This document shows positions 1-64,000 of a stretch of DNA of 64,000 nt, one piece after another; within the stretch, counting starts at the first letter, position 1, and each line of letters opens with the position of its first letter. The translations under genes were made by a program, and so were the position numbers. The stretch is from Methylophilus medardicus (GTDB lineage: Bacteria > Pseudomonadota > Gammaproteobacteria > Burkholderiales > Methylophilaceae). The DNA is taken from positions 992,001 to 1,056,000 of the forward strand of contig NZ_CP040948.1 of the NCBI RefSeq assembly GCF_006363955.1, read 5' to 3'. A model generated the notes under the pieces. The model worked only from the letters and a program-made list of their open reading frames with translations. It was not told the DNA's origin and searched no databases.

Positions 1-560
1 CGCAAGATCAGCTCACTTTTTGAGTATCCTCTGGCATGCAAGCGTTGCAACAAATTGAGCAGAAACGCAGCCAACCGTTCCTCCGCCCGCATATTCGCCA
101 GCAACATCATCACCCCATTTTCACGCACGATTTCACGGCTCATGATTTTATGAACATGGCGTTGGAGTACGGGGATTTCTCGAGAAAGATCCTCAACATG
201 ATTGAACGGCATCACGCAAACCTCGGCGTCCTCTAGGGCAATGGCATTACAATTGTGATGGTCAGAGACAATGCCATCTAATCCCATAATTTCGCCCGCC
301 ATCTGAAAGCCGGTCACTTGTTCGCGACCATCTTCTGACACGACGCAGGTTTTGAAAAAACCGGTTCGAATCGCGTACAACGTGGTGAAAGGGTCGCCAC
401 TGCTAAATAGATGACCACCTTGTTTGACTTTTTTACGTGTGGCAACAATGCCATCCAGTCGATTCATCTCTGCTGTGCTCAAGCCAATCGGTAAACAAAG
501 CTCTCGCAGATTGCAATTCGAGCAGGCAACTTTAAAGCTAGATTCTGCTGGTACTTGCAT
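1..560 (-). CDS. fnr: FNR-type oxygen-sensing CRP-family regulator (3' end outside window)
   Basis: Open reading frame from ATG at 560 running off the left edge; about 186 codons are visible. The N-terminus has cysteines at residues 13, 16 and 22 in the C-x2-C-x5-C spacing of FNR, and the fourth conserved cysteine is at 115 (EVCVMPF, aligned with E. coli C122). Together these ligate the oxygen-labile [4Fe-4S] cluster. The cyclic-nucleotide-binding-like beta barrel and the start of the dimer helix (AEERLAAFLLNL) are present; the DNA-binding helix-turn-helix would lie left of base 1. The start is supported by an AAGGA-like site a few bases upstream. It is divergent from hemN, a classic FNR target. 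Expected role: dimeric transcription factor active under low oxygen. Identification is strong; only the missing C-terminus limits it. Confidence 0.93.
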   Translation of the reverse strand, partial: MQVPAESSFKVACSNCNLRELCLPIGLSTAEMNRLDGIVATRKKVKQGGHLFSSGDPFTTLYAIRTGFFKTCVVSEDGREQVTGFQMAGEIMGLDGIVSDHHNCNAIALEDAEVCVMPFNHVEDLSREIPVLQRHVHKIMSREIVRENGVMMLLANMRAEERLAAFLLNLLQRLHARGYSKSELIL

Positions 561-708
561 TTCGGCGGTCCTTGGCGGTCGTTGAACGTCCATCTGATTA
601 TACGCTTCTTGCAAGGCAATATCATTGGCTCCAATATGATTCAGCATGTGGTTCTGTCTTCTTCCCTTTATATTGCGCACATTATGCCTGTGAGCCCATT
701 CAGGGCAT

Positions 709-722
709 TTGATGTGTGTCAA
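709..722. promoter_or_regulatory. FNR box between fnr and hemN
   Basis: TTGAT-GTGT-GTCAA matches the FNR consensus TTGAT-N4-ATCAA at 9 of 10 positions. On the fnr strand a -10-like CATAAT (686 to 681) would place the box centre near -41, a class II activator position, so fnr may autoregulate. On the other strand the box is about 100 bases before the hemN ATG. The match is seen; the function is inferred. Confidence 0.65.
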
Positions 723-816
723 ATAGACGGGGATTACTTTATGGCAAAGTAGCTGCTATTAACTCTCGGGACAGTGCGTCCCCGTTGTGCTGACAGGAGC
801 GAATTTGCTAGATACC

Positions 817-2202
817 ATGAAACAACCGCTGATGATTACACAGGCGCACATCGAACGCTATGATGTTTCCGGGCCGCGCTATACCTCTTACCCAACCGCT
901 GATCGCTTTGTAGAAGCCTTCGATGCCGCGGCTTATCTCAAAGCGTCTGAGCAACGTAACATCAGTCACTGGGCGCAACCGTTATCCGTGTATGTGCACA
1001 TCCCATTTTGCGCGTCACTGTGTTTTTATTGTGCCTGCAATAAAATTGTGACCAAGCGCTACGAACAAAGCGAGATTTACCTAAACTATCTGCAGCGAGA
1101 GTTGGCTTTGCACTTGGATCAATTTGCGCAAGCGCAAGTGGTGAATCAGTTGCATTTGGGTGGTGGTACACCCACCTTTCTCAGCGATGATGCGTTAACC
1201 CGTTTGATTGACATGCTCAAGCAAGCCTTTGTATTTAGCAAAGAGGGCGAGTACGCCATTGAAATTGACCCCCGCACCGTCGATGAGCAGCGCTTGCAGC
1301 ATTTGCGTCAGCTTGGTTTTAACCGTTTGAGTTTCGGCGTACAAGACTTTGATGCCGCTGTGCAACAAGCAGTGCACAGAGTGCAGCCTTTTGCCCAGGT
1401 CGACACATTGATGCAGCAAGCGCGTGTGATGGGCTTTCAGTCGATCAATGTGGACCTGATTTATGGCTTGCCGAAACAAACACCGCAAACGTTTCGTGAG
1501 ACGATCAGTCAGGTCATCACCTTGCGTCCAGATCGTATTGCGCTGTATGGCTATGCACATCTGCCTTCGCGTTTTAAACCGCAGCGGCGTATATTGCAGG
1601 AGGATTTACCTAACGCAGTCGACAAAATTCAAATGTTGTCAGAAGCCATCCAGCAATTGATACAAGCGGGCTATGTTTACATCGGCATGGACCATTTTGC
1701 GTTACCCGAGGACACCCTTGCGATAGCAAAGCAGCAGGGTAGATTACACCGAAATTTTCAGGGTTATAGCACCATGGCCGACCAAGATATTTTGGCCTTG
1801 GGAGTATCAGCCATCGGCAAAATGGGCGCCAGCTACAGTCAGAATGCGAAGACCCTCGAAGAGTATTACGATTTTATTGATCAAGGCCAATTGCCAATTG
1901 TGCGGGGGCTTGCACTGAGTCGAGATGATTTGATTCGGCGTGCCGTCATCATGGCGATTATGTGTCATGGAGAGCTCAGCTATGAGTCGATTGAGCTTTC
2001 TTATATGATTCAATTCAATACCTATTTTCAAACCGAGCTGCAACAGTTGGTGGATAAAGCAACGCAGGGCTTGGTGGTCTTAGAAGAAGATGGTTTAAAA
2101 GTGACCGACATGGGTTGGTACTTTGTGCGAGCCATTGCCATGGTGTTTGACCGTTATTTGCAGCACGATGCCAATCGTGCAAGGTTTTCCAAAATCCTTT
2201 AA
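817..2202 (+). CDS. hemN: Oxygen-independent coproporphyrinogen III dehydrogenase
   Basis: Radical-SAM enzyme that decarboxylates coproporphyrinogen III to protoporphyrinogen IX without oxygen, in the cytoplasmic heme pathway. The 461-residue protein carries the SAM-cluster motif C-x3-C-x2-C at residues 65, 69 and 72, followed by the extra cysteine at 74 typical of HemN. The N-terminal segment YDVSGPRYTSYPTA, the GGGTPTFL SAM-binding loop, and the later GMDHFALP and HRNFQGY segments match bona fide HemN rather than HemW. Length is close to the E. coli enzyme (457). I chose ATG 817 because it aligns with the family N-terminus; a GTG at 787 and an ATG at 832 are in frame. AGGAG at 795-799 is rather far from 817. 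Divergent from fnr, with an FNR box between them, so probably induced at low oxygen. Confidence 0.93.
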   Translation: MKQPLMITQAHIERYDVSGPRYTSYPTADRFVEAFDAAAYLKASEQRNISHWAQPLSVYVHIPFCASLCFYCACNKIVTKRYEQSEIYLNYLQRELALHLDQFAQAQVVNQLHLGGGTPTFLSDDALTRLIDMLKQAFVFSKEGEYAIEIDPRTVDEQRLQHLRQLGFNRLSFGVQDFDAAVQQAVHRVQPFAQVDTLMQQARVMGFQSINVDLIYGLPKQTPQTFRETISQVITLRPDRIALYGYAHLPSRFKPQRRILQEDLPNAVDKIQMLSEAIQQLIQAGYVYIGMDHFALPEDTLAIAKQQGRLHRNFQGYSTMADQDILALGVSAIGKMGASYSQNAKTLEEYYDFIDQGQLPIVRGLALSRDDLIRRAVIMAIMCHGELSYESIELSYMIQFNTYFQTELQQLVDKATQGLVVLEEDGLKVTDMGWYFVRAIAMVFDRYLQHDANRARFSKIL

Positions 2203-2211
2203 ACTCTTGGC

Positions 2212-2928
2212 ATGTTAGCCAGCTTACTCCTGACCGCCTTCGTCATGGGACTGGCAGGCGGACCGCACTGTATTGCCATGTGCGGTGCCGCTTGCGGCGC
2301 CATGCAGTCCACAGTCAATACTACCCGCCAGTACCGCTCGATTCCGTTGCGTGTGATGCATACCATTCCTTGGAGTTTTTATCTTGGGCGTATGCTCGGC
2401 TATGGACTTTTGGGCGCAATCGCCGCCGAAACGCTGCGGGGCCTAGCATGGCTCTCAATTCAGAGCCACGTATTTCAACCGTTGTGGACGTTTTCGCATA
2501 CCCTGATTTTTGCTTGGGGTGCATTGTTAGTGATCACCGGCCAACAACCGCAATGGGCGCTCAAGCGGGCGCAACAAGTGTGGGTTTGGATCAAACAGCA
2601 CACTGAGCATGCGAAACTGGGTTATTTGTTGACGGGTATGATTTGGGCCTTGTTACCCTGCGGTCTGCTGTATTCTGCTGTGATGTTGGCATCGCTACAA
2701 TCGCAATGGCTGCAAGGCGCTCTGGTCATGATGGCATTTGCCAGCGGCTCCGCGACGGTGCTTGCCACGGCCCCTTTGATTTGGCGTGCAGGCCAGCAAT
2801 CTTTACCCAGCTGGTTTAAAGAGTCTACCGGGATGCGACTGAGTGGCTTGTTACTCATTGCCTTGAGTCTGGTTGCTTTATGGATGGATGTGATGCATCA
2901 CGACAAATTGTGGTGTCAATTGCTTTAA
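2212..2928 (+). CDS. TauE/SafE-like membrane protein (UreH-domain, COG2836 type)
   Basis: 238-residue integral membrane protein with about six hydrophobic segments. It begins with the short pattern GGPHCIAMCG, the G-x-H-C-x2-M-C-G signature of the COG2836 'sulfite exporter TauE/SafE' group often found beside cytochrome oxidase maturation or heme genes. The paired histidine and cysteines suggest metal, possibly copper, handling, but this is not shown here. It starts 9 bases after hemN, so the two are probably co-transcribed, which fits a role in respiratory cofactor supply under low oxygen. A second cysteine-containing segment, ALLPCGLLYS, is typical of the family. Substrate unknown. Confidence 0.8.
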   Translation: MLASLLLTAFVMGLAGGPHCIAMCGAACGAMQSTVNTTRQYRSIPLRVMHTIPWSFYLGRMLGYGLLGAIAAETLRGLAWLSIQSHVFQPLWTFSHTLIFAWGALLVITGQQPQWALKRAQQVWVWIKQHTEHAKLGYLLTGMIWALLPCGLLYSAVMLASLQSQWLQGALVMMAFASGSATVLATAPLIWRAGQQSLPSWFKESTGMRLSGLLLIALSLVALWMDVMHHDKLWCQLL

Positions 2929-3009
2929 AACTTGACGTTTTTGTCGGTAAGTCTTGCTTTCATTGCTGGTGTTTAGTACGTTAACTGTTAACTTAAATTA
3001 ACGTATTGG

Positions 3010-3855
3010 GTGATCGTGTCTACACTTGTGCAATGGGTGCTGTTATGGTGCTTGTGCTTACTAGCAGGGCCATGTTTGGCACAAGCGCCGTCCATTTTGC
3101 TCGCGCAAATTTATCACGATGGTATTGATGTCAACGACTATCTGGTGAGCGAAAAGCTAGATGGCATCCGCGCTATTTGGGATGGCCAGCAATTGGTCAC
3201 CCGTCAGGGGAATCCGGTGCATGCACCACCGTGGTTTACTCAACACTTTCCCAAACAAGCACTCGATGGTGAGTTGTGGCTGGGCCGTGGTCAATTTGAG
3301 CGCTTGTCATCCACGGTCAGGCAAAGTCAGCCGGTCGATCGTGAATGGCAAAAAGTCAGTTATTACGTGTTTGAGTTGCCGGACGCGGCAGGTGATTTCA
3401 GCCAGCGTGCGCAGCAGATCCATCAACTGGTCATCCATGCAAATACCCCTTATCTTAAACGGCTGCCGCAATTTCACGTCGCTGATGTATCTACCCTAAA
3501 ACGCACACTGGCAGCGGTCGTTGCCAAGCATGGCGAAGGCCTGATGCTACACCGCGCCGATGCGCCCTACTTAACGGGTCGCAGTCAGGTGCTACTCAAA
3601 CTTAAACCGCAGTTGGATGCGGAAGCGAAGGTCGTTGGTTACCTGGCGGGTAAAGGTAAATACCAAGGTAAAATGGGCGCATTATTGTTAGAAACCCCCG
3701 CCGGCATTCGGTTTAAACTTGGCACTGGTTTTAGTGATGCGGATCGGGCGCATCCCCCAGCGATTGGTAGTCAAGTCACCTATACTTATCGCGATCTTAC
3801 GCGCCTTGGCAAACCTAAGTTCGCCAGTTTTTTGCGAGTTCGCCCCCCAGAGTAA
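3010..3855 (+). CDS. ATP-dependent DNA ligase with signal peptide (LigE/Lig-B-like)
   Basis: 281 residues. An N-terminal hydrophobic stretch (about residues 6-24, ending LAQA) looks like a cleavable signal peptide. The nucleotidyltransferase motif K-x-D-G is at residues 49-52 (EKLDG), with K49 the expected adenylated lysine. Motifs III-V follow (LDGELWLG, EGLMLH, LLKLKP), then a short OB-fold. This is the minimal ATP-dependent ligase family of Proteobacteria thought to act in the periplasm on imported DNA. The GTG start at 3010 has no good ribosome site; GTG 3016 is an alternative. Activity is expected to be sealing of nicks in duplex DNA; a link to DNA uptake is an inference from the signal peptide. 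Confidence 0.88.
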   Translation: MIVSTLVQWVLLWCLCLLAGPCLAQAPSILLAQIYHDGIDVNDYLVSEKLDGIRAIWDGQQLVTRQGNPVHAPPWFTQHFPKQALDGELWLGRGQFERLSSTVRQSQPVDREWQKVSYYVFELPDAAGDFSQRAQQIHQLVIHANTPYLKRLPQFHVADVSTLKRTLAAVVAKHGEGLMLHRADAPYLTGRSQVLLKLKPQLDAEAKVVGYLAGKGKYQGKMGALLLETPAGIRFKLGTGFSDADRAHPPAIGSQVTYTYRDLTRLGKPKFASFLRVRPPE

Positions 3856-3874
3856 ACTGTTGAAAGGATTCAAG

Positions 3875-4297
3875 ATGAAAAAATGCATCGCAGTACTGGC
3901 CATGAGTTGGTCATTTCAGGCATGTGCTGTTGATTTTAGTGGGGTGTATGACTGCACTGGGCAGGACGCCCATGAGGGCGCGTATACCGGCACAGTGACC
4001 ATGAAGTTGAGGCCAGAGCATAGCCATGCTGCAGATGCCAGCTATGATTTCCAACTCGATGTGCCCAATTATGGCGTATATACCGGGCATGCTGCAGTGC
4101 ACGGTCATCATGCAGCCATGCATTTTGCCTTGCCTGCTGAGCAAGGCGAATATGGCGGTAAAACCCATGATTTCGGCACCGGCATCGCTGCGTTCAAAAA
4201 GAATGCAAAAGGCCAGTGGACGTTCAGAAAGTTTTATTTCGAGCCAGGATTTAAGGGCGGCAACACTGGCGTAGAAGTATGTACTCGTCAGGCTTAA
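3875..4297 (+). CDS. Small exported protein of unknown function
   Basis: 140 residues starting at ATG 3875, chosen because AAAGGA sits 6 bases upstream and a signal peptide begins there (MKKCIAVLAMSWSFQACA, cleavage near AVD). The mature part has several aromatic and glycine-rich strands, is rich in histidine in the middle, and has two cysteines, one near each end (YDCTG and EVCTRQ), which could form a disulfide. This suggests a small periplasmic beta-structured protein. It follows the DNA ligase gene by 19 bases and may share its transcript. I do not recognise a named family and assign no function. Confidence 0.7.
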   Translation: MKKCIAVLAMSWSFQACAVDFSGVYDCTGQDAHEGAYTGTVTMKLRPEHSHAADASYDFQLDVPNYGVYTGHAAVHGHHAAMHFALPAEQGEYGGKTHDFGTGIAAFKKNAKGQWTFRKFYFEPGFKGGNTGVEVCTRQA

Positions 4298-4503
4298 AGC
4301 TTTGTTTGACGGCGCGCACACCCTTAAAACACGCTACTCAGCGCAGTATTAGTGTGTCGTTCTCCTATCTAATTCAACATACATTCACTCAGTGATGCGC
4401 ATCAGCCGCTGATATTAATAAGTGTTAAATTATTTGATTGATTATCCGCGCATCGAAGCGTTAAAAGATTCACTTTGCCCGCTGTATGCAGTTGTCTGGT
4501 GTG

Positions 4504-4520
4504 CCATGATAAAATCATGG
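4504..4520 (+). promoter_or_regulatory. Palindrome immediately before the hrpA start codon
   Basis: CCATGAT-AAA-ATCATGG is a perfect 7-base inverted repeat with a 3-base centre, ending 4 bases before the hrpA ATG and occupying the place where a ribosome-binding site would be. No purine-rich site is visible. It could be an operator or an RNA hairpin at the start of the message; the sequence alone does not decide. Confidence 0.4.
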
Positions 4521-4524
4521 CCTT

Positions 4525-7500
4525 ATGACTGCAGTCTCTCCCGCACATCGCATCTCCCAACTTGATCAACAACTCTCTCAGTGCATGCTGGCGGATCGTT
4601 TTCCGCTCAGGCGACGATTGCAGCAGGCACGTGACGCTTTAAAACAAGGTAAAAACGTCGATACTTCGTTAGTGGCCATTGCCGACAAAGTATTGGCCTC
4701 TCAGCAGAGCATGCAAGCCAGATTGGCGGCATTGCCGCGCCCTGAGTATCCCGAAGCGTTACCCGTCAGTGGTAAAAAAGAGGAAATTGCCGCGGCGATT
4801 GCCAAACACCAGGTAGTGATTGTGTGTGGCGAAACGGGTTCTGGTAAAACCACCCAGTTGCCGAAAATTTGTCTCGAATTAGGCCGTGGGGTGGCTGGTT
4901 TGATTGGGCACACACAACCTCGCCGGATTGCAGCCCGCTCGGTTGCCTCGCGCATTGCGCAGGAGCTGAATAGTCCGCTGGGTGAAGTGGTGGGTTTTAA
5001 AGTGCGCTTTAACGACAAACTGTCTGAGCGTACCTATGTTAAGTTGATGACCGATGGTATTTTGCTGGCTGAGACGCAGAGCGATAAGTTTCTGAATGGC
5101 TATGACACCATCATCATTGATGAGGCGCATGAGCGTAGTCTCAATATTGACTTTCTGCTTGGCTACCTAAAACAGTTATTGCCTAAACGGCCAGATCTCA
5201 AAGTGATTGTCACTTCGGCGACGATTGATGCAGACCGCTTTTCCAATCACTTTGAGGGCGCACCGGTGATTGAGGTCAGTGGGCGCACTTATCCGGTTGA
5301 GATTCGCTATCGTCCGTTAGGCAACAAAACCACGATGGTTGCCGTTGAAGTGCCGGTGGATGATGGTTTGGATGACATCGACCGCTTTGCGCAGGACTTG
5401 ATGGGCATTAAACGCAAACAGCCACGCACCGAGACACGTTGGCTGGAGGAGGATGAGGAAGAGGAGGTGATGGAAGATGCCATCCTCGATACTGCTGAAG
5501 ACCTGTTGCGTTTGGGGGATGGCGATATTCTGGTATTTTTACCCGGTGAACGCGAAATTCGTGACACTGCAGACCATTTGCGCAAATATCAGGGACGCTC
5601 GCCAAAATTGAACTCGATTGAGGTGTTGCCGCTGTTTGCCCGTCTGAGTATCGAAGATCAGCAAAAGATTTTTCGCCCGAGTGGCCAGCGTCGGATTGTG
5701 TTAGCGACCAATGTTGCTGAAACTTCTCTGACGGTGCCGGGCATTAAATATGTGATTGATGCTGGATTGGCACGGGTGAATCGTTATAGCCCGCGCGCCA
5801 AGGTCGAACAATTACAGATTGAAAAAATCTCGCAAGCAGCCGCCAAGCAGCGGGCAGGGCGCTGCGGCCGCGTCTCTAACGGCATCTGCGTGCGTTTGTA
5901 TTCTGAGCAAGATTTTAACCAACGCCCAGCGTTTACGGATCCTGAAATTTTGCGCAGCTCATTGGCAAGCGTGATTCTGCGGATGGCTGATTTACGCTTA
6001 GGCGATGTGGCGGAGTTTCCTTTTCTGGAGGCCCCTTCAGCGCGATTGATCAATGATGGTTATCAATTGTTGCAAGAATTGGGCGCGGTGACCGAGCGGC
6101 GAGAGATCACTGAGCTTGGGCGACAAATGGCGCGTTTGCCACTCGACCCACGCGTCGCACGCATGATTCTGGCGGCGAAAAAAGAAAGTTGTTTGCGTGA
6201 GATTCTGATTATCGCCAGTGTGCTGAGCATGCAGGATCCACGCGAGCGCCCGATGGATAAGCGTGAGGCGGCGGATCAAGCGCACGCCAAGTTTAAAGCC
6301 GACGATTCTGACTTTATGAGTTATCTCAAACTGTGGGATTGGTACGATCAGGCATTCAAAACCAAAAAATCCAACCGCGAGTTACTCAATCAGTGCCATC
6401 AACATTTCTTGTCGTTTTTGCGTTTGAAGGAGTGGCGGGAGTTGCATCAGCAACTGCTGGAAATGGTCGAGGAGATGGACTACAAACGCAATGATGTCGC
6501 GGCTAGTTATGCGCAAGTACACAAAGCACTGTTGTCTGGTTTGTTGGGCAATATCGGCTTTAAAGATGGTGACAGCGAGACCTATGCCGGTGCGCGTGGA
6601 ATTCGCTTTACCATTGCGCCGGGCTCGGCACTGAAAAAAAATCGACCGAAATGGGTCATCGCCGCCGAATTGGTGGATACCACGAAATTGTATGCTCGTG
6701 TGGTGGCCAAAATTGATCCAGACTGGATAGAGCCGATCGCCAACGAAGGCGGGAGCCGTGATCTGACGCAGAGCGACTATAGCGACCCTCGATGGGATCG
6801 AAAAACGGCGCAGGTGGTGGCCTGGGAGCGTGTCAGCTTGTATGGGCTGACCATTGTGCCCAAACGGCGTGTGCACTATGGACCTATTCAGCCGACCGAA
6901 TCGCGAGAGATTTTCATTCGAGAAGCTTTGGCCAATATGGCCTTTGATACCCGCGCAGCATTTTTTGAGGCGAACCGCAGCTTGATTGCCGAGGTCGAGG
7001 CGCTGGAACACAAGGCGCGTCGGCAGGATGTGCTGGTGGATGAATATCAGTTATTTGCTTTTTATGACAAAGTAGTGCCGCCGATTGCTGACCCTTACCG
7101 TATTTATAACGGAGCGGCATTTGAAAAGTGGCGGCAAGATGCCGAAAAAAGTAATCCTAAAGTGCTTTATTTAACGCGTGACTCACTCATGCGCCATGGG
7201 GCGAGTGCGATTACAGAGGTGCAGTTTCCCGAACAGTTGACCATCGATGGTGAAACCGTCCCCCTTAAATATCGCTTTGAACCCGGCCATGTGCTCGACG
7301 GCGTGACCGCGACCATTCCACTCGCCCTGTTAAATCAACTCGATGCCGCGGTGACAGAATGGCTGGTGCCCGGCATGGTGCGTGATAAGGTCACGGCGCT
7401 GATTAAAGCCTTACCTAAAACGCTGCGCCGTGTGTGCGTGCCCGTGCCTGATTTTGTGACGGCTTTTCTCGAAAAAAACTCTGCAACATCAGCCTTGTTG

Positions 7501-8580
7501 CCTGCGTTGGCAGCATTTATTCAACAAAAAACTGGGTTAAAACTCAAGCCGGAAGAGTTTGATTTGTCCTCGCTTGCGCTGCATCATCTGATGAATTTTA
7601 GTGTGGTCGATGAAAAAGGCCGAGAGCTCGGCATGGGGCGAGATTGGCAGTTGCTCAAGAAACAACTGGGATCTGCTGCGCAATTGACGTTTAGAACGGG
7701 TTCGCCCGATATTGAAAAATCTGGCCTAAAACAGTGGGATTTTGGCGATTTGCCACAAACCCTCACTTTTAGTAAAGATGGTCGCCAGCTCACGGGTTAC
7801 CCGGGGTTGGAGGATCATCTTGAAAGCGTCGCGGTCAAATTGTTCGATACGCCGGAAGCCGCCGCTATCTCTCATCGCAAAGGCGTATGTCGGCTGATGC
7901 GCTTTGAGCTTAAAGAGCAAATCAAGCAATTAGAAAAAGGGCTGCCGGGGTTTAACCAATATGCTTTGTTATTGCGTGCGATTATGAATCCCGAGCAATT
8001 GCGTGAAGATATGCTGCAATGTATCGCTGATCGCGCGTTTATCGCTGAAGATGAGCTGCCGCGTACCAATGCCGCGTTTATGCAGCTGAAGGCGCGTGCG
8101 CGCACGCGTTTACCCGCGGTCACAGAGTCATTAACCAGACAGGCGCAGCTGATTGCGAACGAATACCAACCATTGGTGACACAGTTACAAAAACTGTCTC
8201 CCGTCACGCAAAAAATTAAACGTGACTGTGAGCAGCAATTACAACACTTGCTCTATCCAGGGTTTTTTAGCCAAACGCCTTGGGAGCAATTGCCGCACCT
8301 ACCGCGCTACCTAAAGGGGCTAAAAATGCGCATGGATAAATATCCGACCAGCATAGAGCGTGACGCGCGGCATACGCAGGCATTGGCGCAATTAGAGCAA
8401 CGGTGGCAGCAGAAAATAGAGCAATTGCGCAAAGCACACTTGCCTGTAACAACCCAGTTACAAGACTTTGCGTGGCAGTTGCAGGAGTTACGTGTATCAT
8501 TATTTGCACAGGAGTTACGGACACCTTATCCGGTCTCAGTCAAGCGTCTCGAAAAACTCTGGCAAGAGATACTCGCTTGA
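4525..8580 (+). CDS. hrpA: ATP-dependent RNA helicase HrpA (DEAH box)
   Basis: 1351 residues, slightly longer than E. coli HrpA (1300). Walker A GETGSGKT is at residues 102-109 and the DEAH box at 199-202 (IIDEAHERS), followed by the SAT motif (TSATID) and the helicase C motif QRAGRCGR. The winged-helix/ratchet (HA2), OB-fold and long DUF3418 C-terminal domain of the HrpA family follow. There is an acidic insertion (about residues 305-320, runs of Glu and Asp) within the helicase core. HrpA rescues stalled ribosomes and remodels mRNA in E. coli. The ATG at 4525 has no Shine-Dalgarno sequence; it is preceded by a palindrome (see separate entry). No other in-frame start is better. Confidence 0.95.
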   Translation: MTAVSPAHRISQLDQQLSQCMLADRFPLRRRLQQARDALKQGKNVDTSLVAIADKVLASQQSMQARLAALPRPEYPEALPVSGKKEEIAAAIAKHQVVIVCGETGSGKTTQLPKICLELGRGVAGLIGHTQPRRIAARSVASRIAQELNSPLGEVVGFKVRFNDKLSERTYVKLMTDGILLAETQSDKFLNGYDTIIIDEAHERSLNIDFLLGYLKQLLPKRPDLKVIVTSATIDADRFSNHFEGAPVIEVSGRTYPVEIRYRPLGNKTTMVAVEVPVDDGLDDIDRFAQDLMGIKRKQPRTETRWLEEDEEEEVMEDAILDTAEDLLRLGDGDILVFLPGEREIRDTADHLRKYQGRSPKLNSIEVLPLFARLSIEDQQKIFRPSGQRRIVLATNVAETSLTVPGIKYVIDAGLARVNRYSPRAKVEQLQIEKISQAAAKQRAGRCGRVSNGICVRLYSEQDFNQRPAFTDPEILRSSLASVILRMADLRLGDVAEFPFLEAPSARLINDGYQLLQELGAVTERREITELGRQMARLPLDPRVARMILAAKKESCLREILIIASVLSMQDPRERPMDKREAADQAHAKFKADDSDFMSYLKLWDWYDQAFKTKKSNRELLNQCHQHFLSFLRLKEWRELHQQLLEMVEEMDYKRNDVAASYAQVHKALLSGLLGNIGFKDGDSETYAGARGIRFTIAPGSALKKNRPKWVIAAELVDTTKLYARVVAKIDPDWIEPIANEGGSRDLTQSDYSDPRWDRKTAQVVAWERVSLYGLTIVPKRRVHYGPIQPTESREIFIREALANMAFDTRAAFFEANRSLIAEVEALEHKARRQDVLVDEYQLFAFYDKVVPPIADPYRIYNGAAFEKWRQDAEKSNPKVLYLTRDSLMRHGASAITEVQFPEQLTIDGETVPLKYRFEPGHVLDGVTATIPLALLNQLDAAVTEWLVPGMVRDKVTALIKALPKTLRRVCVPVPDFVTAFLEKNSATSALLPALAAFIQQKTGLKLKPEEFDLSSLALHHLMNFSVVDEKGRELGMGRDWQLLKKQLGSAAQLTFRTGSPDIEKSGLKQWDFGDLPQTLTFSKDGRQLTGYPGLEDHLESVAVKLFDTPEAAAISHRKGVCRLMRFELKEQIKQLEKGLPGFNQYALLLRAIMNPEQLREDMLQCIADRAFIAEDELPRTNAAFMQLKARARTRLPAVTESLTRQAQLIANEYQPLVTQLQKLSPVTQKIKRDCEQQLQHLLYPGFFSQTPWEQLPHLPRYLKGLKMRMDKYPTSIERDARHTQALAQLEQRWQQKIEQLRKAHLPVTTQLQDFAWQLQELRVSLFAQELRTPYPVSVKRLEKLWQEILA

Positions 8581-8617
8581 TACGTGATATTCGCTCAATT
8601 TTTCATTCAACGTTCTC

Positions 8618-9535
8618 ATGCAAGCACCGTCTCCCTTTGAGCCCTTCAGCACGCCAAATTGGCTAAAGCCAAAGCAGCGTGATCGCGTATTGCGTATTCC
8701 GGCACGCTTGGTATGGGCATTTGCGTTGTCGTTGCTGTTTCATGCGATCCTGTTCTGGGGTTTTTTAGTTGATTTGCTGAAACCGCTTGAAGAACCGGCA
8801 CAAGAGCCATTGAATATTGTGCTCGACTTGGGCCTGCCTGTGCCTAAAACGCCGCAAGCCTCTCCGCCGCCACAGACCCCCGCCGCACCTGCGCCAACAC
8901 CGCGGCCAACACCAAAACCGACGCCTAAGTCTGAACCGCGGCTACCAAAAAAAGTCATTCAGTCGCCACGGCCGGACAGTGCGTTCAAGTTGCCTGAGCC
9001 CAAGCCACAGCCAGCGCCAGTGCCTACGCCGCCCACCCCCGCAGCACCGGTGGAGGATTTTTCGACCATGCTCAAGCGGAGGCAATCCGACCGTAATGGT
9101 GCAGAAATGGCTGCCAAGCAAATCAATGAAGCCGCCGCCGCAGCCGAGCGCGGCCCATCTGAAGATGAGCGCCGCACCAAAAACATCATGAATAACCTTA
9201 AATTTGGCACGCATGGCTTGTTTCAGATCCAGCGCATGGACCCTTACAATGCGACGTTCAGCTTTAAAGGCTGGGTCGACGACTATACCTCGGCTAATAC
9301 CCAATACTACGAAGTCGAGGCGCGAAATGGTGAAGATATCCGGCTGGTCATGATGCGGCGCATGATTGCCATCATCCGGGAGCATTACACCGGCGATTTT
9401 GATTGGATATCCAACCGTTTAGGGCGCACGGTTTCGTTATCGGCGCGCCAGTCGGATAACGCATTCCTTGAAGACTTTATGATGAAAGAGTTTTTTGGGC
9501 CGAATTATAAAAATCTGGATATTTACGGCCGCTAG
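8618..9535 (+). CDS. TonB-like membrane-anchored protein with proline-rich linker
   Basis: 305 residues. One membrane anchor lies at about residues 29-52 (cytoplasmic N-terminus), followed by a periplasmic Pro/Ala/Lys-rich linker at about 60-150 with repeated P-x-P and T-P-K-P units, as in TonB proteins. The C-terminal part (about 185-305) is a mixed charged domain ending in YGR; it does not show the usual YP-x2-A TonB core, so calling it TonB itself is unsafe. It lies 37 bases after hrpA and 10 bases before the KdpD-like kinase, so it could be transcribed with either. Likely spans the periplasm; partner unknown. Confidence 0.65.
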   Translation: MQAPSPFEPFSTPNWLKPKQRDRVLRIPARLVWAFALSLLFHAILFWGFLVDLLKPLEEPAQEPLNIVLDLGLPVPKTPQASPPPQTPAAPAPTPRPTPKPTPKSEPRLPKKVIQSPRPDSAFKLPEPKPQPAPVPTPPTPAAPVEDFSTMLKRRQSDRNGAEMAAKQINEAAAAAERGPSEDERRTKNIMNNLKFGTHGLFQIQRMDPYNATFSFKGWVDDYTSANTQYYEVEARNGEDIRLVMMRRMIAIIREHYTGDFDWISNRLGRTVSLSARQSDNAFLEDFMMKEFFGPNYKNLDIYGR

Positions 9536-9545
9536 AGAGGGGTAA

Positions 9546-11069
9546 ATGATGCCAGGGGATTTGGATACTTTTTCGTTGTCAAAACAATCCTCTTGGCGAA
9601 TGTATCTGGCCTTGGTCATCGCCATGGCCTTGGTTACTGCGTTCGGGCTGTATCCGTTCTCAGGGCTGAATCTCAGCGTCGTCAGCCTGTTGTATATGCT
9701 GTGTGTGTTGGGGGCCGCGTTTTTTTTGCGCTTCTATCATGCGTTGCTGACTGCCGTCGTTGCGGTGTTACTCATGAATTATTGTTTTATTGAGCCGCGC
9801 TACACCTTGCGGATTGCCAGTTTGCAATCGTGGGTGATGTTGATCGTGTTTACTATTCTTGCCCTGACGGTGAGTCGTTTGATGCAGCGACTAAAAATGC
9901 AAACGCTAGAAGCGCAGCGGGCGGCACAACAATCTGCTTTTTTTCAATCGCTGGCTGAACTGCTGGCAAAACACTCTAGCGTTGACAGTTTGTTAACCGC
10001 GGCATGCGAGCATGTGCGCCGGGTATTTGGCTGGCGAGTGAGTGTGCTGCAACTATCAGAATCACAAGCATTGAAGACACTGGCTGGCGCCGCTGTGAAC
10101 GGTCTCGAGGCATCTAGTGTGCAATGGGCATTAGACTATCAGCGTGCAATCGGTGCCGGTACCCCAGACTGGCCGACCATGGATGTCTGTATCTTGCCAT
10201 TTGGTTTTCCGCAGCGTGAAATCTTGGTGGTGGCAACAGGCACAGATGGGCCTGATCTACATTTTTTGCAATTGCTGACCGACCAATTGGCGCAAGCAAC
10301 CACCAATGTTCGTCAGCAATTAGCCTTGGCACTGGCCGCCCGCGACGCCAGTGAGGCGCAGTTTAAAAAGACATTGCTAACCGCGCTCTCACACGATATG
10401 CGCACTCCGCTGACGGCGATTCTTGGTGCCGTGAATGTGTTGGCAGATCGCCAGATTGAGTTGGCATCGAGTCAGTCCACGCAATTGCTGCACAGCATTC
10501 AGGCTGAAGCCACTTACCTGACACAAGCGACTGAAAATATTCTCACACTGGTCAAGCTGGATGCTGGCGGCAGTAGCTTACATCTGGACTGGCAATCGCC
10601 GCAGGAAGTCATTCAACATGTTGTACAGCGCTATTTACAGCGGACACCGGCTGTGCCTTTGCAATTATCTTTACCTGCGCACGACTCGTCACAAGAGGTA
10701 TTGATACATGTGGATGCCGTGCTCGTGGCCCATGCGCTGGCTAACTTGATCGACAATGCTTTGCACTGGCGTAGCCCTGAGACTCCCGTTGAGGTGGCGA
10801 TGGAGGTGGCGCCGCCATGGCTGGTGTTGTCCGTGCGAAATCAGGGTCCAGGTTTCCCGCCCTGTTTTGTTATTTCTGCTTTTGATAGTCACAAGCAGGC
10901 GAGGGCTGGCGGGCGCGGTTTTGGTCTTGGCTTAACCATTGTCCAGACGTTGATGCAGTTGCATCAAGGGCAATTACAGTTGACCACCAGTGACGATCAT
11001 CGCACCTGTGTCCGCTTATTGTTTCCGTTTGTGCGCGCCACAGATCTGATGCAGGGGCAACATTTGTGA
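9546..11069 (+). CDS. KdpD-like sensor histidine kinase lacking the N-terminal KdpD/Usp domains
   Basis: 507 residues. Four closely spaced membrane helices in the first about 110 residues form a DUF4118 module as in KdpD. A GAF-like region follows (about 130-265), then HisKA with the phospho-acceptor in SHDMRTPL (H283) and a HATPase domain with N-box NLIDNAL and G-box GRGFGLGL. KdpD of E. coli (894 residues) carries an additional N-terminal ATP-binding and universal-stress part that is absent here. The start ATG 9546 follows a GAGAGGGG site. The stop overlaps the next gene by 4 bases (GTGA), so the kinase and regulator are translationally coupled. Nearby kup suggests that K+ or osmotic state is the signal; this is inference. 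Confidence 0.85.
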   Translation: MMPGDLDTFSLSKQSSWRMYLALVIAMALVTAFGLYPFSGLNLSVVSLLYMLCVLGAAFFLRFYHALLTAVVAVLLMNYCFIEPRYTLRIASLQSWVMLIVFTILALTVSRLMQRLKMQTLEAQRAAQQSAFFQSLAELLAKHSSVDSLLTAACEHVRRVFGWRVSVLQLSESQALKTLAGAAVNGLEASSVQWALDYQRAIGAGTPDWPTMDVCILPFGFPQREILVVATGTDGPDLHFLQLLTDQLAQATTNVRQQLALALAARDASEAQFKKTLLTALSHDMRTPLTAILGAVNVLADRQIELASSQSTQLLHSIQAEATYLTQATENILTLVKLDAGGSSLHLDWQSPQEVIQHVVQRYLQRTPAVPLQLSLPAHDSSQEVLIHVDAVLVAHALANLIDNALHWRSPETPVEVAMEVAPPWLVLSVRNQGPGFPPCFVISAFDSHKQARAGGRGFGLGLTIVQTLMQLHQGQLQLTTSDDHRTCVRLLFPFVRATDLMQGQHL

Positions 11070-11746
11070 GCGCTGCGGCTGCCTCTCGCTTGCTGTTGGT
11101 CGAGGATGACCCCGGTGTCTACCATTTTTTGCTGCCTGCTTTATCGGCCCACGGTTACCGGGTACAGCATGCGCGTGATCTAGCGCAAGCCAAGCAGGTC
11201 GCTCACTTTGAGATGGTCATTCTCGATCTTGGCCTGCCGGATGGGCAGGGCGAACAGTTTATTCCGCATCTACGCGCTTATTCCGATGTGCCAATCTTGG
11301 TGCTCTCAGCCCGCCAGGACGAACTGGATAAAGTGCATTGTCTTAATTTAGGGGCAGACGACTACTTGATGAAACCCTTCGGCCTGCCAGAATTGCTAGC
11401 GAGGATTCAGGTGGCGTTGCGGCGAACAGCCATCATGCAGATGCGTGACCATGTGTATCAACATCAGTCTTTACAGATCAACCGTGCCAGCGGCATCGTC
11501 ACCAAGCAGGGGCAACCGCTGCATTTAAGTCCGATTGAGCATGCTTTGCTCATGCTGCTGGCGAGCAAACCGGGCACCATTTTCACCCACAGCCAATTAC
11601 TGGCGCAAGTGTGGGGCGCTGACTTTATTAACGAAACGCATTATTTGCGCATTCACATTGGTCGTTTACGCGCGAAGCTCGAGGCAGATCCCTCGGCGCC
11701 GCAAACGCTGCTGACGGAACTCGGTATTGGTTATCGCTTGGCCTGA
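11066..11746 (+). CDS. KdpE-like response regulator (OmpR/PhoB family)
   Basis: 226 residues. The receiver domain has the acidic pair EDD near residue 13, the phospho-acceptor D54 (VILDLGLPDG), the S/T in LVLSARQ and the lysine in LMKPFG. The C-terminal winged-helix (about 130-226) has the typical LSPIEHALL and HYLRIHIGRLRAKLE segments. The sequence resembles KdpE more than PhoB or OmpR. It begins with GTG overlapping the kinase stop. The next gene downstream is kup, 80 bases away on the same strand, making kup a likely target. Confidence 0.88.
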   Translation: MSAAAASRLLLVEDDPGVYHFLLPALSAHGYRVQHARDLAQAKQVAHFEMVILDLGLPDGQGEQFIPHLRAYSDVPILVLSARQDELDKVHCLNLGADDYLMKPFGLPELLARIQVALRRTAIMQMRDHVYQHQSLQINRASGIVTKQGQPLHLSPIEHALLMLLASKPGTIFTHSQLLAQVWGADFINETHYLRIHIGRLRAKLEADPSAPQTLLTELGIGYRLA

Positions 11747-11826
11747 ATCATTGGTCTGATTCGTTTATGCGATTGATATGTCGCTAGTCGCACACTCCTT
11801 GCATCAATCAACCACAAGGGGATGTG

Positions 11827-13707
11827 ATGGATATGCTATCCACCAAAAAAAGTAGTTTGGCAGCACTTGCGCTCGGAGCGATAGGCGTCGTCTATGGCGA
11901 TATTGGCACTAGCCCACTCTACACCATACAGGTCATTTTCAGCGAGGGCACCGGGGTGCCTCTGACTCCACCCAATATTCTGGGTGCAATATCGTCTATT
12001 TTCTGGTTGCTCATGTTTGTGGTGACTTTTAAATACGTGTTGCTGGTGTTGAGGGCACACCACAAAGGGGAGGGCGGAGTTATGGCATTGCTCTCACTAG
12101 CCGTCTCCAGTTTACGGCCACAGGATAAGCGCAGCCGTGGCTTGCTGCTATTAGGCGTGTTCGGGGCGGCCCTGTTTTATGGTGATAGCGTACTCACGCC
12201 AGCCATTTCTGTGTTATCCGCCGTCGAAGGGTTACAGGTGGCAGCCCCCGGCCTTGCCGCGCAGGTGCTGCCAATCGCCATTGGCATCCTGATTGGGCTG
12301 TTTTGGTTTCAGCGTCACGGTACACATGCCGTGGGTCGGTTTTTTGGCCCGATTGTCATCGTCTGGTTCGTGGTATTAGCTGCGATCGGCAGTTGGCAGA
12401 TTGCACAAGCGCCGGAGATACTGCAAGCCTTGCATCCGCAATATGCTTGGCAGTTTCTGCAAGCGCGTGGTGCGGGCGTTTTTCTGGCGATAGGCGCTAT
12501 TTTATTGGCGGTTACAGGCGCCGAGGCGCTGTATGCGGATATGGGCCATTTTGGCCGTCCAGCGATTCAACTGGCTTGGCTCGGACTGGTGTTTCCCTGT
12601 TTAGCGATTAACTACTTAGGGCAGGGCGCCTTGTTGTTATTGCACCCCGACGCGGTCAGCAATCCGTTTTATCTCTCTTTTCCACAACCTTTGCTGATTC
12701 CAGCAGTGATTCTGGCCACGATGGCCACCATTATTGCCTCACAAGCAGTCATTTCTGGTGCCTTTTCGATGAGCCGGCAAGCGATTCAACTCGGTTTCCT
12801 GCCGCGGATGCGCATCGTGCACACTTCCGCCAGTGAATCCGGTCAAATCTATATGCCTGCGGTCAACTGGGCCTTGTTGGGCGCTGTGATTTTGGTCTGC
12901 CTTGCTTTTCAAAGCTCTGCTGCGTTGGCGTCTGCTTATGGTATTGCAGTGACCGGCACCATGTTGATCACCACCATTTTGTTATTGATCGTGATGCGTC
13001 AGCGTTGGCAGTTCCCCCCGCTATTGGCTTGGTCACTCACCGGTTTGCTCGCCACCGTCGATGCGGTATTACTCAGTTCGGCATCAATGAAGTTTTTTCA
13101 AGGAGGCTGGTTTCCGGTGGCGTTGAGTCTGGTGCTGATTGTGCTCATGACGACCTGGAAAAAAGGCCGTTATACCTTGTTGAATGGCATTGCTAGTACT
13201 GATCCGAAATTGCAACCATTTGTCAGCACATTGGCCTCCAGTGCGCTCACACGCGTAGACAGAACAGCTGTGTACATGGTCTCAAACCTTGAAACGGTGC
13301 CACAGGCGCTATTGCATAATCTGAAACACAATCAGGTGCTGCATCAGCGTAATTTATTTGTGAATGTGGTGTTTGACGAAGTGCCTTATCTAAATACGCA
13401 GGAGAGAGTGACGCTGACGCCTCTGGCCGAGGGCTTCTGGCAAGTGCAGTTGCGCTATGGATTCATGCAATATGCGGATATTCCTCAAGCGCTAATGCAG
13501 CTCAATTTAAACGGCAAAACGCTGGATCCTTTTACTAACTCGTATTTTTTGAGTCGCGACATTATTGTGCCTGATGTGGGCGGTGCGATGCCACGTTGGC
13601 GCGATCAGTTGTTTTCGGTGATGTCACGTAATGCGAGTAGTGCCGTCGAGTATTTTAATATCCCTACCAATAGCGTCATTGAGCTGGGAAGCCGGGTACA
13701 AATTTAA
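11827..13707 (+). CDS. kup: Low-affinity K+ uptake transporter Kup
   Basis: 626 residues, close to E. coli Kup (622). The N-terminal signature GAIGVVYGDIGTSPLYT is the hallmark of the KUP/HAK/KT family, and twelve hydrophobic segments occupy the first about 440 residues. The cytoplasmic C-terminal domain follows (about 450-626). Residues in GEGGVMAL and GDSVLTPAISVLSAVEGL are typical. H+/K+ symport across the inner membrane is expected. I prefer ATG 11827 over GTG 11824 because AAGGGGA ends 5 bases upstream. A strong terminator lies 50 bases downstream. Placement after a KdpDE-like pair is unusual because KdpDE normally controls kdpFABC. Confidence 0.95.
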   Translation: MDMLSTKKSSLAALALGAIGVVYGDIGTSPLYTIQVIFSEGTGVPLTPPNILGAISSIFWLLMFVVTFKYVLLVLRAHHKGEGGVMALLSLAVSSLRPQDKRSRGLLLLGVFGAALFYGDSVLTPAISVLSAVEGLQVAAPGLAAQVLPIAIGILIGLFWFQRHGTHAVGRFFGPIVIVWFVVLAAIGSWQIAQAPEILQALHPQYAWQFLQARGAGVFLAIGAILLAVTGAEALYADMGHFGRPAIQLAWLGLVFPCLAINYLGQGALLLLHPDAVSNPFYLSFPQPLLIPAVILATMATIIASQAVISGAFSMSRQAIQLGFLPRMRIVHTSASESGQIYMPAVNWALLGAVILVCLAFQSSAALASAYGIAVTGTMLITTILLLIVMRQRWQFPPLLAWSLTGLLATVDAVLLSSASMKFFQGGWFPVALSLVLIVLMTTWKKGRYTLLNGIASTDPKLQPFVSTLASSALTRVDRTAVYMVSNLETVPQALLHNLKHNQVLHQRNLFVNVVFDEVPYLNTQERVTLTPLAEGFWQVQLRYGFMQYADIPQALMQLNLNGKTLDPFTNSYFLSRDIIVPDVGGAMPRWRDQLFSVMSRNASSAVEYFNIPTNSVIELGSRVQI

Positions 13708-13760
13708 CTACTTTGTTGATGCTTCTATCCTGTATCGGCGGACTGTTGAGCCTAAATGAA

Positions 13761-13784
13761 AAAAGCCCCGACGTCGGGGCTTTT
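13761..13784. terminator. Bidirectional terminator between kup and the EF-hand gene
   Basis: AAAAGCCCCGA-CG-TCGGGGCTTTT is a perfect inverted repeat with A and T tails on both sides, between two convergent genes. Confidence 0.9.
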
Positions 13785-13796
13785 GAGCGTTTTCGC

Positions 13797-14114
13797 TTAT
13801 ATTTTACGGCTACCAGCGGCCGCTTTTTGATGAATCAGTTGATACACTTGTTCAACTTCTTTTTGCTCTGCTTGATCGAGCAAACCATCATGGTTGGCAT
13901 CCATGTGCTCAAACATTTTTTTCTCGTTGCTCGGGTCTCCTTGTAGGTATTCCTGCAAGGAAATCGAACCATCTGTATTTTCGTCCAAATAGCTGATACT
14001 AAAGCTAGGCGACATTTTATTACAGTCTGGCATAGCCTCATGCGCTGCTGCATGCGCATTTTGATACAACGATGGAATTAAAAACAGCACAAACGTAAAC
14101 ACAGTCATTTTCAT
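13797..14114 (-). CDS. Exported EF-hand (calcium-binding) protein
   Basis: 105 residues from ATG 14114, which has GGGG about 7 bases upstream; a GTG at 14123 is the alternative. An N-terminal signal peptide (MKMTVFTFVLFLIPSLYQNAHA) is followed by two EF-hand loops: DENTDGSISLQEY and DANHDGLLDQAEQ, both with D-x-(N/D)-x-D-G spacing. A short cysteine-containing stretch lies between the signal and the first loop. The protein is probably periplasmic and binds Ca2+. Calcium is the cofactor metal of MxaF-type methanol dehydrogenase, but no link to that enzyme is shown. Confidence 0.82.
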   Translation of the reverse strand: MKMTVFTFVLFLIPSLYQNAHAAAHEAMPDCNKMSPSFSISYLDENTDGSISLQEYLQGDPSNEKKMFEHMDANHDGLLDQAEQKEVEQVYQLIHQKAAAGSRKI

Positions 14115-14223
14115 ATCAATCACCCCGTATAAGTATCAGATATGATTCACGCGATAGCTAACTGGTTCAACTGTTGTCTTATTTTTTCATTGTTTAATAG
14201 ATGGGTGCTTGCACGGGATAAGC

Positions 14224-14252
14224 AAACACCGCTAGCATCGCCAGCGGTGTTT
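14224..14252 (-). terminator. Terminator after the UPF0114 gene
   Basis: AAACACCGCT and AGCGGTGTTT form a 10-base stem with a 9-base loop, 19 bases past the stop of the UPF0114 gene. Confidence 0.75.
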
Positions 14253-14270
14253 ATAGGATCAGGCCAATGG

Positions 14271-14795
14271 TTAGTGGGCGGCGCCATGGCCGGCAATTTT
14301 GTCCATCCATGCAAACAACACCCCGGTGATGATGAAGGTGAGATGGATCCCCACCAGCCAAGCCATTTGCTCTGTACTGAACGAGGCCGTGCCAGAACTT
14401 TGGTGCACAAACGCTTTAAGCAAATCGATGGCAGAGATCGCCACAATCGAGCCGATCAATTTTAGTTTAAGACCAGAATAATCCACTTTGCCCATCCATT
14501 CTGGACGGTCTTCGCTGTTCGCGGTATCAATGCGGGAGACAAAGTTTTCATAGCCACTGAAAATCACCATAATTAGCAGATTGCCCACCAGCGTAATATC
14601 CACCAAGGCCAGCAACGAGAGCACGGTTTCCTGCTCTGAAAAGCTGCCAAGATGCGCAGCAATATGCACAAATTCTTGCCCAAACTTCACCAGCAGAATC
14701 ACCAGGCCACCCACCAGCCCCAGATACATCGGCGCCATCAGCCATCGACTTCTGAAAATCAGGCCTTCTAAAATTTTTTCTAAAAAATGTCCCAT
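14271..14795 (-). CDS. UPF0114 (YqhA/TIGR00645) inner-membrane protein
   Basis: 174 residues from ATG 14795, chosen because GGAG lies about 8 bases upstream and the family N-terminus (GHFLEKILEGLIFRSRWLMAP) starts there. Four hydrophobic segments are visible, with the conserved SRWLMAPMYLGL and NLLIMVIFSGYENFVS blocks of YqhA. Function of the family is not established. It lies 23 bases after the CobW-type GTPase gene in the same direction and is followed by a hairpin terminator, so the two form a short operon. Confidence 0.88.
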   Translation of the reverse strand: MGHFLEKILEGLIFRSRWLMAPMYLGLVGGLVILLVKFGQEFVHIAAHLGSFSEQETVLSLLALVDITLVGNLLIMVIFSGYENFVSRIDTANSEDRPEWMGKVDYSGLKLKLIGSIVAISAIDLLKAFVHQSSGTASFSTEQMAWLVGIHLTFIITGVLFAWMDKIAGHGAAH

Positions 14796-14818
14796 TTCAA
14801 CTCCAGTCAATCATGTTC

Positions 14819-15856
14819 TTAAAATTGCGTCAGCATGTCGCGCACTGCTTTTTCATCAATGCCTTTGCCAATCACCACAATCCGGCTGATCGGCTCCTCC
14901 TCATCCCAGCCTTCAAGCAGTGTCGGCGGGTAGGGCGTAAAGTGCACCGCGTGGATCGCCAATGGTGCGGGCGCGTCTTCTACGTGCAAAATGCCTTTCA
15001 GGCGTAATAGCTTTTCACCATGTGTCTGGCACAATTTTAATATCACGCCCTTAAAGTCTGCCCATGCCATTGGCTTAGGCAGGTAGACGGTAAACGTATG
15101 CACATCGTCGTGCGCAGGGGCTTTGGGCAAGGTGCCTTTTTTTGCCGCATGAAACCCACTCGCAGGCGCACGCAACCAGCGCTGCGGGTTCGCCTGTTTG
15201 CTGGCAAAGTCAAACAAGCCTACATCAATAATCTGTAATGGGTCTATCTCGCCATGCGACACAAACTGCTGCGTCGCATTCGGGTTAATCTCACTCAGCT
15301 TCGCTTGCAAAGCCTCAATCTGTTCCGGCGTTGCGGTGTCACGCTTGGTAATCAGCAACACATCCGCCACCGCAGCTTGCTTAAGCGCTTCTTTCTGTTC
15401 TGCAATCTGCTGTAACCCATAAGCCGCATCTATCGTCACCACCACTGCGTCTAATCGATACACCGACTCAATCACCGGTTCATTCATCAAATTGGCTAAA
15501 ATCGGACCAGGGTCGGCCATGCCCGTGGTTTCAATTACTAGGCGGTTAAACTCCGGCACCGCTTGCAAACTGCGCTTAAAAAACAAATCGCGCATGGTGT
15601 CAGCCAGCTCGTTTTTGAGAGAACAACACAAACAGCCAGAACTCAACAACACCGTGTTATCGGCAATATGCTCGCTCTCAATGGTTTGCGAAATCTGGCT
15701 ATTGGCAAAAATCTGGTCCAAACCCGCTTCGCCGAGCTCGTTAATGATCACGGCGGTGTCCTTCATTGCAGGGTTATGCAGCAGCTTGTTGAGCAGGGTG
15801 GTTTTACCGCTGCCTAAAAAACCAGTGAGTAGTGTGACGGGGATACGTTTGTCCAT
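14819..15856 (-). CDS. CobW/COG0523-family metallochaperone GTPase
   Basis: 345 residues. Walker A GFLGSGKT is at 12-19, and the metal-binding C-x-C-C motif (GCLCCSL) at 75-78. Switch elements (INELGEAGLD, ETTGMADP) and the guanine-specificity TKRD motif follow, then a CobW_C domain at about 245-345. The family delivers metals such as Zn, Co or Fe to client enzymes using GTP. The sequence resembles YjiA. No Zur box or B12 gene is nearby, so the metal cannot be assigned. It heads a probable two-gene operon with the UPF0114 gene. Confidence 0.92.
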   Translation of the reverse strand: MDKRIPVTLLTGFLGSGKTTLLNKLLHNPAMKDTAVIINELGEAGLDQIFANSQISQTIESEHIADNTVLLSSGCLCCSLKNELADTMRDLFFKRSLQAVPEFNRLVIETTGMADPGPILANLMNEPVIESVYRLDAVVVTIDAAYGLQQIAEQKEALKQAAVADVLLITKRDTATPEQIEALQAKLSEINPNATQQFVSHGEIDPLQIIDVGLFDFASKQANPQRWLRAPASGFHAAKKGTLPKAPAHDDVHTFTVYLPKPMAWADFKGVILKLCQTHGEKLLRLKGILHVEDAPAPLAIHAVHFTPYPPTLLEGWDEEEPISRIVVIGKGIDEKAVRDMLTQF

Positions 15857-16050
15857 GGTATTGCGCGCTTAAAAGGTGAGCCTATTCTAACCTGATTGAA
15901 CAAAAGTCGATGCAGGTGTCTATTGTTTATATGGCGATCGCTGCCTGAATCTCAATACGCCTGTGCACAAAAAGCACGCATATTGGCTGGCGGTTGAAAT
16001 GGATAATGTGCTGATTTGTTGTCTGAATCCGGCGGATAGATTTAAAAATT

Positions 16051-16075
16051 CCCCCATGTCCGGCAACATGGGGGG
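16051..16075 (-). terminator. Terminator after the PEP-CTERM gene
   Basis: CCCCCATGT and ACATGGGGG form a 9-base stem with a 7-base loop. On the minus strand it is followed by AATTTTTAAA. It lies 37 bases beyond the stop at 16113. Confidence 0.85.
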
Positions 16076-16112
16076 CATGGCTTATACCGTGATTGAATGC
16101 AGTTGAGGTGAC

Positions 16113-16817
16113 TCAACCAAGGCGTTGTCTGCGTTGATGTGTGATCCCCAATAGTAATAGGCCTAAACCAAGCATCGCTTGGCTTGAGGGCTCGGGTACT
16201 GGCGTAGCGGTGATGTTGGCAAGTTGAAAGTTCACACGTTGAGAGCCAAAGCCATTGCCACCTTCATTGTAAAACACCGAGAAATTGACGGTTGTATTGC
16301 CATCAAACGGATCGATGATTTTTTGTCGGGCAAATACGAATAAATCTTGGCCAGAGGTATTAATAAAAAAGCTGAGGGTTCCACTCACGCCGAGCGCAGC
16401 CGTGCTGTGCAGTTGGCTGCTGATGAGTTGTGTGTCAAAGTTAGCGTTAAAGGCATCTTTGCTGGAGGTCACCCGGCAATCAATATCAAGATTAAGACAA
16501 GGGTTTATGCTGCTCAGGGCAAGGCTAGTGTTGCCAATGATTGCGCTGGAGGTCACTGCGTTGCGCAGTTCGATTTGGTTTGCGGCAGGGTTGGTGTCTG
16601 CCACAGTGGTATCAATATCCACGCTAAACCCTGCATATTGGTTGGTGAGTGTATCGCGAATGGTTTGACCTGTCAGCAGGCTGACATTTGATCCGTTTGC
16701 GACAAAGTTAATATTGCCAAACACCGAGTATACGACTGCCTTTGCTGGCAAAGCGATGGTGAATAAAGATAATACTAAGCCCTGACAGAATAGTTTGAAT
16801 ATGCCTTTTTGATACAT
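16113..16817 (-). CDS. PEP-CTERM sorting-domain exported protein
   Basis: 234 residues. A signal peptide (about 1-27, ending AKA) is followed by a Ser/Thr/Asn-rich mature domain with two cysteines about six residues apart near the middle. The C-terminus is a canonical PEP-CTERM anchor: VPEPSS, then a hydrophobic helix (LGLGLLLLGI), then a basic tail (HQRRQRLG). This signal is recognised by exosortase (EpsH/XrtA-type), which cleaves it during export; the exosortase must be encoded elsewhere. GAGGAGTAAGG just before the ATG is a very strong ribosome site. Likely an extracellular or EPS-associated surface protein; the function of the mature part is unknown. Confidence 0.88.
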   Translation of the reverse strand: MYQKGIFKLFCQGLVLSLFTIALPAKAVVYSVFGNINFVANGSNVSLLTGQTIRDTLTNQYAGFSVDIDTTVADTNPAANQIELRNAVTSSAIIGNTSLALSSINPCLNLDIDCRVTSSKDAFNANFDTQLISSQLHSTAALGVSGTLSFFINTSGQDLFVFARQKIIDPFDGNTTVNFSVFYNEGGNGFGSQRVNFQLANITATPVPEPSSQAMLGLGLLLLGITHQRRQRLG

Positions 16818-16983
16818 GCCTTACTCCTCGCAAATGGTTTTTACATGATTTTTTATCTTTTAAGATTATGCTGGTCAGTGAGGCAGGTCAATCCCGAGTT
16901 CAGGGGGGATTGTAATGACTGGCACGCTTTAGAAATCTCTCTAAATAGTGGATAAATTGTTGGATTTAGGTTGTCACACGATT

Positions 16984-17220
16984 ATGCAAGCAAAACCATT
17001 TAAGCTTAACCCTAAAAAACTGTTACATTCAAAGTGGACAGCCGTGAACCCTGAGAACAAAGAAAAGCATTGTATGGTCATCAGCTTGGTGATTCTAGAC
17101 GTTGAATCAAAGGTGGTTGAAGCAGTGGAGTTGGAGGCGGTGATGACAGGGCGCAAGCAGTTGATGCCTTGGCGTGAGTTGCAGAAGTGTGATGTGTGGA
17201 AACAAGGATGGCAATTGTGA
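16984..17220 (+). CDS. TIGR02450-family small tryptophan-rich protein
   Basis: 78 residues from ATG 16984; GTG 16948 is in frame but extends beyond the family N-terminus. The conserved pattern NPKKLLHSKWTAVNP, then KEKHCMV, then a conserved R-x-QLMPW-x-EL and a final W-x-x-GWQ is that of TIGR02450, a small conserved family with no assigned biochemical role. It overlaps the next gene by 4 bases (GTGA) and is often found beside FAD oxidoreductase or photolyase-type genes, as here. Confidence 0.82.
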   Translation: MQAKPFKLNPKKLLHSKWTAVNPENKEKHCMVISLVILDVESKVVEAVELEAVMTGRKQLMPWRELQKCDVWKQGWQL

Positions 17221-18212
17221 AAAATATTGCGGTAATCGGGGCAGGGATGGCAGGCTTGGCGTGTAGCCAAGCGTTGCAGCAGGCCGGATTTTTGGTGACG
17301 GTGTTTGAGAAAAGTCGAGGGCCTTCAGGCCGGGTATCTACGCGCTCGACGGAGGGCTGGCAGTGTGATCATGGCGCACAGTACTTTACGGTGAGTGAGC
17401 CCGCGTTTGCATCGCAAGTGCAGAAATGGGTGCAAGCAGGGTTGGTCGCCGAGTGGAATGGACGTTTATATGAAACGGACGGTCATCGCCTTCAGCAAAA
17501 GCAGACTGACAAAAAACGGTATGTGGGTGTGCCTAAAAATACAGTCCCTGCGCGGCAGATGGCAGAGGCCTTGCCAGTGGAGTTGGAGCAGACCATTGAC
17601 GCGATCACTGTTGATCAAGGGCAGTGGCGCGTGCGCAGCAAAGAGCACGGTGTCTATCCACAAGTGTTTGATAAAGTGGTGTTGGCGATTCCAGCGCCAC
17701 AGGCCAAAGCCTTATTGACGGGACATGATGCCTTTAAAGCGCTGGCTGAAGGGGTGCAGATGCGTGGTTGTTGGACCTTGATGGCGTGCTATTCGCGTTC
17801 GCTAGATTTGCCGTTTGATGGTTTGTTTGTGAACAACGGCCCCTTGAGTTGGCTGGCACGCGATAGCAGCAAACCCGGCCGATTAGTGCAAGGCAGCGCG
17901 GTCAAAGAGGTATGGGTACTACATGCCAGTGGTGAGTGGTCTGAAGCCAACCTTGAGCGTGCGCCTGAGGCAGTCGCGGAGGATCTGCTGGCAGCATTTA
18001 AAGCATTGGGCGGCGAGACCCCCGATAGCGTGAGCATGCATCGCTGGCGGTACGCCGATTGCCCACAGTATTTGCATCAGGGCTACGCTTGGGACGCTAC
18101 ACAGCAGTTGGGTTTATGTGGGGACTGGCTCAATGGCGGCAAAGTGCAAGGCGCATGGATGAGCGGACTTCGATTAGCGGAAGCGATGATACAAGCCTGT
18201 GAGCCCTGTTAG
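17217..18212 (+). CDS. FAD/NAD(P)-binding amine-oxidase-like oxidoreductase (renalase-like, COG3380)
   Basis: 331 residues. The N-terminal Rossmann fold has the G-x-G-x2-G motif (VIGAGMAGLACS) and the acidic residue of VFEKSRGPSGR, as in renalase-like FAD enzymes. The DHGAQYFTV segment and the C-terminal LGLCGDWLNGGKVQGAWMSGLRLAE block, which contacts FAD, fit COG3380. GTG 17217 is chosen because AAGGA lies 8 bases upstream and it overlaps the previous stop. ATG 17208 is the alternative, but the AAGGA would abut it. Substrate unknown. It converges on the GGDEF/EAL gene, with only 10 bases between stops. Confidence 0.85.
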   Translation: MKNIAVIGAGMAGLACSQALQQAGFLVTVFEKSRGPSGRVSTRSTEGWQCDHGAQYFTVSEPAFASQVQKWVQAGLVAEWNGRLYETDGHRLQQKQTDKKRYVGVPKNTVPARQMAEALPVELEQTIDAITVDQGQWRVRSKEHGVYPQVFDKVVLAIPAPQAKALLTGHDAFKALAEGVQMRGCWTLMACYSRSLDLPFDGLFVNNGPLSWLARDSSKPGRLVQGSAVKEVWVLHASGEWSEANLERAPEAVAEDLLAAFKALGGETPDSVSMHRWRYADCPQYLHQGYAWDATQQLGLCGDWLNGGKVQGAWMSGLRLAEAMIQACEPC

Positions 18213-18222
18213 TTGGGCGTAT

Positions 18223-20484
18223 TCATAGACGTGATTGCATAAAGGTTGCAAATGCTGTGGCTGATAAGGGCTTGGAGAATAAATAACCTTGCACTTCATC
18301 ACAGCCAGTTTCACGCAAATGCTTCAGCATCGCCTCATCTTCGACTCCCTCGGCAATCACGGCTAAATTCAAGGTGTGTGCCATTTGCACAATAGCACGC
18401 ACGATGGCCGCATCGTTGGGGTCGTTGTTGATATCCCGTACAAACGATTGATCAATTTTGAGGCGATCAATGTTGAATTTTTTCAAGTAGGCCAAGCTGG
18501 AATAGCCCGTGCCAAAGTCATCGATCGCAAGCTGAACACCCAGTTTCTTGAGGGTATCCAGTTGGGCGATTAAGTGGTCTATATCTTCAAGCAATAATGA
18601 CTCGGTCAGTTCGAGCTCTAGGCGGTGTGGCTCTAAGCCAGTTTTTTCCAGCGCCTTCATCACTAATTTGTCTAGATTGCCACGACGAAATTGTACAGCA
18701 GACACATTGACCGCGATGCTGAGTGGCGGCAAACCCGCTTTTTGCCATTCACGCGCCTGACGGCAAGCTTCCTCAATGACCCATTGACCAATCTCTACAA
18801 TCAACCCTGTTTGTTCGGCAATAGTGATGAATTGTGCTGGCGACTGCATGCCATTCTGAGGATGATGCCAACGAATTAACGCTTCTGCCCCAATCACCTG
18901 GCCAGTGCGCAAACTGATTTGTGGTTGATAATGCAGCTCAAACTGTTGTTGTGCTAAGGCCTCGCGCAAGCCATAGGCAATATTTAAATAATATAGGCTG
19001 TCATTATTGAGCTTTTCGGTAAAGAATCGGGCGGTATTGCGTCCGGACTCTTTGGCTTGAAGCATGGCTTTGCGGGCGCGTCCAAACAGTTTTTCAAAAT
19101 CACTGCCGTCAGTGGGGTAAACAGCAACGCCAATGGAGCAAGAGGTAGAAATATTACTGCCCGCAAACGCAAATGGAGAGGATATTTCATTGAGTAAAAT
19201 ATCCACCATATTACTAATAGAGTCATCATCTTGCATCTTGTTGAGCAAGATAATGAATTCATCGCCGCCATGGCGACAGATACTGTCGGTGTCGCCCAAG
19301 CAATCTTTGAGTCGCTCGGCAAACAGGCTTAATAGTTTATCGCCTGAGGCGTAGCCCAGTGAGTCATTGAGAAACTTGAAATTATCCAAATTGAGCGCGA
19401 GTAAGCCGAGTTTGCAATTGGATGCCATCGCAATAGGAATAGCGTTTTCTAGCCGGTCCCTAAACAGCGTGATGTTAGGCAGGCCGGTGAGCGCATCGTG
19501 AGAACTCAGATACTGGATTTCTTTTTGCGCCGACTTCAGATCACTGAGGTCACTAAACGTACTCACGTAATGTGTGACCACACCGGCTGTATTTTTGACC
19601 TCACTGATCGATAACCACTCAGGGAACACCTCACCATTTTTCCGCCGGTTCCAAATCTCGCCGCGCCACTGGCCAAAGTTAACGACGCTCTCCCACATCG
19701 TGCGATAAAAATGTGCGTCGTGTAGCCCAGAGGATAAGATTTGAGGGGTTTTCCCTTTTGCGTCCTCAGCAGTGTAGCCCTGCATTTTGGTAAATGCAGG
19801 GTTGACTGAAAGGATGATATGGCTCGCATCGGTGATCATAATGCCTTGCTCGCTACCCTCGAACACTTTCTCAAACTGCCGCAGACTTTCTTGGGATTGA
19901 TTTCGATTGAGGACGATACTGATCAGCGCCGCCCCAATGTCTAGCAACATGCGATGAAATTGACTGGGCTCACGGTGTTCAAAGCTGGATAGTGCAAAAG
20001 TGCCAATGATCTTGCTCTCGCCGGAAAAAATCGGGATTGACCAGCAGGATTTGATGCCAAAATCATGTGCAAGGTGTCGAATATCTTGCCAGCGGTCATC
20101 TTTGAACGTATCGCTGACGTATTGCACGCTTTGCTGATAAATCACGTTGCCGCACGAACCTCCACCCGGGCTGGGCCGAAGGCCATTTAGTTTTTCAATT
20201 TCTGAGGCGTTCAAACTCGGCGCGGCGTACACATAAAGGCATTGATCATTGTTGTTCATCAGCATCACAGAGCTCACCGCGTTGGCGACAAGGCTTTCTG
20301 CAAGCATACAAATTTGATTGATGGCTTCTATGTGGTCAACACCACGTGCGACTGATTCTAGAATGACGCGTTGCAAGTTGAGTAACTGCGTTTGCTCAGC
20401 CAAAGACAAAGGCGCGCGCTTGTTCCTCGATGATGAGGCTGCCGGGGAGGCTGAAGTAGGGTGTGCGCTCAAGGGAGTATCCAA
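18223..20484 (-). CDS. GAF-PAS-GGDEF-EAL cyclic-di-GMP signalling protein
   Basis: 753 residues, soluble. A GAF domain (about 40-190), a PAS/PAC domain (about 205-320), a GGDEF domain with intact signature GGDEF at 406-410 and an EAL domain with the EAL motif at 534-536 (AEALIRWHHP) are present. Other EAL catalytic features (ELTES, DDFGTGYSSL, KIDQSFV, EGVE) are intact, so both diguanylate cyclase and phosphodiesterase activity are possible. The reading frame opens with TTG at 20484 because a stop lies two codons upstream and no ATG or GTG precedes the conserved region; a second TTG is at 20472. No strong ribosome site is visible. Confidence 0.9.
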   Translation of the reverse strand: MDTPLSAHPTSASPAASSSRNKRAPLSLAEQTQLLNLQRVILESVARGVDHIEAINQICMLAESLVANAVSSVMLMNNNDQCLYVYAAPSLNASEIEKLNGLRPSPGGGSCGNVIYQQSVQYVSDTFKDDRWQDIRHLAHDFGIKSCWSIPIFSGESKIIGTFALSSFEHREPSQFHRMLLDIGAALISIVLNRNQSQESLRQFEKVFEGSEQGIMITDASHIILSVNPAFTKMQGYTAEDAKGKTPQILSSGLHDAHFYRTMWESVVNFGQWRGEIWNRRKNGEVFPEWLSISEVKNTAGVVTHYVSTFSDLSDLKSAQKEIQYLSSHDALTGLPNITLFRDRLENAIPIAMASNCKLGLLALNLDNFKFLNDSLGYASGDKLLSLFAERLKDCLGDTDSICRHGGDEFIILLNKMQDDDSISNMVDILLNEISSPFAFAGSNISTSCSIGVAVYPTDGSDFEKLFGRARKAMLQAKESGRNTARFFTEKLNNDSLYYLNIAYGLREALAQQQFELHYQPQISLRTGQVIGAEALIRWHHPQNGMQSPAQFITIAEQTGLIVEIGQWVIEEACRQAREWQKAGLPPLSIAVNVSAVQFRRGNLDKLVMKALEKTGLEPHRLELELTESLLLEDIDHLIAQLDTLKKLGVQLAIDDFGTGYSSLAYLKKFNIDRLKIDQSFVRDINNDPNDAAIVRAIVQMAHTLNLAVIAEGVEDEAMLKHLRETGCDEVQGYLFSKPLSATAFATFMQSRL

Positions 20485-20552
20485 TCTTTATTAGAATGGT
20501 GCGTCTGTTACTCAGTGTTGCCCTTTTACCTATTGATGTCAATAGCGCCTCA

Positions 20553-21758
20553 TCAGGTGGACCGATTTGCCAATTGCGGCATAATCCATTTGCGAAACAT
20601 TAATGGCGTAATCATGGTGGTGATGACCCCCATCAGCACCAGTACCGAGAACAGGTCCTGGCCAATAAAGCCTCGGTCATAGGCGATGCTGGCAATGACC
20701 AGTTCCATTACCCCACGACCATTCAAGATGAAACCGATGCCGAGTGCATCACTTTTGGATAAACCAATGAGTTTACCGCCCAACCAACCTGCGAGAATCT
20801 TGGTGAAGATAGACACGACCAGTACCACAGCGACAAACCAGAACGAGTCGATCACTTGCACTTTGAACTCAAGCCCTAGATAAGCAAAAAACACGGGTGC
20901 TAAAAAACCGCCGGTAATCGAACTCAGCGTCAGCTCTAACTCTCGGTAACGGGAGGGTAGAAAAAACGTACGGTCGATTAGCAAGGCGCCAAAAAATGCA
21001 CCAATGACAAAGTGAAAGCCAAGCGCCGCGCTCACCGAGCCGAAAATCAGCACCAATAAGAGCAATAGCCCAAACAATGCTTCATTGCCAATGAGGGTGA
21101 CGAGTTTTTCTGACCACTGATCAATAAAAATGCCTTTTTCAATGACTTTTTTGATCAATACACTGACGCTGACGATTAAAACAATGAGCAGGATCAGTTT
21201 CCAGCTTGCTTGAAAAATAGCTTTGCCCACCGCCTGATAGGATTTTTGTTCGGGCAAGTTAAGGATGACACCCAATACCAACAAGGCCGCAATATCGTTA
21301 AAGATCGCGGTAGCCACCGAGTAACGGGCAATGGTCGAATCGAGCAATTTGAAACTTTGTAAAATGCTGACCGTAACCGGCAAGGCGGTAATTGAAATGC
21401 ACAAACCAAGAAAAATCGTGCGGCTTACGTCCAGACCAAAACTGATGCCGATTAAAATGCCCCCGGTGAGCGGTAAGATAAACCCGAGCAGGGCGATCAC
21501 GACGCCTCTGCCGCGCATCGAGTCGATCACGTCCTTGAAGTTCATCTCCAGCCCGGCAGAGAGCACAATCAGAAACACTGCAAATTCTGAAATGCCAGAC
21601 AGGGCTGGCGAGGGCGCAATCAGGTTCAACAGGCTGGGGCCAAGAATGACGCCAGCTAGCATTTCACCAATGATCGCTGGTTGATTAAAGCGGCTAAAGA
21701 GTTGTCCCAGCAGGCGAGCGCTGACAATTAAGATCAATAACGTCGTCAGTAATGGCAT
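20553..21758 (-). CDS. CPA2-family Na+(K+)/H+ antiporter
   Basis: 401 residues from ATG 21758; the reading frame could extend upstream to 21836 but the hydrophobic family N-terminus begins at MPLLTTLL. About 12 membrane helices. The segment FNQPAIIGEMLAGVILGPSLL is the conserved CPA2 opening (KefB/C, NapA-like), and ATAIFNDIAALLVLG carries the ND pair of the antiport site. There is no C-terminal RCK/TrkA domain, unlike KefC, so it is nearer to the NapA/GerN type. It sits between two c-di-GMP genes in the same orientation. Confidence 0.87.
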   Translation of the reverse strand: MPLLTTLLILIVSARLLGQLFSRFNQPAIIGEMLAGVILGPSLLNLIAPSPALSGISEFAVFLIVLSAGLEMNFKDVIDSMRGRGVVIALLGFILPLTGGILIGISFGLDVSRTIFLGLCISITALPVTVSILQSFKLLDSTIARYSVATAIFNDIAALLVLGVILNLPEQKSYQAVGKAIFQASWKLILLIVLIVSVSVLIKKVIEKGIFIDQWSEKLVTLIGNEALFGLLLLLVLIFGSVSAALGFHFVIGAFFGALLIDRTFFLPSRYRELELTLSSITGGFLAPVFFAYLGLEFKVQVIDSFWFVAVVLVVSIFTKILAGWLGGKLIGLSKSDALGIGFILNGRGVMELVIASIAYDRGFIGQDLFSVLVLMGVITTMITPLMFRKWIMPQLANRST

Positions 21759-21922
21759 GGATTTCTTTTCGTCTCTGACAAGATATCTTTCGACGCAGCG
21801 TGCTGCGCCAAGATACGGTTGAACATGCAGCCCCAATAGGGTAAATGTCAGTTTAAATCATTTGCATGGGTGAAGGCACGCTTTTTGGCCACGATGAGGC
21901 GGGTCATCGGCTAAAGAAGACT

Positions 21923-23488
21923 TTAATGCGTAAATACTTGGATCATTTCCTTGCGATTTTTGCGTGTACGCTTGTCCGCATACATGCGCTTATCGGCAAT
22001 ACGCATCAGCTCTTCGGTATCGCTGGCCTCATGGCTAAACACAATGCCAACGCTCGCGCCTGCGCTGGCAAAACCTTCTTTTTCCATTTGCAAATGGGTA
22101 TATTCAATTTGATGTTGGCACCACTCCACATCATCCTCATGGCAGACAATGGCAAATTCGTCGCCGCCCAGCCGATAAAGTCGTCCGTGGGTGTCCAGCT
22201 TTTTAGACAGAATCTGACAAAACCGCTGCAATAAATGGTCGCCAGCTTCGTGGCCAAAATGATCGTTGACGTGTTTTAAGTTATCGATGTCCAGAAACAT
22301 CAGGCAGCTGTGTTCGCGCAATTGCAGCAATTGGTTTTCAAGCGCAAGCCGGTTGGGCACCGCTGTTAAGCGATCTGTCATCGCTAATGAGCGTGTGCTT
22401 TGCAGCTCGGATAACATCTGTTCTTTTTCTTTGTGCAGACGATTAATTTGATAAGCCACCAGCAGAGAGAGCAAAATCGCTTCAACCGATACCGCAATTA
22501 AGCCAAGCTGCTCAATCGTCCAGACATTGGAGTCAAGCCGTTCGGCAGTAATAGACAAGCCGCCTAGCACCCCAAAAACGCTGATGGCGAACAAATAAAG
22601 CTGAGCAATGCGATTTTTTTGCAGGCTGAGTCGAATGCCGCAGACCAGTCCGAATATCAAGAAGATGGCTACCCCGAGTCGATCCATCTCCAGCATCCAG
22701 TTTGGCAAGATCATGGCGATGACCAGCAAGGCCAGCAACAACGATCTTGCCACAATCGACAGCGTGTAAAGCTTGGTGTGATGGTACTGATTAATGCCCA
22801 GCAAATGACAGACAAAACTAATGTAAGCCAGATTTGAAAGCAAAATCGGTAAGCTGGTGAGGTAAAACCAATGCCAAGAAAATAGTTGTTTAAATACCCC
22901 TAGGGCCGCACTTTGAAAAATTAAATTGCCAAGGATAAATAATGCGTACATGCGTTCGGTGGTGTGTCCGGCAGCCACGCCGATGGCAATGTAATAGGTG
23001 AAAATACCTAACAGCACACCTAGCAAAAGTAGGCTCGCGGCGGAGGTGAGGTTGATTTGTTGCTGATAGTTGGTTAAATCTGAGACAAAGAGCTCGGGCT
23101 GTGCAAGGTAATAGGGGGATTGCAACCAGGTGGTGAGGCGATAGCTGCCTGGCGCTAAATAAATCATCCGGCCATGTCTTAGCAGAAACGGATCTTGGTC
23201 TTGGCTGCTTAAGCCGCCTTTAATAATGTGGGTTTGTGTAGCGTCGGTGATTTCGTGCTGAAAGTGGGCAATGGTCGATGTGTTTTTAAAATCAATTACA
23301 TACTGGTCTGCACGCGCTATTTTAATGATGCTCTGGCAGACGAACTTTCCGCCTTGCAACGGAATTTTAGCGACGATGTCGCCCTTGCTGTTCATGCAGG
23401 TGGTGCCAAGCAGAGACGGCGCTGCCACGGCCTGCGGAATCAGCGCCATCCAACACGCGATGAGGATCCAGTAAAGAAAACGTTGCAA
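21923..23488 (-). CDS. 7TMR-DISM membrane diguanylate cyclase
   Basis: 521 residues. A signal peptide (about 1-23) is followed by an extracytoplasmic domain (about 24-160), seven hydrophobic helices (about 165-355) of the 7TM-DISM type, a short coiled segment (RLHKEKEQMLSELQ) and a GGDEF domain with intact GGDEF at 441-445. The RxxD inhibitory-site position before it is not obvious. Expected to synthesise c-di-GMP in response to a periplasmic ligand. The frame opens with TTG 23488, because a stop precedes it and no ATG or GTG lies between. The protein ends in a basic tail, RTRKNRKEMIQVFTH. Confidence 0.88.
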   Translation of the reverse strand: MQRFLYWILIACWMALIPQAVAAPSLLGTTCMNSKGDIVAKIPLQGGKFVCQSIIKIARADQYVIDFKNTSTIAHFQHEITDATQTHIIKGGLSSQDQDPFLLRHGRMIYLAPGSYRLTTWLQSPYYLAQPELFVSDLTNYQQQINLTSAASLLLLGVLLGIFTYYIAIGVAAGHTTERMYALFILGNLIFQSAALGVFKQLFSWHWFYLTSLPILLSNLAYISFVCHLLGINQYHHTKLYTLSIVARSLLLALLVIAMILPNWMLEMDRLGVAIFLIFGLVCGIRLSLQKNRIAQLYLFAISVFGVLGGLSITAERLDSNVWTIEQLGLIAVSVEAILLSLLVAYQINRLHKEKEQMLSELQSTRSLAMTDRLTAVPNRLALENQLLQLREHSCLMFLDIDNLKHVNDHFGHEAGDHLLQRFCQILSKKLDTHGRLYRLGGDEFAIVCHEDDVEWCQHQIEYTHLQMEKEGFASAGASVGIVFSHEASDTEELMRIADKRMYADKRTRKNRKEMIQVFTH

Positions 23489-23612
23489 GCCTAGTATCCA
23501 TTGAAAGTATTAAAGCTGCTCGGAGTGTACATGAAAAGGTTGGAGAGAGCGGCTGGGCCAAAGTATTAAAAAAGGCAAAGAATTACTAACTAACGTGTGG
23601 TGGCCCAGTAAC

Positions 23613-23640
23613 AAAAAACCCGCATGACTGCGGGTTTTTA
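23613..23640 (-). terminator. Terminator after the alanine-rich lipoprotein gene
   Basis: AAAAACCCGCA-TGAC-TGCGGGTTTTT is a perfect stem-loop with A and T tracts, 16 bases past the stop at 23656. Confidence 0.9.
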
Positions 23641-23655
23641 TGGATATGTCAGGGC

Positions 23656-23904
23656 TTATGGTTGATCAACGGCTGCTTTGGCTGCCTCGGCGGTTTCTGC
23701 GGCTTTTAGTTCAGCCGCTGTCGCGGCAGCTTTAGCGGCTGCCACTGCCTCGGCTGCCGCATTTTTGGCTTCACTAGCGGCGGCTTCCGCATGTGCTTGT
23801 GCAGATTCGGCAGCTTTTTCGACCGGGGGTTGTTGTTCACCGCAGGCAACGAGTAGGCTGCTGCAGAGCGTTGTGAGGGCGATGAAACGGTGGATGTTGG
23901 TCAT
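23656..23904 (-). CDS. Alanine-rich helical lipoprotein
   Basis: 82 residues. The signal peptide ends in a lipobox (LLVA|C, Cys21). The mature part, about 60 residues, is an almost uninterrupted Ala/Glu/Lys sequence with repeats such as EAKNAAAEAVAAAKAA and KAAETAEAAKAA, predicting one long helix, reminiscent of Lpp-like or LEA-like lipoproteins. There is no C-terminal Lys like that of Lpp for peptidoglycan linkage; it ends VDQP. Probably outer- or inner-membrane anchored. Function unknown. It has its own terminator. Confidence 0.75.
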   Translation of the reverse strand: MTNIHRFIALTTLCSSLLVACGEQQPPVEKAAESAQAHAEAAASEAKNAAAEAVAAAKAAATAAELKAAETAEAAKAAVDQP

Positions 23905-23973
23905 GGTTTATCCTTATAAAATGACTTCTGTGTAGATTGGCGTTTCTTGCACGCGCTATGCTTAGGTAAAAAA

Positions 23974-24588
23974 TTACTGTGTGACGTCATGATGTAATTG
24001 GCTGGCAATTTGCGCACTCAGCAAATCTAAGTCATGCCCCAAAGCCCGCACGAGGGCAGGGTAACCGCTTTCAGCCAGTGGCGTACTAAAGTGAAATGGG
24101 TGCGGTTGACGCTGCGGCTGATTGGGCGACTGCACATACCATTGCCCACTGAGGACTGCATAGCCCTTGAGTTGGCCATGAAACTGGTCAATGGTGAGGT
24201 GCAGACGAGGGGGTGACATCGACTGACCGGTTACAGGATCGCTGATCAGGGTGTGTGGCAGGCGACTGGCAAGCCGATTGCGCAGGCCCCGACGCAATTC
24301 TTCTGGCAGCGCTTCCCGCCACAAATGGTCACGCGTGGCTTGGAGGGAAACGTCATCCAGCTGGATCACCATGCGATCTGTATCCAGATAGTCGGCGAGT
24401 TGAATGTGCGCCAACATCAGCATGGGCGGTGCAGGGTCTGTGGCAGGGGGCAGATCGGTGGGTGTCTCCGCCTCCGGCAAGCTGTAGCGAAGGGTATTCA
24501 CCGGTGGGTGCGTCGTAAGGCAACCGCTGATCATCATGCTGCAGAAGAGCATGATTATGTATTGGCGGGATGTTCTGAGCTTCATCAT
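23974..24588 (-). CDS. pqiC: PqiC/YmbA-type outer-membrane lipoprotein (ABC-type transport auxiliary)
   Basis: 204 residues from ATG 24588, which has AAGGA 7 bases upstream (overlapping the end of pqiB by position); ATG 24585 is adjacent. The lipobox is ISG|C at Cys23. The following LRYSLPE segment and overall plan match the PqiC/YmbA (ABC_trans_aux, DUF330) family, the outer-membrane partner of PqiB. The upstream frame extension to 24705 belongs to pqiB sequence and is not used. Third gene of a pqiABC operon. Confidence 0.85.
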   Translation of the reverse strand: MMKLRTSRQYIIMLFCSMMISGCLTTHPPVNTLRYSLPEAETPTDLPPATDPAPPMLMLAHIQLADYLDTDRMVIQLDDVSLQATRDHLWREALPEELRRGLRNRLASRLPHTLISDPVTGQSMSPPRLHLTIDQFHGQLKGYAVLSGQWYVQSPNQPQRQPHPFHFSTPLAESGYPALVRALGHDLDLLSAQIASQLHHDVTQ

Positions 24589-24598
24589 CGCTGTGTCC

Positions 24599-26251
24599 TT
24601 AGGGTGCTGCCGGCGCTTGCGGCACCGGATCATTGCCTGGCTTGCGGTTAAACAAAATTGCATTGGGCTGCTCGTTGAGCGTACGCACCAATGGTTGCAC
24701 ATCACGCAGCACTTTTTCCAGACGTTGCAGCGTGGTCGTCAGCTCCTGATAGGCCGGCGAATCGGGCGATAAGCCTTGCATCGTCGTGCGTAACGCTTGC
24801 ATGGTCTGGTTTAAGTTGCTCGGCATTTGCTGCACTTCAGGCTGGCTGACAAACTGGTTCACCTGCTGACTAAGCGCGCGAATCTCTTGCAGGGTTTGTT
24901 CAGATTGTTGCAAGTTTTTATCTAAGCCGGCGAGCACTGGCTCCACTTTTAATTGATTGAGTTTATCCAGCAGGTCAGACAATTTCTGCTCAATTTGTGC
25001 CAAGCTGGTCGCACTGGTTGGTAACACCGGTAGCCCTTCAAACGTGTGGCGACGATAGGATTTGTGCGATTGATGCTCCATATTCAAATCGACAAACAGC
25101 GAGCCGGTCAGCAAGTTACCCGACTTTAACGTCGCATGTAGGCCATTTTTGAGCATGTGACTGATGCGGTTTTTCCACTCGGCCAAATCTGCTTGCCCCG
25201 TATCGGCCAAGCGACCCGGCTCGAGGTGAATTAGCACTGGAATAGCGTAGCCAAAATCATTTTTACGTTCTGGCGAATTAAATCGCCATGGCACGCTGAT
25301 GACTGTGCCAACGCGCAAACCGCGAAACTCCACTGGCGCACCATTTGATAAGCCGCGCACGGTATCGTCCACCAGCAAAACATATTCAATATATTGACTG
25401 TAGGTTTGTTGGCGTGCAGCCTCTTCGTTGGCATAGAGCGCAAACGTGGTTTCTGATTTCACCGGCTTGCCCATCGGTTTGTCATCGGCATGGCCAAAGC
25501 TGACGCCGCCAGCAATCAGTGATTCCATGGTCGGGATATTCGCTTTGAATCCCTCTGAGTCCAGTTTGAGATCTATGCCGACCGTGGTCCAAAAACGCGT
25601 GTTGTCCGTGACCAGCACGTCATAAGGATGTTCAATAAAAAGTTCGTGTTGCATTTTGCGTTGCTTTGGGTCAAAGGTGGCACTGACCACGCGGCCGACG
25701 CGCAAGCCTTGATAAGTGACCGGGTCGCCGACGCGTAGGGCATTCCCCACATTACCCACCAGGTTGACGTGCACGCCTTGCGCGCCGTTAAGTGAGATGG
25801 GCGGTTGATCCAGCACTTTAAACTGGTCAGTTTCTTGTTGACTCTTGCCCGGTTGCAATTGGATATAAGCGCCCGATAAGACCGTGTTCAGACCACTGAT
25901 ACCTTCAAGGCCAATCCGCGGTTTGACCACCCATAGCTGAGTATCTTGCACCAGCATCGATTGGGCCTCAGGCGCGATGCGTGCCAAAACTTGAATGTGG
26001 CCCAAGTCTTCGGATAATTTGACTTGCTCAACCAAGCCAATGTCGACGCTGTGCACTTTAATTTTGGTTTTGCCCGCTTCGATGCCCTCGGCATTCGTCA
26101 TCGAAAGCGTGATCTGCTTGCCGGCACGGGTGTAGTTGTCATAGACCAACCAAACGCCAATCAGCAGCGCGACAATCGGCACGATCCAGATCGGGGAAAG
26201 CCTGGATTGCTTGCTGACTCTGGCCAATAGGTTGTCAGGTGATTCACTCAT
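24599..26251 (-). CDS. pqiB: PqiB MCE-domain protein
   Basis: 550 residues. One membrane anchor (about residues 20-42, SPIWIVPIVALLIGVWLVYD) is followed by three MCE (mammalian cell entry) domains, recognisable by repeated V-x-Y-x-G-(L/V)-R-V-G-x-V patterns (TYQGLRVGRVV, EFRGLRVGTVI) and TKIKVHSVDIG. A long helical coiled C-terminus (about 440-530) fits the PqiB needle that spans the periplasm. ATG 26251 overlaps the pqiA stop by 8 bases. The C-terminus is Pro/Ala-rich. Mediates lipid transport between the inner and outer membranes with PqiA and PqiC. Confidence 0.93.
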   Translation of the reverse strand: MSESPDNLLARVSKQSRLSPIWIVPIVALLIGVWLVYDNYTRAGKQITLSMTNAEGIEAGKTKIKVHSVDIGLVEQVKLSEDLGHIQVLARIAPEAQSMLVQDTQLWVVKPRIGLEGISGLNTVLSGAYIQLQPGKSQQETDQFKVLDQPPISLNGAQGVHVNLVGNVGNALRVGDPVTYQGLRVGRVVSATFDPKQRKMQHELFIEHPYDVLVTDNTRFWTTVGIDLKLDSEGFKANIPTMESLIAGGVSFGHADDKPMGKPVKSETTFALYANEEAARQQTYSQYIEYVLLVDDTVRGLSNGAPVEFRGLRVGTVISVPWRFNSPERKNDFGYAIPVLIHLEPGRLADTGQADLAEWKNRISHMLKNGLHATLKSGNLLTGSLFVDLNMEHQSHKSYRRHTFEGLPVLPTSATSLAQIEQKLSDLLDKLNQLKVEPVLAGLDKNLQQSEQTLQEIRALSQQVNQFVSQPEVQQMPSNLNQTMQALRTTMQGLSPDSPAYQELTTTLQRLEKVLRDVQPLVRTLNEQPNAILFNRKPGNDPVPQAPAAP

Positions 26252-27515
26252 ATTGCTTTCCTTGCGTATCCCAAAGTAGGCGCGGATCAAATGCCATCGC
26301 CGCCAGCATGGTGGTAATAACAACTGCGCAAAATGCCAGCGCTGCCGGTCCTGGCAGCACCGAGATTAAATTGCCGGATTGAATGATCGCAACCATCATC
26401 GCGACCACAAATACATCGACCATCGACCAGCGACCGATCAATTCTGTTAAATAGTATAAGCGGGTTTTTTGCAGCGCGCTGAGTGGACCGGGATGTTTGG
26501 CCAGCCAAGATAACAACATTAGCGTCAGCATTTTTAGAATAGGCACCATGACGCTGGTGACAAAAATCACCACGGCAATCGGCGCTGAACCATGTTGCCA
26601 AAGCTCCATCATGCCACCAATAATGGTCGACGCATGGCTTTGCCCCAAAGCGGTAGTAATCATCATCGGGTAGGCATTGGCTGGAATATACAAGATGCCA
26701 GCCGTCAATAATAAAGCCGCCGTGATCTGCAAACTGTAGGGTTTGCGTGTGTGTAGCGTGGTGCCACAACGGATGCAATCTGCTACCAGATGGGGGTCAG
26801 CGGGCAATGCATTCACCAAGCCGCAAGTCGGGCAGCCAGTGGCGTGCTGCGCGGCGGCTTGCATGCCGCATTGAATGTGCGTTGGCGGCTCAGGCTCACC
26901 TGCCAGCCGGTACCATAACCAGTCGATATCTACCGAACGCGTTGTCATTAATAACAGCAGTGCAAACACACAATAGGCCCAAAAGGACGCCCCTAATTGC
27001 ACCTCAGCCATGCCGGTGAGTTTGACCAGACTGACTAAGGCCGCGACGATAAACACATCCGCCATCATCCACGGATGCAAACGCGAAAATAGCCGCGCTA
27101 GCACATCACTATAAGCGCGTGGCACGCTGCGCAACACATTCGCTTGCATGGCAATCACGCCGACCAAGTAAAAGGCGGGCAGTAGAATAGCGGTGCCGCC
27201 GACAATCAGCGCAACCAAGGGTTGGTGCGCATGCAACAGGGTCAGTGCGGTTTGCGAAAGGTCGATCTGGTTATCCAAGCCACGGGCATCTACCGTAATA
27301 AACGGAAACGCAATGGCGATGATCAAGGTGAGTAGGGCGCTTACCGCCAGCGCAATGCTACGTTGCACGGGATGCAAATAGCGTCTCGCCAACACGTGAC
27401 CGCAACGCGGACAACTGGCGTGCTCCCCCGGGCGCAATACCGGAATGGCGCTCACCAAGTCACAAGCATGACAGGCACGCAAGCGGCGCCATTTTGTGGT
27501 TTGCTCAGCGGTCAT
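26244..27515 (-). CDS. pqiA: PqiA integral-membrane protein
   Basis: 423 residues, with two PqiA domains each opened by a zinc-ribbon: C15-x2-C18 with C35-x2-C38, and a second four-cysteine set (CPTC, CIRC) near residue 225-250. Each half contains about four membrane helices. Length is similar to E. coli PqiA (417). ATG 27515 is preferred over TTG 27518. First gene of pqiABC with tight overlaps. In E. coli the system is induced by paraquat and SoxS; no promoter box is evident here in 27516-27783. Confidence 0.92.
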   Translation of the reverse strand: MTAEQTTKWRRLRACHACDLVSAIPVLRPGEHASCPRCGHVLARRYLHPVQRSIALAVSALLTLIIAIAFPFITVDARGLDNQIDLSQTALTLLHAHQPLVALIVGGTAILLPAFYLVGVIAMQANVLRSVPRAYSDVLARLFSRLHPWMMADVFIVAALVSLVKLTGMAEVQLGASFWAYCVFALLLLMTTRSVDIDWLWYRLAGEPEPPTHIQCGMQAAAQHATGCPTCGLVNALPADPHLVADCIRCGTTLHTRKPYSLQITAALLLTAGILYIPANAYPMMITTALGQSHASTIIGGMMELWQHGSAPIAVVIFVTSVMVPILKMLTLMLLSWLAKHPGPLSALQKTRLYYLTELIGRWSMVDVFVVAMMVAIIQSGNLISVLPGPAALAFCAVVITTMLAAMAFDPRLLWDTQGKQYE

Positions 27516-27783
27516 CAAATAGGCAGCGTGAAAAGCCCGTGGCTTGATCCACGAACAATGGCATGGTTGGTTTCAATAGCATGGATAGGTTTAATTGCAT
27601 TGTTAGGTGAAGTGTAATGGATTTAAACCAGCAAGCAAAATGTGCCTAAGCCTTAATAGTGTGTCAGAAGCCGCCTGCAAGCAGCACGTATAGTAATGCT
27701 GACAGACTTATCAGCCAATCTACCCTAGCGAGGCATGGCGTGCGCCGTCAACATGGAGCTTGTTATTGACTTTGGAGAAACCC

Positions 27784-28377
27784 ATGACCACGCAAACGAC
27801 GACGAAACCCACTACAACGCCAGAGAAAAAGTCTCAGAAAAAGCCTGCTGCCGACCCAGTGAAGCATGATGTGATTGTATTGTTAAAGCTAGACCATACG
27901 GCGGTGAAAAAGCTATTTAACCAATATGATCAGCTTGCCAAACAAGGCAACGTCGCGGCCAAGGTTAAGATTGCGAATCAAATCTGTGCCGAACTCATTG
28001 TGCACACCCGTGCTGAAGAAGAGGTTTTTTATCCACCCGCGCTGGCGGCCACCCATGAAGATGCCATGTTTAACGAGGCCGATGTAGAGCACGACAGCGC
28101 GAAAGATCTCATGCTGCAAATCCTAAGCATGGATGCGCGTGATCCCATGTATGACGCTAAACTCACCGTGCTCGGCGAATATATTACCCACCATGTGGAT
28201 GAAGAAGAGAGTGAGATGTTTCCGCTGGTGCGAGAGACCAAAGCACTCGATCTCAAACAGTTGGGCGAGACGTTAAAGGCGCGCAAGGATGCGTTGTTGG
28301 CGACCTTGCAAGATGCTGGAGGCACCTTAGATCCGCAACGCATACGCAAGATGCTAGGCGTGAAACGCGGCCATTAA
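27784..28377 (+). CDS. Hemerythrin-like HHE-domain protein
   Basis: 197 residues from ATG 27784 with GGAG 9 bases upstream. A disordered, Thr/Lys-rich N-terminal tail (about 1-27) is followed by a hemerythrin HHE-cation-binding fold. Likely di-iron ligands are H38 (LKLDHTAV), H74 and E78 (VHTRAEEEVF), H103 (VEHDSAK) and H136/H137 with E141 (ITHHVDEEESEMFP). Proteins of this kind bind O2 or are involved in oxidative or iron stress. The TTKPTTTPEKKSQKK tail is unusual for the family. It stands alone, next to the end of the cio operon. Confidence 0.9.
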   Translation: MTTQTTTKPTTTPEKKSQKKPAADPVKHDVIVLLKLDHTAVKKLFNQYDQLAKQGNVAAKVKIANQICAELIVHTRAEEEVFYPPALAATHEDAMFNEADVEHDSAKDLMLQILSMDARDPMYDAKLTVLGEYITHHVDEEESEMFPLVRETKALDLKQLGETLKARKDALLATLQDAGGTLDPQRIRKMLGVKRGH

Positions 28378-28385
28378 TCGGCGGG

Positions 28386-28523
28386 TTATGGCGTTTGTAG
28401 ACCGGCCAAACGCATCGCGGCACGCAGCAACAAGCTAACCACAGCCAGTGCCGCGATGCTGGCGCACCAGATCAGGATCAGCCAGCCTATTTTTTTATAC
28501 CAAGGGGACGTGTTTTTATTCAT
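28386..28523 (-). CDS. DUF2474-family small subunit of the cyanide-insensitive quinol oxidase
   Basis: A 45-residue reading frame from ATG 28523 to TAA at 28386. It contains one hydrophobic helix and the pattern SPWYKKIGWLILIW, characteristic of DUF2474 (a CydX-like peptide encoded next to cydAB/cioAB). It starts 12 bases after the cioB stop on the same strand. It probably stabilises the oxidase in the inner membrane. The reading frame converges on the hemerythrin-like gene, with only 8 bases between the two stop codons. Confidence 0.87.
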   Translation of the reverse strand: MNKNTSPWYKKIGWLILIWCASIAALAVVSLLLRAAMRLAGLQTP

Positions 28524-28535
28524 GGTCTGATCGAC

Positions 28536-29537
28536 TTAATGATACGCCTCGTCTTTGCTCACCTTGCCACGAAAGATGTAGTAGCCCCAAGCGGTGTACA
28601 TCAAAATCATCGGAATAATAATCAAGGCGCCGACCAAGGCGAATTGTTGACTCGATGCGGGCGCGGCGGCAGCTTGTATCGACAAATTGGGCGGAATGAT
28701 ATTCGGCCAAATACTAATCCCCAGCCCTGCATAGCCCAGCATCACCAACCCCAGCGTATAAATGAACGGGCTAGTTTCGGCTCTGCGTTGCAATGCGCGT
28801 TGCAGCTGAAAAAAACACAAGCCCACCAACACCGGCACTGGCGACAACCACAAGATATTTGGCATGCTGAACCAGCGGGCAGCAATGCGGCTATCCATCC
28901 ATGGCGTCCACAGGCTGATCACCACAATGATCCCCAACAGCACCACGGAAATCTGTTTGGATAGTTTGTAGCAAATGGATTGTAGATCGCCACTGGTTTT
29001 CAAAATCAGCCAGGTGCTGCCTAACAATGCATAAGTCACGAGCAATCCCAGCCCGGTAAAAGTCGAGAACGGAGAAATCCAGTCGAGTGCGCCGCCCGCA
29101 TAGGCTTGGTCAACGACTTTAATGCCTTGCAGGTATGCGCCCAAGGTCATGCCCTGAAAAAACGTTGCAGCGATCGAGCCACCGATAAACGCCTTGTCCC
29201 AAAAATGACGTTCGCTTTCGTTGGCTTTAAACCTAAACTCAAAAGCCACGCCTCGAAAAATCAGTGCCATCAGCATAAACAATAAAGGCAATGAAAGGGC
29301 GCTTAAAATCACCGAATAGGCTAACGGAAAAGCGGCCAGCAAGCCCGCGCCACCCAAGACCAGCCAGGTTTCATTGCCATCCCACACCGGTGCAACCGTA
29401 TTCATCATTAGGTCGCGGTCAGATTTTTCTGTAAAAAATGGGTAGAGGATGCCAATGCCTAAATCAAAGCCATCCATGATGATGTACATCATGATGCCAA
29501 ACAAAATGATGATGGCCCATGTCAGTGATAAGTCCAT
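28536..29537 (-). CDS. cioB: Cyanide-insensitive terminal oxidase subunit II
   Basis: 333 residues with eight to nine hydrophobic segments. The opening GIMMYIIMDGFDLGIGILYPF and the block MMNTVAPVWDGNETWLVLGGAGLLAAFPLAY are conserved in CydB/CioB. Subunit II of bd-type quinol:O2 oxidase in the cytoplasmic membrane. The gene follows cioA with no gap and is followed by the DUF2474 peptide, the arrangement usual for CIO-type operons. Confidence 0.93.
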   Translation of the reverse strand: MDLSLTWAIIILFGIMMYIIMDGFDLGIGILYPFFTEKSDRDLMMNTVAPVWDGNETWLVLGGAGLLAAFPLAYSVILSALSLPLLFMLMALIFRGVAFEFRFKANESERHFWDKAFIGGSIAATFFQGMTLGAYLQGIKVVDQAYAGGALDWISPFSTFTGLGLLVTYALLGSTWLILKTSGDLQSICYKLSKQISVVLLGIIVVISLWTPWMDSRIAARWFSMPNILWLSPVPVLVGLCFFQLQRALQRRAETSPFIYTLGLVMLGYAGLGISIWPNIIPPNLSIQAAAAPASSQQFALVGALIIIPMILMYTAWGYYIFRGKVSKDEAYH

Positions 29538-30968
29538 TTAGTGGTCCTCTTTGTTTGAAGTAGACTTAGCAGCCGGGTGAAACTCGGGTGCTAGTGCAAA
29601 AGCTTGCCCCTCTGTTGGTGCGATAGAAATTGCATCGCCATGTAAGGCTTCACCCGATTTAGGGCCGATATTCACCAAACGCAGCACATACACCATGCCC
29701 ATGCCAAATACCGCTAAATAGATCACCACAAATAAGCCTAAGGTGAGGGCGACTTCGCCCGTGGTATGGGGGGTCACCGCATCCACCGTCCGCAACACAC
29801 CATACACCACCCAGGGTTGGCGGCCCACTTCGGTGGTAAACCAGCCCGCCAAGATCGCAATCACCCCCGCAGGACCCATCAACGTCGCAAATCTGAGAAA
29901 AGGCTTGTGCTGATACAACTGTTTTTTATAGCGTAACCAAGTCGATGCTACGGCCAGCAATATCATCAGCATTCCCAGTCCAACCATGATGCGGAATGTC
30001 CAAAAAATGATCGTCGCGTTAGGCCGATCTTGCGGGGCAAACTCCTTGAGTGCCGGAATCTGCGCTGTGAGCGAATGGCGCAGAATCAGGCTACCCAGCA
30101 CCGGGATCTCAAGCGAAAACAGATTTTTCTCTTGCGCTATGTCTGGCCAAGCCAACAGCACCAACGGGGTCGCTTCTTCACCCTTGTTTTCCCAATGCGC
30201 CTCAATCGCCGCAATTTTGGCCGGCTGATATTTCAGGGTGTTCAAGCCATGCATGTCCCCCACCATCACCTGCAAAGGTGCCAGCAATAATATCAACCAC
30301 AAGCCCATTGAAAGCATTTTGCGCACGCCAGCGTTATCTTTACCACGCAACAACTGCCATGCCGCAGAAGCCACAACAAACAACGCCGTGGCCAGATATG
30401 CCCCAATCACCATGTGCACCAGACGATAAGGGAAAGAGGGATTAAAAATGATTTTAAACCAATCCACCGGAATGATTTTGCCATCCACCAGTGAGAACCC
30501 TTGCGGCGTATGCATCCAACTATTAGAGGCCAATATCCAGGTCGCCGAAATCAAGGTGCCAATCGCCACCATTACCGTGGCGGTAAAGTGCAACGACGGC
30601 CCAACCTTGTTCCAGCCAAACAGCATGACCCCTAAAAAACCAGCCTCAAGAAAAAATGCTGTCATCACCTCATAAGCCAGCAATGGGCCTGTCACACTGC
30701 CCGCCACATTCGAAAACCCCGCCCAGTTGGTGCCAAACTGGTAGGCCATTACCAAGCCAGATACCACGCCCATGCCGAAAAATAACGAAAACAACTTGAC
30801 CCAAAAATGGTACAAATCGAGGTAAACCGTGTTTTTAGTTTGCAGCCAGCGCGCCTCTAATACCGCCAGATAACTCGCCAAGCCGATGGTGATGGCAGGA
30901 AAAACAATGTGAAACGAAATCGTGAAACCAAACTGGATTCTTGCCAAGGTTAGTGCCAAATCAGACAT
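29538..30968 (-). CDS. cioA: Cyanide-insensitive terminal oxidase subunit I (cytochrome bd type)
   Basis: 476 residues from ATG 30968, chosen because GAAGG lies 6 bases upstream; ATG 30974 is also in frame. Conserved heme-bearing segments include ARIQFGFTISFHIVFPAITIGL (axial His), GFSLVDGKIIPVDW, and the quinol-site GRQPW (TTEVGRQPWVVYG). The Q-loop is the short form, which with the overall length marks the CIO subfamily rather than E. coli CydA (522). No CydDC or CydX gene is nearby. Oxidises quinol with reduction of O2 to water; relatively resistant to cyanide. In a methylotroph this may serve at low oxygen or under cyanide or oxidative stress. Confidence 0.93.
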   Translation of the reverse strand: MSDLALTLARIQFGFTISFHIVFPAITIGLASYLAVLEARWLQTKNTVYLDLYHFWVKLFSLFFGMGVVSGLVMAYQFGTNWAGFSNVAGSVTGPLLAYEVMTAFFLEAGFLGVMLFGWNKVGPSLHFTATVMVAIGTLISATWILASNSWMHTPQGFSLVDGKIIPVDWFKIIFNPSFPYRLVHMVIGAYLATALFVVASAAWQLLRGKDNAGVRKMLSMGLWLILLLAPLQVMVGDMHGLNTLKYQPAKIAAIEAHWENKGEEATPLVLLAWPDIAQEKNLFSLEIPVLGSLILRHSLTAQIPALKEFAPQDRPNATIIFWTFRIMVGLGMLMILLAVASTWLRYKKQLYQHKPFLRFATLMGPAGVIAILAGWFTTEVGRQPWVVYGVLRTVDAVTPHTTGEVALTLGLFVVIYLAVFGMGMVYVLRLVNIGPKSGEALHGDAISIAPTEGQAFALAPEFHPAAKSTSNKEDH

Positions 30969-31194
30969 GCTCATCCTTCACATCACTCAATGTTTCAGGC
31001 GAAAATGTTGTCTGCTCGAGCAGTGGTGGCCGGGCAGACTTGCCCGAAATTAATAACAGCATAGACTATTATTGACAGCAATAAGTTTTGCACGCAATAA
31101 AGTTTTGTTCAGCTAATGCGGGGCTTGATAAGATTAATAGGTAAGCTAGGTAGTTACAGCAAAAGGGGTTTTTCTACTACGATGTTCTGAAAGC

Positions 31195-31224
31195 AAAAAG
31201 CCTTGCATTTCTGCAAGGCTTTTT
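31195..31224 (-). terminator. Terminator after tRNA-Asn
   Basis: AAAAAGCCTTGCA-4 bases-TGCAAGGCTTTTT makes a 13-base perfect stem 6 bases beyond the CCA end of tRNA-Asn. A T tract lies on both sides, so it may work in both directions. Confidence 0.88.
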
Positions 31225-31229
31225 TTATT

Positions 31230-31305
31230 TGGCTCCTCAACCTGGGCTCGAACCAGGGACCTACGGATTAACAGTCCGGCGCTCTACCGACTGAGCTATT
31301 GAGGA
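31230..31305 (-). tRNA. tRNA-Asn (anticodon GTT)
   Basis: A 76-base cloverleaf with CCA encoded. The acceptor pairs TCCTCAA with TTGAGGA, the D-arm AGCTCAGTCGGTAGAGC and the T-arm with GGTTCGAGCCC are regular. The anticodon loop is ACTGTTAAT with GTT at the centre, hence Asn. It has a promoter upstream and a terminator directly after it. Confidence 0.97.
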
Positions 31306-31329
31306 ATCGGTACGTCGTTTGAAGGCGCT

Positions 31330-31358
31330 ATATTACTGAGACAGTGCCCCTTGGTCAA
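31330..31358 (-). promoter_or_regulatory. Promoter for tRNA-Asn
   Basis: On the minus strand TTGACC (-35) and TAATAT (-10) are separated by 17 bases, about 25 bases before the tRNA. Confidence 0.75.
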
Positions 31359-31491
31359 CCACTTTTTGCGAAATATTTTATATTTTTTGTGGCTTTTGAA
31401 TGGGCGTCCCAAAATGACTGCTGAGGGGCGGTTTTTTGTGGGTGAACGGTTGTAAAACCTTGACAGGACGCGCTTAGTCTGGGTGTTGGCG

Positions 31492-31497
31492 TATAAT
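31492..31497 (+). promoter_or_regulatory. -10 hexamer for the retention-module-like gene
   Basis: A perfect TATAAT ends 18 bases before the ATG at 31515. TTGACA at 31460-31465 lies 26 bases from it, too far for a standard -35, so an activator or a non-standard promoter is possible. The message would have a leader of only about 10 bases, with AGGAG just ahead of the start. Confidence 0.45.
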
Positions 31498-31514
31498 GCG
31501 CATAGGAGATCATT

Positions 31515-32075
31515 ATGCGAACCATGGTTGGAAAGATTGCAAGTGTTGAGGGCGTGGCTGAGGTGATTGATGCCCGTGGACAACACCATACGCTGGTCGC
31601 GGGAGATTGGCTGCGCGAGGGCGACCGTTTGGTGACGGGGCAGGCGACTGCCGTAACGGTTGAGACGACGCATGGGGGAATGGTTGAGGTGCGTGAGGCT
31701 CAAACGATTACGCTGAATGCGCAGCTGGGGTCAGATTTTTTTGCTGATAGTAGCGACGATGCGGTGAACCCACTGCTGTTACAGCATGTGCTGGCGGCGA
31801 TTCGCGCAGGCGATGATGCGCAGGATTTGTCTTTGTTGTTGGGGTCTTTGCAGGCGGAGGAGGGTTTTGCTGCCTTTGCGCTACATGCCCCAGTGGCGCC
31901 TGTGGCCGAGGTGGCCTTGCAGATTGAGGATTTGCTGCCAGAGGCAAGCAGTGCACCAAGTGCGGTATCGGCTGGCGCGCAACAGCAAGCGATCAATTTG
32001 ATTGTGGATAGCGGTTTGCCGAGTGAAGTGGCTTTGCAGCAGCATTTTCTAAAAGACTATCTCAAAGACTCGTGA
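31515..32075 (+). CDS. Stand-alone LapA/BapA retention-module-like protein
   Basis: 186 residues, no signal peptide. Residues about 4-70 (VGKIASVEGVAEVID, VAGDWLREGDRLVTG, VTVETTHGGMVEVRE) follow the pattern of the N-terminal retention module of giant RTX adhesins such as LapA: V-G-x-V-x-A-V..., then L-x-x-G-D-x-L-x-x-G-D-x-I-x-T-G and L-x-D-G-x-x-x-x-L. Residues about 88-130 (LQHVLAAIRAGDD) echo the LQQAIAAGAD-like helix of LapA. The adhesin repeats that would follow are absent, and a terminator follows within 12 bases. A C-terminal acidic/Ala-rich part ends KDYLKDS. The LapG-site motif TAAG is not seen. Recognition is by pattern only; it could also be another FecR/SH3-like small protein. 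Confidence 0.55.
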   Translation: MRTMVGKIASVEGVAEVIDARGQHHTLVAGDWLREGDRLVTGQATAVTVETTHGGMVEVREAQTITLNAQLGSDFFADSSDDAVNPLLLQHVLAAIRAGDDAQDLSLLLGSLQAEEGFAAFALHAPVAPVAEVALQIEDLLPEASSAPSAVSAGAQQQAINLIVDSGLPSEVALQQHFLKDYLKDS

Positions 32076-32086
32076 TGCATTTAAAA

Positions 32087-32115
32087 CAAAAAAGCGCCCT
32101 TGGGCGCTTTTTTGT
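32087..32115. terminator. Shared terminator between the retention-module-like gene and aspC
   Basis: AAAAAAGCGCCC-loop-GGGCGCTTTTTT, with A and T tracts at both ends, between two convergent genes. Confidence 0.92.
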
Positions 32116-32131
32116 TGTGCATTATTTGCGC

Positions 32132-33343
32132 TTAATTTAAGGCTTTTTCAATGCGGTCGAGTGCTTCACGCAAGTTTTCCATGCTGGTGGCAAACGAGAT
32201 TCTAAAATAGCCTTCGGCACCAAAGGCTGAGCCAGGCACCACGGCTACATTGTGTTCTTCTAACAGGTATTCAGCCAATGCCATGTCGGTGGCTTGTTTG
32301 ATTTTGCCTGTTTGGTGCAGGCTGGTAATGGCCTGACGGGCATCTGGGAAGGCATAAAACGCGCCGCCCGCCATCAAACAGCTTAGGCCGGGCATGGCAT
32401 TAAAACGGTTTACTACATAAGTGTGGCGCTCGCGGAAAGCAGCAACCATCGGTTTAATGCAATCTTGCGAGCCACTAAGCGCTGCTTCGGCCGCGTATTG
32501 TGAGATAGACGCGGGGTTGCTGGTCGATTGGCTTTGCAGGATTTCCATTGCTTTGATAATGTAAGCCGGGCCAGCGGCATAGCCGATGCGCCAGCCGGTC
32601 ATCGAGTAGGCTTTTGACACGCCATTGAGCACGATGCAGCGGTCTTTGAGGCCAGGGGCCGCATTCAAAATGTTATGGAATTTTTCGCCTGTCAGATTCA
32701 CATGCTCGTACATGTCATCGGTGGCGACTAATACGTGTGGGTGCTTAAGCAACACTTCGCCCAAGGCTTTTAACTCATCGAGGGTATAAACCGCGCCGGT
32801 CGGGTTAGAAGGGGAGTTGAACATCACCAACTTAGTGTTGGCGTTGATGGCCGCCTCGAGTTGGGCGGGCAGCAATTTAAAACCTTGCTCAATGCCGCAT
32901 TCGAGAATCACTGGTTTGGCCTCTGCGACCATGGCGATGTCGGCATAGCTGACCCAGTAAGGCGCAGGAATGATGACTTCGTCTTGCGGGTTTAAAACCG
33001 CGAGGCATAGGTTAAAAATGGTTTGTTTGCCGCCGACCCCTACAATGACCTCGTTCAGCGCGTAGTCAAAGCCGTTTTCATTTTTAAATTTGTTGACGAT
33101 GGCTTTTTTGAGCGCCGGGATGCCGCTCACTGGCGTGTATTTGGTGTAGCCAGCATCAATGGCTGCTTTGGCAGCATCTTTAATATGTTGTGGCGTATCG
33201 AAGTCGGGCTCACCCGCTGCCAAACCGATAATCGGACGACCTTCGGATTTATATTTGGCAGCTTTGGCTGTAATCGCTAAAGTCGGGGATTCTTTGATGG
33301 ATAACACGCGCGCAGACAGCACGTTGGCGGCAGCTTGGCTCAA
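32132..33343 (-). CDS. aspC: Aspartate aminotransferase (class I, PLP-dependent)
   Basis: 403 residues. PLP-binding lysine in the motif NGVSKAYSMTGWRIGYAAGP (Schiff-base lysine in VSKAYS). The N-terminus RVLSIKESPTLAITAKAAKYKSEGRP and the FNSPSNPTGAVY segment match the AatA/Thermus type aspartate aminotransferase (subgroup Ib) rather than E. coli AspC. Transfers the amino group between aspartate and 2-oxoglutarate, linking nitrogen and C4 metabolism. The gene is monocistronic, with its terminator shared with the preceding convergent gene. The symbol is used in its general sense; it could also have arginine or prephenate side activity. Confidence 0.88.
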   Translation of the reverse strand: MSQAAANVLSARVLSIKESPTLAITAKAAKYKSEGRPIIGLAAGEPDFDTPQHIKDAAKAAIDAGYTKYTPVSGIPALKKAIVNKFKNENGFDYALNEVIVGVGGKQTIFNLCLAVLNPQDEVIIPAPYWVSYADIAMVAEAKPVILECGIEQGFKLLPAQLEAAINANTKLVMFNSPSNPTGAVYTLDELKALGEVLLKHPHVLVATDDMYEHVNLTGEKFHNILNAAPGLKDRCIVLNGVSKAYSMTGWRIGYAAGPAYIIKAMEILQSQSTSNPASISQYAAEAALSGSQDCIKPMVAAFRERHTYVVNRFNAMPGLSCLMAGGAFYAFPDARQAITSLHQTGKIKQATDMALAEYLLEEHNVAVVPGSAFGAEGYFRISFATSMENLREALDRIEKALN

Positions 33344-33425
33344 AATTGCTTCCTTGTTGGTCGACTATGCTAAACAGGCCCAATCACGCAACCTGCGAAA
33401 ATTTTAAAAACGCAACATTTTACGC

Positions 33426-33464
33426 AAAAAACCCTGCGTGTGGAAGCTAACGCAGGGGTTTTTT
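33426..33464 (-). terminator. Terminator after the trypsin-like protease gene
   Basis: AACCCTGCGT and ACGCAGGGGTT form the stem, with AAAAAA and TTTTTT flanks; it lies 18 bases past the protease stop. Confidence 0.85.
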
Positions 33465-33481
33465 CTAAAATAATCAAGCCG

Positions 33482-34498
33482 TTATTTCTGACAGTGCTGA
33501 TCGCAGCCGAGATACGCTTGGTAGATAGGGACTAAGGTTGGGTCAATTTGTTGAAGCTGCGTTTCAATCTGCTGCACCATTTTTTGGTCACCTTGTTGCT
33601 GGGCGACATCACCGCGTCTAAACCACGCTTCAATGAATTGTTTGTCTAGGTTGACGGCTTTATCAAATGCACTGGCGGCGGGCTCTAATTGTTTGAGTGA
33701 GAGTAACGCTAAGCCTAAACTAAACCATGCATCTGCACTGTTAGGGTCTTGCACGGTCCATAATTGGCTGACTTTTTGTAGGGCTGGCCAGTCTTGGCGT
33801 GACTCTGGCACTGCCGCGCGCATATAAAAAGGTTTTTTGTCTTCGTCTTCTTCCCATAGTGCTTTGCCACGGACGGGAAACTCAGTGCTTGCCGGCATTT
33901 TTTCTAGCGTATCTAGCCACTCTACCGGTAGCGCAAAGTGCACGCTGCCACCGCTGCCTGCGGTTTTAAAGGTGTTGATGCCGACCAGTCTACCTTCCAT
34001 ATCAAACAAGCCGCTGCCGCTGGCGCCCATTAAAAATTTGGCGCTGCTACGGATCATATTGCCGCCCGGGGTTGGGTAGAGGCCTTGAATTTCACCGACC
34101 GAGGTGATTGGAGCAGGAACGCCATTGGAGTGCCCAATCGCAGTAATCTCTTGCCCACGTGCTAAATCACCGCTGTGGCCGCGCAAAACTGGTTTGAACG
34201 GCATGTTGTGTGTGGTGACCATACATAAATCATGCCAGGCATCTGCACGCACTTCGGTAATCGGGTAACTGTCTTCGCCACGGGATACCCAAGGCTGTTT
34301 GGTGGCGCGTAATACATGGCAATTGGTGACCACGGTGTTGTCTCCAACCACAACCCCGGAGCCGTAAGCCATGCCACCATCGAGATTGTAACCACGGATC
34401 ATGACTACGCTAAAATAAGCCTCTACGAGCGCTTGTTGGTTGTAGGCATTGGCAACCGCACTGCTGATGAGCAGGTATGCTAAAAGTAAGTATTTCAC
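33482..34498 (-). CDS. Exported trypsin-like serine protease with TPR-like C-terminal domain
   Basis: 338 residues. Signal peptide at 1-18 (ending VANA). The trypsin fold (about 22-195) has a full triad: H61 (TNCHVL), D90 (WHDLCMV) and S162 in GASGSGLFD. The C-terminal part (about 230-330) shows TPR-like helices (ADAWFSLGLALLSLKQLEPAASAF, EAWFRRGDVAQQQGD). Likely periplasmic, with a protein-binding tail. It resembles degP-like proteins in topology but has no PDZ domain. The two C-terminal cysteines (LGCDQHCQK) are unusual. Function unknown; quality control or processing is plausible. Confidence 0.85.
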   Translation of the reverse strand: MKYLLLAYLLISSAVANAYNQQALVEAYFSVVMIRGYNLDGGMAYGSGVVVGDNTVVTNCHVLRATKQPWVSRGEDSYPITEVRADAWHDLCMVTTHNMPFKPVLRGHSGDLARGQEITAIGHSNGVPAPITSVGEIQGLYPTPGGNMIRSSAKFLMGASGSGLFDMEGRLVGINTFKTAGSGGSVHFALPVEWLDTLEKMPASTEFPVRGKALWEEDEDKKPFYMRAAVPESRQDWPALQKVSQLWTVQDPNSADAWFSLGLALLSLKQLEPAASAFDKAVNLDKQFIEAWFRRGDVAQQQGDQKMVQQIETQLQQIDPTLVPIYQAYLGCDQHCQK

Positions 34499-34656
34499 GT
34501 AATCCCCTGAATGCCTGTTTTAATGTTGTAGAACTGACTGGCGCTTACGATAAAAGTTCAGGCGACAGGTGTTTTTGAAATGTGTAAATCCTGCGCCCAT
34601 CCCGGCAAAAACAGTTAAAATATAATTTATACCATTCTTGTCTCTAGATTGTACTT

Positions 34657-36690
34657 GTGATCGTCACTTTCCCTGGCAGTAAATATGAATTGCACCAGCC
34701 TTTTCCGCCCGCTGGCGATCAACCGCAAGCCATTGAAAAGCTGACTCAAGGCATTGAAGATGGTTTGAAATTTCAAACGCTGCTTGGCGTGACTGGCTCT
34801 GGTAAAACCTACACCATGGCCAACGTGATCGCGAGGATTGGTAAACCAGCCATTGTGATGGCGCCAAACAAAACGCTGGCTGCGCAGTTATATAGCGAAT
34901 TCAGGGAGTTCTTTCCCAATAATGCCGTCGAGTATTTCGTCAGCTATTACGATTATTACCAGCCTGAAGCCTACGTGCCCTCGCGAGATTTATTTATCGA
35001 AAAAGACTCTAGCATCAACGAGCATATTGAGCAGATGCGTTTATCGGCCACCAAGGCGCTGCTTGAGCGCGAAGATGCCATCATTGTCGCCACCGTCTCT
35101 GCCATTTATGGTATTGGAGATCCAGGCGAATATCACGGCATGGTGCTGCATATCCATCAAGGGAAAAAAATCACCCAAAAAGACGTGGTTGCGCAATTGA
35201 TTGCCATGCAATACGACCGCAACGATTTTGATTTTAGCCGTGGTTGTTTTCGCGTCCGCGGCGATATCATTGATGTGTTTCCCTCAGAAAACAGTGAAAC
35301 CGCAGTGCGTATCAGTTTGTTTGATGATGAGATCGACACGATTCAGCTGTTTGATCCGCTCACCGGTCAGGTTTTCAGCAAAATCCATAACTTTCGCATT
35401 TTCCCGTCCAGCCATTATGTGACCGCGCGTGAAGCCACGGTGCGTGCCATGGAGACGATTAAAGAAGAATTGCGCCAGCGCGTGAGTTTTTTCTTGAGTG
35501 AAAACAAACTGGTTGAAGCACAACGAATCGAGCAACGCACCCGCTTTGACCTTGAAATGCTGAACGAGATTGGCTTTTGTAAAGGCATCGAAAACTATAG
35601 CCGTCATTTGACTCGGCGTAACCCCGGCGATCCACCACCCACCTTGATTGATTATCTCCCCGAGCAGGCATTGATGATCATTGATGAGAGCCATGTCACC
35701 GTGCCACAAGTGGGCGGCATGTATTTGGGTGACCGTTCTCGCAAGGCCAATCTGGTGGATTATGGCTGGCGTTTACCCTCTGCCATGGATAACCGGCCGC
35801 TCAAATTTGAAGAGTTTGAACGCATCATGCGTCAATGCGTGTTTGTCTCGGCCACCCCGGCTGACTATGAAAAAAATCACCAGCAGCAAGTGGTCGAAAT
35901 GATTGCGCGACCCACTGGCTTGGTAGATCCTGAAATCACTGTCAAACCAGCCGATACGCAAGTGGACGACTTGCTGGGTGAAATTAAGCTTCGTGTCGCG
36001 GTCGGCGAACGGGTGCTGGCCACCACGCTCACCAAACGCATGTCTGAAGATCTGACCGATTACTTAAGCGAACATGGCGTCAAAGTGCGCTATTTGCACA
36101 GTGATATTGATACCGTAGAGCGGGTTGAGATTATTCGTGACTTGCGACTCGGTGAATTTGATGTGCTGATTGGCATTAACTTGTTGCGCGAGGGGCTGGA
36201 TATCCCTGAAGTCTCTTTGGTGGCTGTGCTCGACGCCGACAAAGAGGGTTTTTTGCGGTCTGAGCGCTCGTTGATTCAAACGGCTGGCCGTGCTGCCCGA
36301 AATTTGAACGGTAAGGTCATTTTTTACGGCAATCGCATCACGCGCAGCATGAAATTAGCCATGGACGAAGCGGATCGTCGGCGTAAAATTCAGTTAGCAT
36401 TTAACGCTGAACATGGCATTGTGCCCAAAGGTGTGACCAAGCGCATCAAAGATATTATTGATGGCGTCTATGATAAAGATGAAGCGCAACGTGAGCGTAA
36501 GGCCGCACAAGAGCAGGCCAACTACGAAAACATGAGCGAGAAAAATTTGACCAAAGAGCTCAAGCGGATCGAGAAGGCCATGCACGACGCAGCCAAAAAC
36601 CTGGAGTTCGAAAAAGCTGCGCAATTCCGCGACCAATTAAAAAAAATAAAGTTACAGGCATTTGGTGCCGAAGTAGAAGATTTGAAATGA
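34657..36690 (+). CDS. uvrB: Excinuclease ABC subunit B
   Basis: 677 residues. Walker A GVTGSGKT at 44-51, the UvrB beta-hairpin with [12 protein letters not shown], motifs II and III ([14 protein letters not shown]), helicase motifs V-VI ([21 protein letters not shown]) and the C-terminal UVR motif ([17 protein letters not shown]) are all present. Damage recognition in nucleotide excision repair, with UvrA and UvrC encoded elsewhere. GTG start at 34657 (M-I-V-T-F); a TATAAT box is at 34621-34626. The stop overlaps the SemiSWEET start by ATGA. Confidence 0.97.
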
Positions 36691-36953
36691 CCGCGTTAAA
36701 TCTGTGTATTGGTTCAATTGCCGCCATCTGCACTACGGTAGCATTTGTACCGCAAGTGATTCAATCATGGCGCACCAGAGATTTAAGCGGCATCTCACTG
36801 CCGATGTACTCGATTTTTACCACTGGCGTTCTGCTCTGGCTGGTTTATGGCATTTTAGAGCAGGATTGGCCAGTAATGATTGCCAATGCCGTCACCGCCG
36901 TATTAGCGGGCGTGGTGTTGTGGTTAAAATTAAAATCACTATTGAACCGTTAA
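36687..36953 (+). CDS. SemiSWEET sugar transporter (PQ-loop/MtN3 family)
   Basis: 88 residues with three hydrophobic helices, the half-size repeat of the SWEET transporters. The motif [20 protein letters not shown] carries the PQ signature, and the conserved [18 protein letters not shown] segment follows. It should form a homodimer that moves a small sugar such as glucose or sucrose across the inner membrane. The ATG overlaps the uvrB stop, so expression is coupled to uvrB. A biological link with DNA repair is not apparent. Confidence 0.9.
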
Positions 36954-37004
36954 ATAAGATGTATTGCTGATTATTTTTATAATTATTTTGTTTAGGATAC
37001 GACC

Positions 37005-37874
37005 ATGAAAAAAATTACAAAAGCCGTTTTCCCGGTAGCCGGGTTAGGCACTCGATTCTTGCCAGCAACCAAAGCCAGCCCAAAAGAAATGCTGCCCGTT
37101 GTTGACAAGCCGCTGATTCAATACGCGGCAGAAGAAGCCATTGCCGCTGGTGCCACCGAGCTGATTTTTATTACTGGCCGTAACAAACGTTCAATCGCTG
37201 ACCATTTTGATAAAGCCTACGAGCTCGAAGCCGAGCTGGAGGCCGCTGGGAAGCAAAAGTTGCTCGATATCGTGCATAGCATTTTGCCGAAAGGCGTCAG
37301 TTGCGTGTTTATTCGTCAGTCGCAAGCGCTGGGCCTCGGGCATGCGGTGTTGTGTGCCAAACCTGTGGTTGGCAATGAGCCGTTTGCGGTATTGCTTGCG
37401 GATGACTTGTTGGTTGGCGATGTATCCATCACCAAACAGATGGTCGATATGTACGCACAACAGCAATGCTCAATTTTAGGCATTGAAACTGTTGCTCCTG
37501 AAGAAACCAGCAGCTATGGCGTGGTGGATGCCACAGCCATCACTGATGACTTGCTCGAAGTGAAGGGCATGGTTGAAAAACCAAAACCAGAAGAGGCACC
37601 TTCTAACTTAGCCGTAGTCGGTCGTTATGTGTTGAGTCCACGCATTTTTGATTGCTTAGAGCACGTTAAGCCTGGCAAAGGCGGCGAAATCCAACTCACA
37701 GACGGCATCTCTGCGCTGATGGAATTTGAAAAGGTCATGGCTTACCGTTATAAAGGCAAACGTTATGACTGCGGCAGCAAACTAGGCTTCATGCAAGCCA
37801 ACGTTGAGTTGGCCTTAAAGCACCCAGAAATCGCAGAAAGTTTCAGCGCTTATCTGAAAACATTGGCACTGTAA
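37005..37874 (+). CDS. galU: UTP-glucose-1-phosphate uridylyltransferase
   Basis: 289 residues, close to GalU family length (about 290-300). The nucleotide-binding opening [26 protein letters not shown] and the segments [17 protein letters not shown] and [24 protein letters not shown] are canonical. Makes UDP-glucose from UTP and glucose-1-phosphate for polysaccharide and LPS synthesis. Its start has a weak AGGA site. The next gene (hpt) begins 7 bases downstream. Confidence 0.95.
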
Positions 37875-37881
37875 CTAAGCG

Positions 37882-38442
37882 ATGCAGGCAGCACAAACGG
37901 CCTCCCCAGACCACTGGATTAACCAGTCTGACGTCGTCTTTACAGCGGCAGAAGTCAGTGCTGCCATCGACCGCATGGCCGCGCAACTGCGCGCGCTGGT
38001 GATCGATCAGCCCATCATTTTGTTGTGCGTCATGCGAGGCGGTTTGTATCTCGCAGGACATTTGATGAGCCGATTAGCCTTGCCCGCCAAACTCGATTAT
38101 TTGCAAGCAAACCGTTATCACGGTACTGCCGGCCAAGAAATCGTTTGGAGCAAACAACCCGAGTTAAATTTGGCAGATCAGATTGTCGTGGTCGTCGACG
38201 ATATTCTGGATGAAGGCATCACATTGGCGGCAGTGGTGCAACATTGCCAAGAAGCCGGTGCGCGCCGTGTGCTCACTGCCGTATTGACTGAAAAAGACAA
38301 CGGCCTGCAAAAACCACTTCAGGCTGACGTGATTGGGTTGACGGTACCCAACCGCTACGTGTTTGGTTGCGGCATGGACGTATACGGCTGGTGGCGCAAC
38401 TTGCCAGAAATCCGCGCCCTCACCGACAGTGAATGCAGCTAA
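37882..38442 (+). CDS. hpt: Hypoxanthine(-guanine) phosphoribosyltransferase
   Basis: 186 residues. The PRPP-binding signature (IVVVVDDILDEGITL) is intact, with the preceding hydrophobic strands and the LLCVMRGGLYLAGHLMSRL segment typical of type I PRTases, and a C-terminal FGCGMDVYGWWRNLP motif that fits HPRT-like enzymes. Salvages purine base plus PRPP to nucleotide. It follows galU by 7 bases. Could alternatively act on guanine or xanthine. Confidence 0.85.
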   Translation: MQAAQTASPDHWINQSDVVFTAAEVSAAIDRMAAQLRALVIDQPIILLCVMRGGLYLAGHLMSRLALPAKLDYLQANRYHGTAGQEIVWSKQPELNLADQIVVVVDDILDEGITLAAVVQHCQEAGARRVLTAVLTEKDNGLQKPLQADVIGLTVPNRYVFGCGMDVYGWWRNLPEIRALTDSECS

Positions 38443-38623
38443 GCTGCCATGCGCTGTGGGTCTGTCAGCAACAGGTCATTCGAATCTTACTTCTCCCCAT
38501 CTAGGTTACCCATCAGGCTCGACGCATTGGTAAGGCGATCTTTTCTGCGGGTAGCCGCTGCCGCAAACTAGTTACGACAACCATGATTTAGTAGCGTAAT
38601 GCATCAACGCGCGCTAGACTGAT

Positions 38624-38651
38624 GATAGAAAACTATCTTTAAAATTCTATC
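38624..38651 (+). promoter_or_regulatory. Overlapping inverted repeats before the isochorismatase-like gene
   Basis: GATAGAA (38624-38630) can pair either with CTATC (38633-38637, 4-base loop) or with TTCTATC (38645-38651), which lies just before the GGAG site. The two pairings exclude each other. It may be an operator or a switch; short stems make chance possible. Confidence 0.3.
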
Positions 38652-38661
38652 GGAGCGTGGC

Positions 38662-39264
38662 ATGCGTGCATTAAAAACCCTTAGAGATATTGTCGGTTTA
38701 GGCGACGCCTCAACCTCTATCGCCGACTCAGCATTAATCATCATTGATGCGCAAAACACCTATTGCGAAGGTGTCATGCAGCTTGAAGGCATGGACGCAG
38801 CGTTAAACGATTGCCGCCTATTGCTAGATCGTTTTAGAAATGCCGGCAGGCCTGTTTTTCATATTCAACACGATGCCGGCCCCGGTAGCCCCTACGATGT
38901 GCAAAGCCATATTGGAAAAATAGTCGACGCGGTGTCACCGGCAGAAGGTGAGCCCGTCATCACCAAAAATTATCCGAATTCATTTGTTGGCACAACGCTT
39001 GATGCTTCGTTAAAAAAAGCGGGCATTCAAAACTTGATTCTGGTCGGCTTTATGTCCCACATGTGCGTGAGTTCCACCGCGCGTGGCGCCTTCAGCTTAG
39101 GGTATCGGCCAACGGTCGTGGCTTCTGCCACTGCCACACGCGCTTTACCACTCAAAGCTACGGGGGAAGTGATCTCTGCCGCACAAGTGCATTCGGCAGC
39201 CTTGGCTGCCTTATCCGATCTCCCTGCAGCGGTAGTTGGCACGCCAGCGGATGTCCCTGATTAA
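38662..39264 (+). CDS. Isochorismatase-family cysteine hydrolase
   Basis: 200 residues. Triad D29 (LIIIDAQNTY), K102 (VITKNYPNSF) and C135 (SHMCVSSTARGA), with the typical cis-peptide region preceding the Cys. The YcaC/nicotinamidase-like group has this arrangement. Acts on isochorismate, an amide or a related small molecule; the substrate cannot be set. The gene starts at ATG 38662 after a GGAG. It stands alone on the plus strand. Confidence 0.9.
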   Translation: MRALKTLRDIVGLGDASTSIADSALIIIDAQNTYCEGVMQLEGMDAALNDCRLLLDRFRNAGRPVFHIQHDAGPGSPYDVQSHIGKIVDAVSPAEGEPVITKNYPNSFVGTTLDASLKKAGIQNLILVGFMSHMCVSSTARGAFSLGYRPTVVASATATRALPLKATGEVISAAQVHSAALAALSDLPAAVVGTPADVPD

Positions 39265-39514
39265 GTCATCACAAGTCATCGATAGGCAGTCAGATATAGT
39301 GATTCAATGGCTGAAACGCGCGAAGCGTGTGGTCGATAGAATGCGCGTGATTTATCGGTAGATGCGTTCAAAGATGTTGGAAGACAATCGAAAAAACGCA
39401 AATGTCACTGCGTATAGAATGCTTCATTTGGGCGAATGAACTGGGGACTTGAGCACTTTGTCAGCTCAGCAGGGCTATATAAGAAGCGCTAAGCTAATAA
39501 ATTTATGTGTTTAT

Positions 39515-39605
39515 TGGCGGAGAAGGAGGGATTCGAACCCTCGATACGCTTGCGCGTATGCCTGATTTCGAGTCAGGTACATTCAACCAGCTCTGCCACT
39601 TCTCC
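39515..39605 (-). tRNA. tRNA-Ser (anticodon CGA)
   Basis: 91 bases with encoded CCA. GGAGAAG pairs with CTTCTCC; the anticodon stem CCTGA/TCAGG encloses CTCGAAA, giving anticodon CGA (codon UCG). The long variable arm (ATACGC/GCGTAT) and the GGTTCGAATCC T-arm are class II features. Confidence 0.96.
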
Positions 39606-39654
39606 GGATGCATCACCACTGCGGTTGAAACACGGAGGCGGATGCAAGGGCGCT

Positions 39655-39684
39655 AGTCTACACCGTGGCGCCAGTGTTATTCAA
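39655..39684 (-). promoter_or_regulatory. Promoter candidate for tRNA-Ser
   Basis: Minus strand: TTGAAT (-35), 18 bases, TAGACT (-10), then about 50 bases to the tRNA 5' end. Confidence 0.5.
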
Positions 39685-39711
39685 CAAAAATATGTGAGGC
39701 AGACAAGCCTG

Positions 39712-41088
39712 TTATTGGCGCGGCAATCTGATTTGGATCACTAAGCCGGAGGCGGGCGCTTGCTTGTTATGCAATGACAATGTTCCACCATGTTTTTCAA
39801 CAATCATGCGTGCGATGGACAGACCCAGGCCAGTGCCGCCGGTTTTGCGCGATCGAGAGTCTTCTAATCTGCGGAAAGGCTCCAGGACATTGGTAAGTTC
39901 TTCGGGCGGGATGCCTGGCCCATCGTCTGCAATCTCGCAATAGACCTGTTTGCCGTCGCTGTGTACCGTCAGCGACGCTGCGGTTGCGTAGGTGGTCGCG
40001 TTATTCAACAGGTTAGTCAGGCAGCGGGTTAAGAGGTGTGCGGAGCCCATGATAGTGATGGATTCAGCCGGTAGGTTGCAGACAATAGGGTGGCCAGCAT
40101 CTGCAAAATCATCACATACCGCGGTTGTCAGGGCATTCAGGTCGACTTTGCCTTTGTGTATGTTTTCACCGCACAAGCGCGCAAAATCGAGGCCTTCACG
40201 CACCATTTCCTGCGTGGCTGTTAAATCTTTGATCAAGGCTTGTTTTAATTCTGCATCTTTCACTTTTTCAAGACGCAAGCGTAAGCGCGTAAGCGGTGTT
40301 TGCAAGTCGTGCGCAATCGCGCCCAAAATAAAGCCCCGCTCTTGAATATGTTTGAGAATGCTGCGCTGCATTTCGTTAAAAGCCTTGGCTGCATGGCGCA
40401 CCTCATTTGAGCCTTGCGCTTCGGGGAGGGGCGCGTGCTCGATATTGTGCGCGAGTTGCAAGGCGGCATCGGCCAATTTGCGTAGCGGGCGCGTAGCCAC
40501 TGAAGCCACTACCCAGATAATGCTGATAAGACCGAGCAGGGCCAGCACGATAGTGAGGGGATTGCGTTCGCTCGGTGGTCCGGGTGGACGGCGCCCGCCG
40601 TAGTGCAGCTCAATCAACACTGGCGTGTTGTCTTCTAAGTGGGTGTAGACCGCTAAACATTGTCCGTGCGGGCGAGGAGGTGGGCCGCCAAATCCGGGAG
40701 GTGGGGAGGGCAATCGACGCGGTGCACAGTTTTTGGCCGGAGACAGGTCAATAAAGTCCGCAATCTCAGGCACCAATATATTATTCAGGTTGGCTAGTTC
40801 TGCGGGTAATAAAGCCGCTTGCGGTGGCGGCTCGAGCCCCATTCTGACATGGCTGCCCATCCGTTTGAACACGTCTTGTATTTCGGAGCGCTTTTCAGGC
40901 ACAGTCGCCTCGAGGATGCGGATGATGCTTTCAATGCGGTCAAAGGCAAACTGATCGCGCAGGCGTGTTTCATTCTCGCGCGAATCGCGTTGACCTAACA
41001 TGCTGACCACTGCGGCAGTCAGCACAATACCAATTACCGTGATCAAGAAAATCCGGACCGACATGGTGCCCAACCATTTTTTTATCAT
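39712..41088 (-). CDS. Envelope-sensing histidine kinase (CpxA/RstB-like)
   Basis: 458 residues. Two membrane helices (about 12-30 and 178-197) bracket a periplasmic sensor (31-177). That sensor has cysteines at 121 and 144 flanking a Pro/Gly-rich loop ([15 protein letters not shown]). HAMP (about 198-250), HisKA with H260 ([13 protein letters not shown]), HATPase with [17 protein letters not shown] and GTGLGLSIA are intact. Paired with the response regulator, which starts 15 bases upstream. The sensor loop is distinctive; the ligand is unknown. Confidence 0.88.
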
Positions 41089-41103
41089 GAATCAGTGGCT
41101 CTT

Positions 41104-41877
41104 TTATTTAAGGTAACGGACATCTGCCGTGAGCAGATAGCCCTCATTACGCAGGGTTTTGATCATGGAAGGGCTCTTAGAATCCACTTCAAGTTTTTGT
41201 CTTAACCGACTGATTTGTAAGTCTATAGATCGATCAAAAGGCCCGGCTTCGCGGCCGTGCATTTCTTCCATCAATTGATCGCGACTCAGGGTGCGGTTGG
41301 CATGCAACAGCATAAAACGCAAAAACTTAAACTCCGCGTTGGAGAGCGGAATGCTGGTGTTGCTTTGATCAATTAAGGTGCGATTTTGGATATCCAAGGT
41401 CCAAGTATTAAAGCTGATGAACCGTATGACGCCGCTATCGGCGGGCGCTTCATGATTTAAATGGCTAGGGTTTTCTGCGTGCATGCGTGCGCGGCGGATG
41501 ACACTGCGGATGCGGGACAACAATTCTAAAGGCTCGAACGGTTTGGCGACATAATCATCTGCCCCTGTTTCTAGACCCATGATGGTATCCAGTGAGCTGG
41601 TGCGCGCCGTCAGCATGATGATGGGCACCAGTCGATAGTCAGGAGATTCGCGTAGGGCTCGGCAAAGCTCAATGCCATTGCGTTGCGGCATATTGATATC
41701 CAAAATGATGACGTCGGGCTGATGCGTCTGCAAGCGTTGCCACATTTGCGTATGGTCCGCGGCTTGGTGGGTGATCATTTGATTATCTTGCAGAAAATCG
41801 CACAATAAATCACGAATGGCATCATCGTCATCAACTACTAACACATGGGTTTCGGGAATGCCGTCAGTCATAAACAT
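41104..41877 (-). CDS. OmpR-family response regulator
   Basis: 257 residues. The receiver domain has acidic DDDD at about 16-19, D60 as acceptor (IILDINMP), T in IMLTART and K in YVAKPFEPLE. The DNA-binding winged helix (about 155-250) contains FKFLRFMLLHANRTLSRDQL and RSIDLQISRLRQKLE. ATG 41877 is taken; ATG 41871 is nearby. It lies between the Spy-like gene and the kinase. Probably controls the envelope-stress gene upstream. Confidence 0.9.
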   Translation of the reverse strand: MFMTDGIPETHVLVVDDDDAIRDLLCDFLQDNQMITHQAADHTQMWQRLQTHQPDVIILDINMPQRNGIELCRALRESPDYRLVPIIMLTARTSSLDTIMGLETGADDYVAKPFEPLELLSRIRSVIRRARMHAENPSHLNHEAPADSGVIRFISFNTWTLDIQNRTLIDQSNTSIPLSNAEFKFLRFMLLHANRTLSRDQLMEEMHGREAGPFDRSIDLQISRLRQKLEVDSKSPSMIKTLRNEGYLLTADVRYLK

Positions 41878-41912
41878 GGTCTCAGACTTACAATAAGATT
41901 ATTTGAGCACAA

Positions 41913-41935
41913 AAACCGGCCACTGTGGCCGGTTT
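41913..41935 (-). terminator. Hairpin between the Spy-like gene and the regulator
   Basis: AAACCGGCCAC-T-GTGGCCGGTTT is a perfect 11-base inverted repeat; T tract weak. May partially terminate or protect the Spy-like message before the regulator gene. Confidence 0.65.
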
Positions 41936-41957
41936 GATGCGTTAAACCGCCATCTGT

Positions 41958-42437
41958 TTATTCTTGATGCGGTTTTTCAAGGTGTGGTTTATCGTGTGGT
42001 GCTCTGTCATGGTGTGGATGCTGCGGAAAGGCATTTTCATCGAAAGCTTTTTTCTGTGCCTCATTCAATTGCGCATAAAAGCTACGAATCGCTTTGGTGC
42101 GTTCCGCCTGCTGCGTGTCGCGCGCTTTATCCCAGGCTTCCATTTTATCCAACCGTTGCAGGGTGGTGAGTTTATTTAACTCGGCTCCGTCTGGGCGGCC
42201 CGCTTGCTCATTGGGCTTGATTTGCGCCTGATACGCTTTCCACGCGTTTTCCTGCGTGCTGCTCAGCTGCAAAATAGTGTGTAATCTTTCTTGATGTTGT
42301 TCAAAATGCGCCTGATGGCGCTGTTGCCAGTGGGCTTTGTCAAAGCTGCCTTTGTCACAACCTTGGCCATGCTCGGCAAAGGCGGTGCCGCACACCAACA
42401 CCAAAAGTCCTGCGAATGCCAGTTTTTTCAGTTTCAT
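41958..42437 (-). CDS. Spy/CpxP-like periplasmic protein with His-rich tail
   Basis: 159 residues. Signal peptide (1-21, ending AFA). The helical body has two LTxxQ-like motifs (LSSTQENA near residue 59 and LNEAQKKA near 128), the Spy/CpxP signature in degenerate form. The C-terminus (about 138-159) is histidine- and acid-rich (FPQHPHHDRAPHDKPHLEK), a likely metal-binding tail. There is one cysteine, C27, near the N-terminus. Chaperone or stress-sensing role in the periplasm is inferred from family and from the adjacent two-component system. The start ATG is preceded by AAGGAT. Confidence 0.78.
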   Translation of the reverse strand: MKLKKLAFAGLLVLVCGTAFAEHGQGCDKGSFDKAHWQQRHQAHFEQHQERLHTILQLSSTQENAWKAYQAQIKPNEQAGRPDGAELNKLTTLQRLDKMEAWDKARDTQQAERTKAIRSFYAQLNEAQKKAFDENAFPQHPHHDRAPHDKPHLEKPHQE

Positions 42438-42481
42438 GATGTATCCTTAATCATCATTGCGAAATTGCAATGTTGACATTA

Positions 42482-42506
42482 AAACACCCGAATGTATCGG
42501 GTGTTT
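42482..42506 (-). terminator. Terminator after ybiT
   Basis: AAACACCCGA-5 bases-TCGGGTGTTT, 68 bases beyond the ybiT stop and ahead of the Spy-like gene. Confidence 0.8.
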
Positions 42507-42573
42507 GTCTGATCAGGCCGGCAGTGTATCGGAATGTATCCCGATGCAATTTGTCTGTTTGCGCCGTTTGCGG

Positions 42574-44169
42574 CTATTCAATACCTTGGCTGACCAGATA
42601 GTCTTCATAGTTGCCAGTAAAGTCGATAATGCGGTCGGCTTTGATTTCGATGATACGGGTAGCAATCGAACTGACGAACTCACGGTCATGGCTGACAAAA
42701 AACAAAGTGCCTTTGTATTTATCTAATGCCGTGTTGAGCGCCTCAATGGACTCCATGTCCATGTGGTTGGTGGGCTCATCCATCAGTAACACGTTGGTTT
42801 TTGCCAGCATGAGTTTGCCATATAACATCCGGCCTTTTTCTCCGCCTGAGAGCACTTTGACGGATTTTTTAGTGGCCTCGGTTGGGAACAGTAACCGCCC
42901 CAACATGCTGCGCACGGTATTGTCATCATCACCTTGCTGGCGCTGTGCAGTCATCCATTCGAACAAGTCTTCGCCTTGGGCGAATTCATATTCATGGTCT
43001 TGCGCAAAATAGCCAAGTTTGGCTTTTTCTGCCCATTTGACCTCTCCATGCTTGGGCTGTAAATCGCCCGCCAGACAGCGCAAGAAGGTTGTTTTGCCGA
43101 TGCCGTTTTCGCCAATAATGGCGACTTTTTCACCGGCTTCAAACATCATCTCGACATCGTTAAACAGCGGCTTATCAAAACCATGGCTCAACTTTTTCAG
43201 TTCCACGGCATTGCGGTGTAGTTTTTCGCGCTCGTCAAATTCAAAGCGAATAAACGGGTACTGACGACTGGAGGGCTTAAATTCTTCAACCTTGATTTTG
43301 TCAATTTGTTTGGCGCGGCTGGTGGCTTGCTTGGCTTTAGATGCGTTGGCAGAGAAGCGGCGTACAAAGTCCTGCAAATCCGCGATTTGTTGTTTGGCTT
43401 TGGCATTGTCTTTGGCTTGTTGGTTGCGCGCGGCAATGCTCGCCTCCATATAATCATCATAGTTGCCAGGATAGGAGGTGATCTTACCGTAGTCCATGTC
43501 GCAGGTATGCGTGCACACCTGATTTAAAAAGTGTCTATCGTGCGAAATAATGACCATGGTGCAATCACGATTGTTGACCACATCTTCCAGCCAGCGGATC
43601 GTATTAATGTCCAAGTTGTTGGTCGGTTCATCCAGTAACAGCACATCTGGATTGGCAAACAAGGCTTGCACCAATAAAACGCGCAGTTTCCAGCCTGGCG
43701 CCACTGCACTCATTGGGCCATTATGTTGCTCGATAGGAATACCCACGCCGAGTAATAATTCCCCTGCACGCGCTTCGGCGGTATACCCGTCATATTCTGC
43801 AAATACGCCTTCTAACTCGGCGGCACGCATGTAGTCATCTTCAGTGGCTTCGAGGTTGGCATAAATCGCGTCACGCTCTTGCATGGCTTTCCACATTTGC
43901 TCGTGGCCCATCATGACCACATCCAGCACTCGCTGGTCTTCATAGGCAAACTGGTCTTGTTTCAAAAAAGCCATGCGTTCATTGGTGTCTAGGCTAATGT
44001 TGCCGCTACTTGGCTCTAATACGCCAGCCAGAATCTTCATGAATGTGGATTTACCACAGCCATTCGCACCAATCAGACCGTAACGATTGCCGTCGCCGAA
44101 CTTGACTGAGACGTTTTCAAACAGGGGCTTTGAACCAAACTGCATGGTGATGTTATTTGCAATTAACAT
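42574..44169 (-). CDS. ybiT: ABC-F ATPase YbiT
   Basis: 531 residues with two ABC domains joined by a linker. Walker A motifs: GANGCGKST and GENGIGKTT. Walker [12 protein letters not shown] and [11 protein letters not shown]. The first signature is [10 protein letters not shown] instead of LSGGQ, as in YbiT; the second is [13 protein letters not shown] proteins act on the ribosome, not as transporters. Sequence closely follows E. coli YbiT, including the ending [10 protein letters not shown]. Single gene with own terminator. Confidence 0.93.
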
Positions 44170-44262
44170 GAAAAACCTTCAAAAGTTTTGCCGCAGCGGG
44201 CTGCGGATAAAATAGGGGCTTAAAAAAAGGGCATGGCGAAATTGTCGCCGCATGCCTGAGGC

Positions 44263-44865
44263 TTAAAACGTGTTGTAGATGACGACTTCATCCATCGGTA
44301 ATTGTCCGCCACGGGCTTTGGCGGCTTCTAGCGCTTTGCCTACAACCACAAACATGACTGGCACATGGTCTGCCGGCAAATTGATCAGTTTTGATACCGC
44401 ATCGAAATCAAAGCCATCCATTGGGCAAGTGTCGTAGCCCATTTCTTTCGCCGCCAGCATCAGGGTCATCGCCGCCATGCTGCCTGAGCGCATGCCTTCG
44501 TCGCGCTGCGCTTGTGTATGGTCGGTGTAGTACTCATGAATGGCTTTTACCAGATAGTCGCTCACTGGTTTGGGGGCATTGGCCCAGTAACGTGCTGGGT
44601 CTTTTTCCCAGGCTTTGAGGTCCGCCGTGACGACGATCAGAAGCGAAGCATCCGTGACCTGTGCTTGATTCCAGCTTACCGCCCGGATCTGGTGGCGTAA
44701 TACTGGATCAGTGACGGCGACAAAGCGCCAGTGCTGAATGTTAAAAGCAGTGGGGGAGAGTATGGCCAGCGAGAACAGCTGCTGGATTTCGGCCTCCGTC
44801 ATGCGGTGATTGGGATCGTAGGCTTTGATCGAGCGACGTTCTTGAATAGCTTGTGTGACGTTCAT
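44263..44865 (-). CDS. Nitroreductase-family FMN oxidoreductase
   Basis: 200 residues from ATG 44865, where the family pattern MNVTQAIQERRSIKAYDP begins; the reading frame extends upstream into greB. FMN-binding signatures (RRSIKAYDP, LSPTAFNIQHWRFVAV, MAAMTLMLAAKEMGYDTCPMDGFD) are clear. Acts as an NAD(P)H-dependent reductase of quinones, nitro compounds or flavins; specific substrate unknown. It starts 8 bases after the greB stop and probably ends the guaB-guaA-trpS-greB chain. Confidence 0.86.
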   Translation of the reverse strand: MNVTQAIQERRSIKAYDPNHRMTEAEIQQLFSLAILSPTAFNIQHWRFVAVTDPVLRHQIRAVSWNQAQVTDASLLIVVTADLKAWEKDPARYWANAPKPVSDYLVKAIHEYYTDHTQAQRDEGMRSGSMAAMTLMLAAKEMGYDTCPMDGFDFDAVSKLINLPADHVPVMFVVVGKALEAAKARGGQLPMDEVVIYNTF

Positions 44866-44873
44866 AATGTTTT

Positions 44874-45371
44874 TCAATAATCGATGTTTAAAATGTCCAG
44901 TGCTATTGGACCCGCAGGGCGTTGCCAAATGGTGTTGTCACCCACTTTGCGCCCTAATAATGCTTTTGCGACTGGTGACACATAGCTGACCTTGCGCTGC
45001 GCAATGTCAGCCTCGTCTTCACCCACAATCTGAAACACAGATTGTTCGCCGGTCTCATCTTCTATGGTGACTTTCGCCCCAAACAGTACGAGATGACGAG
45101 GTTGCTGCGCCGGGTCTACTAATTGCGCGGATTCCAGCTTGGCTGAGAAATAACGTAGGTCACGTTCTATCTCTGCCAATTTTTGCTGGGCGCTTGGTTC
45201 TTCTTTATGGTCGGCAAGCAGCAAGCGTTCGGTATCCAACTGTTTTATCGCTTGTTGTATCTGCTGCAAGCCCGCTGGTGTCACATAATTCACATGTTCG
45301 CTGATAGGGCGTTCCGGCACATCGGTACCGGCCCGCTCCAGATCGTCTTCTTTAACAAAGCCGCGACTCAT
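44874..45371 (-). CDS. greB: Transcription elongation factor GreB
   Basis: 165 residues. The N-terminal coiled coil (ITxAGLxxIxxxIxxL-type: NYVTPAGLQQIQQAIKQLDTERL, about 28-50) with acidic tip residues and the C-terminal FKBP-like domain (KVTIEDETGEQSVFQIVG, YVSPVAKALLGRKVGD) match GreA/GreB; the length (157-170 for GreB) and the loop favour GreB. Rescues backtracked RNA polymerase by stimulating transcript cleavage. 15 bases downstream of trpS. Confidence 0.9.
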   Translation of the reverse strand: MSRGFVKEDDLERAGTDVPERPISEHVNYVTPAGLQQIQQAIKQLDTERLLLADHKEEPSAQQKLAEIERDLRYFSAKLESAQLVDPAQQPRHLVLFGAKVTIEDETGEQSVFQIVGEDEADIAQRKVSYVSPVAKALLGRKVGDNTIWQRPAGPIALDILNIDY

Positions 45372-45386
45372 GTTAGGGCTGTGCCA

Positions 45387-46406
45387 TTAAAAATACGTCA
45401 GGCCGAGTGCAGCCCGCACTTCACGCATGGTTTGTGCCGCGACTTCACGCGCCTGCTCGGTGCCTTCACGCAACAACTGCAAAATATAACCCTTATCGCT
45501 CGCCAATTCGGCCCGACGCACCCGAATCGGTTCCAGCATTTCTTGTAGTACGGCTTCGAGACGTTTTTTAACAATACTGTCTGCCAGGCCGCCACGGGTG
45601 TAGTGCGCTTTTAATTCCGCCACTGCAGCTTTGTCGGTATCGAAGGCATCTAGGTAAGTGAACGCAATATTGCCTTCCACATGACCGGGGTCTTCAATTT
45701 TTAAGTGTAAGGGGTCGGTATATACCCGTTTCACTGCTTTGCTGACTTCATCTGCAGTGGCACCCAAATTAATCACATTGCCCAATGACTTACTCATCTT
45801 GGCTTTGCCATCAATGCCGGGCAAGCGCCCCAGCTCTGGCACCAACGCTTTAGTTTCGACAAGAATTTCTTGTTGTGTGCTCGCGTTTTTGTAGGTGCGA
45901 TTGAAACGACGTACGATTTCATTGGTTTGTTCAATCATCGGAATCTGGTCTTCGCCTACCGGCACCAATGTCGCTTTAAAGGCAGTAATATCGGCTGCTT
46001 GGCTGACCGGGTAGGTGAGAAAGCCTGCCGGAATATCACGCTCAAAGTCGCGTAGACGAATCTCTTCTTTGACCGTTGGGTTTCTTTCAAGCCGCGCGAC
46101 GGTCACTAGGTTGAGATAATAAAACGCCAATTCGGTCAATTCAGGCACTTGAGACTGAATAAAAATGGTCGACAATGTTGGGTCAATGCCCACTGCCAGA
46201 TAGTCCAGCGCGACCTCCACCACATTACGATGCACTTTATCAATATCATCCATGTTGTCGGTCAGGGCTTGTGCATCCGCCAGCATGACATATTGCTTAT
46301 ATTCGTGCTGGTATTTAACGCGGTTACGCAAGCTACCAACAAAGTGCCCCAGGTGCAACGGGCCAGTTGGGCGATCGCCAGTGAGGATAATAGATTGTGT
46401 GCTCAT
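45387..46406 (-). CDS. trpS: Tryptophanyl-tRNA synthetase
   Basis: 339 residues. HIGH-type motif HLGHFVGS (after DRPTGPL), the KMSKS loop ([10 protein letters not shown]), and the DAQALTDN and [10 protein letters not shown] segments are conserved. Charges tRNA-Trp. Start at ATG 46406 gives the standard [15 protein letters not shown] opening. Located 45 bases after guaA and 15 before greB in the same direction. Confidence 0.96.
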
Positions 46407-46451
46407 CGTCTTGTTCTCTAATTGATCTTAGATTGGGTGAATGAATAAAAG

Positions 46452-48059
46452 TTATTCCCACTCGATGGTGGCTGGCGGTTTACCCGAAATGTCATAAACC
46501 ACGCGGTTGATGCCACGCACCTCGTTAATGATACGGTTGGAGACTTTACCCAATAGACTGTAGGGCAGTTCTGCCCAATGTGCTGTCATAAAGTCACTCG
46601 TCACCACAGCACGCAAGGCCACCACATAGTCATAGGTGCGGCCATCGCCCATTACGCCCACTGATTTTACTGGCAGAAATACGGTAAACGCTTGGCTGGT
46701 TAAGTCGTACCAAGTTTTGCCAGTTTTTTCGTCTACGGTATTGCGTAATTCTTCAATAAAAATGGCATCGGCGCGTTGTAGCAATAACGCAAAATCACGT
46801 TTCACCTCGCCCAGGATGCGCACGCCCAAGCCAGGGCCAGGAAACGGATGACGGTACACCATGTCGCGCGGCAAGCCCAAAGCGACGCCTAACTCACGCA
46901 CTTCGTCTTTAAACAGGTCGCGCAAAGGCTCCAACAGCTTGAGGCCGAGTTGCTCAGGCAGTCCGCCGACGTTGTGATGGCTTTTAATAGTGACTGCTTT
47001 TTTGGATTTGGCCCCACCGGATTCAATCACATCCGGATAAATTGTGCCTTGTGCCAGGAATGTCGCGCCCTGATGGCCTTTACCGCTGGCTTTCAGTTTT
47101 GCGGCTTCGGCTTTGAATACCTCAACAAACTCAGCACCGATGATCTTACGTTTGGCTTCCGGGTCGCTGACACCTGCCAGCTTGCCCATAAATTGCTCGG
47201 TCGCATCGACGCGGATGACGTTTGCATGCAAACGGCCAGCAAACATGTCCATCACCATGTCACCTTCATTCAGGCGTAACAAGCCATGGTCAACAAACAC
47301 ACAGGTTAGTTGGTCGCCAATGGCGCGGTGGATCAGTGCTGCAGCCACGGAAGAATCAACGCCGCCTGACAAACCCAAAATAACTTCTTCATCACCGACT
47401 TGTGCTTTGATTTTGGCGACTGCTTCGCTGATGTAGTCCCCCATGATCCAATCGGGTTTGGCCGCGCAGATATCCAACACAAAGCGCTCCAGCATGGCTT
47501 GGCCTTGTTTGGTATGCGTCACCTCAGGGTGAAATTGCACAGCATAGAAACGGCGCGCTTCATCGGCCATGGCGGCAATCGGCGTGGTATCGTTGCTGGC
47601 GATGACTTTAAACCCGGCTGGCAACTCAGTGACTTTATCGCCGTGACTCATCCAGACGTCAATCAGACCATGCCCCTCAGCATTGGTGGCATCCTGAATG
47701 TCGCGGAACAGTGCAGAATGGCCCCGTGCACGCACTTGCGCATAACCAAACTCACGCTTGGTGCCTGCTTCTACTTTGCCGCCGAGTTGCTGTGCCATGG
47801 TTTGCATGCCATAGCAGATGCCCATAACGGGCACACCTAATTCAAACACCGCCTGTGGTGCCTTATCTGTTTCGGCTTCGTAGACACTGGCGTGGCTGCC
47901 GCTCAGGATAATGCCATCTGCTCCAAAGCTTTGCACAAACGCGTCAGACACATCGCATGGATGGATTTCACAGTAGACATGGGCTTCACGCACACGACGG
48001 GCAATTAACTGGGTGACTTGAGAGCCGAAATCGAGAATCAGAATTTTTGAGTGAGACAT
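46452..48059 (-). CDS. guaA: GMP synthase (glutamine-hydrolysing)
   Basis: 535 residues. N-terminal class I amidotransferase with nucleophile Cys in [14 protein letters not shown] and the HPEVTHT triad; the ATP-PPase loop [11 protein letters not shown], and a C-terminal dimerisation domain ending with KPPATIEWE. Converts XMP to GMP. The region directly upstream of ATG 48059 has no Shine-Dalgarno sequence; a hairpin-repeat (48066-48135) lies between it and guaB. Second gene in guaB-guaA. Confidence 0.97.
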
Positions 48060-48065
48060 TGTTTA

Positions 48066-48135
48066 GCCACAGAGTGCACAGAGGACACAGCGTCTGAGAG
48101 TATTCATTCTCTGCGACTGCTGTGTCCTCTGTGGC
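48066..48135 (-). repeat. Palindromic repeat with ACAGAG motif between guaB and guaA
   Basis: A 15-base perfect inverted repeat (CACAGAGGACACAGC at 48077-48091 and GCTGTGTCCTCTGTG at 48119-48133) is joined by a loop with a smaller inner stem (GAGA/TCTC); an outer GCCACAGAG/CTCTGTGGC extends it to 48066-48135. It resembles the ACAGAG-iterated intergenic repeats scattered in many bacterial genomes. It occupies the whole gap and leaves no ribosome site for guaA. Confidence 0.75.
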
Positions 48136-48155
48136 GTTAAATAAAAAATAAGAAG

Positions 48156-49625
<1,470 letters not shown>

Positions 49626-49641
49626 TTATCTCCAAAATATA

Positions 49642-49670
49642 ATTATACCGATTTCATTTTGCCTTGACAA
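49642..49670 (-). promoter_or_regulatory. Sigma-70 promoter of guaB
   Basis: Minus strand TTGTCA (-35), 17 bases, TATAAT (-10), about 25 bases before the guaB ATG. The match to consensus is nearly perfect. Confidence 0.85.
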
Positions 49671-49753
49671 AGCGTTTTGCATTTTTAAGCGCGAGAGGGC
49701 TGGTGTTTGGCATGGTTTGTGCATGGTAGTTTTTAAATAAGCGTAGGGCGTGA

Positions 49754-50239
49754 ATGATAATGAAAATATGGAATCTGCTGTTGGCGGGATGTTTGCTGTG
49801 CACGCTGCAGGCAAATGCCGAAATCTATAAGTGGCGCGATGACAAAGGCGTGATGAATTACTCTGACATTCCACCGCAGACGGGGATTAACAACACGCAA
49901 AAAATTAAGGCAGCGACGGTGCCGAATGACCGTCCACTGACGCGCTCAGACAGTTATCAGCCTGAAGAAGCGGCGGCTGTACCGAAGCGAACCGCAGAAG
50001 GCGGTGAGGCGAATGCCGGCGGTGGAACCACCGAGGCCGAGGCATTAAAAGCAATGCAAGCGCGTTTAAAAGCGCAAAATTGTGCATCAGCACGCTCTAA
50101 TTACCGTAATTATGCGGTGGGTGGCCGCATGCAAAATGTGAACGAAGACGGTCAGAGAGAGTATTTGGGCGACGATCAGATTAAAGAGGCTCTGGCTCGA
50201 GCGCAGCAAGAGATTGACGAAAATTGTCCACCTGAGTAA
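49754..50239 (+). CDS. Exported DUF4124-domain protein
   Basis: 161 residues. Signal peptide (about 3-22, ending ANA), then the DUF4124 core (EIYKWRDDKGVMNYSDIPP), an unstructured charged middle with Gly/Glu and Thr, and a C-terminal helical part with two cysteines (QNCASARSNYRNY and DENCPPE) that could form a disulfide. ATG 49754 is preceded by AGGG; ATG 49760 is in frame. DUF4124 proteins are common in Betaproteobacteria; function not known. Divergent from guaB. Confidence 0.87.
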   Translation: MIMKIWNLLLAGCLLCTLQANAEIYKWRDDKGVMNYSDIPPQTGINNTQKIKAATVPNDRPLTRSDSYQPEEAAAVPKRTAEGGEANAGGGTTEAEALKAMQARLKAQNCASARSNYRNYAVGGRMQNVNEDGQREYLGDDQIKEALARAQQEIDENCPPE

Positions 50240-50258
50240 CCAAAGTGCCCATGCTTGC

Positions 50259-50564
50259 TCAGGGTTTGCTGTTTTTGCTGGCTGCCCGTTGCCGCCTAGC
50301 TTCTTTTGGATTCGCCAGCAGCGGGCGGTAAATTTCAACCCGATCCATTGCTTTGAGTGTTGTTGTGGCAGGCACCTGCTTGCCGAAAATGCCTAGCACC
50401 AAGGGGCGCGTAGCGATCTCCGGATGTTGCTGGACTATGCCGCTTAACTCAACAGCCTGCAAAGCGGTTGTGCCCAATGTGACTGAGAGCGTCATCAAGG
50501 TTTGGGCTTGCGGTAAGGCATAGGCGACCTCAACCTGAATCATCTTTTGCAGTGCATCTGTCAT
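50259..50564 (-). CDS. rnfH: RnfH-family ubiquitin-like protein
   Basis: 101 residues from ATG 50564; GTG 50573 is an alternative overlapping ratA. Contains the typical RnfH features: QVEVAYALPQAQTLMTLSV, LVLGIFGKQVPATTTLKAMDRVEIYRPLLANPKEARRQRA. Beta-grasp fold, small. It follows ratA immediately, a conserved pairing near smpB. Role uncertain; family named after an rnf operon gene. Confidence 0.9.
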   Translation of the reverse strand: MTDALQKMIQVEVAYALPQAQTLMTLSVTLGTTALQAVELSGIVQQHPEIATRPLVLGIFGKQVPATTTLKAMDRVEIYRPLLANPKEARRQRAASKNSKP

Positions 50565-50569
50565 GTGAA

Positions 50570-51004
50570 TCACTTCAGATATTTTTTATCGGCCTGTTTG
50601 ACAAAGCTGTCCACAAACGTATTGGCAATATGGCTGAATACAGGCGCGATGATGCGTTCAATCAGGCTATTGGCAAACACATACTCCAGTTTGAATTCAA
50701 TTTTGCAGGCGTCTTCACGCAGTTCAATAAAATGCCAGTGTCCGGTCAGTTGTTTGAAAGGACCGTCGACCAATGTGATATTCATGTGATGCGGGTATTG
50801 CTTGTGATTGCGCGTGGTGAAGTGCTGTTGAATGCCATGATAGCGAATATGAATCGTCGCTTGCGTGGCTTGGTCGGAGCGTTCAATGAGTTCGCTGCCG
50901 CCACACCATGGCAAAAAGGTGGGGTAGTCCTCCACCGCGTCGACGAGTTGAAACATGGCTGCACAAGAGTGCATGACCAATACGGTTTTTTCTACTTGAG
51001 CCAT
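50570..51004 (-). CDS. ratA: RatA-type ribosome-associated protein (COQ10/START-like)
   Basis: 144 residues. A START-like fold: MAQVEKTVLVMHSCAAMFQLVDAVEDYPTFLPWC, GPFKQLTGHWHF and the C-terminal helix with FSHIANTFVDSFVKQADKKY. Matches the polyketide-cyclase/COQ10 family of which E. coli RatA is a member, adjacent to rnfH and divergent from smpB as usual. May bind ubiquinone precursors or affect ribosome association; the toxin claim for RatA is not established for this homologue. Confidence 0.88.
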   Translation of the reverse strand: MAQVEKTVLVMHSCAAMFQLVDAVEDYPTFLPWCGGSELIERSDQATQATIHIRYHGIQQHFTTRNHKQYPHHMNITLVDGPFKQLTGHWHFIELREDACKIEFKLEYVFANSLIERIIAPVFSHIANTFVDSFVKQADKKYLK

Positions 51005-51074
51005 TGCGTCAGAACAGAATCCGGTTTTGAGTTAAAATGCTATTTTAAGTGATTTAAGTCTGCACACCAGCGTT

Positions 51075-51530
51075 ATGAGCATCGCGCAAAACAAAAAAGC
51101 GTTTTTTGACTATTTTATCGAAGAAAAGCATGAGGCTGGCCTCGTGCTCGAAGGGTGGGAAGTCAAAGCGATTCGTGATAACCGCACGAATCTGAAAGAA
51201 GCCTACGTCGTGGTGATGCGCGATGAGCTGTATTTGATCGGCTGCCACATTACTCCCTTGGGTGCGGCATCTACGCATGTGCGTCCGGATGCCATTCGTA
51301 GCCGCAAGTTGTTGTTGCATCGTGAAGAGATCGACAAACTGATGGTTAAAGTCGAACGCGCGGGTTATACCTTGGTGCCCTTGGACATGCATTTTACGCG
51401 CGGGCGCGTTAAGGTGCAGATCGGACTGGCCAAGGGTAAAAAGCAACATGACAAGCGCGATACTGAAAAAGAGCGCGACTGGAAGCGGGAGCAAAACCAG
51501 CTGCTCAAGAACAAGCAGCGCGAGCGCTGA
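51075..51530 (+). CDS. smpB: SsrA-binding protein
   Basis: 151 residues. Canonical Smp[41 protein letters not shown], then [15 protein letters not shown], and the basic C-terminal tail [21 protein letters not shown]. Partners tmRNA for trans-translation at stalled ribosomes. The ssrA gene itself is not found in this window. ATG at 51075; followed by a hairpin terminator. Confidence 0.96.
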
Positions 51531-51570
51531 TTTGGTCTGACCACATGATTTGCAATCGTGCATCGCATTG

Positions 51571-51599
51571 GCGCAACAGGCCTGCCTGTTGCGCTTTTG
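51571..51599 (+). terminator. Terminator after smpB
   Basis: GCGCAACAGG-CCTG-CCTGTTGCGC followed by TTTTGT, 40 bases beyond the smpB stop. Confidence 0.85.
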
Positions 51600-51631
51600 T
51601 ATTTAATGGGCTCGTCTTGGCCATGTTGCGT

Positions 51632-52483
51632 TCAATGATTGGCTTGCGAGGCTAAGGTACGCAAGACGGCAGGGAGCATCGGGCTCAGATCTTCCGCAAT
51701 CAAGCCGGGGCCAAATAATGTCGCGGCGCTGCCGTGCATCCAGCATGCGGCTGCCGTGGCTTCAAAAGCAGGCATGCCTTGCGCTAACAATCCTGTAATG
51801 AGCCCCGCTAACACATCACCTGCGCCTGCGGTTGCCAACGTGGGGGGCGCATTATTGTTGAGCAAAATACGGCCATCTGCGCTGGCAATAATCGAGACAG
51901 CACCTTTCAATAAAAGCGTGGCATTAAAAGTACGCGCTGCCGCTTGTGCTTGCGCAATCTTGAGTGTCTGTGTGGCCGCGATGGTGTGGCCCGTGAGTTT
52001 TGCGAACTCCCCTGCATGAGGCGTCAGCACGCAGGGTCCTTTCACCGCATCTGCCAACGTCTGCGGCTGTTCAGCGAAGGCGGTGAGGGCGTCGGCATCA
52101 ATGACCACCGGCTTGCCGGTGCGTAGTAGGTCCAAGGTGCTTGATCGGGTATGCTCGCTGATACCTGCGCCCGGTCCGATTAAATAGGCATTAATCCGTT
52201 CATCGTCAACCAATTGCGCCAGCGTTGCCGCATTGGCGTAGGGTTTGACGATGATACTCAACAACTGACTCGCATAAATCTGAAAAGCAATCTCAGGCAC
52301 CGCCAGCACGGTAATGCCAGCACCCACACGTGCGGCTGCCACGGCTGCCAGCCTGGCGGCGCCTGTCATCGGGTAGCCGCCTTCAATGAAGACATAACCA
52401 CGACTATACTTGTGGCTGTCTGTTTGCAAGGTCGGCAGTAGGTGCAGCCAGTGTTTTGGCTGATTCATCATTTGATCGTTCAT
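51632..52483 (-). CDS. nnrD: ADP-dependent NAD(P)H-hydrate dehydratase (NnrD/CARKD-like)
   Basis: 283 residues from ATG 52483 (upstream frame to 52549 lacks family similarity). Ribokinase-like fold with the ATP/ADP site in LATAGAGDVLAGLI and the segments GGYPMTGAARLAAVAAARVGAG, GPGAGIS and VIDADALTAF, as well as LTPHAGEFAKL, are diagnostic of the dehydratase domain. The NnrE epimerase domain (usually fused N-terminally) is absent, so this is the short, stand-alone type. Repairs hydrated NADH and NADPH. Stands between smpB (convergent) and pyrG (divergent). Confidence 0.9.
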   Translation of the reverse strand: MNDQMMNQPKHWLHLLPTLQTDSHKYSRGYVFIEGGYPMTGAARLAAVAAARVGAGITVLAVPEIAFQIYASQLLSIIVKPYANAATLAQLVDDERINAYLIGPGAGISEHTRSSTLDLLRTGKPVVIDADALTAFAEQPQTLADAVKGPCVLTPHAGEFAKLTGHTIAATQTLKIAQAQAAARTFNATLLLKGAVSIIASADGRILLNNNAPPTLATAGAGDVLAGLITGLLAQGMPAFEATAAACWMHGSAATLFGPGLIAEDLSPMLPAVLRTLASQANH

Positions 52484-52593
52484 GCAGTTATTGTATGACT
52501 GAACGACGGCGATAGCGAATCTGGCGTCGATTTTATCGTTCGCCTTCATTGTGGGGGAAGGGGCTTTACGGTAAAATGTTCTCCCGTCTGTAA

Positions 52594-54249
<1,656 letters not shown>

Positions 54250-54258
54250 GGAATTTTC

Positions 54259-55098
54259 ATGAAGTTATGCGGTTTTGACGTTGGTATCGAACATCCGTTA
54301 TTTTTAATCGCGGGCCCTTGTGTCATTGAATCTAAACAAATGGCGATTGATACCGCGGGCCAGTTAAAGGAAATGGCGGCTCGCATTGGGGTGCCATTTA
54401 TTTATAAATCCTCTTACGACAAAGCCAACCGCAGCTCGACCAAAACATTCCGTGGCTTTGGCATGGAAGAAGGCCTGAAAATTTTGGATGAAGTGCGTGC
54501 GCAAATTGGTGTGCCGATTTTGACGGATGTACATACTGAGGCGCAGGTACCGCATGTGGCCGCAGTGGTGGATGTCTTACAAACACCTGCATTCTTGTGT
54601 CGTCAAACCGATTTTATTGTCGCTTGTGCGCAGTCCGGCAAGCCAGTGAACATTAAAAAAGGCCAGTTTCTCGCCCCTGGCGATATGAAACAAGTGGTTA
54701 ACAAAGCCAAAGAAGCCAATGGTGGTGTAGATAACATCATGGTGTGCGAACGCGGTGCTTCGTTTGGCTATAATACTTTGGTGTCTGATATGCGTGGCCT
54801 CGCCATCATGCGCGAAACCCATTGCCCAGTAGTGTTTGATGCAACGCACTCGGTACAACAGCCTGGCGGTCAAGGGGACAAGAGTGGTGGTCAGCGCGAG
54901 TTTGTGCCGGTGTTGGCGCGTGCGGCAGTAGCCAGCGGTATTGCCGGTGTGTTCATGGAAACCCATCCAGACCCCAGCCAAGCGCTGTCTGATGGCCCCA
55001 ATGCCTGGCCTTTGAGCAAAATGGAAGATTTGATGCATCTGCTGGTCGACTTAGATAAGTTGGTGAAAAAAGCCGGCTTTGCAGAACTCAACCTATAA
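54259..55098 (+). CDS. kdsA: 2-dehydro-3-deoxyphosphooctonate aldolase (KDO-8-P synthase)
   Basis: 279 residues. Contains the family segments [37 protein letters not shown], and [26 protein letters not shown], plus [17 protein letters not shown]. Condenses PEP with arabinose-5-P to make KDO-8-P for LPS. It begins 9 bases after pyrG with an AAGGA-like site. Confidence 0.97.
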
Positions 55099-55124
55099 TT
55101 TAATTTTATTGAAGATAAGGATAA

Positions 55125-56414
<1,290 letters not shown>

Positions 56415-56458
56415 CCAACGCTCAACGGATTCGGGCTCACGATCACTGATAGGTCCAC

Positions 56459-56836
56459 GTGCGTAAACTCACAGTCGTATTGGTGGTCTTGATTGCCCTG
56501 CTGCAATATCCATTGTGGCTGGGTAAGGGTAGCTGGTTGCGTGTTTGGCAATATTCACAACAGATTAGCGCGCATGAAAAACGCAATGAATATTACCGGC
56601 AGCGCAACGACACCTTACGCGAAGAAGTGCGTGACTTGAAACAAGGCCAATCTGCGATTGAAGAGCGCGCGCGAAGCGAACTCGGCTTGCTCAAAGAAGA
56701 TGAAGTGTTTTATCAAGTGATTCAAAACAAGCAGACAGTAACTGGTAAGTCGAAACCGGTTGCAGAGAAGTCAGTAGTGGCCGACCCAGCGCTGCTGGTG
56801 CCCAAGCAGGTGGAAAGCCCACCGAAACAGCAATAA
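56459..56836 (+). CDS. ftsB: Cell-division protein FtsB
   Basis: 125 residues from GTG 56459. An N-terminal membrane helix (about 4-21), then a coiled coil (about 30-70) and the conserved IEERARSELGLLKEDEVFYQV segment. The Lys/Pro-rich tail (about 85-125) is longer than in E. coli FtsB (103). Bridges FtsL and FtsQ in the divisome. Follows eno by 44 bases; the shared terminator follows. Confidence 0.92.
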   Translation: MRKLTVVLVVLIALLQYPLWLGKGSWLRVWQYSQQISAHEKRNEYYRQRNDTLREEVRDLKQGQSAIEERARSELGLLKEDEVFYQVIQNKQTVTGKSKPVAEKSVVADPALLVPKQVESPPKQQ

Positions 56837-56861
56837 AAAAGGCGCATTAAGCGCCTTTTTT
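56835..56861. terminator. Shared terminator between ftsB and ygfZ
   Basis: AAAAAAGGCGC-ATTAA-GCGCCTTTTTT, between convergent genes. Confidence 0.92.
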
Positions 56862-56875
56862 ATTACCTTGATCTA

Positions 56876-57880
56876 CTAAGGTAAGGGGTAGGGCAAGTCC
56901 TCAAACAGTAAGGGTTGGCCTTGCCACTGAATTGCACCCGCCTCTTTGGCCTCTAAACGGCATTCCGCCAGTAGCCACCAACCATGATTCGCCGAGGGCG
57001 CTACGCGGACCAATTGACCGGCCTCTTGTTGCTGCGCATCATGCACTGCATCGCCTGCTTGTGGTCTGGCAGCACCTGTGGGCAACTGTGCTAAGAGGGT
57101 GCGACGTTTTACTTTACCTAGGTAATGCGTGCGGGCGACGATCTCTTGTCCGGTGTAACAGCCTTTTTTAAAGTTAATCCCATTTAAGGCATCTAAGTTG
57201 ATCATTTGTGGCACAAACTGCTCTTTGGTGGCTGCATAGACTTGCGGTACGCCAGCTTGTATTTCTAACGCTTCCCAGTCGGCCGTACTCGCGGGGCTGA
57301 ATGATGTCGAAAACGCTTGCCAGCTGGCGCTTGCTAACGCGCTGTCGATCAGGAATAAGGCGCGCTGCTGGTGGCCTGCATCCGCCAAGCGAATTAGGGT
57401 GCCATCATGCGTTTGCGCTGATTGATGGGCAGTGGCTGGCAATGCTGCGATGTGACTAGCAAGCTCGTCGCTGGCCAAGCCCATGGCCACCAAGCGTTCA
57501 CTGGCATCTTCAATCAGCACTTTGCTACGCAAGACGAACATCCGTAGACGTTTAATCAAATCAGGGATCAGTTCGTGCGGGCATTGCAAATAAATAACAT
57601 CGTTGATCGTAAAGCTATAAAACAACGCTAATAAACGGCCTTTGGCCGTGCAATAGCCATTCCATTGCGCACCTTGTGCAAGCAGTTTAATATCGTTAGT
57701 CAGTTGGCCTTGCAAAAAGGCGACACTGTCGGACCCGCTGACAGCAATCAGCCCGTTGCATGAGAGATCATATAGCTTTGCGTTGGCCGTGGTGGCTTCG
57801 AAAGCGGCCTCACCCTGTGCATTCAACTGCGCGCCTTGCGTGATTAAAAATGATTGCCATGCGGTTGCTGGGCTGGACAT
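56876..57880 (-). CDS. ygfZ: Folate-dependent tRNA-modifying/Fe-S repair protein YgfZ
   Basis: 334 residues. The signature K-G-C-Y-x-G-Q-E (FKKGCYTGQEIVAR) identifies YgfZ, a GCV-T-like folate protein that supports Fe-S enzyme maintenance. The N-terminal LSCNGLIAVSGSDSVAFLQGQLTNDI segment is also conserved. Divergent from a YgfX-like gene, with 56 bases between start codons. Confidence 0.95.
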   Translation of the reverse strand: MSSPATAWQSFLITQGAQLNAQGEAAFEATTANAKLYDLSCNGLIAVSGSDSVAFLQGQLTNDIKLLAQGAQWNGYCTAKGRLLALFYSFTINDVIYLQCPHELIPDLIKRLRMFVLRSKVLIEDASERLVAMGLASDELASHIAALPATAHQSAQTHDGTLIRLADAGHQQRALFLIDSALASASWQAFSTSFSPASTADWEALEIQAGVPQVYAATKEQFVPQMINLDALNGINFKKGCYTGQEIVARTHYLGKVKRRTLLAQLPTGAARPQAGDAVHDAQQQEAGQLVRVAPSANHGWWLLAECRLEAKEAGAIQWQGQPLLFEDLPYPLP

Positions 57881-57936
57881 AAATACGGTTCCTTTTGCGT
57901 CTATGCATAGAGGAATGCACAGTCGCGACGATCGAG

Positions 57937-58434
57937 ATGAAAAAAGCTATTCTACCAAGTGAAATTGATTTGCACTTTAAAACTTCATATTTGTTATGGG
58001 GATGGTGCGGGCTATTTTCAATCTTGATCGTGGTGTGTGTGAGCCGTTTTTTGCCGACGGTTTTTGCTGTCGCAGCGCTATTCATGTATGGCCTGGCGTG
58101 TTTTTGGCAATGGACGCAATTGCCCGCCACGCGTTGGTCATGGAGCGCACAGTCCTTGCGCGTGGATGTGTATGGTCGAATGACGCTTACCAATACATTC
58201 GGTCAGACCTGGTCATTTTCTGTGCGCGGCGATAGTGTTGTCCATCCTGCGTGCATCGTATTACATTTGGGCGATTTAGCGCTGACGGTAGAAGGTAATC
58301 AAACCCATGATATCGAGCCATTGCCTTTTTTGAGCCGCTTTTGCATGCCAAAGCGCCTACTGATTCTGCCAGACCAAGCTGACGCACAAACGCTGAAGGC
58401 GTTGCGCGTCTGGTTGAAGTGGGGGTTGCAGTAA
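57937..58434 (+). CDS. YgfX-like small membrane protein
   Basis: 165 residues from ATG 57937; TTG 57895 is in frame. Two adjacent hydrophobic segments (about 19-60) are followed by a soluble part with W-x-W, L-x-V-x-x-x-G and a C-terminal segment ILPDQADAQTLKALRVWLKWGLQ. This resembles YgfX (CptA, DUF1434-type), where a two-helix anchor precedes the LLLPD-x-L-x-x-x-x-R-x-LRV-L tail. E. coli YgfX is encoded near sdhE (ygfY); there is none in this window. The match is partial. Confidence 0.55.
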   Translation: MKKAILPSEIDLHFKTSYLLWGWCGLFSILIVVCVSRFLPTVFAVAALFMYGLACFWQWTQLPATRWSWSAQSLRVDVYGRMTLTNTFGQTWSFSVRGDSVVHPACIVLHLGDLALTVEGNQTHDIEPLPFLSRFCMPKRLLILPDQADAQTLKALRVWLKWGLQ

Positions 58435-58447
58435 TCGTTTGCGCTGG

Positions 58448-59479
58448 CTACTGAAAGTGGTTGTCGTGTGCGACAGATTCGGCGCGTACTGAGAACCGGG
58501 CGCGGATTTCATTCCGGTAAATCTTCAAGTTTTGCCGAATTTGACGCCAAGGGTGACGGCTAGCATAGGTGCCAAGCACACACAGACCTGCCAGCGTAGC
58601 CAGCAGCCAATCTAGCGGTAATGGCGCGATGTCGCGGCGTGCTGGTTTTTGCGCTTTCATGGCTTTGAGCACATTGTAAGTACTGTCGCCTTTAATATAA
58701 GTCGCGCCAATTTCTTTGGTCAGGTCTTGCAAGTATTCGGTGGATAATTTGGAGATGTAGCGGTCCTGATCACCATAAGCGATATTGTCGTCGCGTACCC
58801 CTAATGTGCTTTCAGAAATTTGGGCAATGCCAGGTTGCATCGCAAAGCTCTCGTTTGACCAATAACCAATCACCTGATTGTCTGGGCTGAGTTTTGGAAT
58901 GCCAACGCCTTCCTCCGTGCCGATACCGACAAACAGCCAGCCATCGCCACCTTGAAACTCCTCTAGGTTTTTGGTGTTGAACGCATGGAGTTTTGGTGCT
59001 TCTTCACCGTCGGTAAAATACAACACTTGCGCCGGCTCCGGCATGGCCCGCACCACTTTGGCAGTGACAAACAGGCTTTCGCGTACCCGACTGTTGCCAG
59101 ACCAGGCCATACGCCAATCGAGGTGGGCGATGGTATCTTGAATGGCGGCAAAGTTACTACAAACCTCAATCGGCGCATACATGGCAGCGACAGAGTTGCC
59201 GGCAAACATACCGATGCTGACTTTGGTCCCGCAGGGCAGGGAGGCCACCACTTCATGCATCATATTTTGCATATAGGTCATGCGTGAGACTGTTTTGCCA
59301 TTCAACACCATGTCTTCCGCGTTCATGCTCTGCGAAATATCCGCCACCAAAAAATAAGCATAAATATTGTGCTTAAACGGAATACTGGGACGTAGAATCG
59401 CGCCGAGCAGCAACAAAAGGGCCAGTGCGAGCAGGGCCGAGTCACGGTGCTTGATAAAGTGTCTTAACCAGATCTTCAT
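58448..59479 (-). CDS. mxaL: MxaL, von Willebrand A membrane protein of methanol dehydrogenase maturation
   Basis: 343 residues. Membrane helix at about 15-32, a vWA domain with an intact MIDAS start D47-x-S49-x-S51 (VADISQSMN), second helix near 300-317 and a basic C-terminus. Sixth gene in the run mxaR-S-A-C-K-L. In Methylobacterium, mxaA, mxaK and mxaL are needed for Ca2+ insertion into methanol dehydrogenase. Here mxaL is the last mxa gene; no mxaD-like gene follows, and a convergent YgfX-like gene ends only 13 bases away. Confidence 0.9.
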   Translation of the reverse strand: MKIWLRHFIKHRDSALLALALLLLLGAILRPSIPFKHNIYAYFLVADISQSMNAEDMVLNGKTVSRMTYMQNMMHEVVASLPCGTKVSIGMFAGNSVAAMYAPIEVCSNFAAIQDTIAHLDWRMAWSGNSRVRESLFVTAKVVRAMPEPAQVLYFTDGEEAPKLHAFNTKNLEEFQGGDGWLFVGIGTEEGVGIPKLSPDNQVIGYWSNESFAMQPGIAQISESTLGVRDDNIAYGDQDRYISKLSTEYLQDLTKEIGATYIKGDSTYNVLKAMKAQKPARRDIAPLPLDWLLATLAGLCVLGTYASRHPWRQIRQNLKIYRNEIRARFSVRAESVAHDNHFQ

Positions 59480-59535
59480 GGGGGGGCCAGTCAGTTAATG
59501 TTCAGTCAAATAAATTATGAATTACGCACCGCTTG

Positions 59536-60075
59536 TTATGGCAATCCGTTAGGGATATTGCCCATGATCAAGCCCGGATTGTCAGACTCACCGACGCCGG
59601 GGGTTGGTTTTTCAGGCAATAGGCCTAAAACACGATCGAAATTGCGCCGCGTGCCCCAGTGGCTATTGTCTGCTTTGAGGGCCGTTTTGTAAGAGGTCGC
59701 CGCTTGTGATAACAAGTACTCAAGTTCATCACGGGTGCTATTGTCGTTGCCACCGGTCAGCTGAATTGCGCGCAAAAAGAACATATTGCCGACATTGTGC
59801 AAAATGGCTGCACGTTGGCTGGCATTCGCTTGCTCAATCAATTTGGTGAATAACAGCGTCGATTCCTTATAACGCTCGTTTTTACCCAACCAATAGGCCA
59901 CCGCATATTTGGCTTCAAAACTTTGTTGATCCGTTTGCGGGCTTTTAGCCGCAGCAATCGCTGCATTAAAGTCTTCTACCTGTTTGATGCGTTGCCAGCT
60001 GTAAGCCATGGTGCCAACTGAGGCGGTGGCTACAAGCAACAGTCCGATGACCAGTTTATTTACGCTGAGCGCCAT
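59536..60075 (-). CDS. mxaK: MxaK, TPR-like membrane protein of methanol dehydrogenase maturation
   Basis: 179 residues. One N-terminal membrane helix (about 8-28), then a helical repeat domain (AKYAVAYWLGKNERYKESTLLFTKLIEQANASQRAAILHNVGNMFFLRA) resembling TPRs. The start ATG 60075 overlaps the end of mxaC by 16 bases and has GGAG upstream. Position between mxaC and mxaL identifies it as MxaK. Required for Ca-dependent maturation in Methylobacterium; the local role is inferred. Confidence 0.88.
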   Translation of the reverse strand: MALSVNKLVIGLLLVATASVGTMAYSWQRIKQVEDFNAAIAAAKSPQTDQQSFEAKYAVAYWLGKNERYKESTLLFTKLIEQANASQRAAILHNVGNMFFLRAIQLTGGNDNSTRDELEYLLSQAATSYKTALKADNSHWGTRRNFDRVLGLLPEKPTPGVGESDNPGLIMGNIPNGLP

Positions 60076-61046
60076 GTGTGAATCTCCAGATATTTAACAG
60101 CCAGCAGGATGCCAATCATGACGAATGCAATCCAGTAACACACATTGGTGTAATCATGGCCAGGGATTTTTTCCAGGTATTGAATTGGTTTTTTTTCTTT
60201 GCTGTTGATATCAGCAATCGCGGCTTCTAGGGATTTCGGGTCTGCCGCTTCGTATGCGCTAAACGGGCTGCGCATGGTTTGAAAAAACTGATAGAGCAGC
60301 ACTTCGCTGGGCATGGGCCCGGCGTAGCTACTTTCTGCGTATTTAGGATCAAAAATAGTCACGCCACCTGGCTGGCGTAACACAATCCAATATAGCCCGA
60401 TGTTGTAGCGTTGCAACCAGTCGCGCAGTTTTTGTTGCACCATATCACTGACCCGGCCGGCGCCATCTGAAATCAAAATGATCACACGCGAGCCAGAATC
60501 AGGCATGTCTTTAAATAACTCGACCGCACTGGTTAAGCCGCCGCCAATATTGGTTTGAAACAATGAGTTGCCTGCAGTGGCTTGAATCGCTGACAGCATC
60601 GCTTCTTTGTTTTCGGTTAACGGCAAAACATACATGGCTGAGTTACTAAAGGTAATCAGGCCCATCATGTCGTTATTACGGCTTTGCACAAACTTGGTCA
60701 TGATGCGGGCCGCTGCGACAGATTTGGTTTCACCCACATTGCCGTCTTTATCGCCAGCAAATGGGTCATCCATACTGGCACTGCGATCCAATACCAAGCC
60801 AATCTGCGCGCCGATGCCGGTGCGTTGAATCTGCTGTTCAAGGCTGTGCGGACCTGCCAAGCCTAAAATCACAAACACAATGCTGGTGACCGCTAATACC
60901 TTAAGCAGAAAACCTGTGATGCTCGACAACGGGTCTGGCGGGAGCAAGCCGATCCAAGAATAGTGCTTGCTGTGGGCACGCTCTAATAATAACGGTAGCA
61001 GTGCAAGCGGGAGCGCCCACAACAGCCAAGGGTGTGTAAATGCCAT
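60060..61046 (-). CDS. mxaC: MxaC, BatA-like von Willebrand A membrane protein
   Basis: 328 residues. A BatA-type N-terminal segment with membrane helices at about 5-20 and 48-64, a vWA domain with MIDAS D87-x-S89-x-S91 (LVLDRSASMDD), and a C-terminal membrane helix (YTNVCYWIAFVMIGILLAVKYL, about 302-320). ATG 61046 overlaps the mxaA stop (TAATG). Likely binds divalent metal at the periplasmic face. Confidence 0.9.
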   Translation of the reverse strand: MAFTHPWLLWALPLALLPLLLERAHSKHYSWIGLLPPDPLSSITGFLLKVLAVTSIVFVILGLAGPHSLEQQIQRTGIGAQIGLVLDRSASMDDPFAGDKDGNVGETKSVAAARIMTKFVQSRNNDMMGLITFSNSAMYVLPLTENKEAMLSAIQATAGNSLFQTNIGGGLTSAVELFKDMPDSGSRVIILISDGAGRVSDMVQQKLRDWLQRYNIGLYWIVLRQPGGVTIFDPKYAESSYAGPMPSEVLLYQFFQTMRSPFSAYEAADPKSLEAAIADINSKEKKPIQYLEKIPGHDYTNVCYWIAFVMIGILLAVKYLEIHTWRSA

Positions 61047-62026
61047 TATGCTTTTACCTCAGGCCGTAAACCACGCTCACAATCACGCATGTGGCGGCAG
61101 AATTGTTTCAGCCACTGTTTGTTTGGCATGCCAAGATCAAGTGGCACTTGGGCGTCAAAAAACACCTGACGCGACAAAGCAAAAAAGCGTTCGATCTCTG
61201 GTTTGGCGACATTGAAAGCCGGTTTTTCTAGCAAAAACCGTTCGACCCCATTGCCAAACACACTATGGCCGGCGACTTGATGCAAGGCTTGGTGAACGAT
61301 AGAGATGGATTGTTGCAATCCTTGGGTATCGTCTGGCAGTTTATTGATTTTGCGGTAGGCTTTTGCAAATGCGCCGCCCATATGTGGCAGCCAACTACGC
61401 GCACCCAATACATATAGCAGCGCTAGCAGACTTGCAGCTAACACCCCAGCCGCTATTTTTAACGCTAAGCGTTCATTGTCTGCGTGTAATTTGAGCGGTG
61501 CGACAAATGGGCTCATTTCGTTTTTCAGGTTCACTTCACCATAGACTGACAGTGGCGAGGTTCTGAAATTAAAAGACGGCATGCGGTATTGTTTGATTTC
61601 AGGACGCCCCGGTTGCCGCAGCTTGACGATTTCGCCTCTCAGGATCGCGGGCTTTGCGACACGACCGCTTTTAAATACTTGATACTCAAGATGAATCGTA
61701 TACACGGATTGCGCGCTGCTACGATCTTCCTGCACATCAATCGCTGTGAGTTCAATGCCGGATACCTGACCGCGGTAACGGTGTTCATAACCAACAATTG
61801 GCAGGGATTCTTTGATCAGCTCATACGGTTGTTTCACCGTGAGGATCATGGTGCGTTTCAATTTGTCACCCACCACAAAGCCGGCATCGCGGCTAGGATT
61901 TATCTCTTTGACACTGACAAATTTGCTGTCTACTGAAGGTAAAACAACATCGGCTGAACTACACAGTGCGGTCGACATAAGCGTCGAGGCAAGGAGGACT
62001 GACAGTAAATGGTTGCGCGCTTTCAT
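61046..62026 (-). CDS. mxaA: MxaA, exported methanol dehydrogenase maturation protein
   Basis: 326 residues. Signal peptide (about 1-26), a beta-rich exported domain, and a membrane helix at about 190-212 (LKIAAGVLAASLLALLYVLGA) followed by a cytoplasmic tail. The position between mxaS and mxaC and overall plan match MxaA. In Methylobacterium it is needed for Ca2+ insertion into the enzyme. Confidence 0.88.
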   Translation of the reverse strand: MKARNHLLSVLLASTLMSTALCSSADVVLPSVDSKFVSVKEINPSRDAGFVVGDKLKRTMILTVKQPYELIKESLPIVGYEHRYRGQVSGIELTAIDVQEDRSSAQSVYTIHLEYQVFKSGRVAKPAILRGEIVKLRQPGRPEIKQYRMPSFNFRTSPLSVYGEVNLKNEMSPFVAPLKLHADNERLALKIAAGVLAASLLALLYVLGARSWLPHMGGAFAKAYRKINKLPDDTQGLQQSISIVHQALHQVAGHSVFGNGVERFLLEKPAFNVAKPEIERFFALSRQVFFDAQVPLDLGMPNKQWLKQFCRHMRDCERGLRPEVKA

Positions 62027-62038
62027 CGATCGCTTTCC

Positions 62039-62896
62039 TTAAGCAGGCACATATTGGTGAAAGTAGTCGGTCAGCAAATCTGCATCGAAACTGTCTTCCA
62101 CAAAAAATGGCTGCATATCAAATCTCATAAAAATATCTTCAATTGCCTGACGTCTGGCCGTAAAGGCATCCAGAATACGTTGGCGATAAGAGGCGCGTAA
62201 GAACAGGGTACGGCGCTCGCCGGTTTCCGGGTCATTAATACTGGTGATGCCGAATTCTGGTAGCTGTTTGTACTCGGTGCTGTTCCACAAAATCACTGGC
62301 ACGATATGGTGGCGCAGCATGAGTAATAATGCCTCTTCGAGTTGCGGCAATGGCATATGGAAATCTGAAACCAGAAAAATCAAAGAACGCTCACGGGGCA
62401 ACAGGCGCACGCTTTCAAGCAGTGCCGCGGTACCGACTTCATTGGGCAAATGGTTCTCTAATCGATCAGCCAGTTCAAACATGGTATGCGGACGCAAAGA
62501 CAGCGTACTTAGCCATTGATCATGCAGATCATCATCAAAGCCAATAAATCCAACCGGATCGGTGTTTCGACTGGCAGATTGGGCGACTGCGCGCGTGATG
62601 TGGGCCGCAGTGACCAGCTTGGTGTGCGGTGTGCCATATTGCATCGAGCCAGACATGTCACACATCACAAACACTGGGGTCGCACTTTTTTGGTTGAATA
62701 TCCTGACATAGACCTGTTCCATCGGATCGCGGATGGTTTGGCGAATATCAATACGGCGCGGGTCAGGATATGAGAGTAAGGTCGTGTGACCACGAAACTC
62801 CATACCCATTCCGCGCTGATTACTTTTATGCCGACCAGGGCGACGCGAACGGGAACGCCAGCCGATGTGGTAGCTGAATTCCTTAATGATTTCCAT
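62039..62896 (-). CDS. mxaS: MxaS, DUF58/vWA-like protein
   Basis: 285 residues, no membrane helix. The DUF58 pattern lies near the N-terminus (MGMEFRGHTTLLSYPDPRRIDIRQT), followed by vWA MIDAS residues D80-x-S82-x-S84 (CDMSGSMQ). Downstream partner of the MoxR ATPase. Gene starts 14 bases after the mxaR stop. Expected to be a soluble partner of MxaR. Confidence 0.92.
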   Translation of the reverse strand: MEIIKEFSYHIGWRSRSRRPGRHKSNQRGMGMEFRGHTTLLSYPDPRRIDIRQTIRDPMEQVYVRIFNQKSATPVFVMCDMSGSMQYGTPHTKLVTAAHITRAVAQSASRNTDPVGFIGFDDDLHDQWLSTLSLRPHTMFELADRLENHLPNEVGTAALLESVRLLPRERSLIFLVSDFHMPLPQLEEALLLMLRHHIVPVILWNSTEYKQLPEFGITSINDPETGERRTLFLRASYRQRILDAFTARRQAIEDIFMRFDMQPFFVEDSFDADLLTDYFHQYVPA

Positions 62897-62910
62897 AGCG
62901 GTATGAATGC

Positions 62911-63927
62911 TTAAGGTGCTGCAACGGCATTAATAATGCCCGTGAGTAATTCGCGCGCAATTTCTGTACGGCGCATCTCATACACTGGGCTAAATACTAA
63001 GCGGTGCGCGATGGTTTCATGGAACACCGCATGAATATCTTCCGGAATCACAGCTTGGCGATCATTGAGCCAAGCGTTCACACGCGCTGCACGCAACAAC
63101 ATACCCATGCCGCGTGGGCTGGCGCCGCTAAGCACCAAGCGCTTCATGTCAACATTCGACACTTTCACCCCATAAGCGACTGGATCTTTTGTCGCCAACC
63201 ACAAATCTAGCGCGTATTTACGCAGTGCAGGGCTGGCCTGAATATTTTCTTGAATCACTTTGGCAAAGCTGTTCAATTGATCAAACTGCAAAATGTCTGC
63301 CGGCACATTCGAAATCAATTGGTCCACATCATGAAACCGCGTATCAAAAATCAGCGATTCCATGATGTCGTGTGCAGGTGGCACCAAGATAGGAATCTCC
63401 ATCATGAAGCGGTCTCGCGCGGCCGAAGGAATATCAAATGTCTCTTCACGCTCCACTTGGTTACGGTCAGCAAACACCAGCATGTGTGGGAAGTGGTGCT
63501 CTTTGTTGAATGCCGTCAGCGTACGCTCTGCCATCACGCGCAGCATCAGTGAGTGCACTTGTGGCCGGGCGCGGTTAATTTCGTTGAAAAAGAAAATAGA
63601 TAAATCTTGGCCTGACATCAGCAAGGGACCCGGGCTGACATGGGGTTTGCCATCTTCGCCGAGGTAAGTGTGGTACACCAGGTCGTTCGGCATCAAATCA
63701 ATCGTGCCTTCAATCCGCTGGTAGCCGCCACCAATGCCACGGGTGAACGCGCGTAACAAAGTGGTTTTACCTACCCCCACATCCCCTTCAAGCAGCACGT
63801 GGCCGCGAGCGAACACGGCAGTGGTGATCAGACGTACTGGATTCTCCTGACCGACGACGACTTTGTTAACTTCCGATTCCAGTGAGAGCGCATGTGTACG
63901 CCAATCGTTAAGCTGTAAATCTTGCAT
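62911..63927 (-). CDS. mxaR: MxaR, MoxR-family AAA+ ATPase
   Basis: 338 residues. Walker A GDVGVGKT at 48-55, Walker B FFFNEINRA, sensor/arginine-finger regions (SAARDRFMMEI, SGASPRGMGMLLRAAR) are those of MoxR ATPases. First of the mxaR-S-A-C-K-L genes in the window. MoxR-type ATPases with vWA partners act as chaperone-like complexes on metal-enzymes. The 73 bases right of the start (63928-64000) hold no visible gene; mxaI or mxaG would be expected beyond the edge. Confidence 0.95.
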   Translation of the reverse strand: MQDLQLNDWRTHALSLESEVNKVVVGQENPVRLITTAVFARGHVLLEGDVGVGKTTLLRAFTRGIGGGYQRIEGTIDLMPNDLVYHTYLGEDGKPHVSPGPLLMSGQDLSIFFFNEINRARPQVHSLMLRVMAERTLTAFNKEHHFPHMLVFADRNQVEREETFDIPSAARDRFMMEIPILVPPAHDIMESLIFDTRFHDVDQLISNVPADILQFDQLNSFAKVIQENIQASPALRKYALDLWLATKDPVAYGVKVSNVDMKRLVLSGASPRGMGMLLRAARVNAWLNDRQAVIPEDIHAVFHETIAHRLVFSPVYEMRRTEIARELLTGIINAVAAP

Positions 63928-64000
63928 GCCTGATTTCCTGATGAGGTTGATTGTGAGATAAACTGAATTGTAACTAATTTGTAATTGATCACATCTAGAA

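Follow-up and report, generated by a model that had tools for sequence, protein, structure and literature searches.

A hairpin of a dispersed CACAGAG family in the guaB-guaA gap of Methylophilus medardicus

The window analysed is a 64,000-nucleotide stretch of the Methylophilus medardicus genome (assembly GCF_006363955.1, contig NZ_CP040948.1, positions 992,001 to 1,056,000), and positions below are counted from its first base. Two genes on the minus strand, which we take to be guaB (IMP dehydrogenase) and guaA (GMP synthase) from recognition of their sequences, without a family search, are separated by a gap of 96 nt (48060-48155) that holds a hairpin element. The features are listed below, with mean pairwise differences among related genomes that carry the element.

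46452..48059, minus strand: guaA, GMP synthase; an ORF with relatives found
48060..48080, minus strand: guaA translation-initiation region without a Shine-Dalgarno site; an in-frame TAA lies 6 nt before the ATG
48066..48135, minus strand: whole hairpin element, from inverted repeat and fold; common to 15 genomes of the genus
48066..48076, minus strand: third, outer unit CACTCTGTGGC, rival partner for the 5' arm; difference 0.132
48077..48091, minus strand: 3' arm in the mRNA, GCTGTGTCCTCTGTG; difference 0.010 over 14 columns
48092..48118, minus strand: loop with a weaker inner stem, fast-changing; difference 0.391
48119..48135, minus strand: 5' arm in the guaBA mRNA, GCCACAGAGGACACAGC, two units with the second shortened; difference 0.040 over 16 columns, 15 genomes
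48136..48155, minus strand: 20-nt leader from the guaB stop to the element, A/T-rich and unconserved; difference 0.444
48156..49616, minus strand: guaB, IMP dehydrogenase; an ORF whose C-terminal part adjoins guaA in 30 of 30 loci
49642..49670, minus strand: sigma-70-like TTGTCA-17-TATAAT, 11 of 12 bases, about 25 nt before guaB; a consensus match only

As read in the window, the perfect arms CACAGAGGACACAGC (48077-48091) and GCTGTGTCCTCTGTG (48119-48133) are 15 nt long, 100% complementary and 27 nt apart, and the outer GCCACAGAG and CTCTGTGGC widen the element to 48066-48135, or 70 of the 96 nt of the gap. It begins 20 nt past the guaB stop, and its other edge is 6 nt short of the guaA ATG. 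These coordinates agree with a first-pass annotation of this DNA, which had described a 15-base perfect inverted repeat with an outer arm, filling most of the gap and ending 6 nt before guaA. Folded as guaA-sense RNA, the gap reached -37.7 kcal/mol (z -5.75), and none of 200 shuffles was equally stable. The sequence CACAGAGGACACAG, searched at up to 2 mismatches, had three matches in the 64-kb window (0.26 expected), every one in the gap, and the hairpin is confirmed as a genuine, non-chance feature. The unit count is unequal, with two in the guaB-side arm and three in the guaA-side arm, so that the 5' arm has two possible partners and two pairing registers compete. An Rfam-type RNA identity was dropped, as Rfam had nothing at the element above the gathering threshold (the best sub-threshold model, a microRNA, scored 20.8 bits vs 90).

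The guaBA gap was compared in the best 30 loci from 81 genomes searched, representing 21 of the 22 genus genomes and nine from other genera (G142 was excluded for its missing guaA start). The ACAGAG hairpin is present in 15 of the 30 gaps, and on a guaB+guaA tree the 15 carriers lie inside one Methylophilus clade of 16 (support 100/100). The sixteenth member, G105, is sister to G057 (99/97) and has a different hairpin in the gap; on this tree the pattern needs two changes, consistent with a single gain followed by a replacement in G105. Presence in all but one of the 16 members of a well-supported clade does not support a recent insertion, and the element appears to be long established and conserved within the guaBA pair. 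Hairpins with z of -4 or lower occur in 27 of the 30 gaps (all 15 ACAGAG rows and 12 of the 15 others, the remaining three having z of only -2.0 to -3.5), compared with two of a control set of 21 co-directional gaps, each 60-140 nt long, sampled from 200 kb of the M. medardicus genome (median z -0.96). A hairpin is therefore common in the guaBA gap across the family while its sequence changes. Three of five convergent gaps in the M. medardicus genome also had z of -4 or lower.

Among the 15 ACAGAG rows, which were picked for ACAGAG arms and so exclude strongly altered arms (within the clade one row, G105), mean pairwise difference was 0.040 for the 5' arm, 0.010 for the 3' arm and 0.132 for the outer third unit, and 0.391 and 0.444 for the loop and leader, respectively. 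Codon positions 1, 2 and 3 of the guaB and guaA pieces differed by 0.044, 0.018 and 0.431; the arms vary about as little as positions 1 and 2, and the loop and leader resemble position 3. The M. medardicus genome offers no other recognisable copy that could homogenise the arms by conversion, and covariation on these rows is little informative because the arms hardly vary. Judged by this comparison, the arms are constrained in sequence beyond pairing.

The start of guaA has no Shine-Dalgarno site, as the first-pass annotation had said: its duplex with the anti-Shine-Dalgarno tail (a general sequence, not taken from the genome's own 16S gene) is -1.5 kcal/mol, and the median for 121 long ORFs of the same genome, crudely called, is -2.9, with 36% reaching -4. 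An alternative start is rejected: all 30 homologues begin at the same place, the in-frame TAA lies just upstream, and the protein has no further Met until about residue 80. The annotation had gone further, proposing that the repeat replaced the guaA ribosome site and took over control of the gene. The duplex is weak in all 30 rows (-2.8 to +3.5 kcal/mol), 15 of which lack the element, so the element did not remove a Shine-Dalgarno site, and replacement and takeover are not upheld; a weak site is a common trait of the family's guaA, with or without the element. Control of translation, in which the hairpin would limit 30S loading on guaA, perhaps via a register switch, is an unlikely role. In 12 of the 15 ACAGAG rows the predicted stem comes to within 4-8 nt of the ATG (16-17 nt in M. 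medardicus (G000), G019 and G145), the competing third unit is fairly conserved (0.132) and the Shine-Dalgarno site is weak, all of which would suit such a role; however, the main stem ends 21-37 nt before the ATG in nine of the 15 other rows, where the site is weak too, the outer unit varies more than the other two, and the replacement hairpin in G105 sits 25 nt away.

A scan of 48000-49900 gave two promoter-like matches (1.7 expected), one of them before guaB and none on the coding strand within guaB or the gap, from which we infer a guaB-guaA operon; the two genes are probably co-transcribed. A partial transcription terminator or attenuator between them would fit the presence of hairpins there in most relatives, some with U-rich tails (6 of 8 in G006 and G001), so that the ancestral hairpin may have had some terminator activity, and it would fit the ACAGAG-like stems before T-runs at a second locus of the genus (site A, below). 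This reading is improbable for guaBA, where no U-tract directly follows the stem (tail ACTCTGTG, 3 U of 8), no T-run is present on the other strand, a terminator scan had no match at the hairpin, and the coding strand of guaB and the gap has no promoter-like match for a separate guaA transcript.

The M. medardicus genome is complete in one contig of 2,602,980 bases and is without a second recognisable copy. At up to 1 mismatch CACAGAGGACACAG occurs nowhere in it besides the two guaBA arms, and exact CACAGAG..CTCTGTG pairs 8-69 nt apart are absent outside guaBA. GCCACAGAG has 12 matches vs nine for the reversed control, of which only the guaBA two are close and oppositely oriented. Decayed remnants may exist, since at up to 3 mismatches the arm 14-mer slightly outnumbers its reversed control (147 vs 116 matches). 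The first-pass annotation had named a lack of genome-wide copies as evidence against its reading; as far as recognisable copies go, that lack is seen in this genome but not in its relatives. Among 150 Methylophilaceae genomes, 64, M. medardicus included, have the arm 14-mer at up to 1 mismatch, with zero up to tens of matches per relative. The element is also present in NZ_JADKYT010000001.1 of Methylophilus sp. QUAN. Of the 22 genus genomes, 15 contain exact heptamer pairs spaced 8-38 nt (reversed control 0 of 22), and 15 contain pairs spaced 39-69 nt (reversed control 1 of 22). Forty genus loci around copies were taken; an exact heptamer pair was present in 28, and the set comprises 31 elements, 30 of them distinct. 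These 30 group into about ten orthologous sites, five of which are common to several genomes, so much of the spread is old. The top loads in the family belong to genus g15, in which five of six genomes (G014, G033, G045, G064 and G073) have 18-45 arm matches each and the sixth, G055, has one.

Gaps between co-directional genes hold 26 of the 30 distinct Methylophilus elements, with one in a convergent gap, none in divergent gaps and three in called ORFs, and the elements lie a median of 13 nt past a stop codon. Background gaps of at least 60 nt comprise 75 co-directional, 16 convergent and 37 divergent. With about ten orthologous sites, this orientation bias rests on few independent cases, and the zero for divergent gaps is only suggestive. 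In other organisms, 118 listed loci with crude ORF calling gave 46 co-directional, 11 convergent and 11 divergent placements, 49 in ORFs and 20 at edges, and an orientation bias is not clear.

A further reading is that a mobile repeat of REP or MITE type, dispersed by a RAYT or another transposase, left the element behind as a neutral remnant; the first-pass annotation had proposed to look for a REP-type transposase. Y1_Tnp has one match in the M. medardicus genome and a match in 49 of 150 family genomes. At 21 Y1_Tnp loci (this one and 20 from the family), no CACAGAG..CTCTGTG pair was found within about 1.5 kb. Y1 matches are commoner in high-copy genomes (at least 10 arm matches; G087 below the family cut-off) than in the others (10 of 15 vs 39 of 135; raw counts with no genome-size correction), so a loose link between Y1 genes and the element stays in consideration. 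Five of the 15 high-copy genomes have no Y1 match, among them G075, G014 and G033, each 99% complete, with 21, 45 and 32 arm matches, respectively. With no element at any of the 21 loci and five high-copy genomes lacking Y1, a REP-type transposase is not supported. REP elements flank a RAYT and recur, but no RAYT is flanked at these loci and the M. medardicus genome has a single element. Neither GTAG nor CGTC occurs within 10 nt on either side of 48066-48135, on either strand, and the element does not fit either of the two REP super-families named by these motifs. An element-borne gene was considered and rejected: among the 118 listed loci, proteins up to 400 nt away cluster in at most four loci and farther ones in clusters of up to nine members, and the clusters adjoining elements, judged by eye, resemble common families. 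Dispersed copies in relatives, the Y1 excess and nested and chimeric hairpins at site 10 speak for a mobile remnant. Its probability is nevertheless low, as five of ten sites are common to several genomes, neither a clean empty site nor a target duplication was seen in the compared orthologous gaps, where those lacking the element carry other hairpins or diverged sequence, none of the 21 Y1 loci is flanked, no transposase-like family recurs beside the element (by eye), and the arms are strongly conserved although the genome has no second copy.

Beyond the genus, at least 118 stretches of genome contigs, from many bacterial phyla and archaea, contain exact arms separated by 10-40 nt, which bears out the likeness to widespread ACAGAGGACACAG repeats seen by the first-pass annotation. 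The bacteria among the matches listed include Deltaproteobacteria, Anaerolineae, Planctomycetes, Acidobacteria, Nitrospirae, Nitrospinae, Chlamydiia, Spirochaetia, Gemmatimonadaceae, Verrucomicrobia, Fimbriimonadales and other Proteobacteria, and the archaea listed include Methanoperedens and Methanosarcinales; most listed matches are metagenome bins, so individual taxon assignments may be wrong. A looser pattern was found in eight of 398 Pseudomonadota genomes, M. medardicus among them (reversed control 0 of 398), and E. coli genomes had no match at E 0.01. Plasmids gave five partial matches. Among viral contigs, one only (L210) has the exact hairpin.

The arms are built of CACAGAG plus two freer bases, with a period of 9. 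In 60 Methylophilus arms counted from the first heptamer (these include orthologues and are hence non-independent), CACAGAG recurs at positions 9-15 and 18-24 with 1.0-1.6 bits, and the two spacer bases carry 0.65 and 0.46 bits at positions 7-8 (first spacer) and 0.04 and 0.05 bits at positions 16-17 (second spacer). For 274 arms from other sources, information content is 1.1-1.6 bits at the second heptamer, in part a product of the search pattern, and 0.46-0.60 bits at the third. Outer units are present on both sides in 10 of the 116 elements of the wider listed set with enough flank (two more of the 118 are at edges), and the spacers of these ten are complementary in seven (shuffled mean 1.5, maximum 6, 2000 shuffles).

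Unit number also varies within a site. On one side of the site B hairpin, G075 and G093 have about three CACAGAGTA units and G110 at least 10; in G110 (L250, G110:C1:1403863-1404096) the element lies between co-directional genes, with the tandem CACAGAGTA run of at least 10 on the left and four units on the right. The site B element is present in three relatives, degenerate in a fourth and missing from M. medardicus, which is, by the tree, a loss. Site A (G000:C1:979550-979850 and orthologues) has GCGCC-type terminator-like stems in G000 and G093 and GGCCACAGAGA-type stems with T-runs in G110 and G099; ACAGAG-like stems therefore also occur at terminators. Six genomes retain a hairpin at site C (G099:C1:1908568-1908615 and orthologues) while both sides of its stem change, the stems being CACAGAGGCACAGGG in G099 and of AAAGGCACNGAG types in four others. 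In one further orthologous site, L325 (G120:C14:44521-54521, 4760-5100) and L312 (G075:C1:2344022-2354022, 4840-5100), a CGCAGAT-like hairpin replaces the left half of the ACAGAG hairpin, and the G075 hairpin combines a CGCAGAT-like arm with a CTCTGTG-like one.

The main text of a REP survey (PMC3733652) describes the GTAG and CGTC super-families, expects more untagged families and contains no ACAGAG. Like the REP elements described there, the present elements are short, dispersed and mostly intergenic palindromes, for which mRNA stabilisation or termination has been proposed; unlike them, they have no GTAG or CGTC foot, are built of 9-nt units with a stem of at least 15 bp (5-13 bp tabulated there) and have no flanking RAYT at the 21 Y1 loci examined. 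Stem-loop families of 40 bacterial genomes (PMC2267715) are likewise dispersed, with many intergenic members, and the main text of that paper includes neither ACAGAG nor CTCTGT; PMC6006769 has no word starting ACAGAG. A literature text search with the unit and its complement returned no relevant paper; supplementary files and subscription papers fall outside its reach, and an earlier description is possible. In E. coli, as reported in PMC5927463, 34 gene pairs have a stabilised first gene, and in 26 of them an RNA end lies just past a stable hairpin without a uridine tract. The guaBA hairpin resembles the malE-type protective hairpins of that paper in being stable, past an upstream gene, without a uridine tract and in a probable operon, and differs in that its arms belong to a dispersed, sequence-conserved repeat family and in that its effect on decay is inferred. 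It also resembles the stem-loops of cip-cel selective RNA processing and stabilisation, as outlined in PMC4423207, which are intergenic, at 3' ends and set transcript ratios; such processing at guaBA would be putative.

The guaBA hairpin is stable (-37.7 kcal/mol, z -5.75), lies 20 nt past the guaB stop and is not followed by a U-tract, which is the structure expected of a protective operon hairpin, and we put at about even the chance that it acts as a 3'-5' exonuclease barrier protecting the guaB message. A stable RNA hairpin 20 nt past the guaB stop in a co-transcribed guaB-guaA message would block 3'-5' exonucleases, the guaB segment would then persist longer than the guaA segment, and GuaB would be made in excess of GuaA. 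The element itself is an inherited member of a dispersed CACAGAG+2-nt hairpin family, and in one Methylophilus clade it occupies the slot that most other examined Methylophilaceae fill with other hairpins. The barrier is supported by strong hairpins in 27 of 30 guaBA gaps vs two of 21 controls, the swap in G105, the missing U-tract, the co-directional setting of 26 of 30 Methylophilus elements and the conserved arms. Against it are the few independent sites, the U-rich tails of relatives, the three weak gaps and the strong hairpins of convergent gaps; pairing alone would suffice for a barrier, yet the arm sequence is conserved. What is kept from the first-pass annotation alongside this barrier is a widespread hairpin repeat before a guaA with no Shine-Dalgarno site; the takeover is given up, and a recent insertion and a REP-type transposase are not supported.

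In a bolder reading, the conserved arms would point to a factor that reads CACAGAG. CACAGAG-NN would then be a recognition word that recurs every 9 nt along the stem and is read by a very widespread putative RNA- or DNA-binding factor of many bacterial phyla and archaea, and the guaBA hairpin would be a fixed, sequence-constrained regulatory part, kept without another recognisable copy in the genome. This is rather unlikely as it stands.

The same arms, in which the heptamers are constant and the spacers freer but mostly complementary, occur across many bacterial phyla and in archaea, and hairpins with them fit neither named REP super-family. The guaBA gap is a clean test case, with one copy, one gene pair and a natural replacement in the close relative G105, and could separate the possibility that any hairpin will do from the possibility that this sequence is needed.
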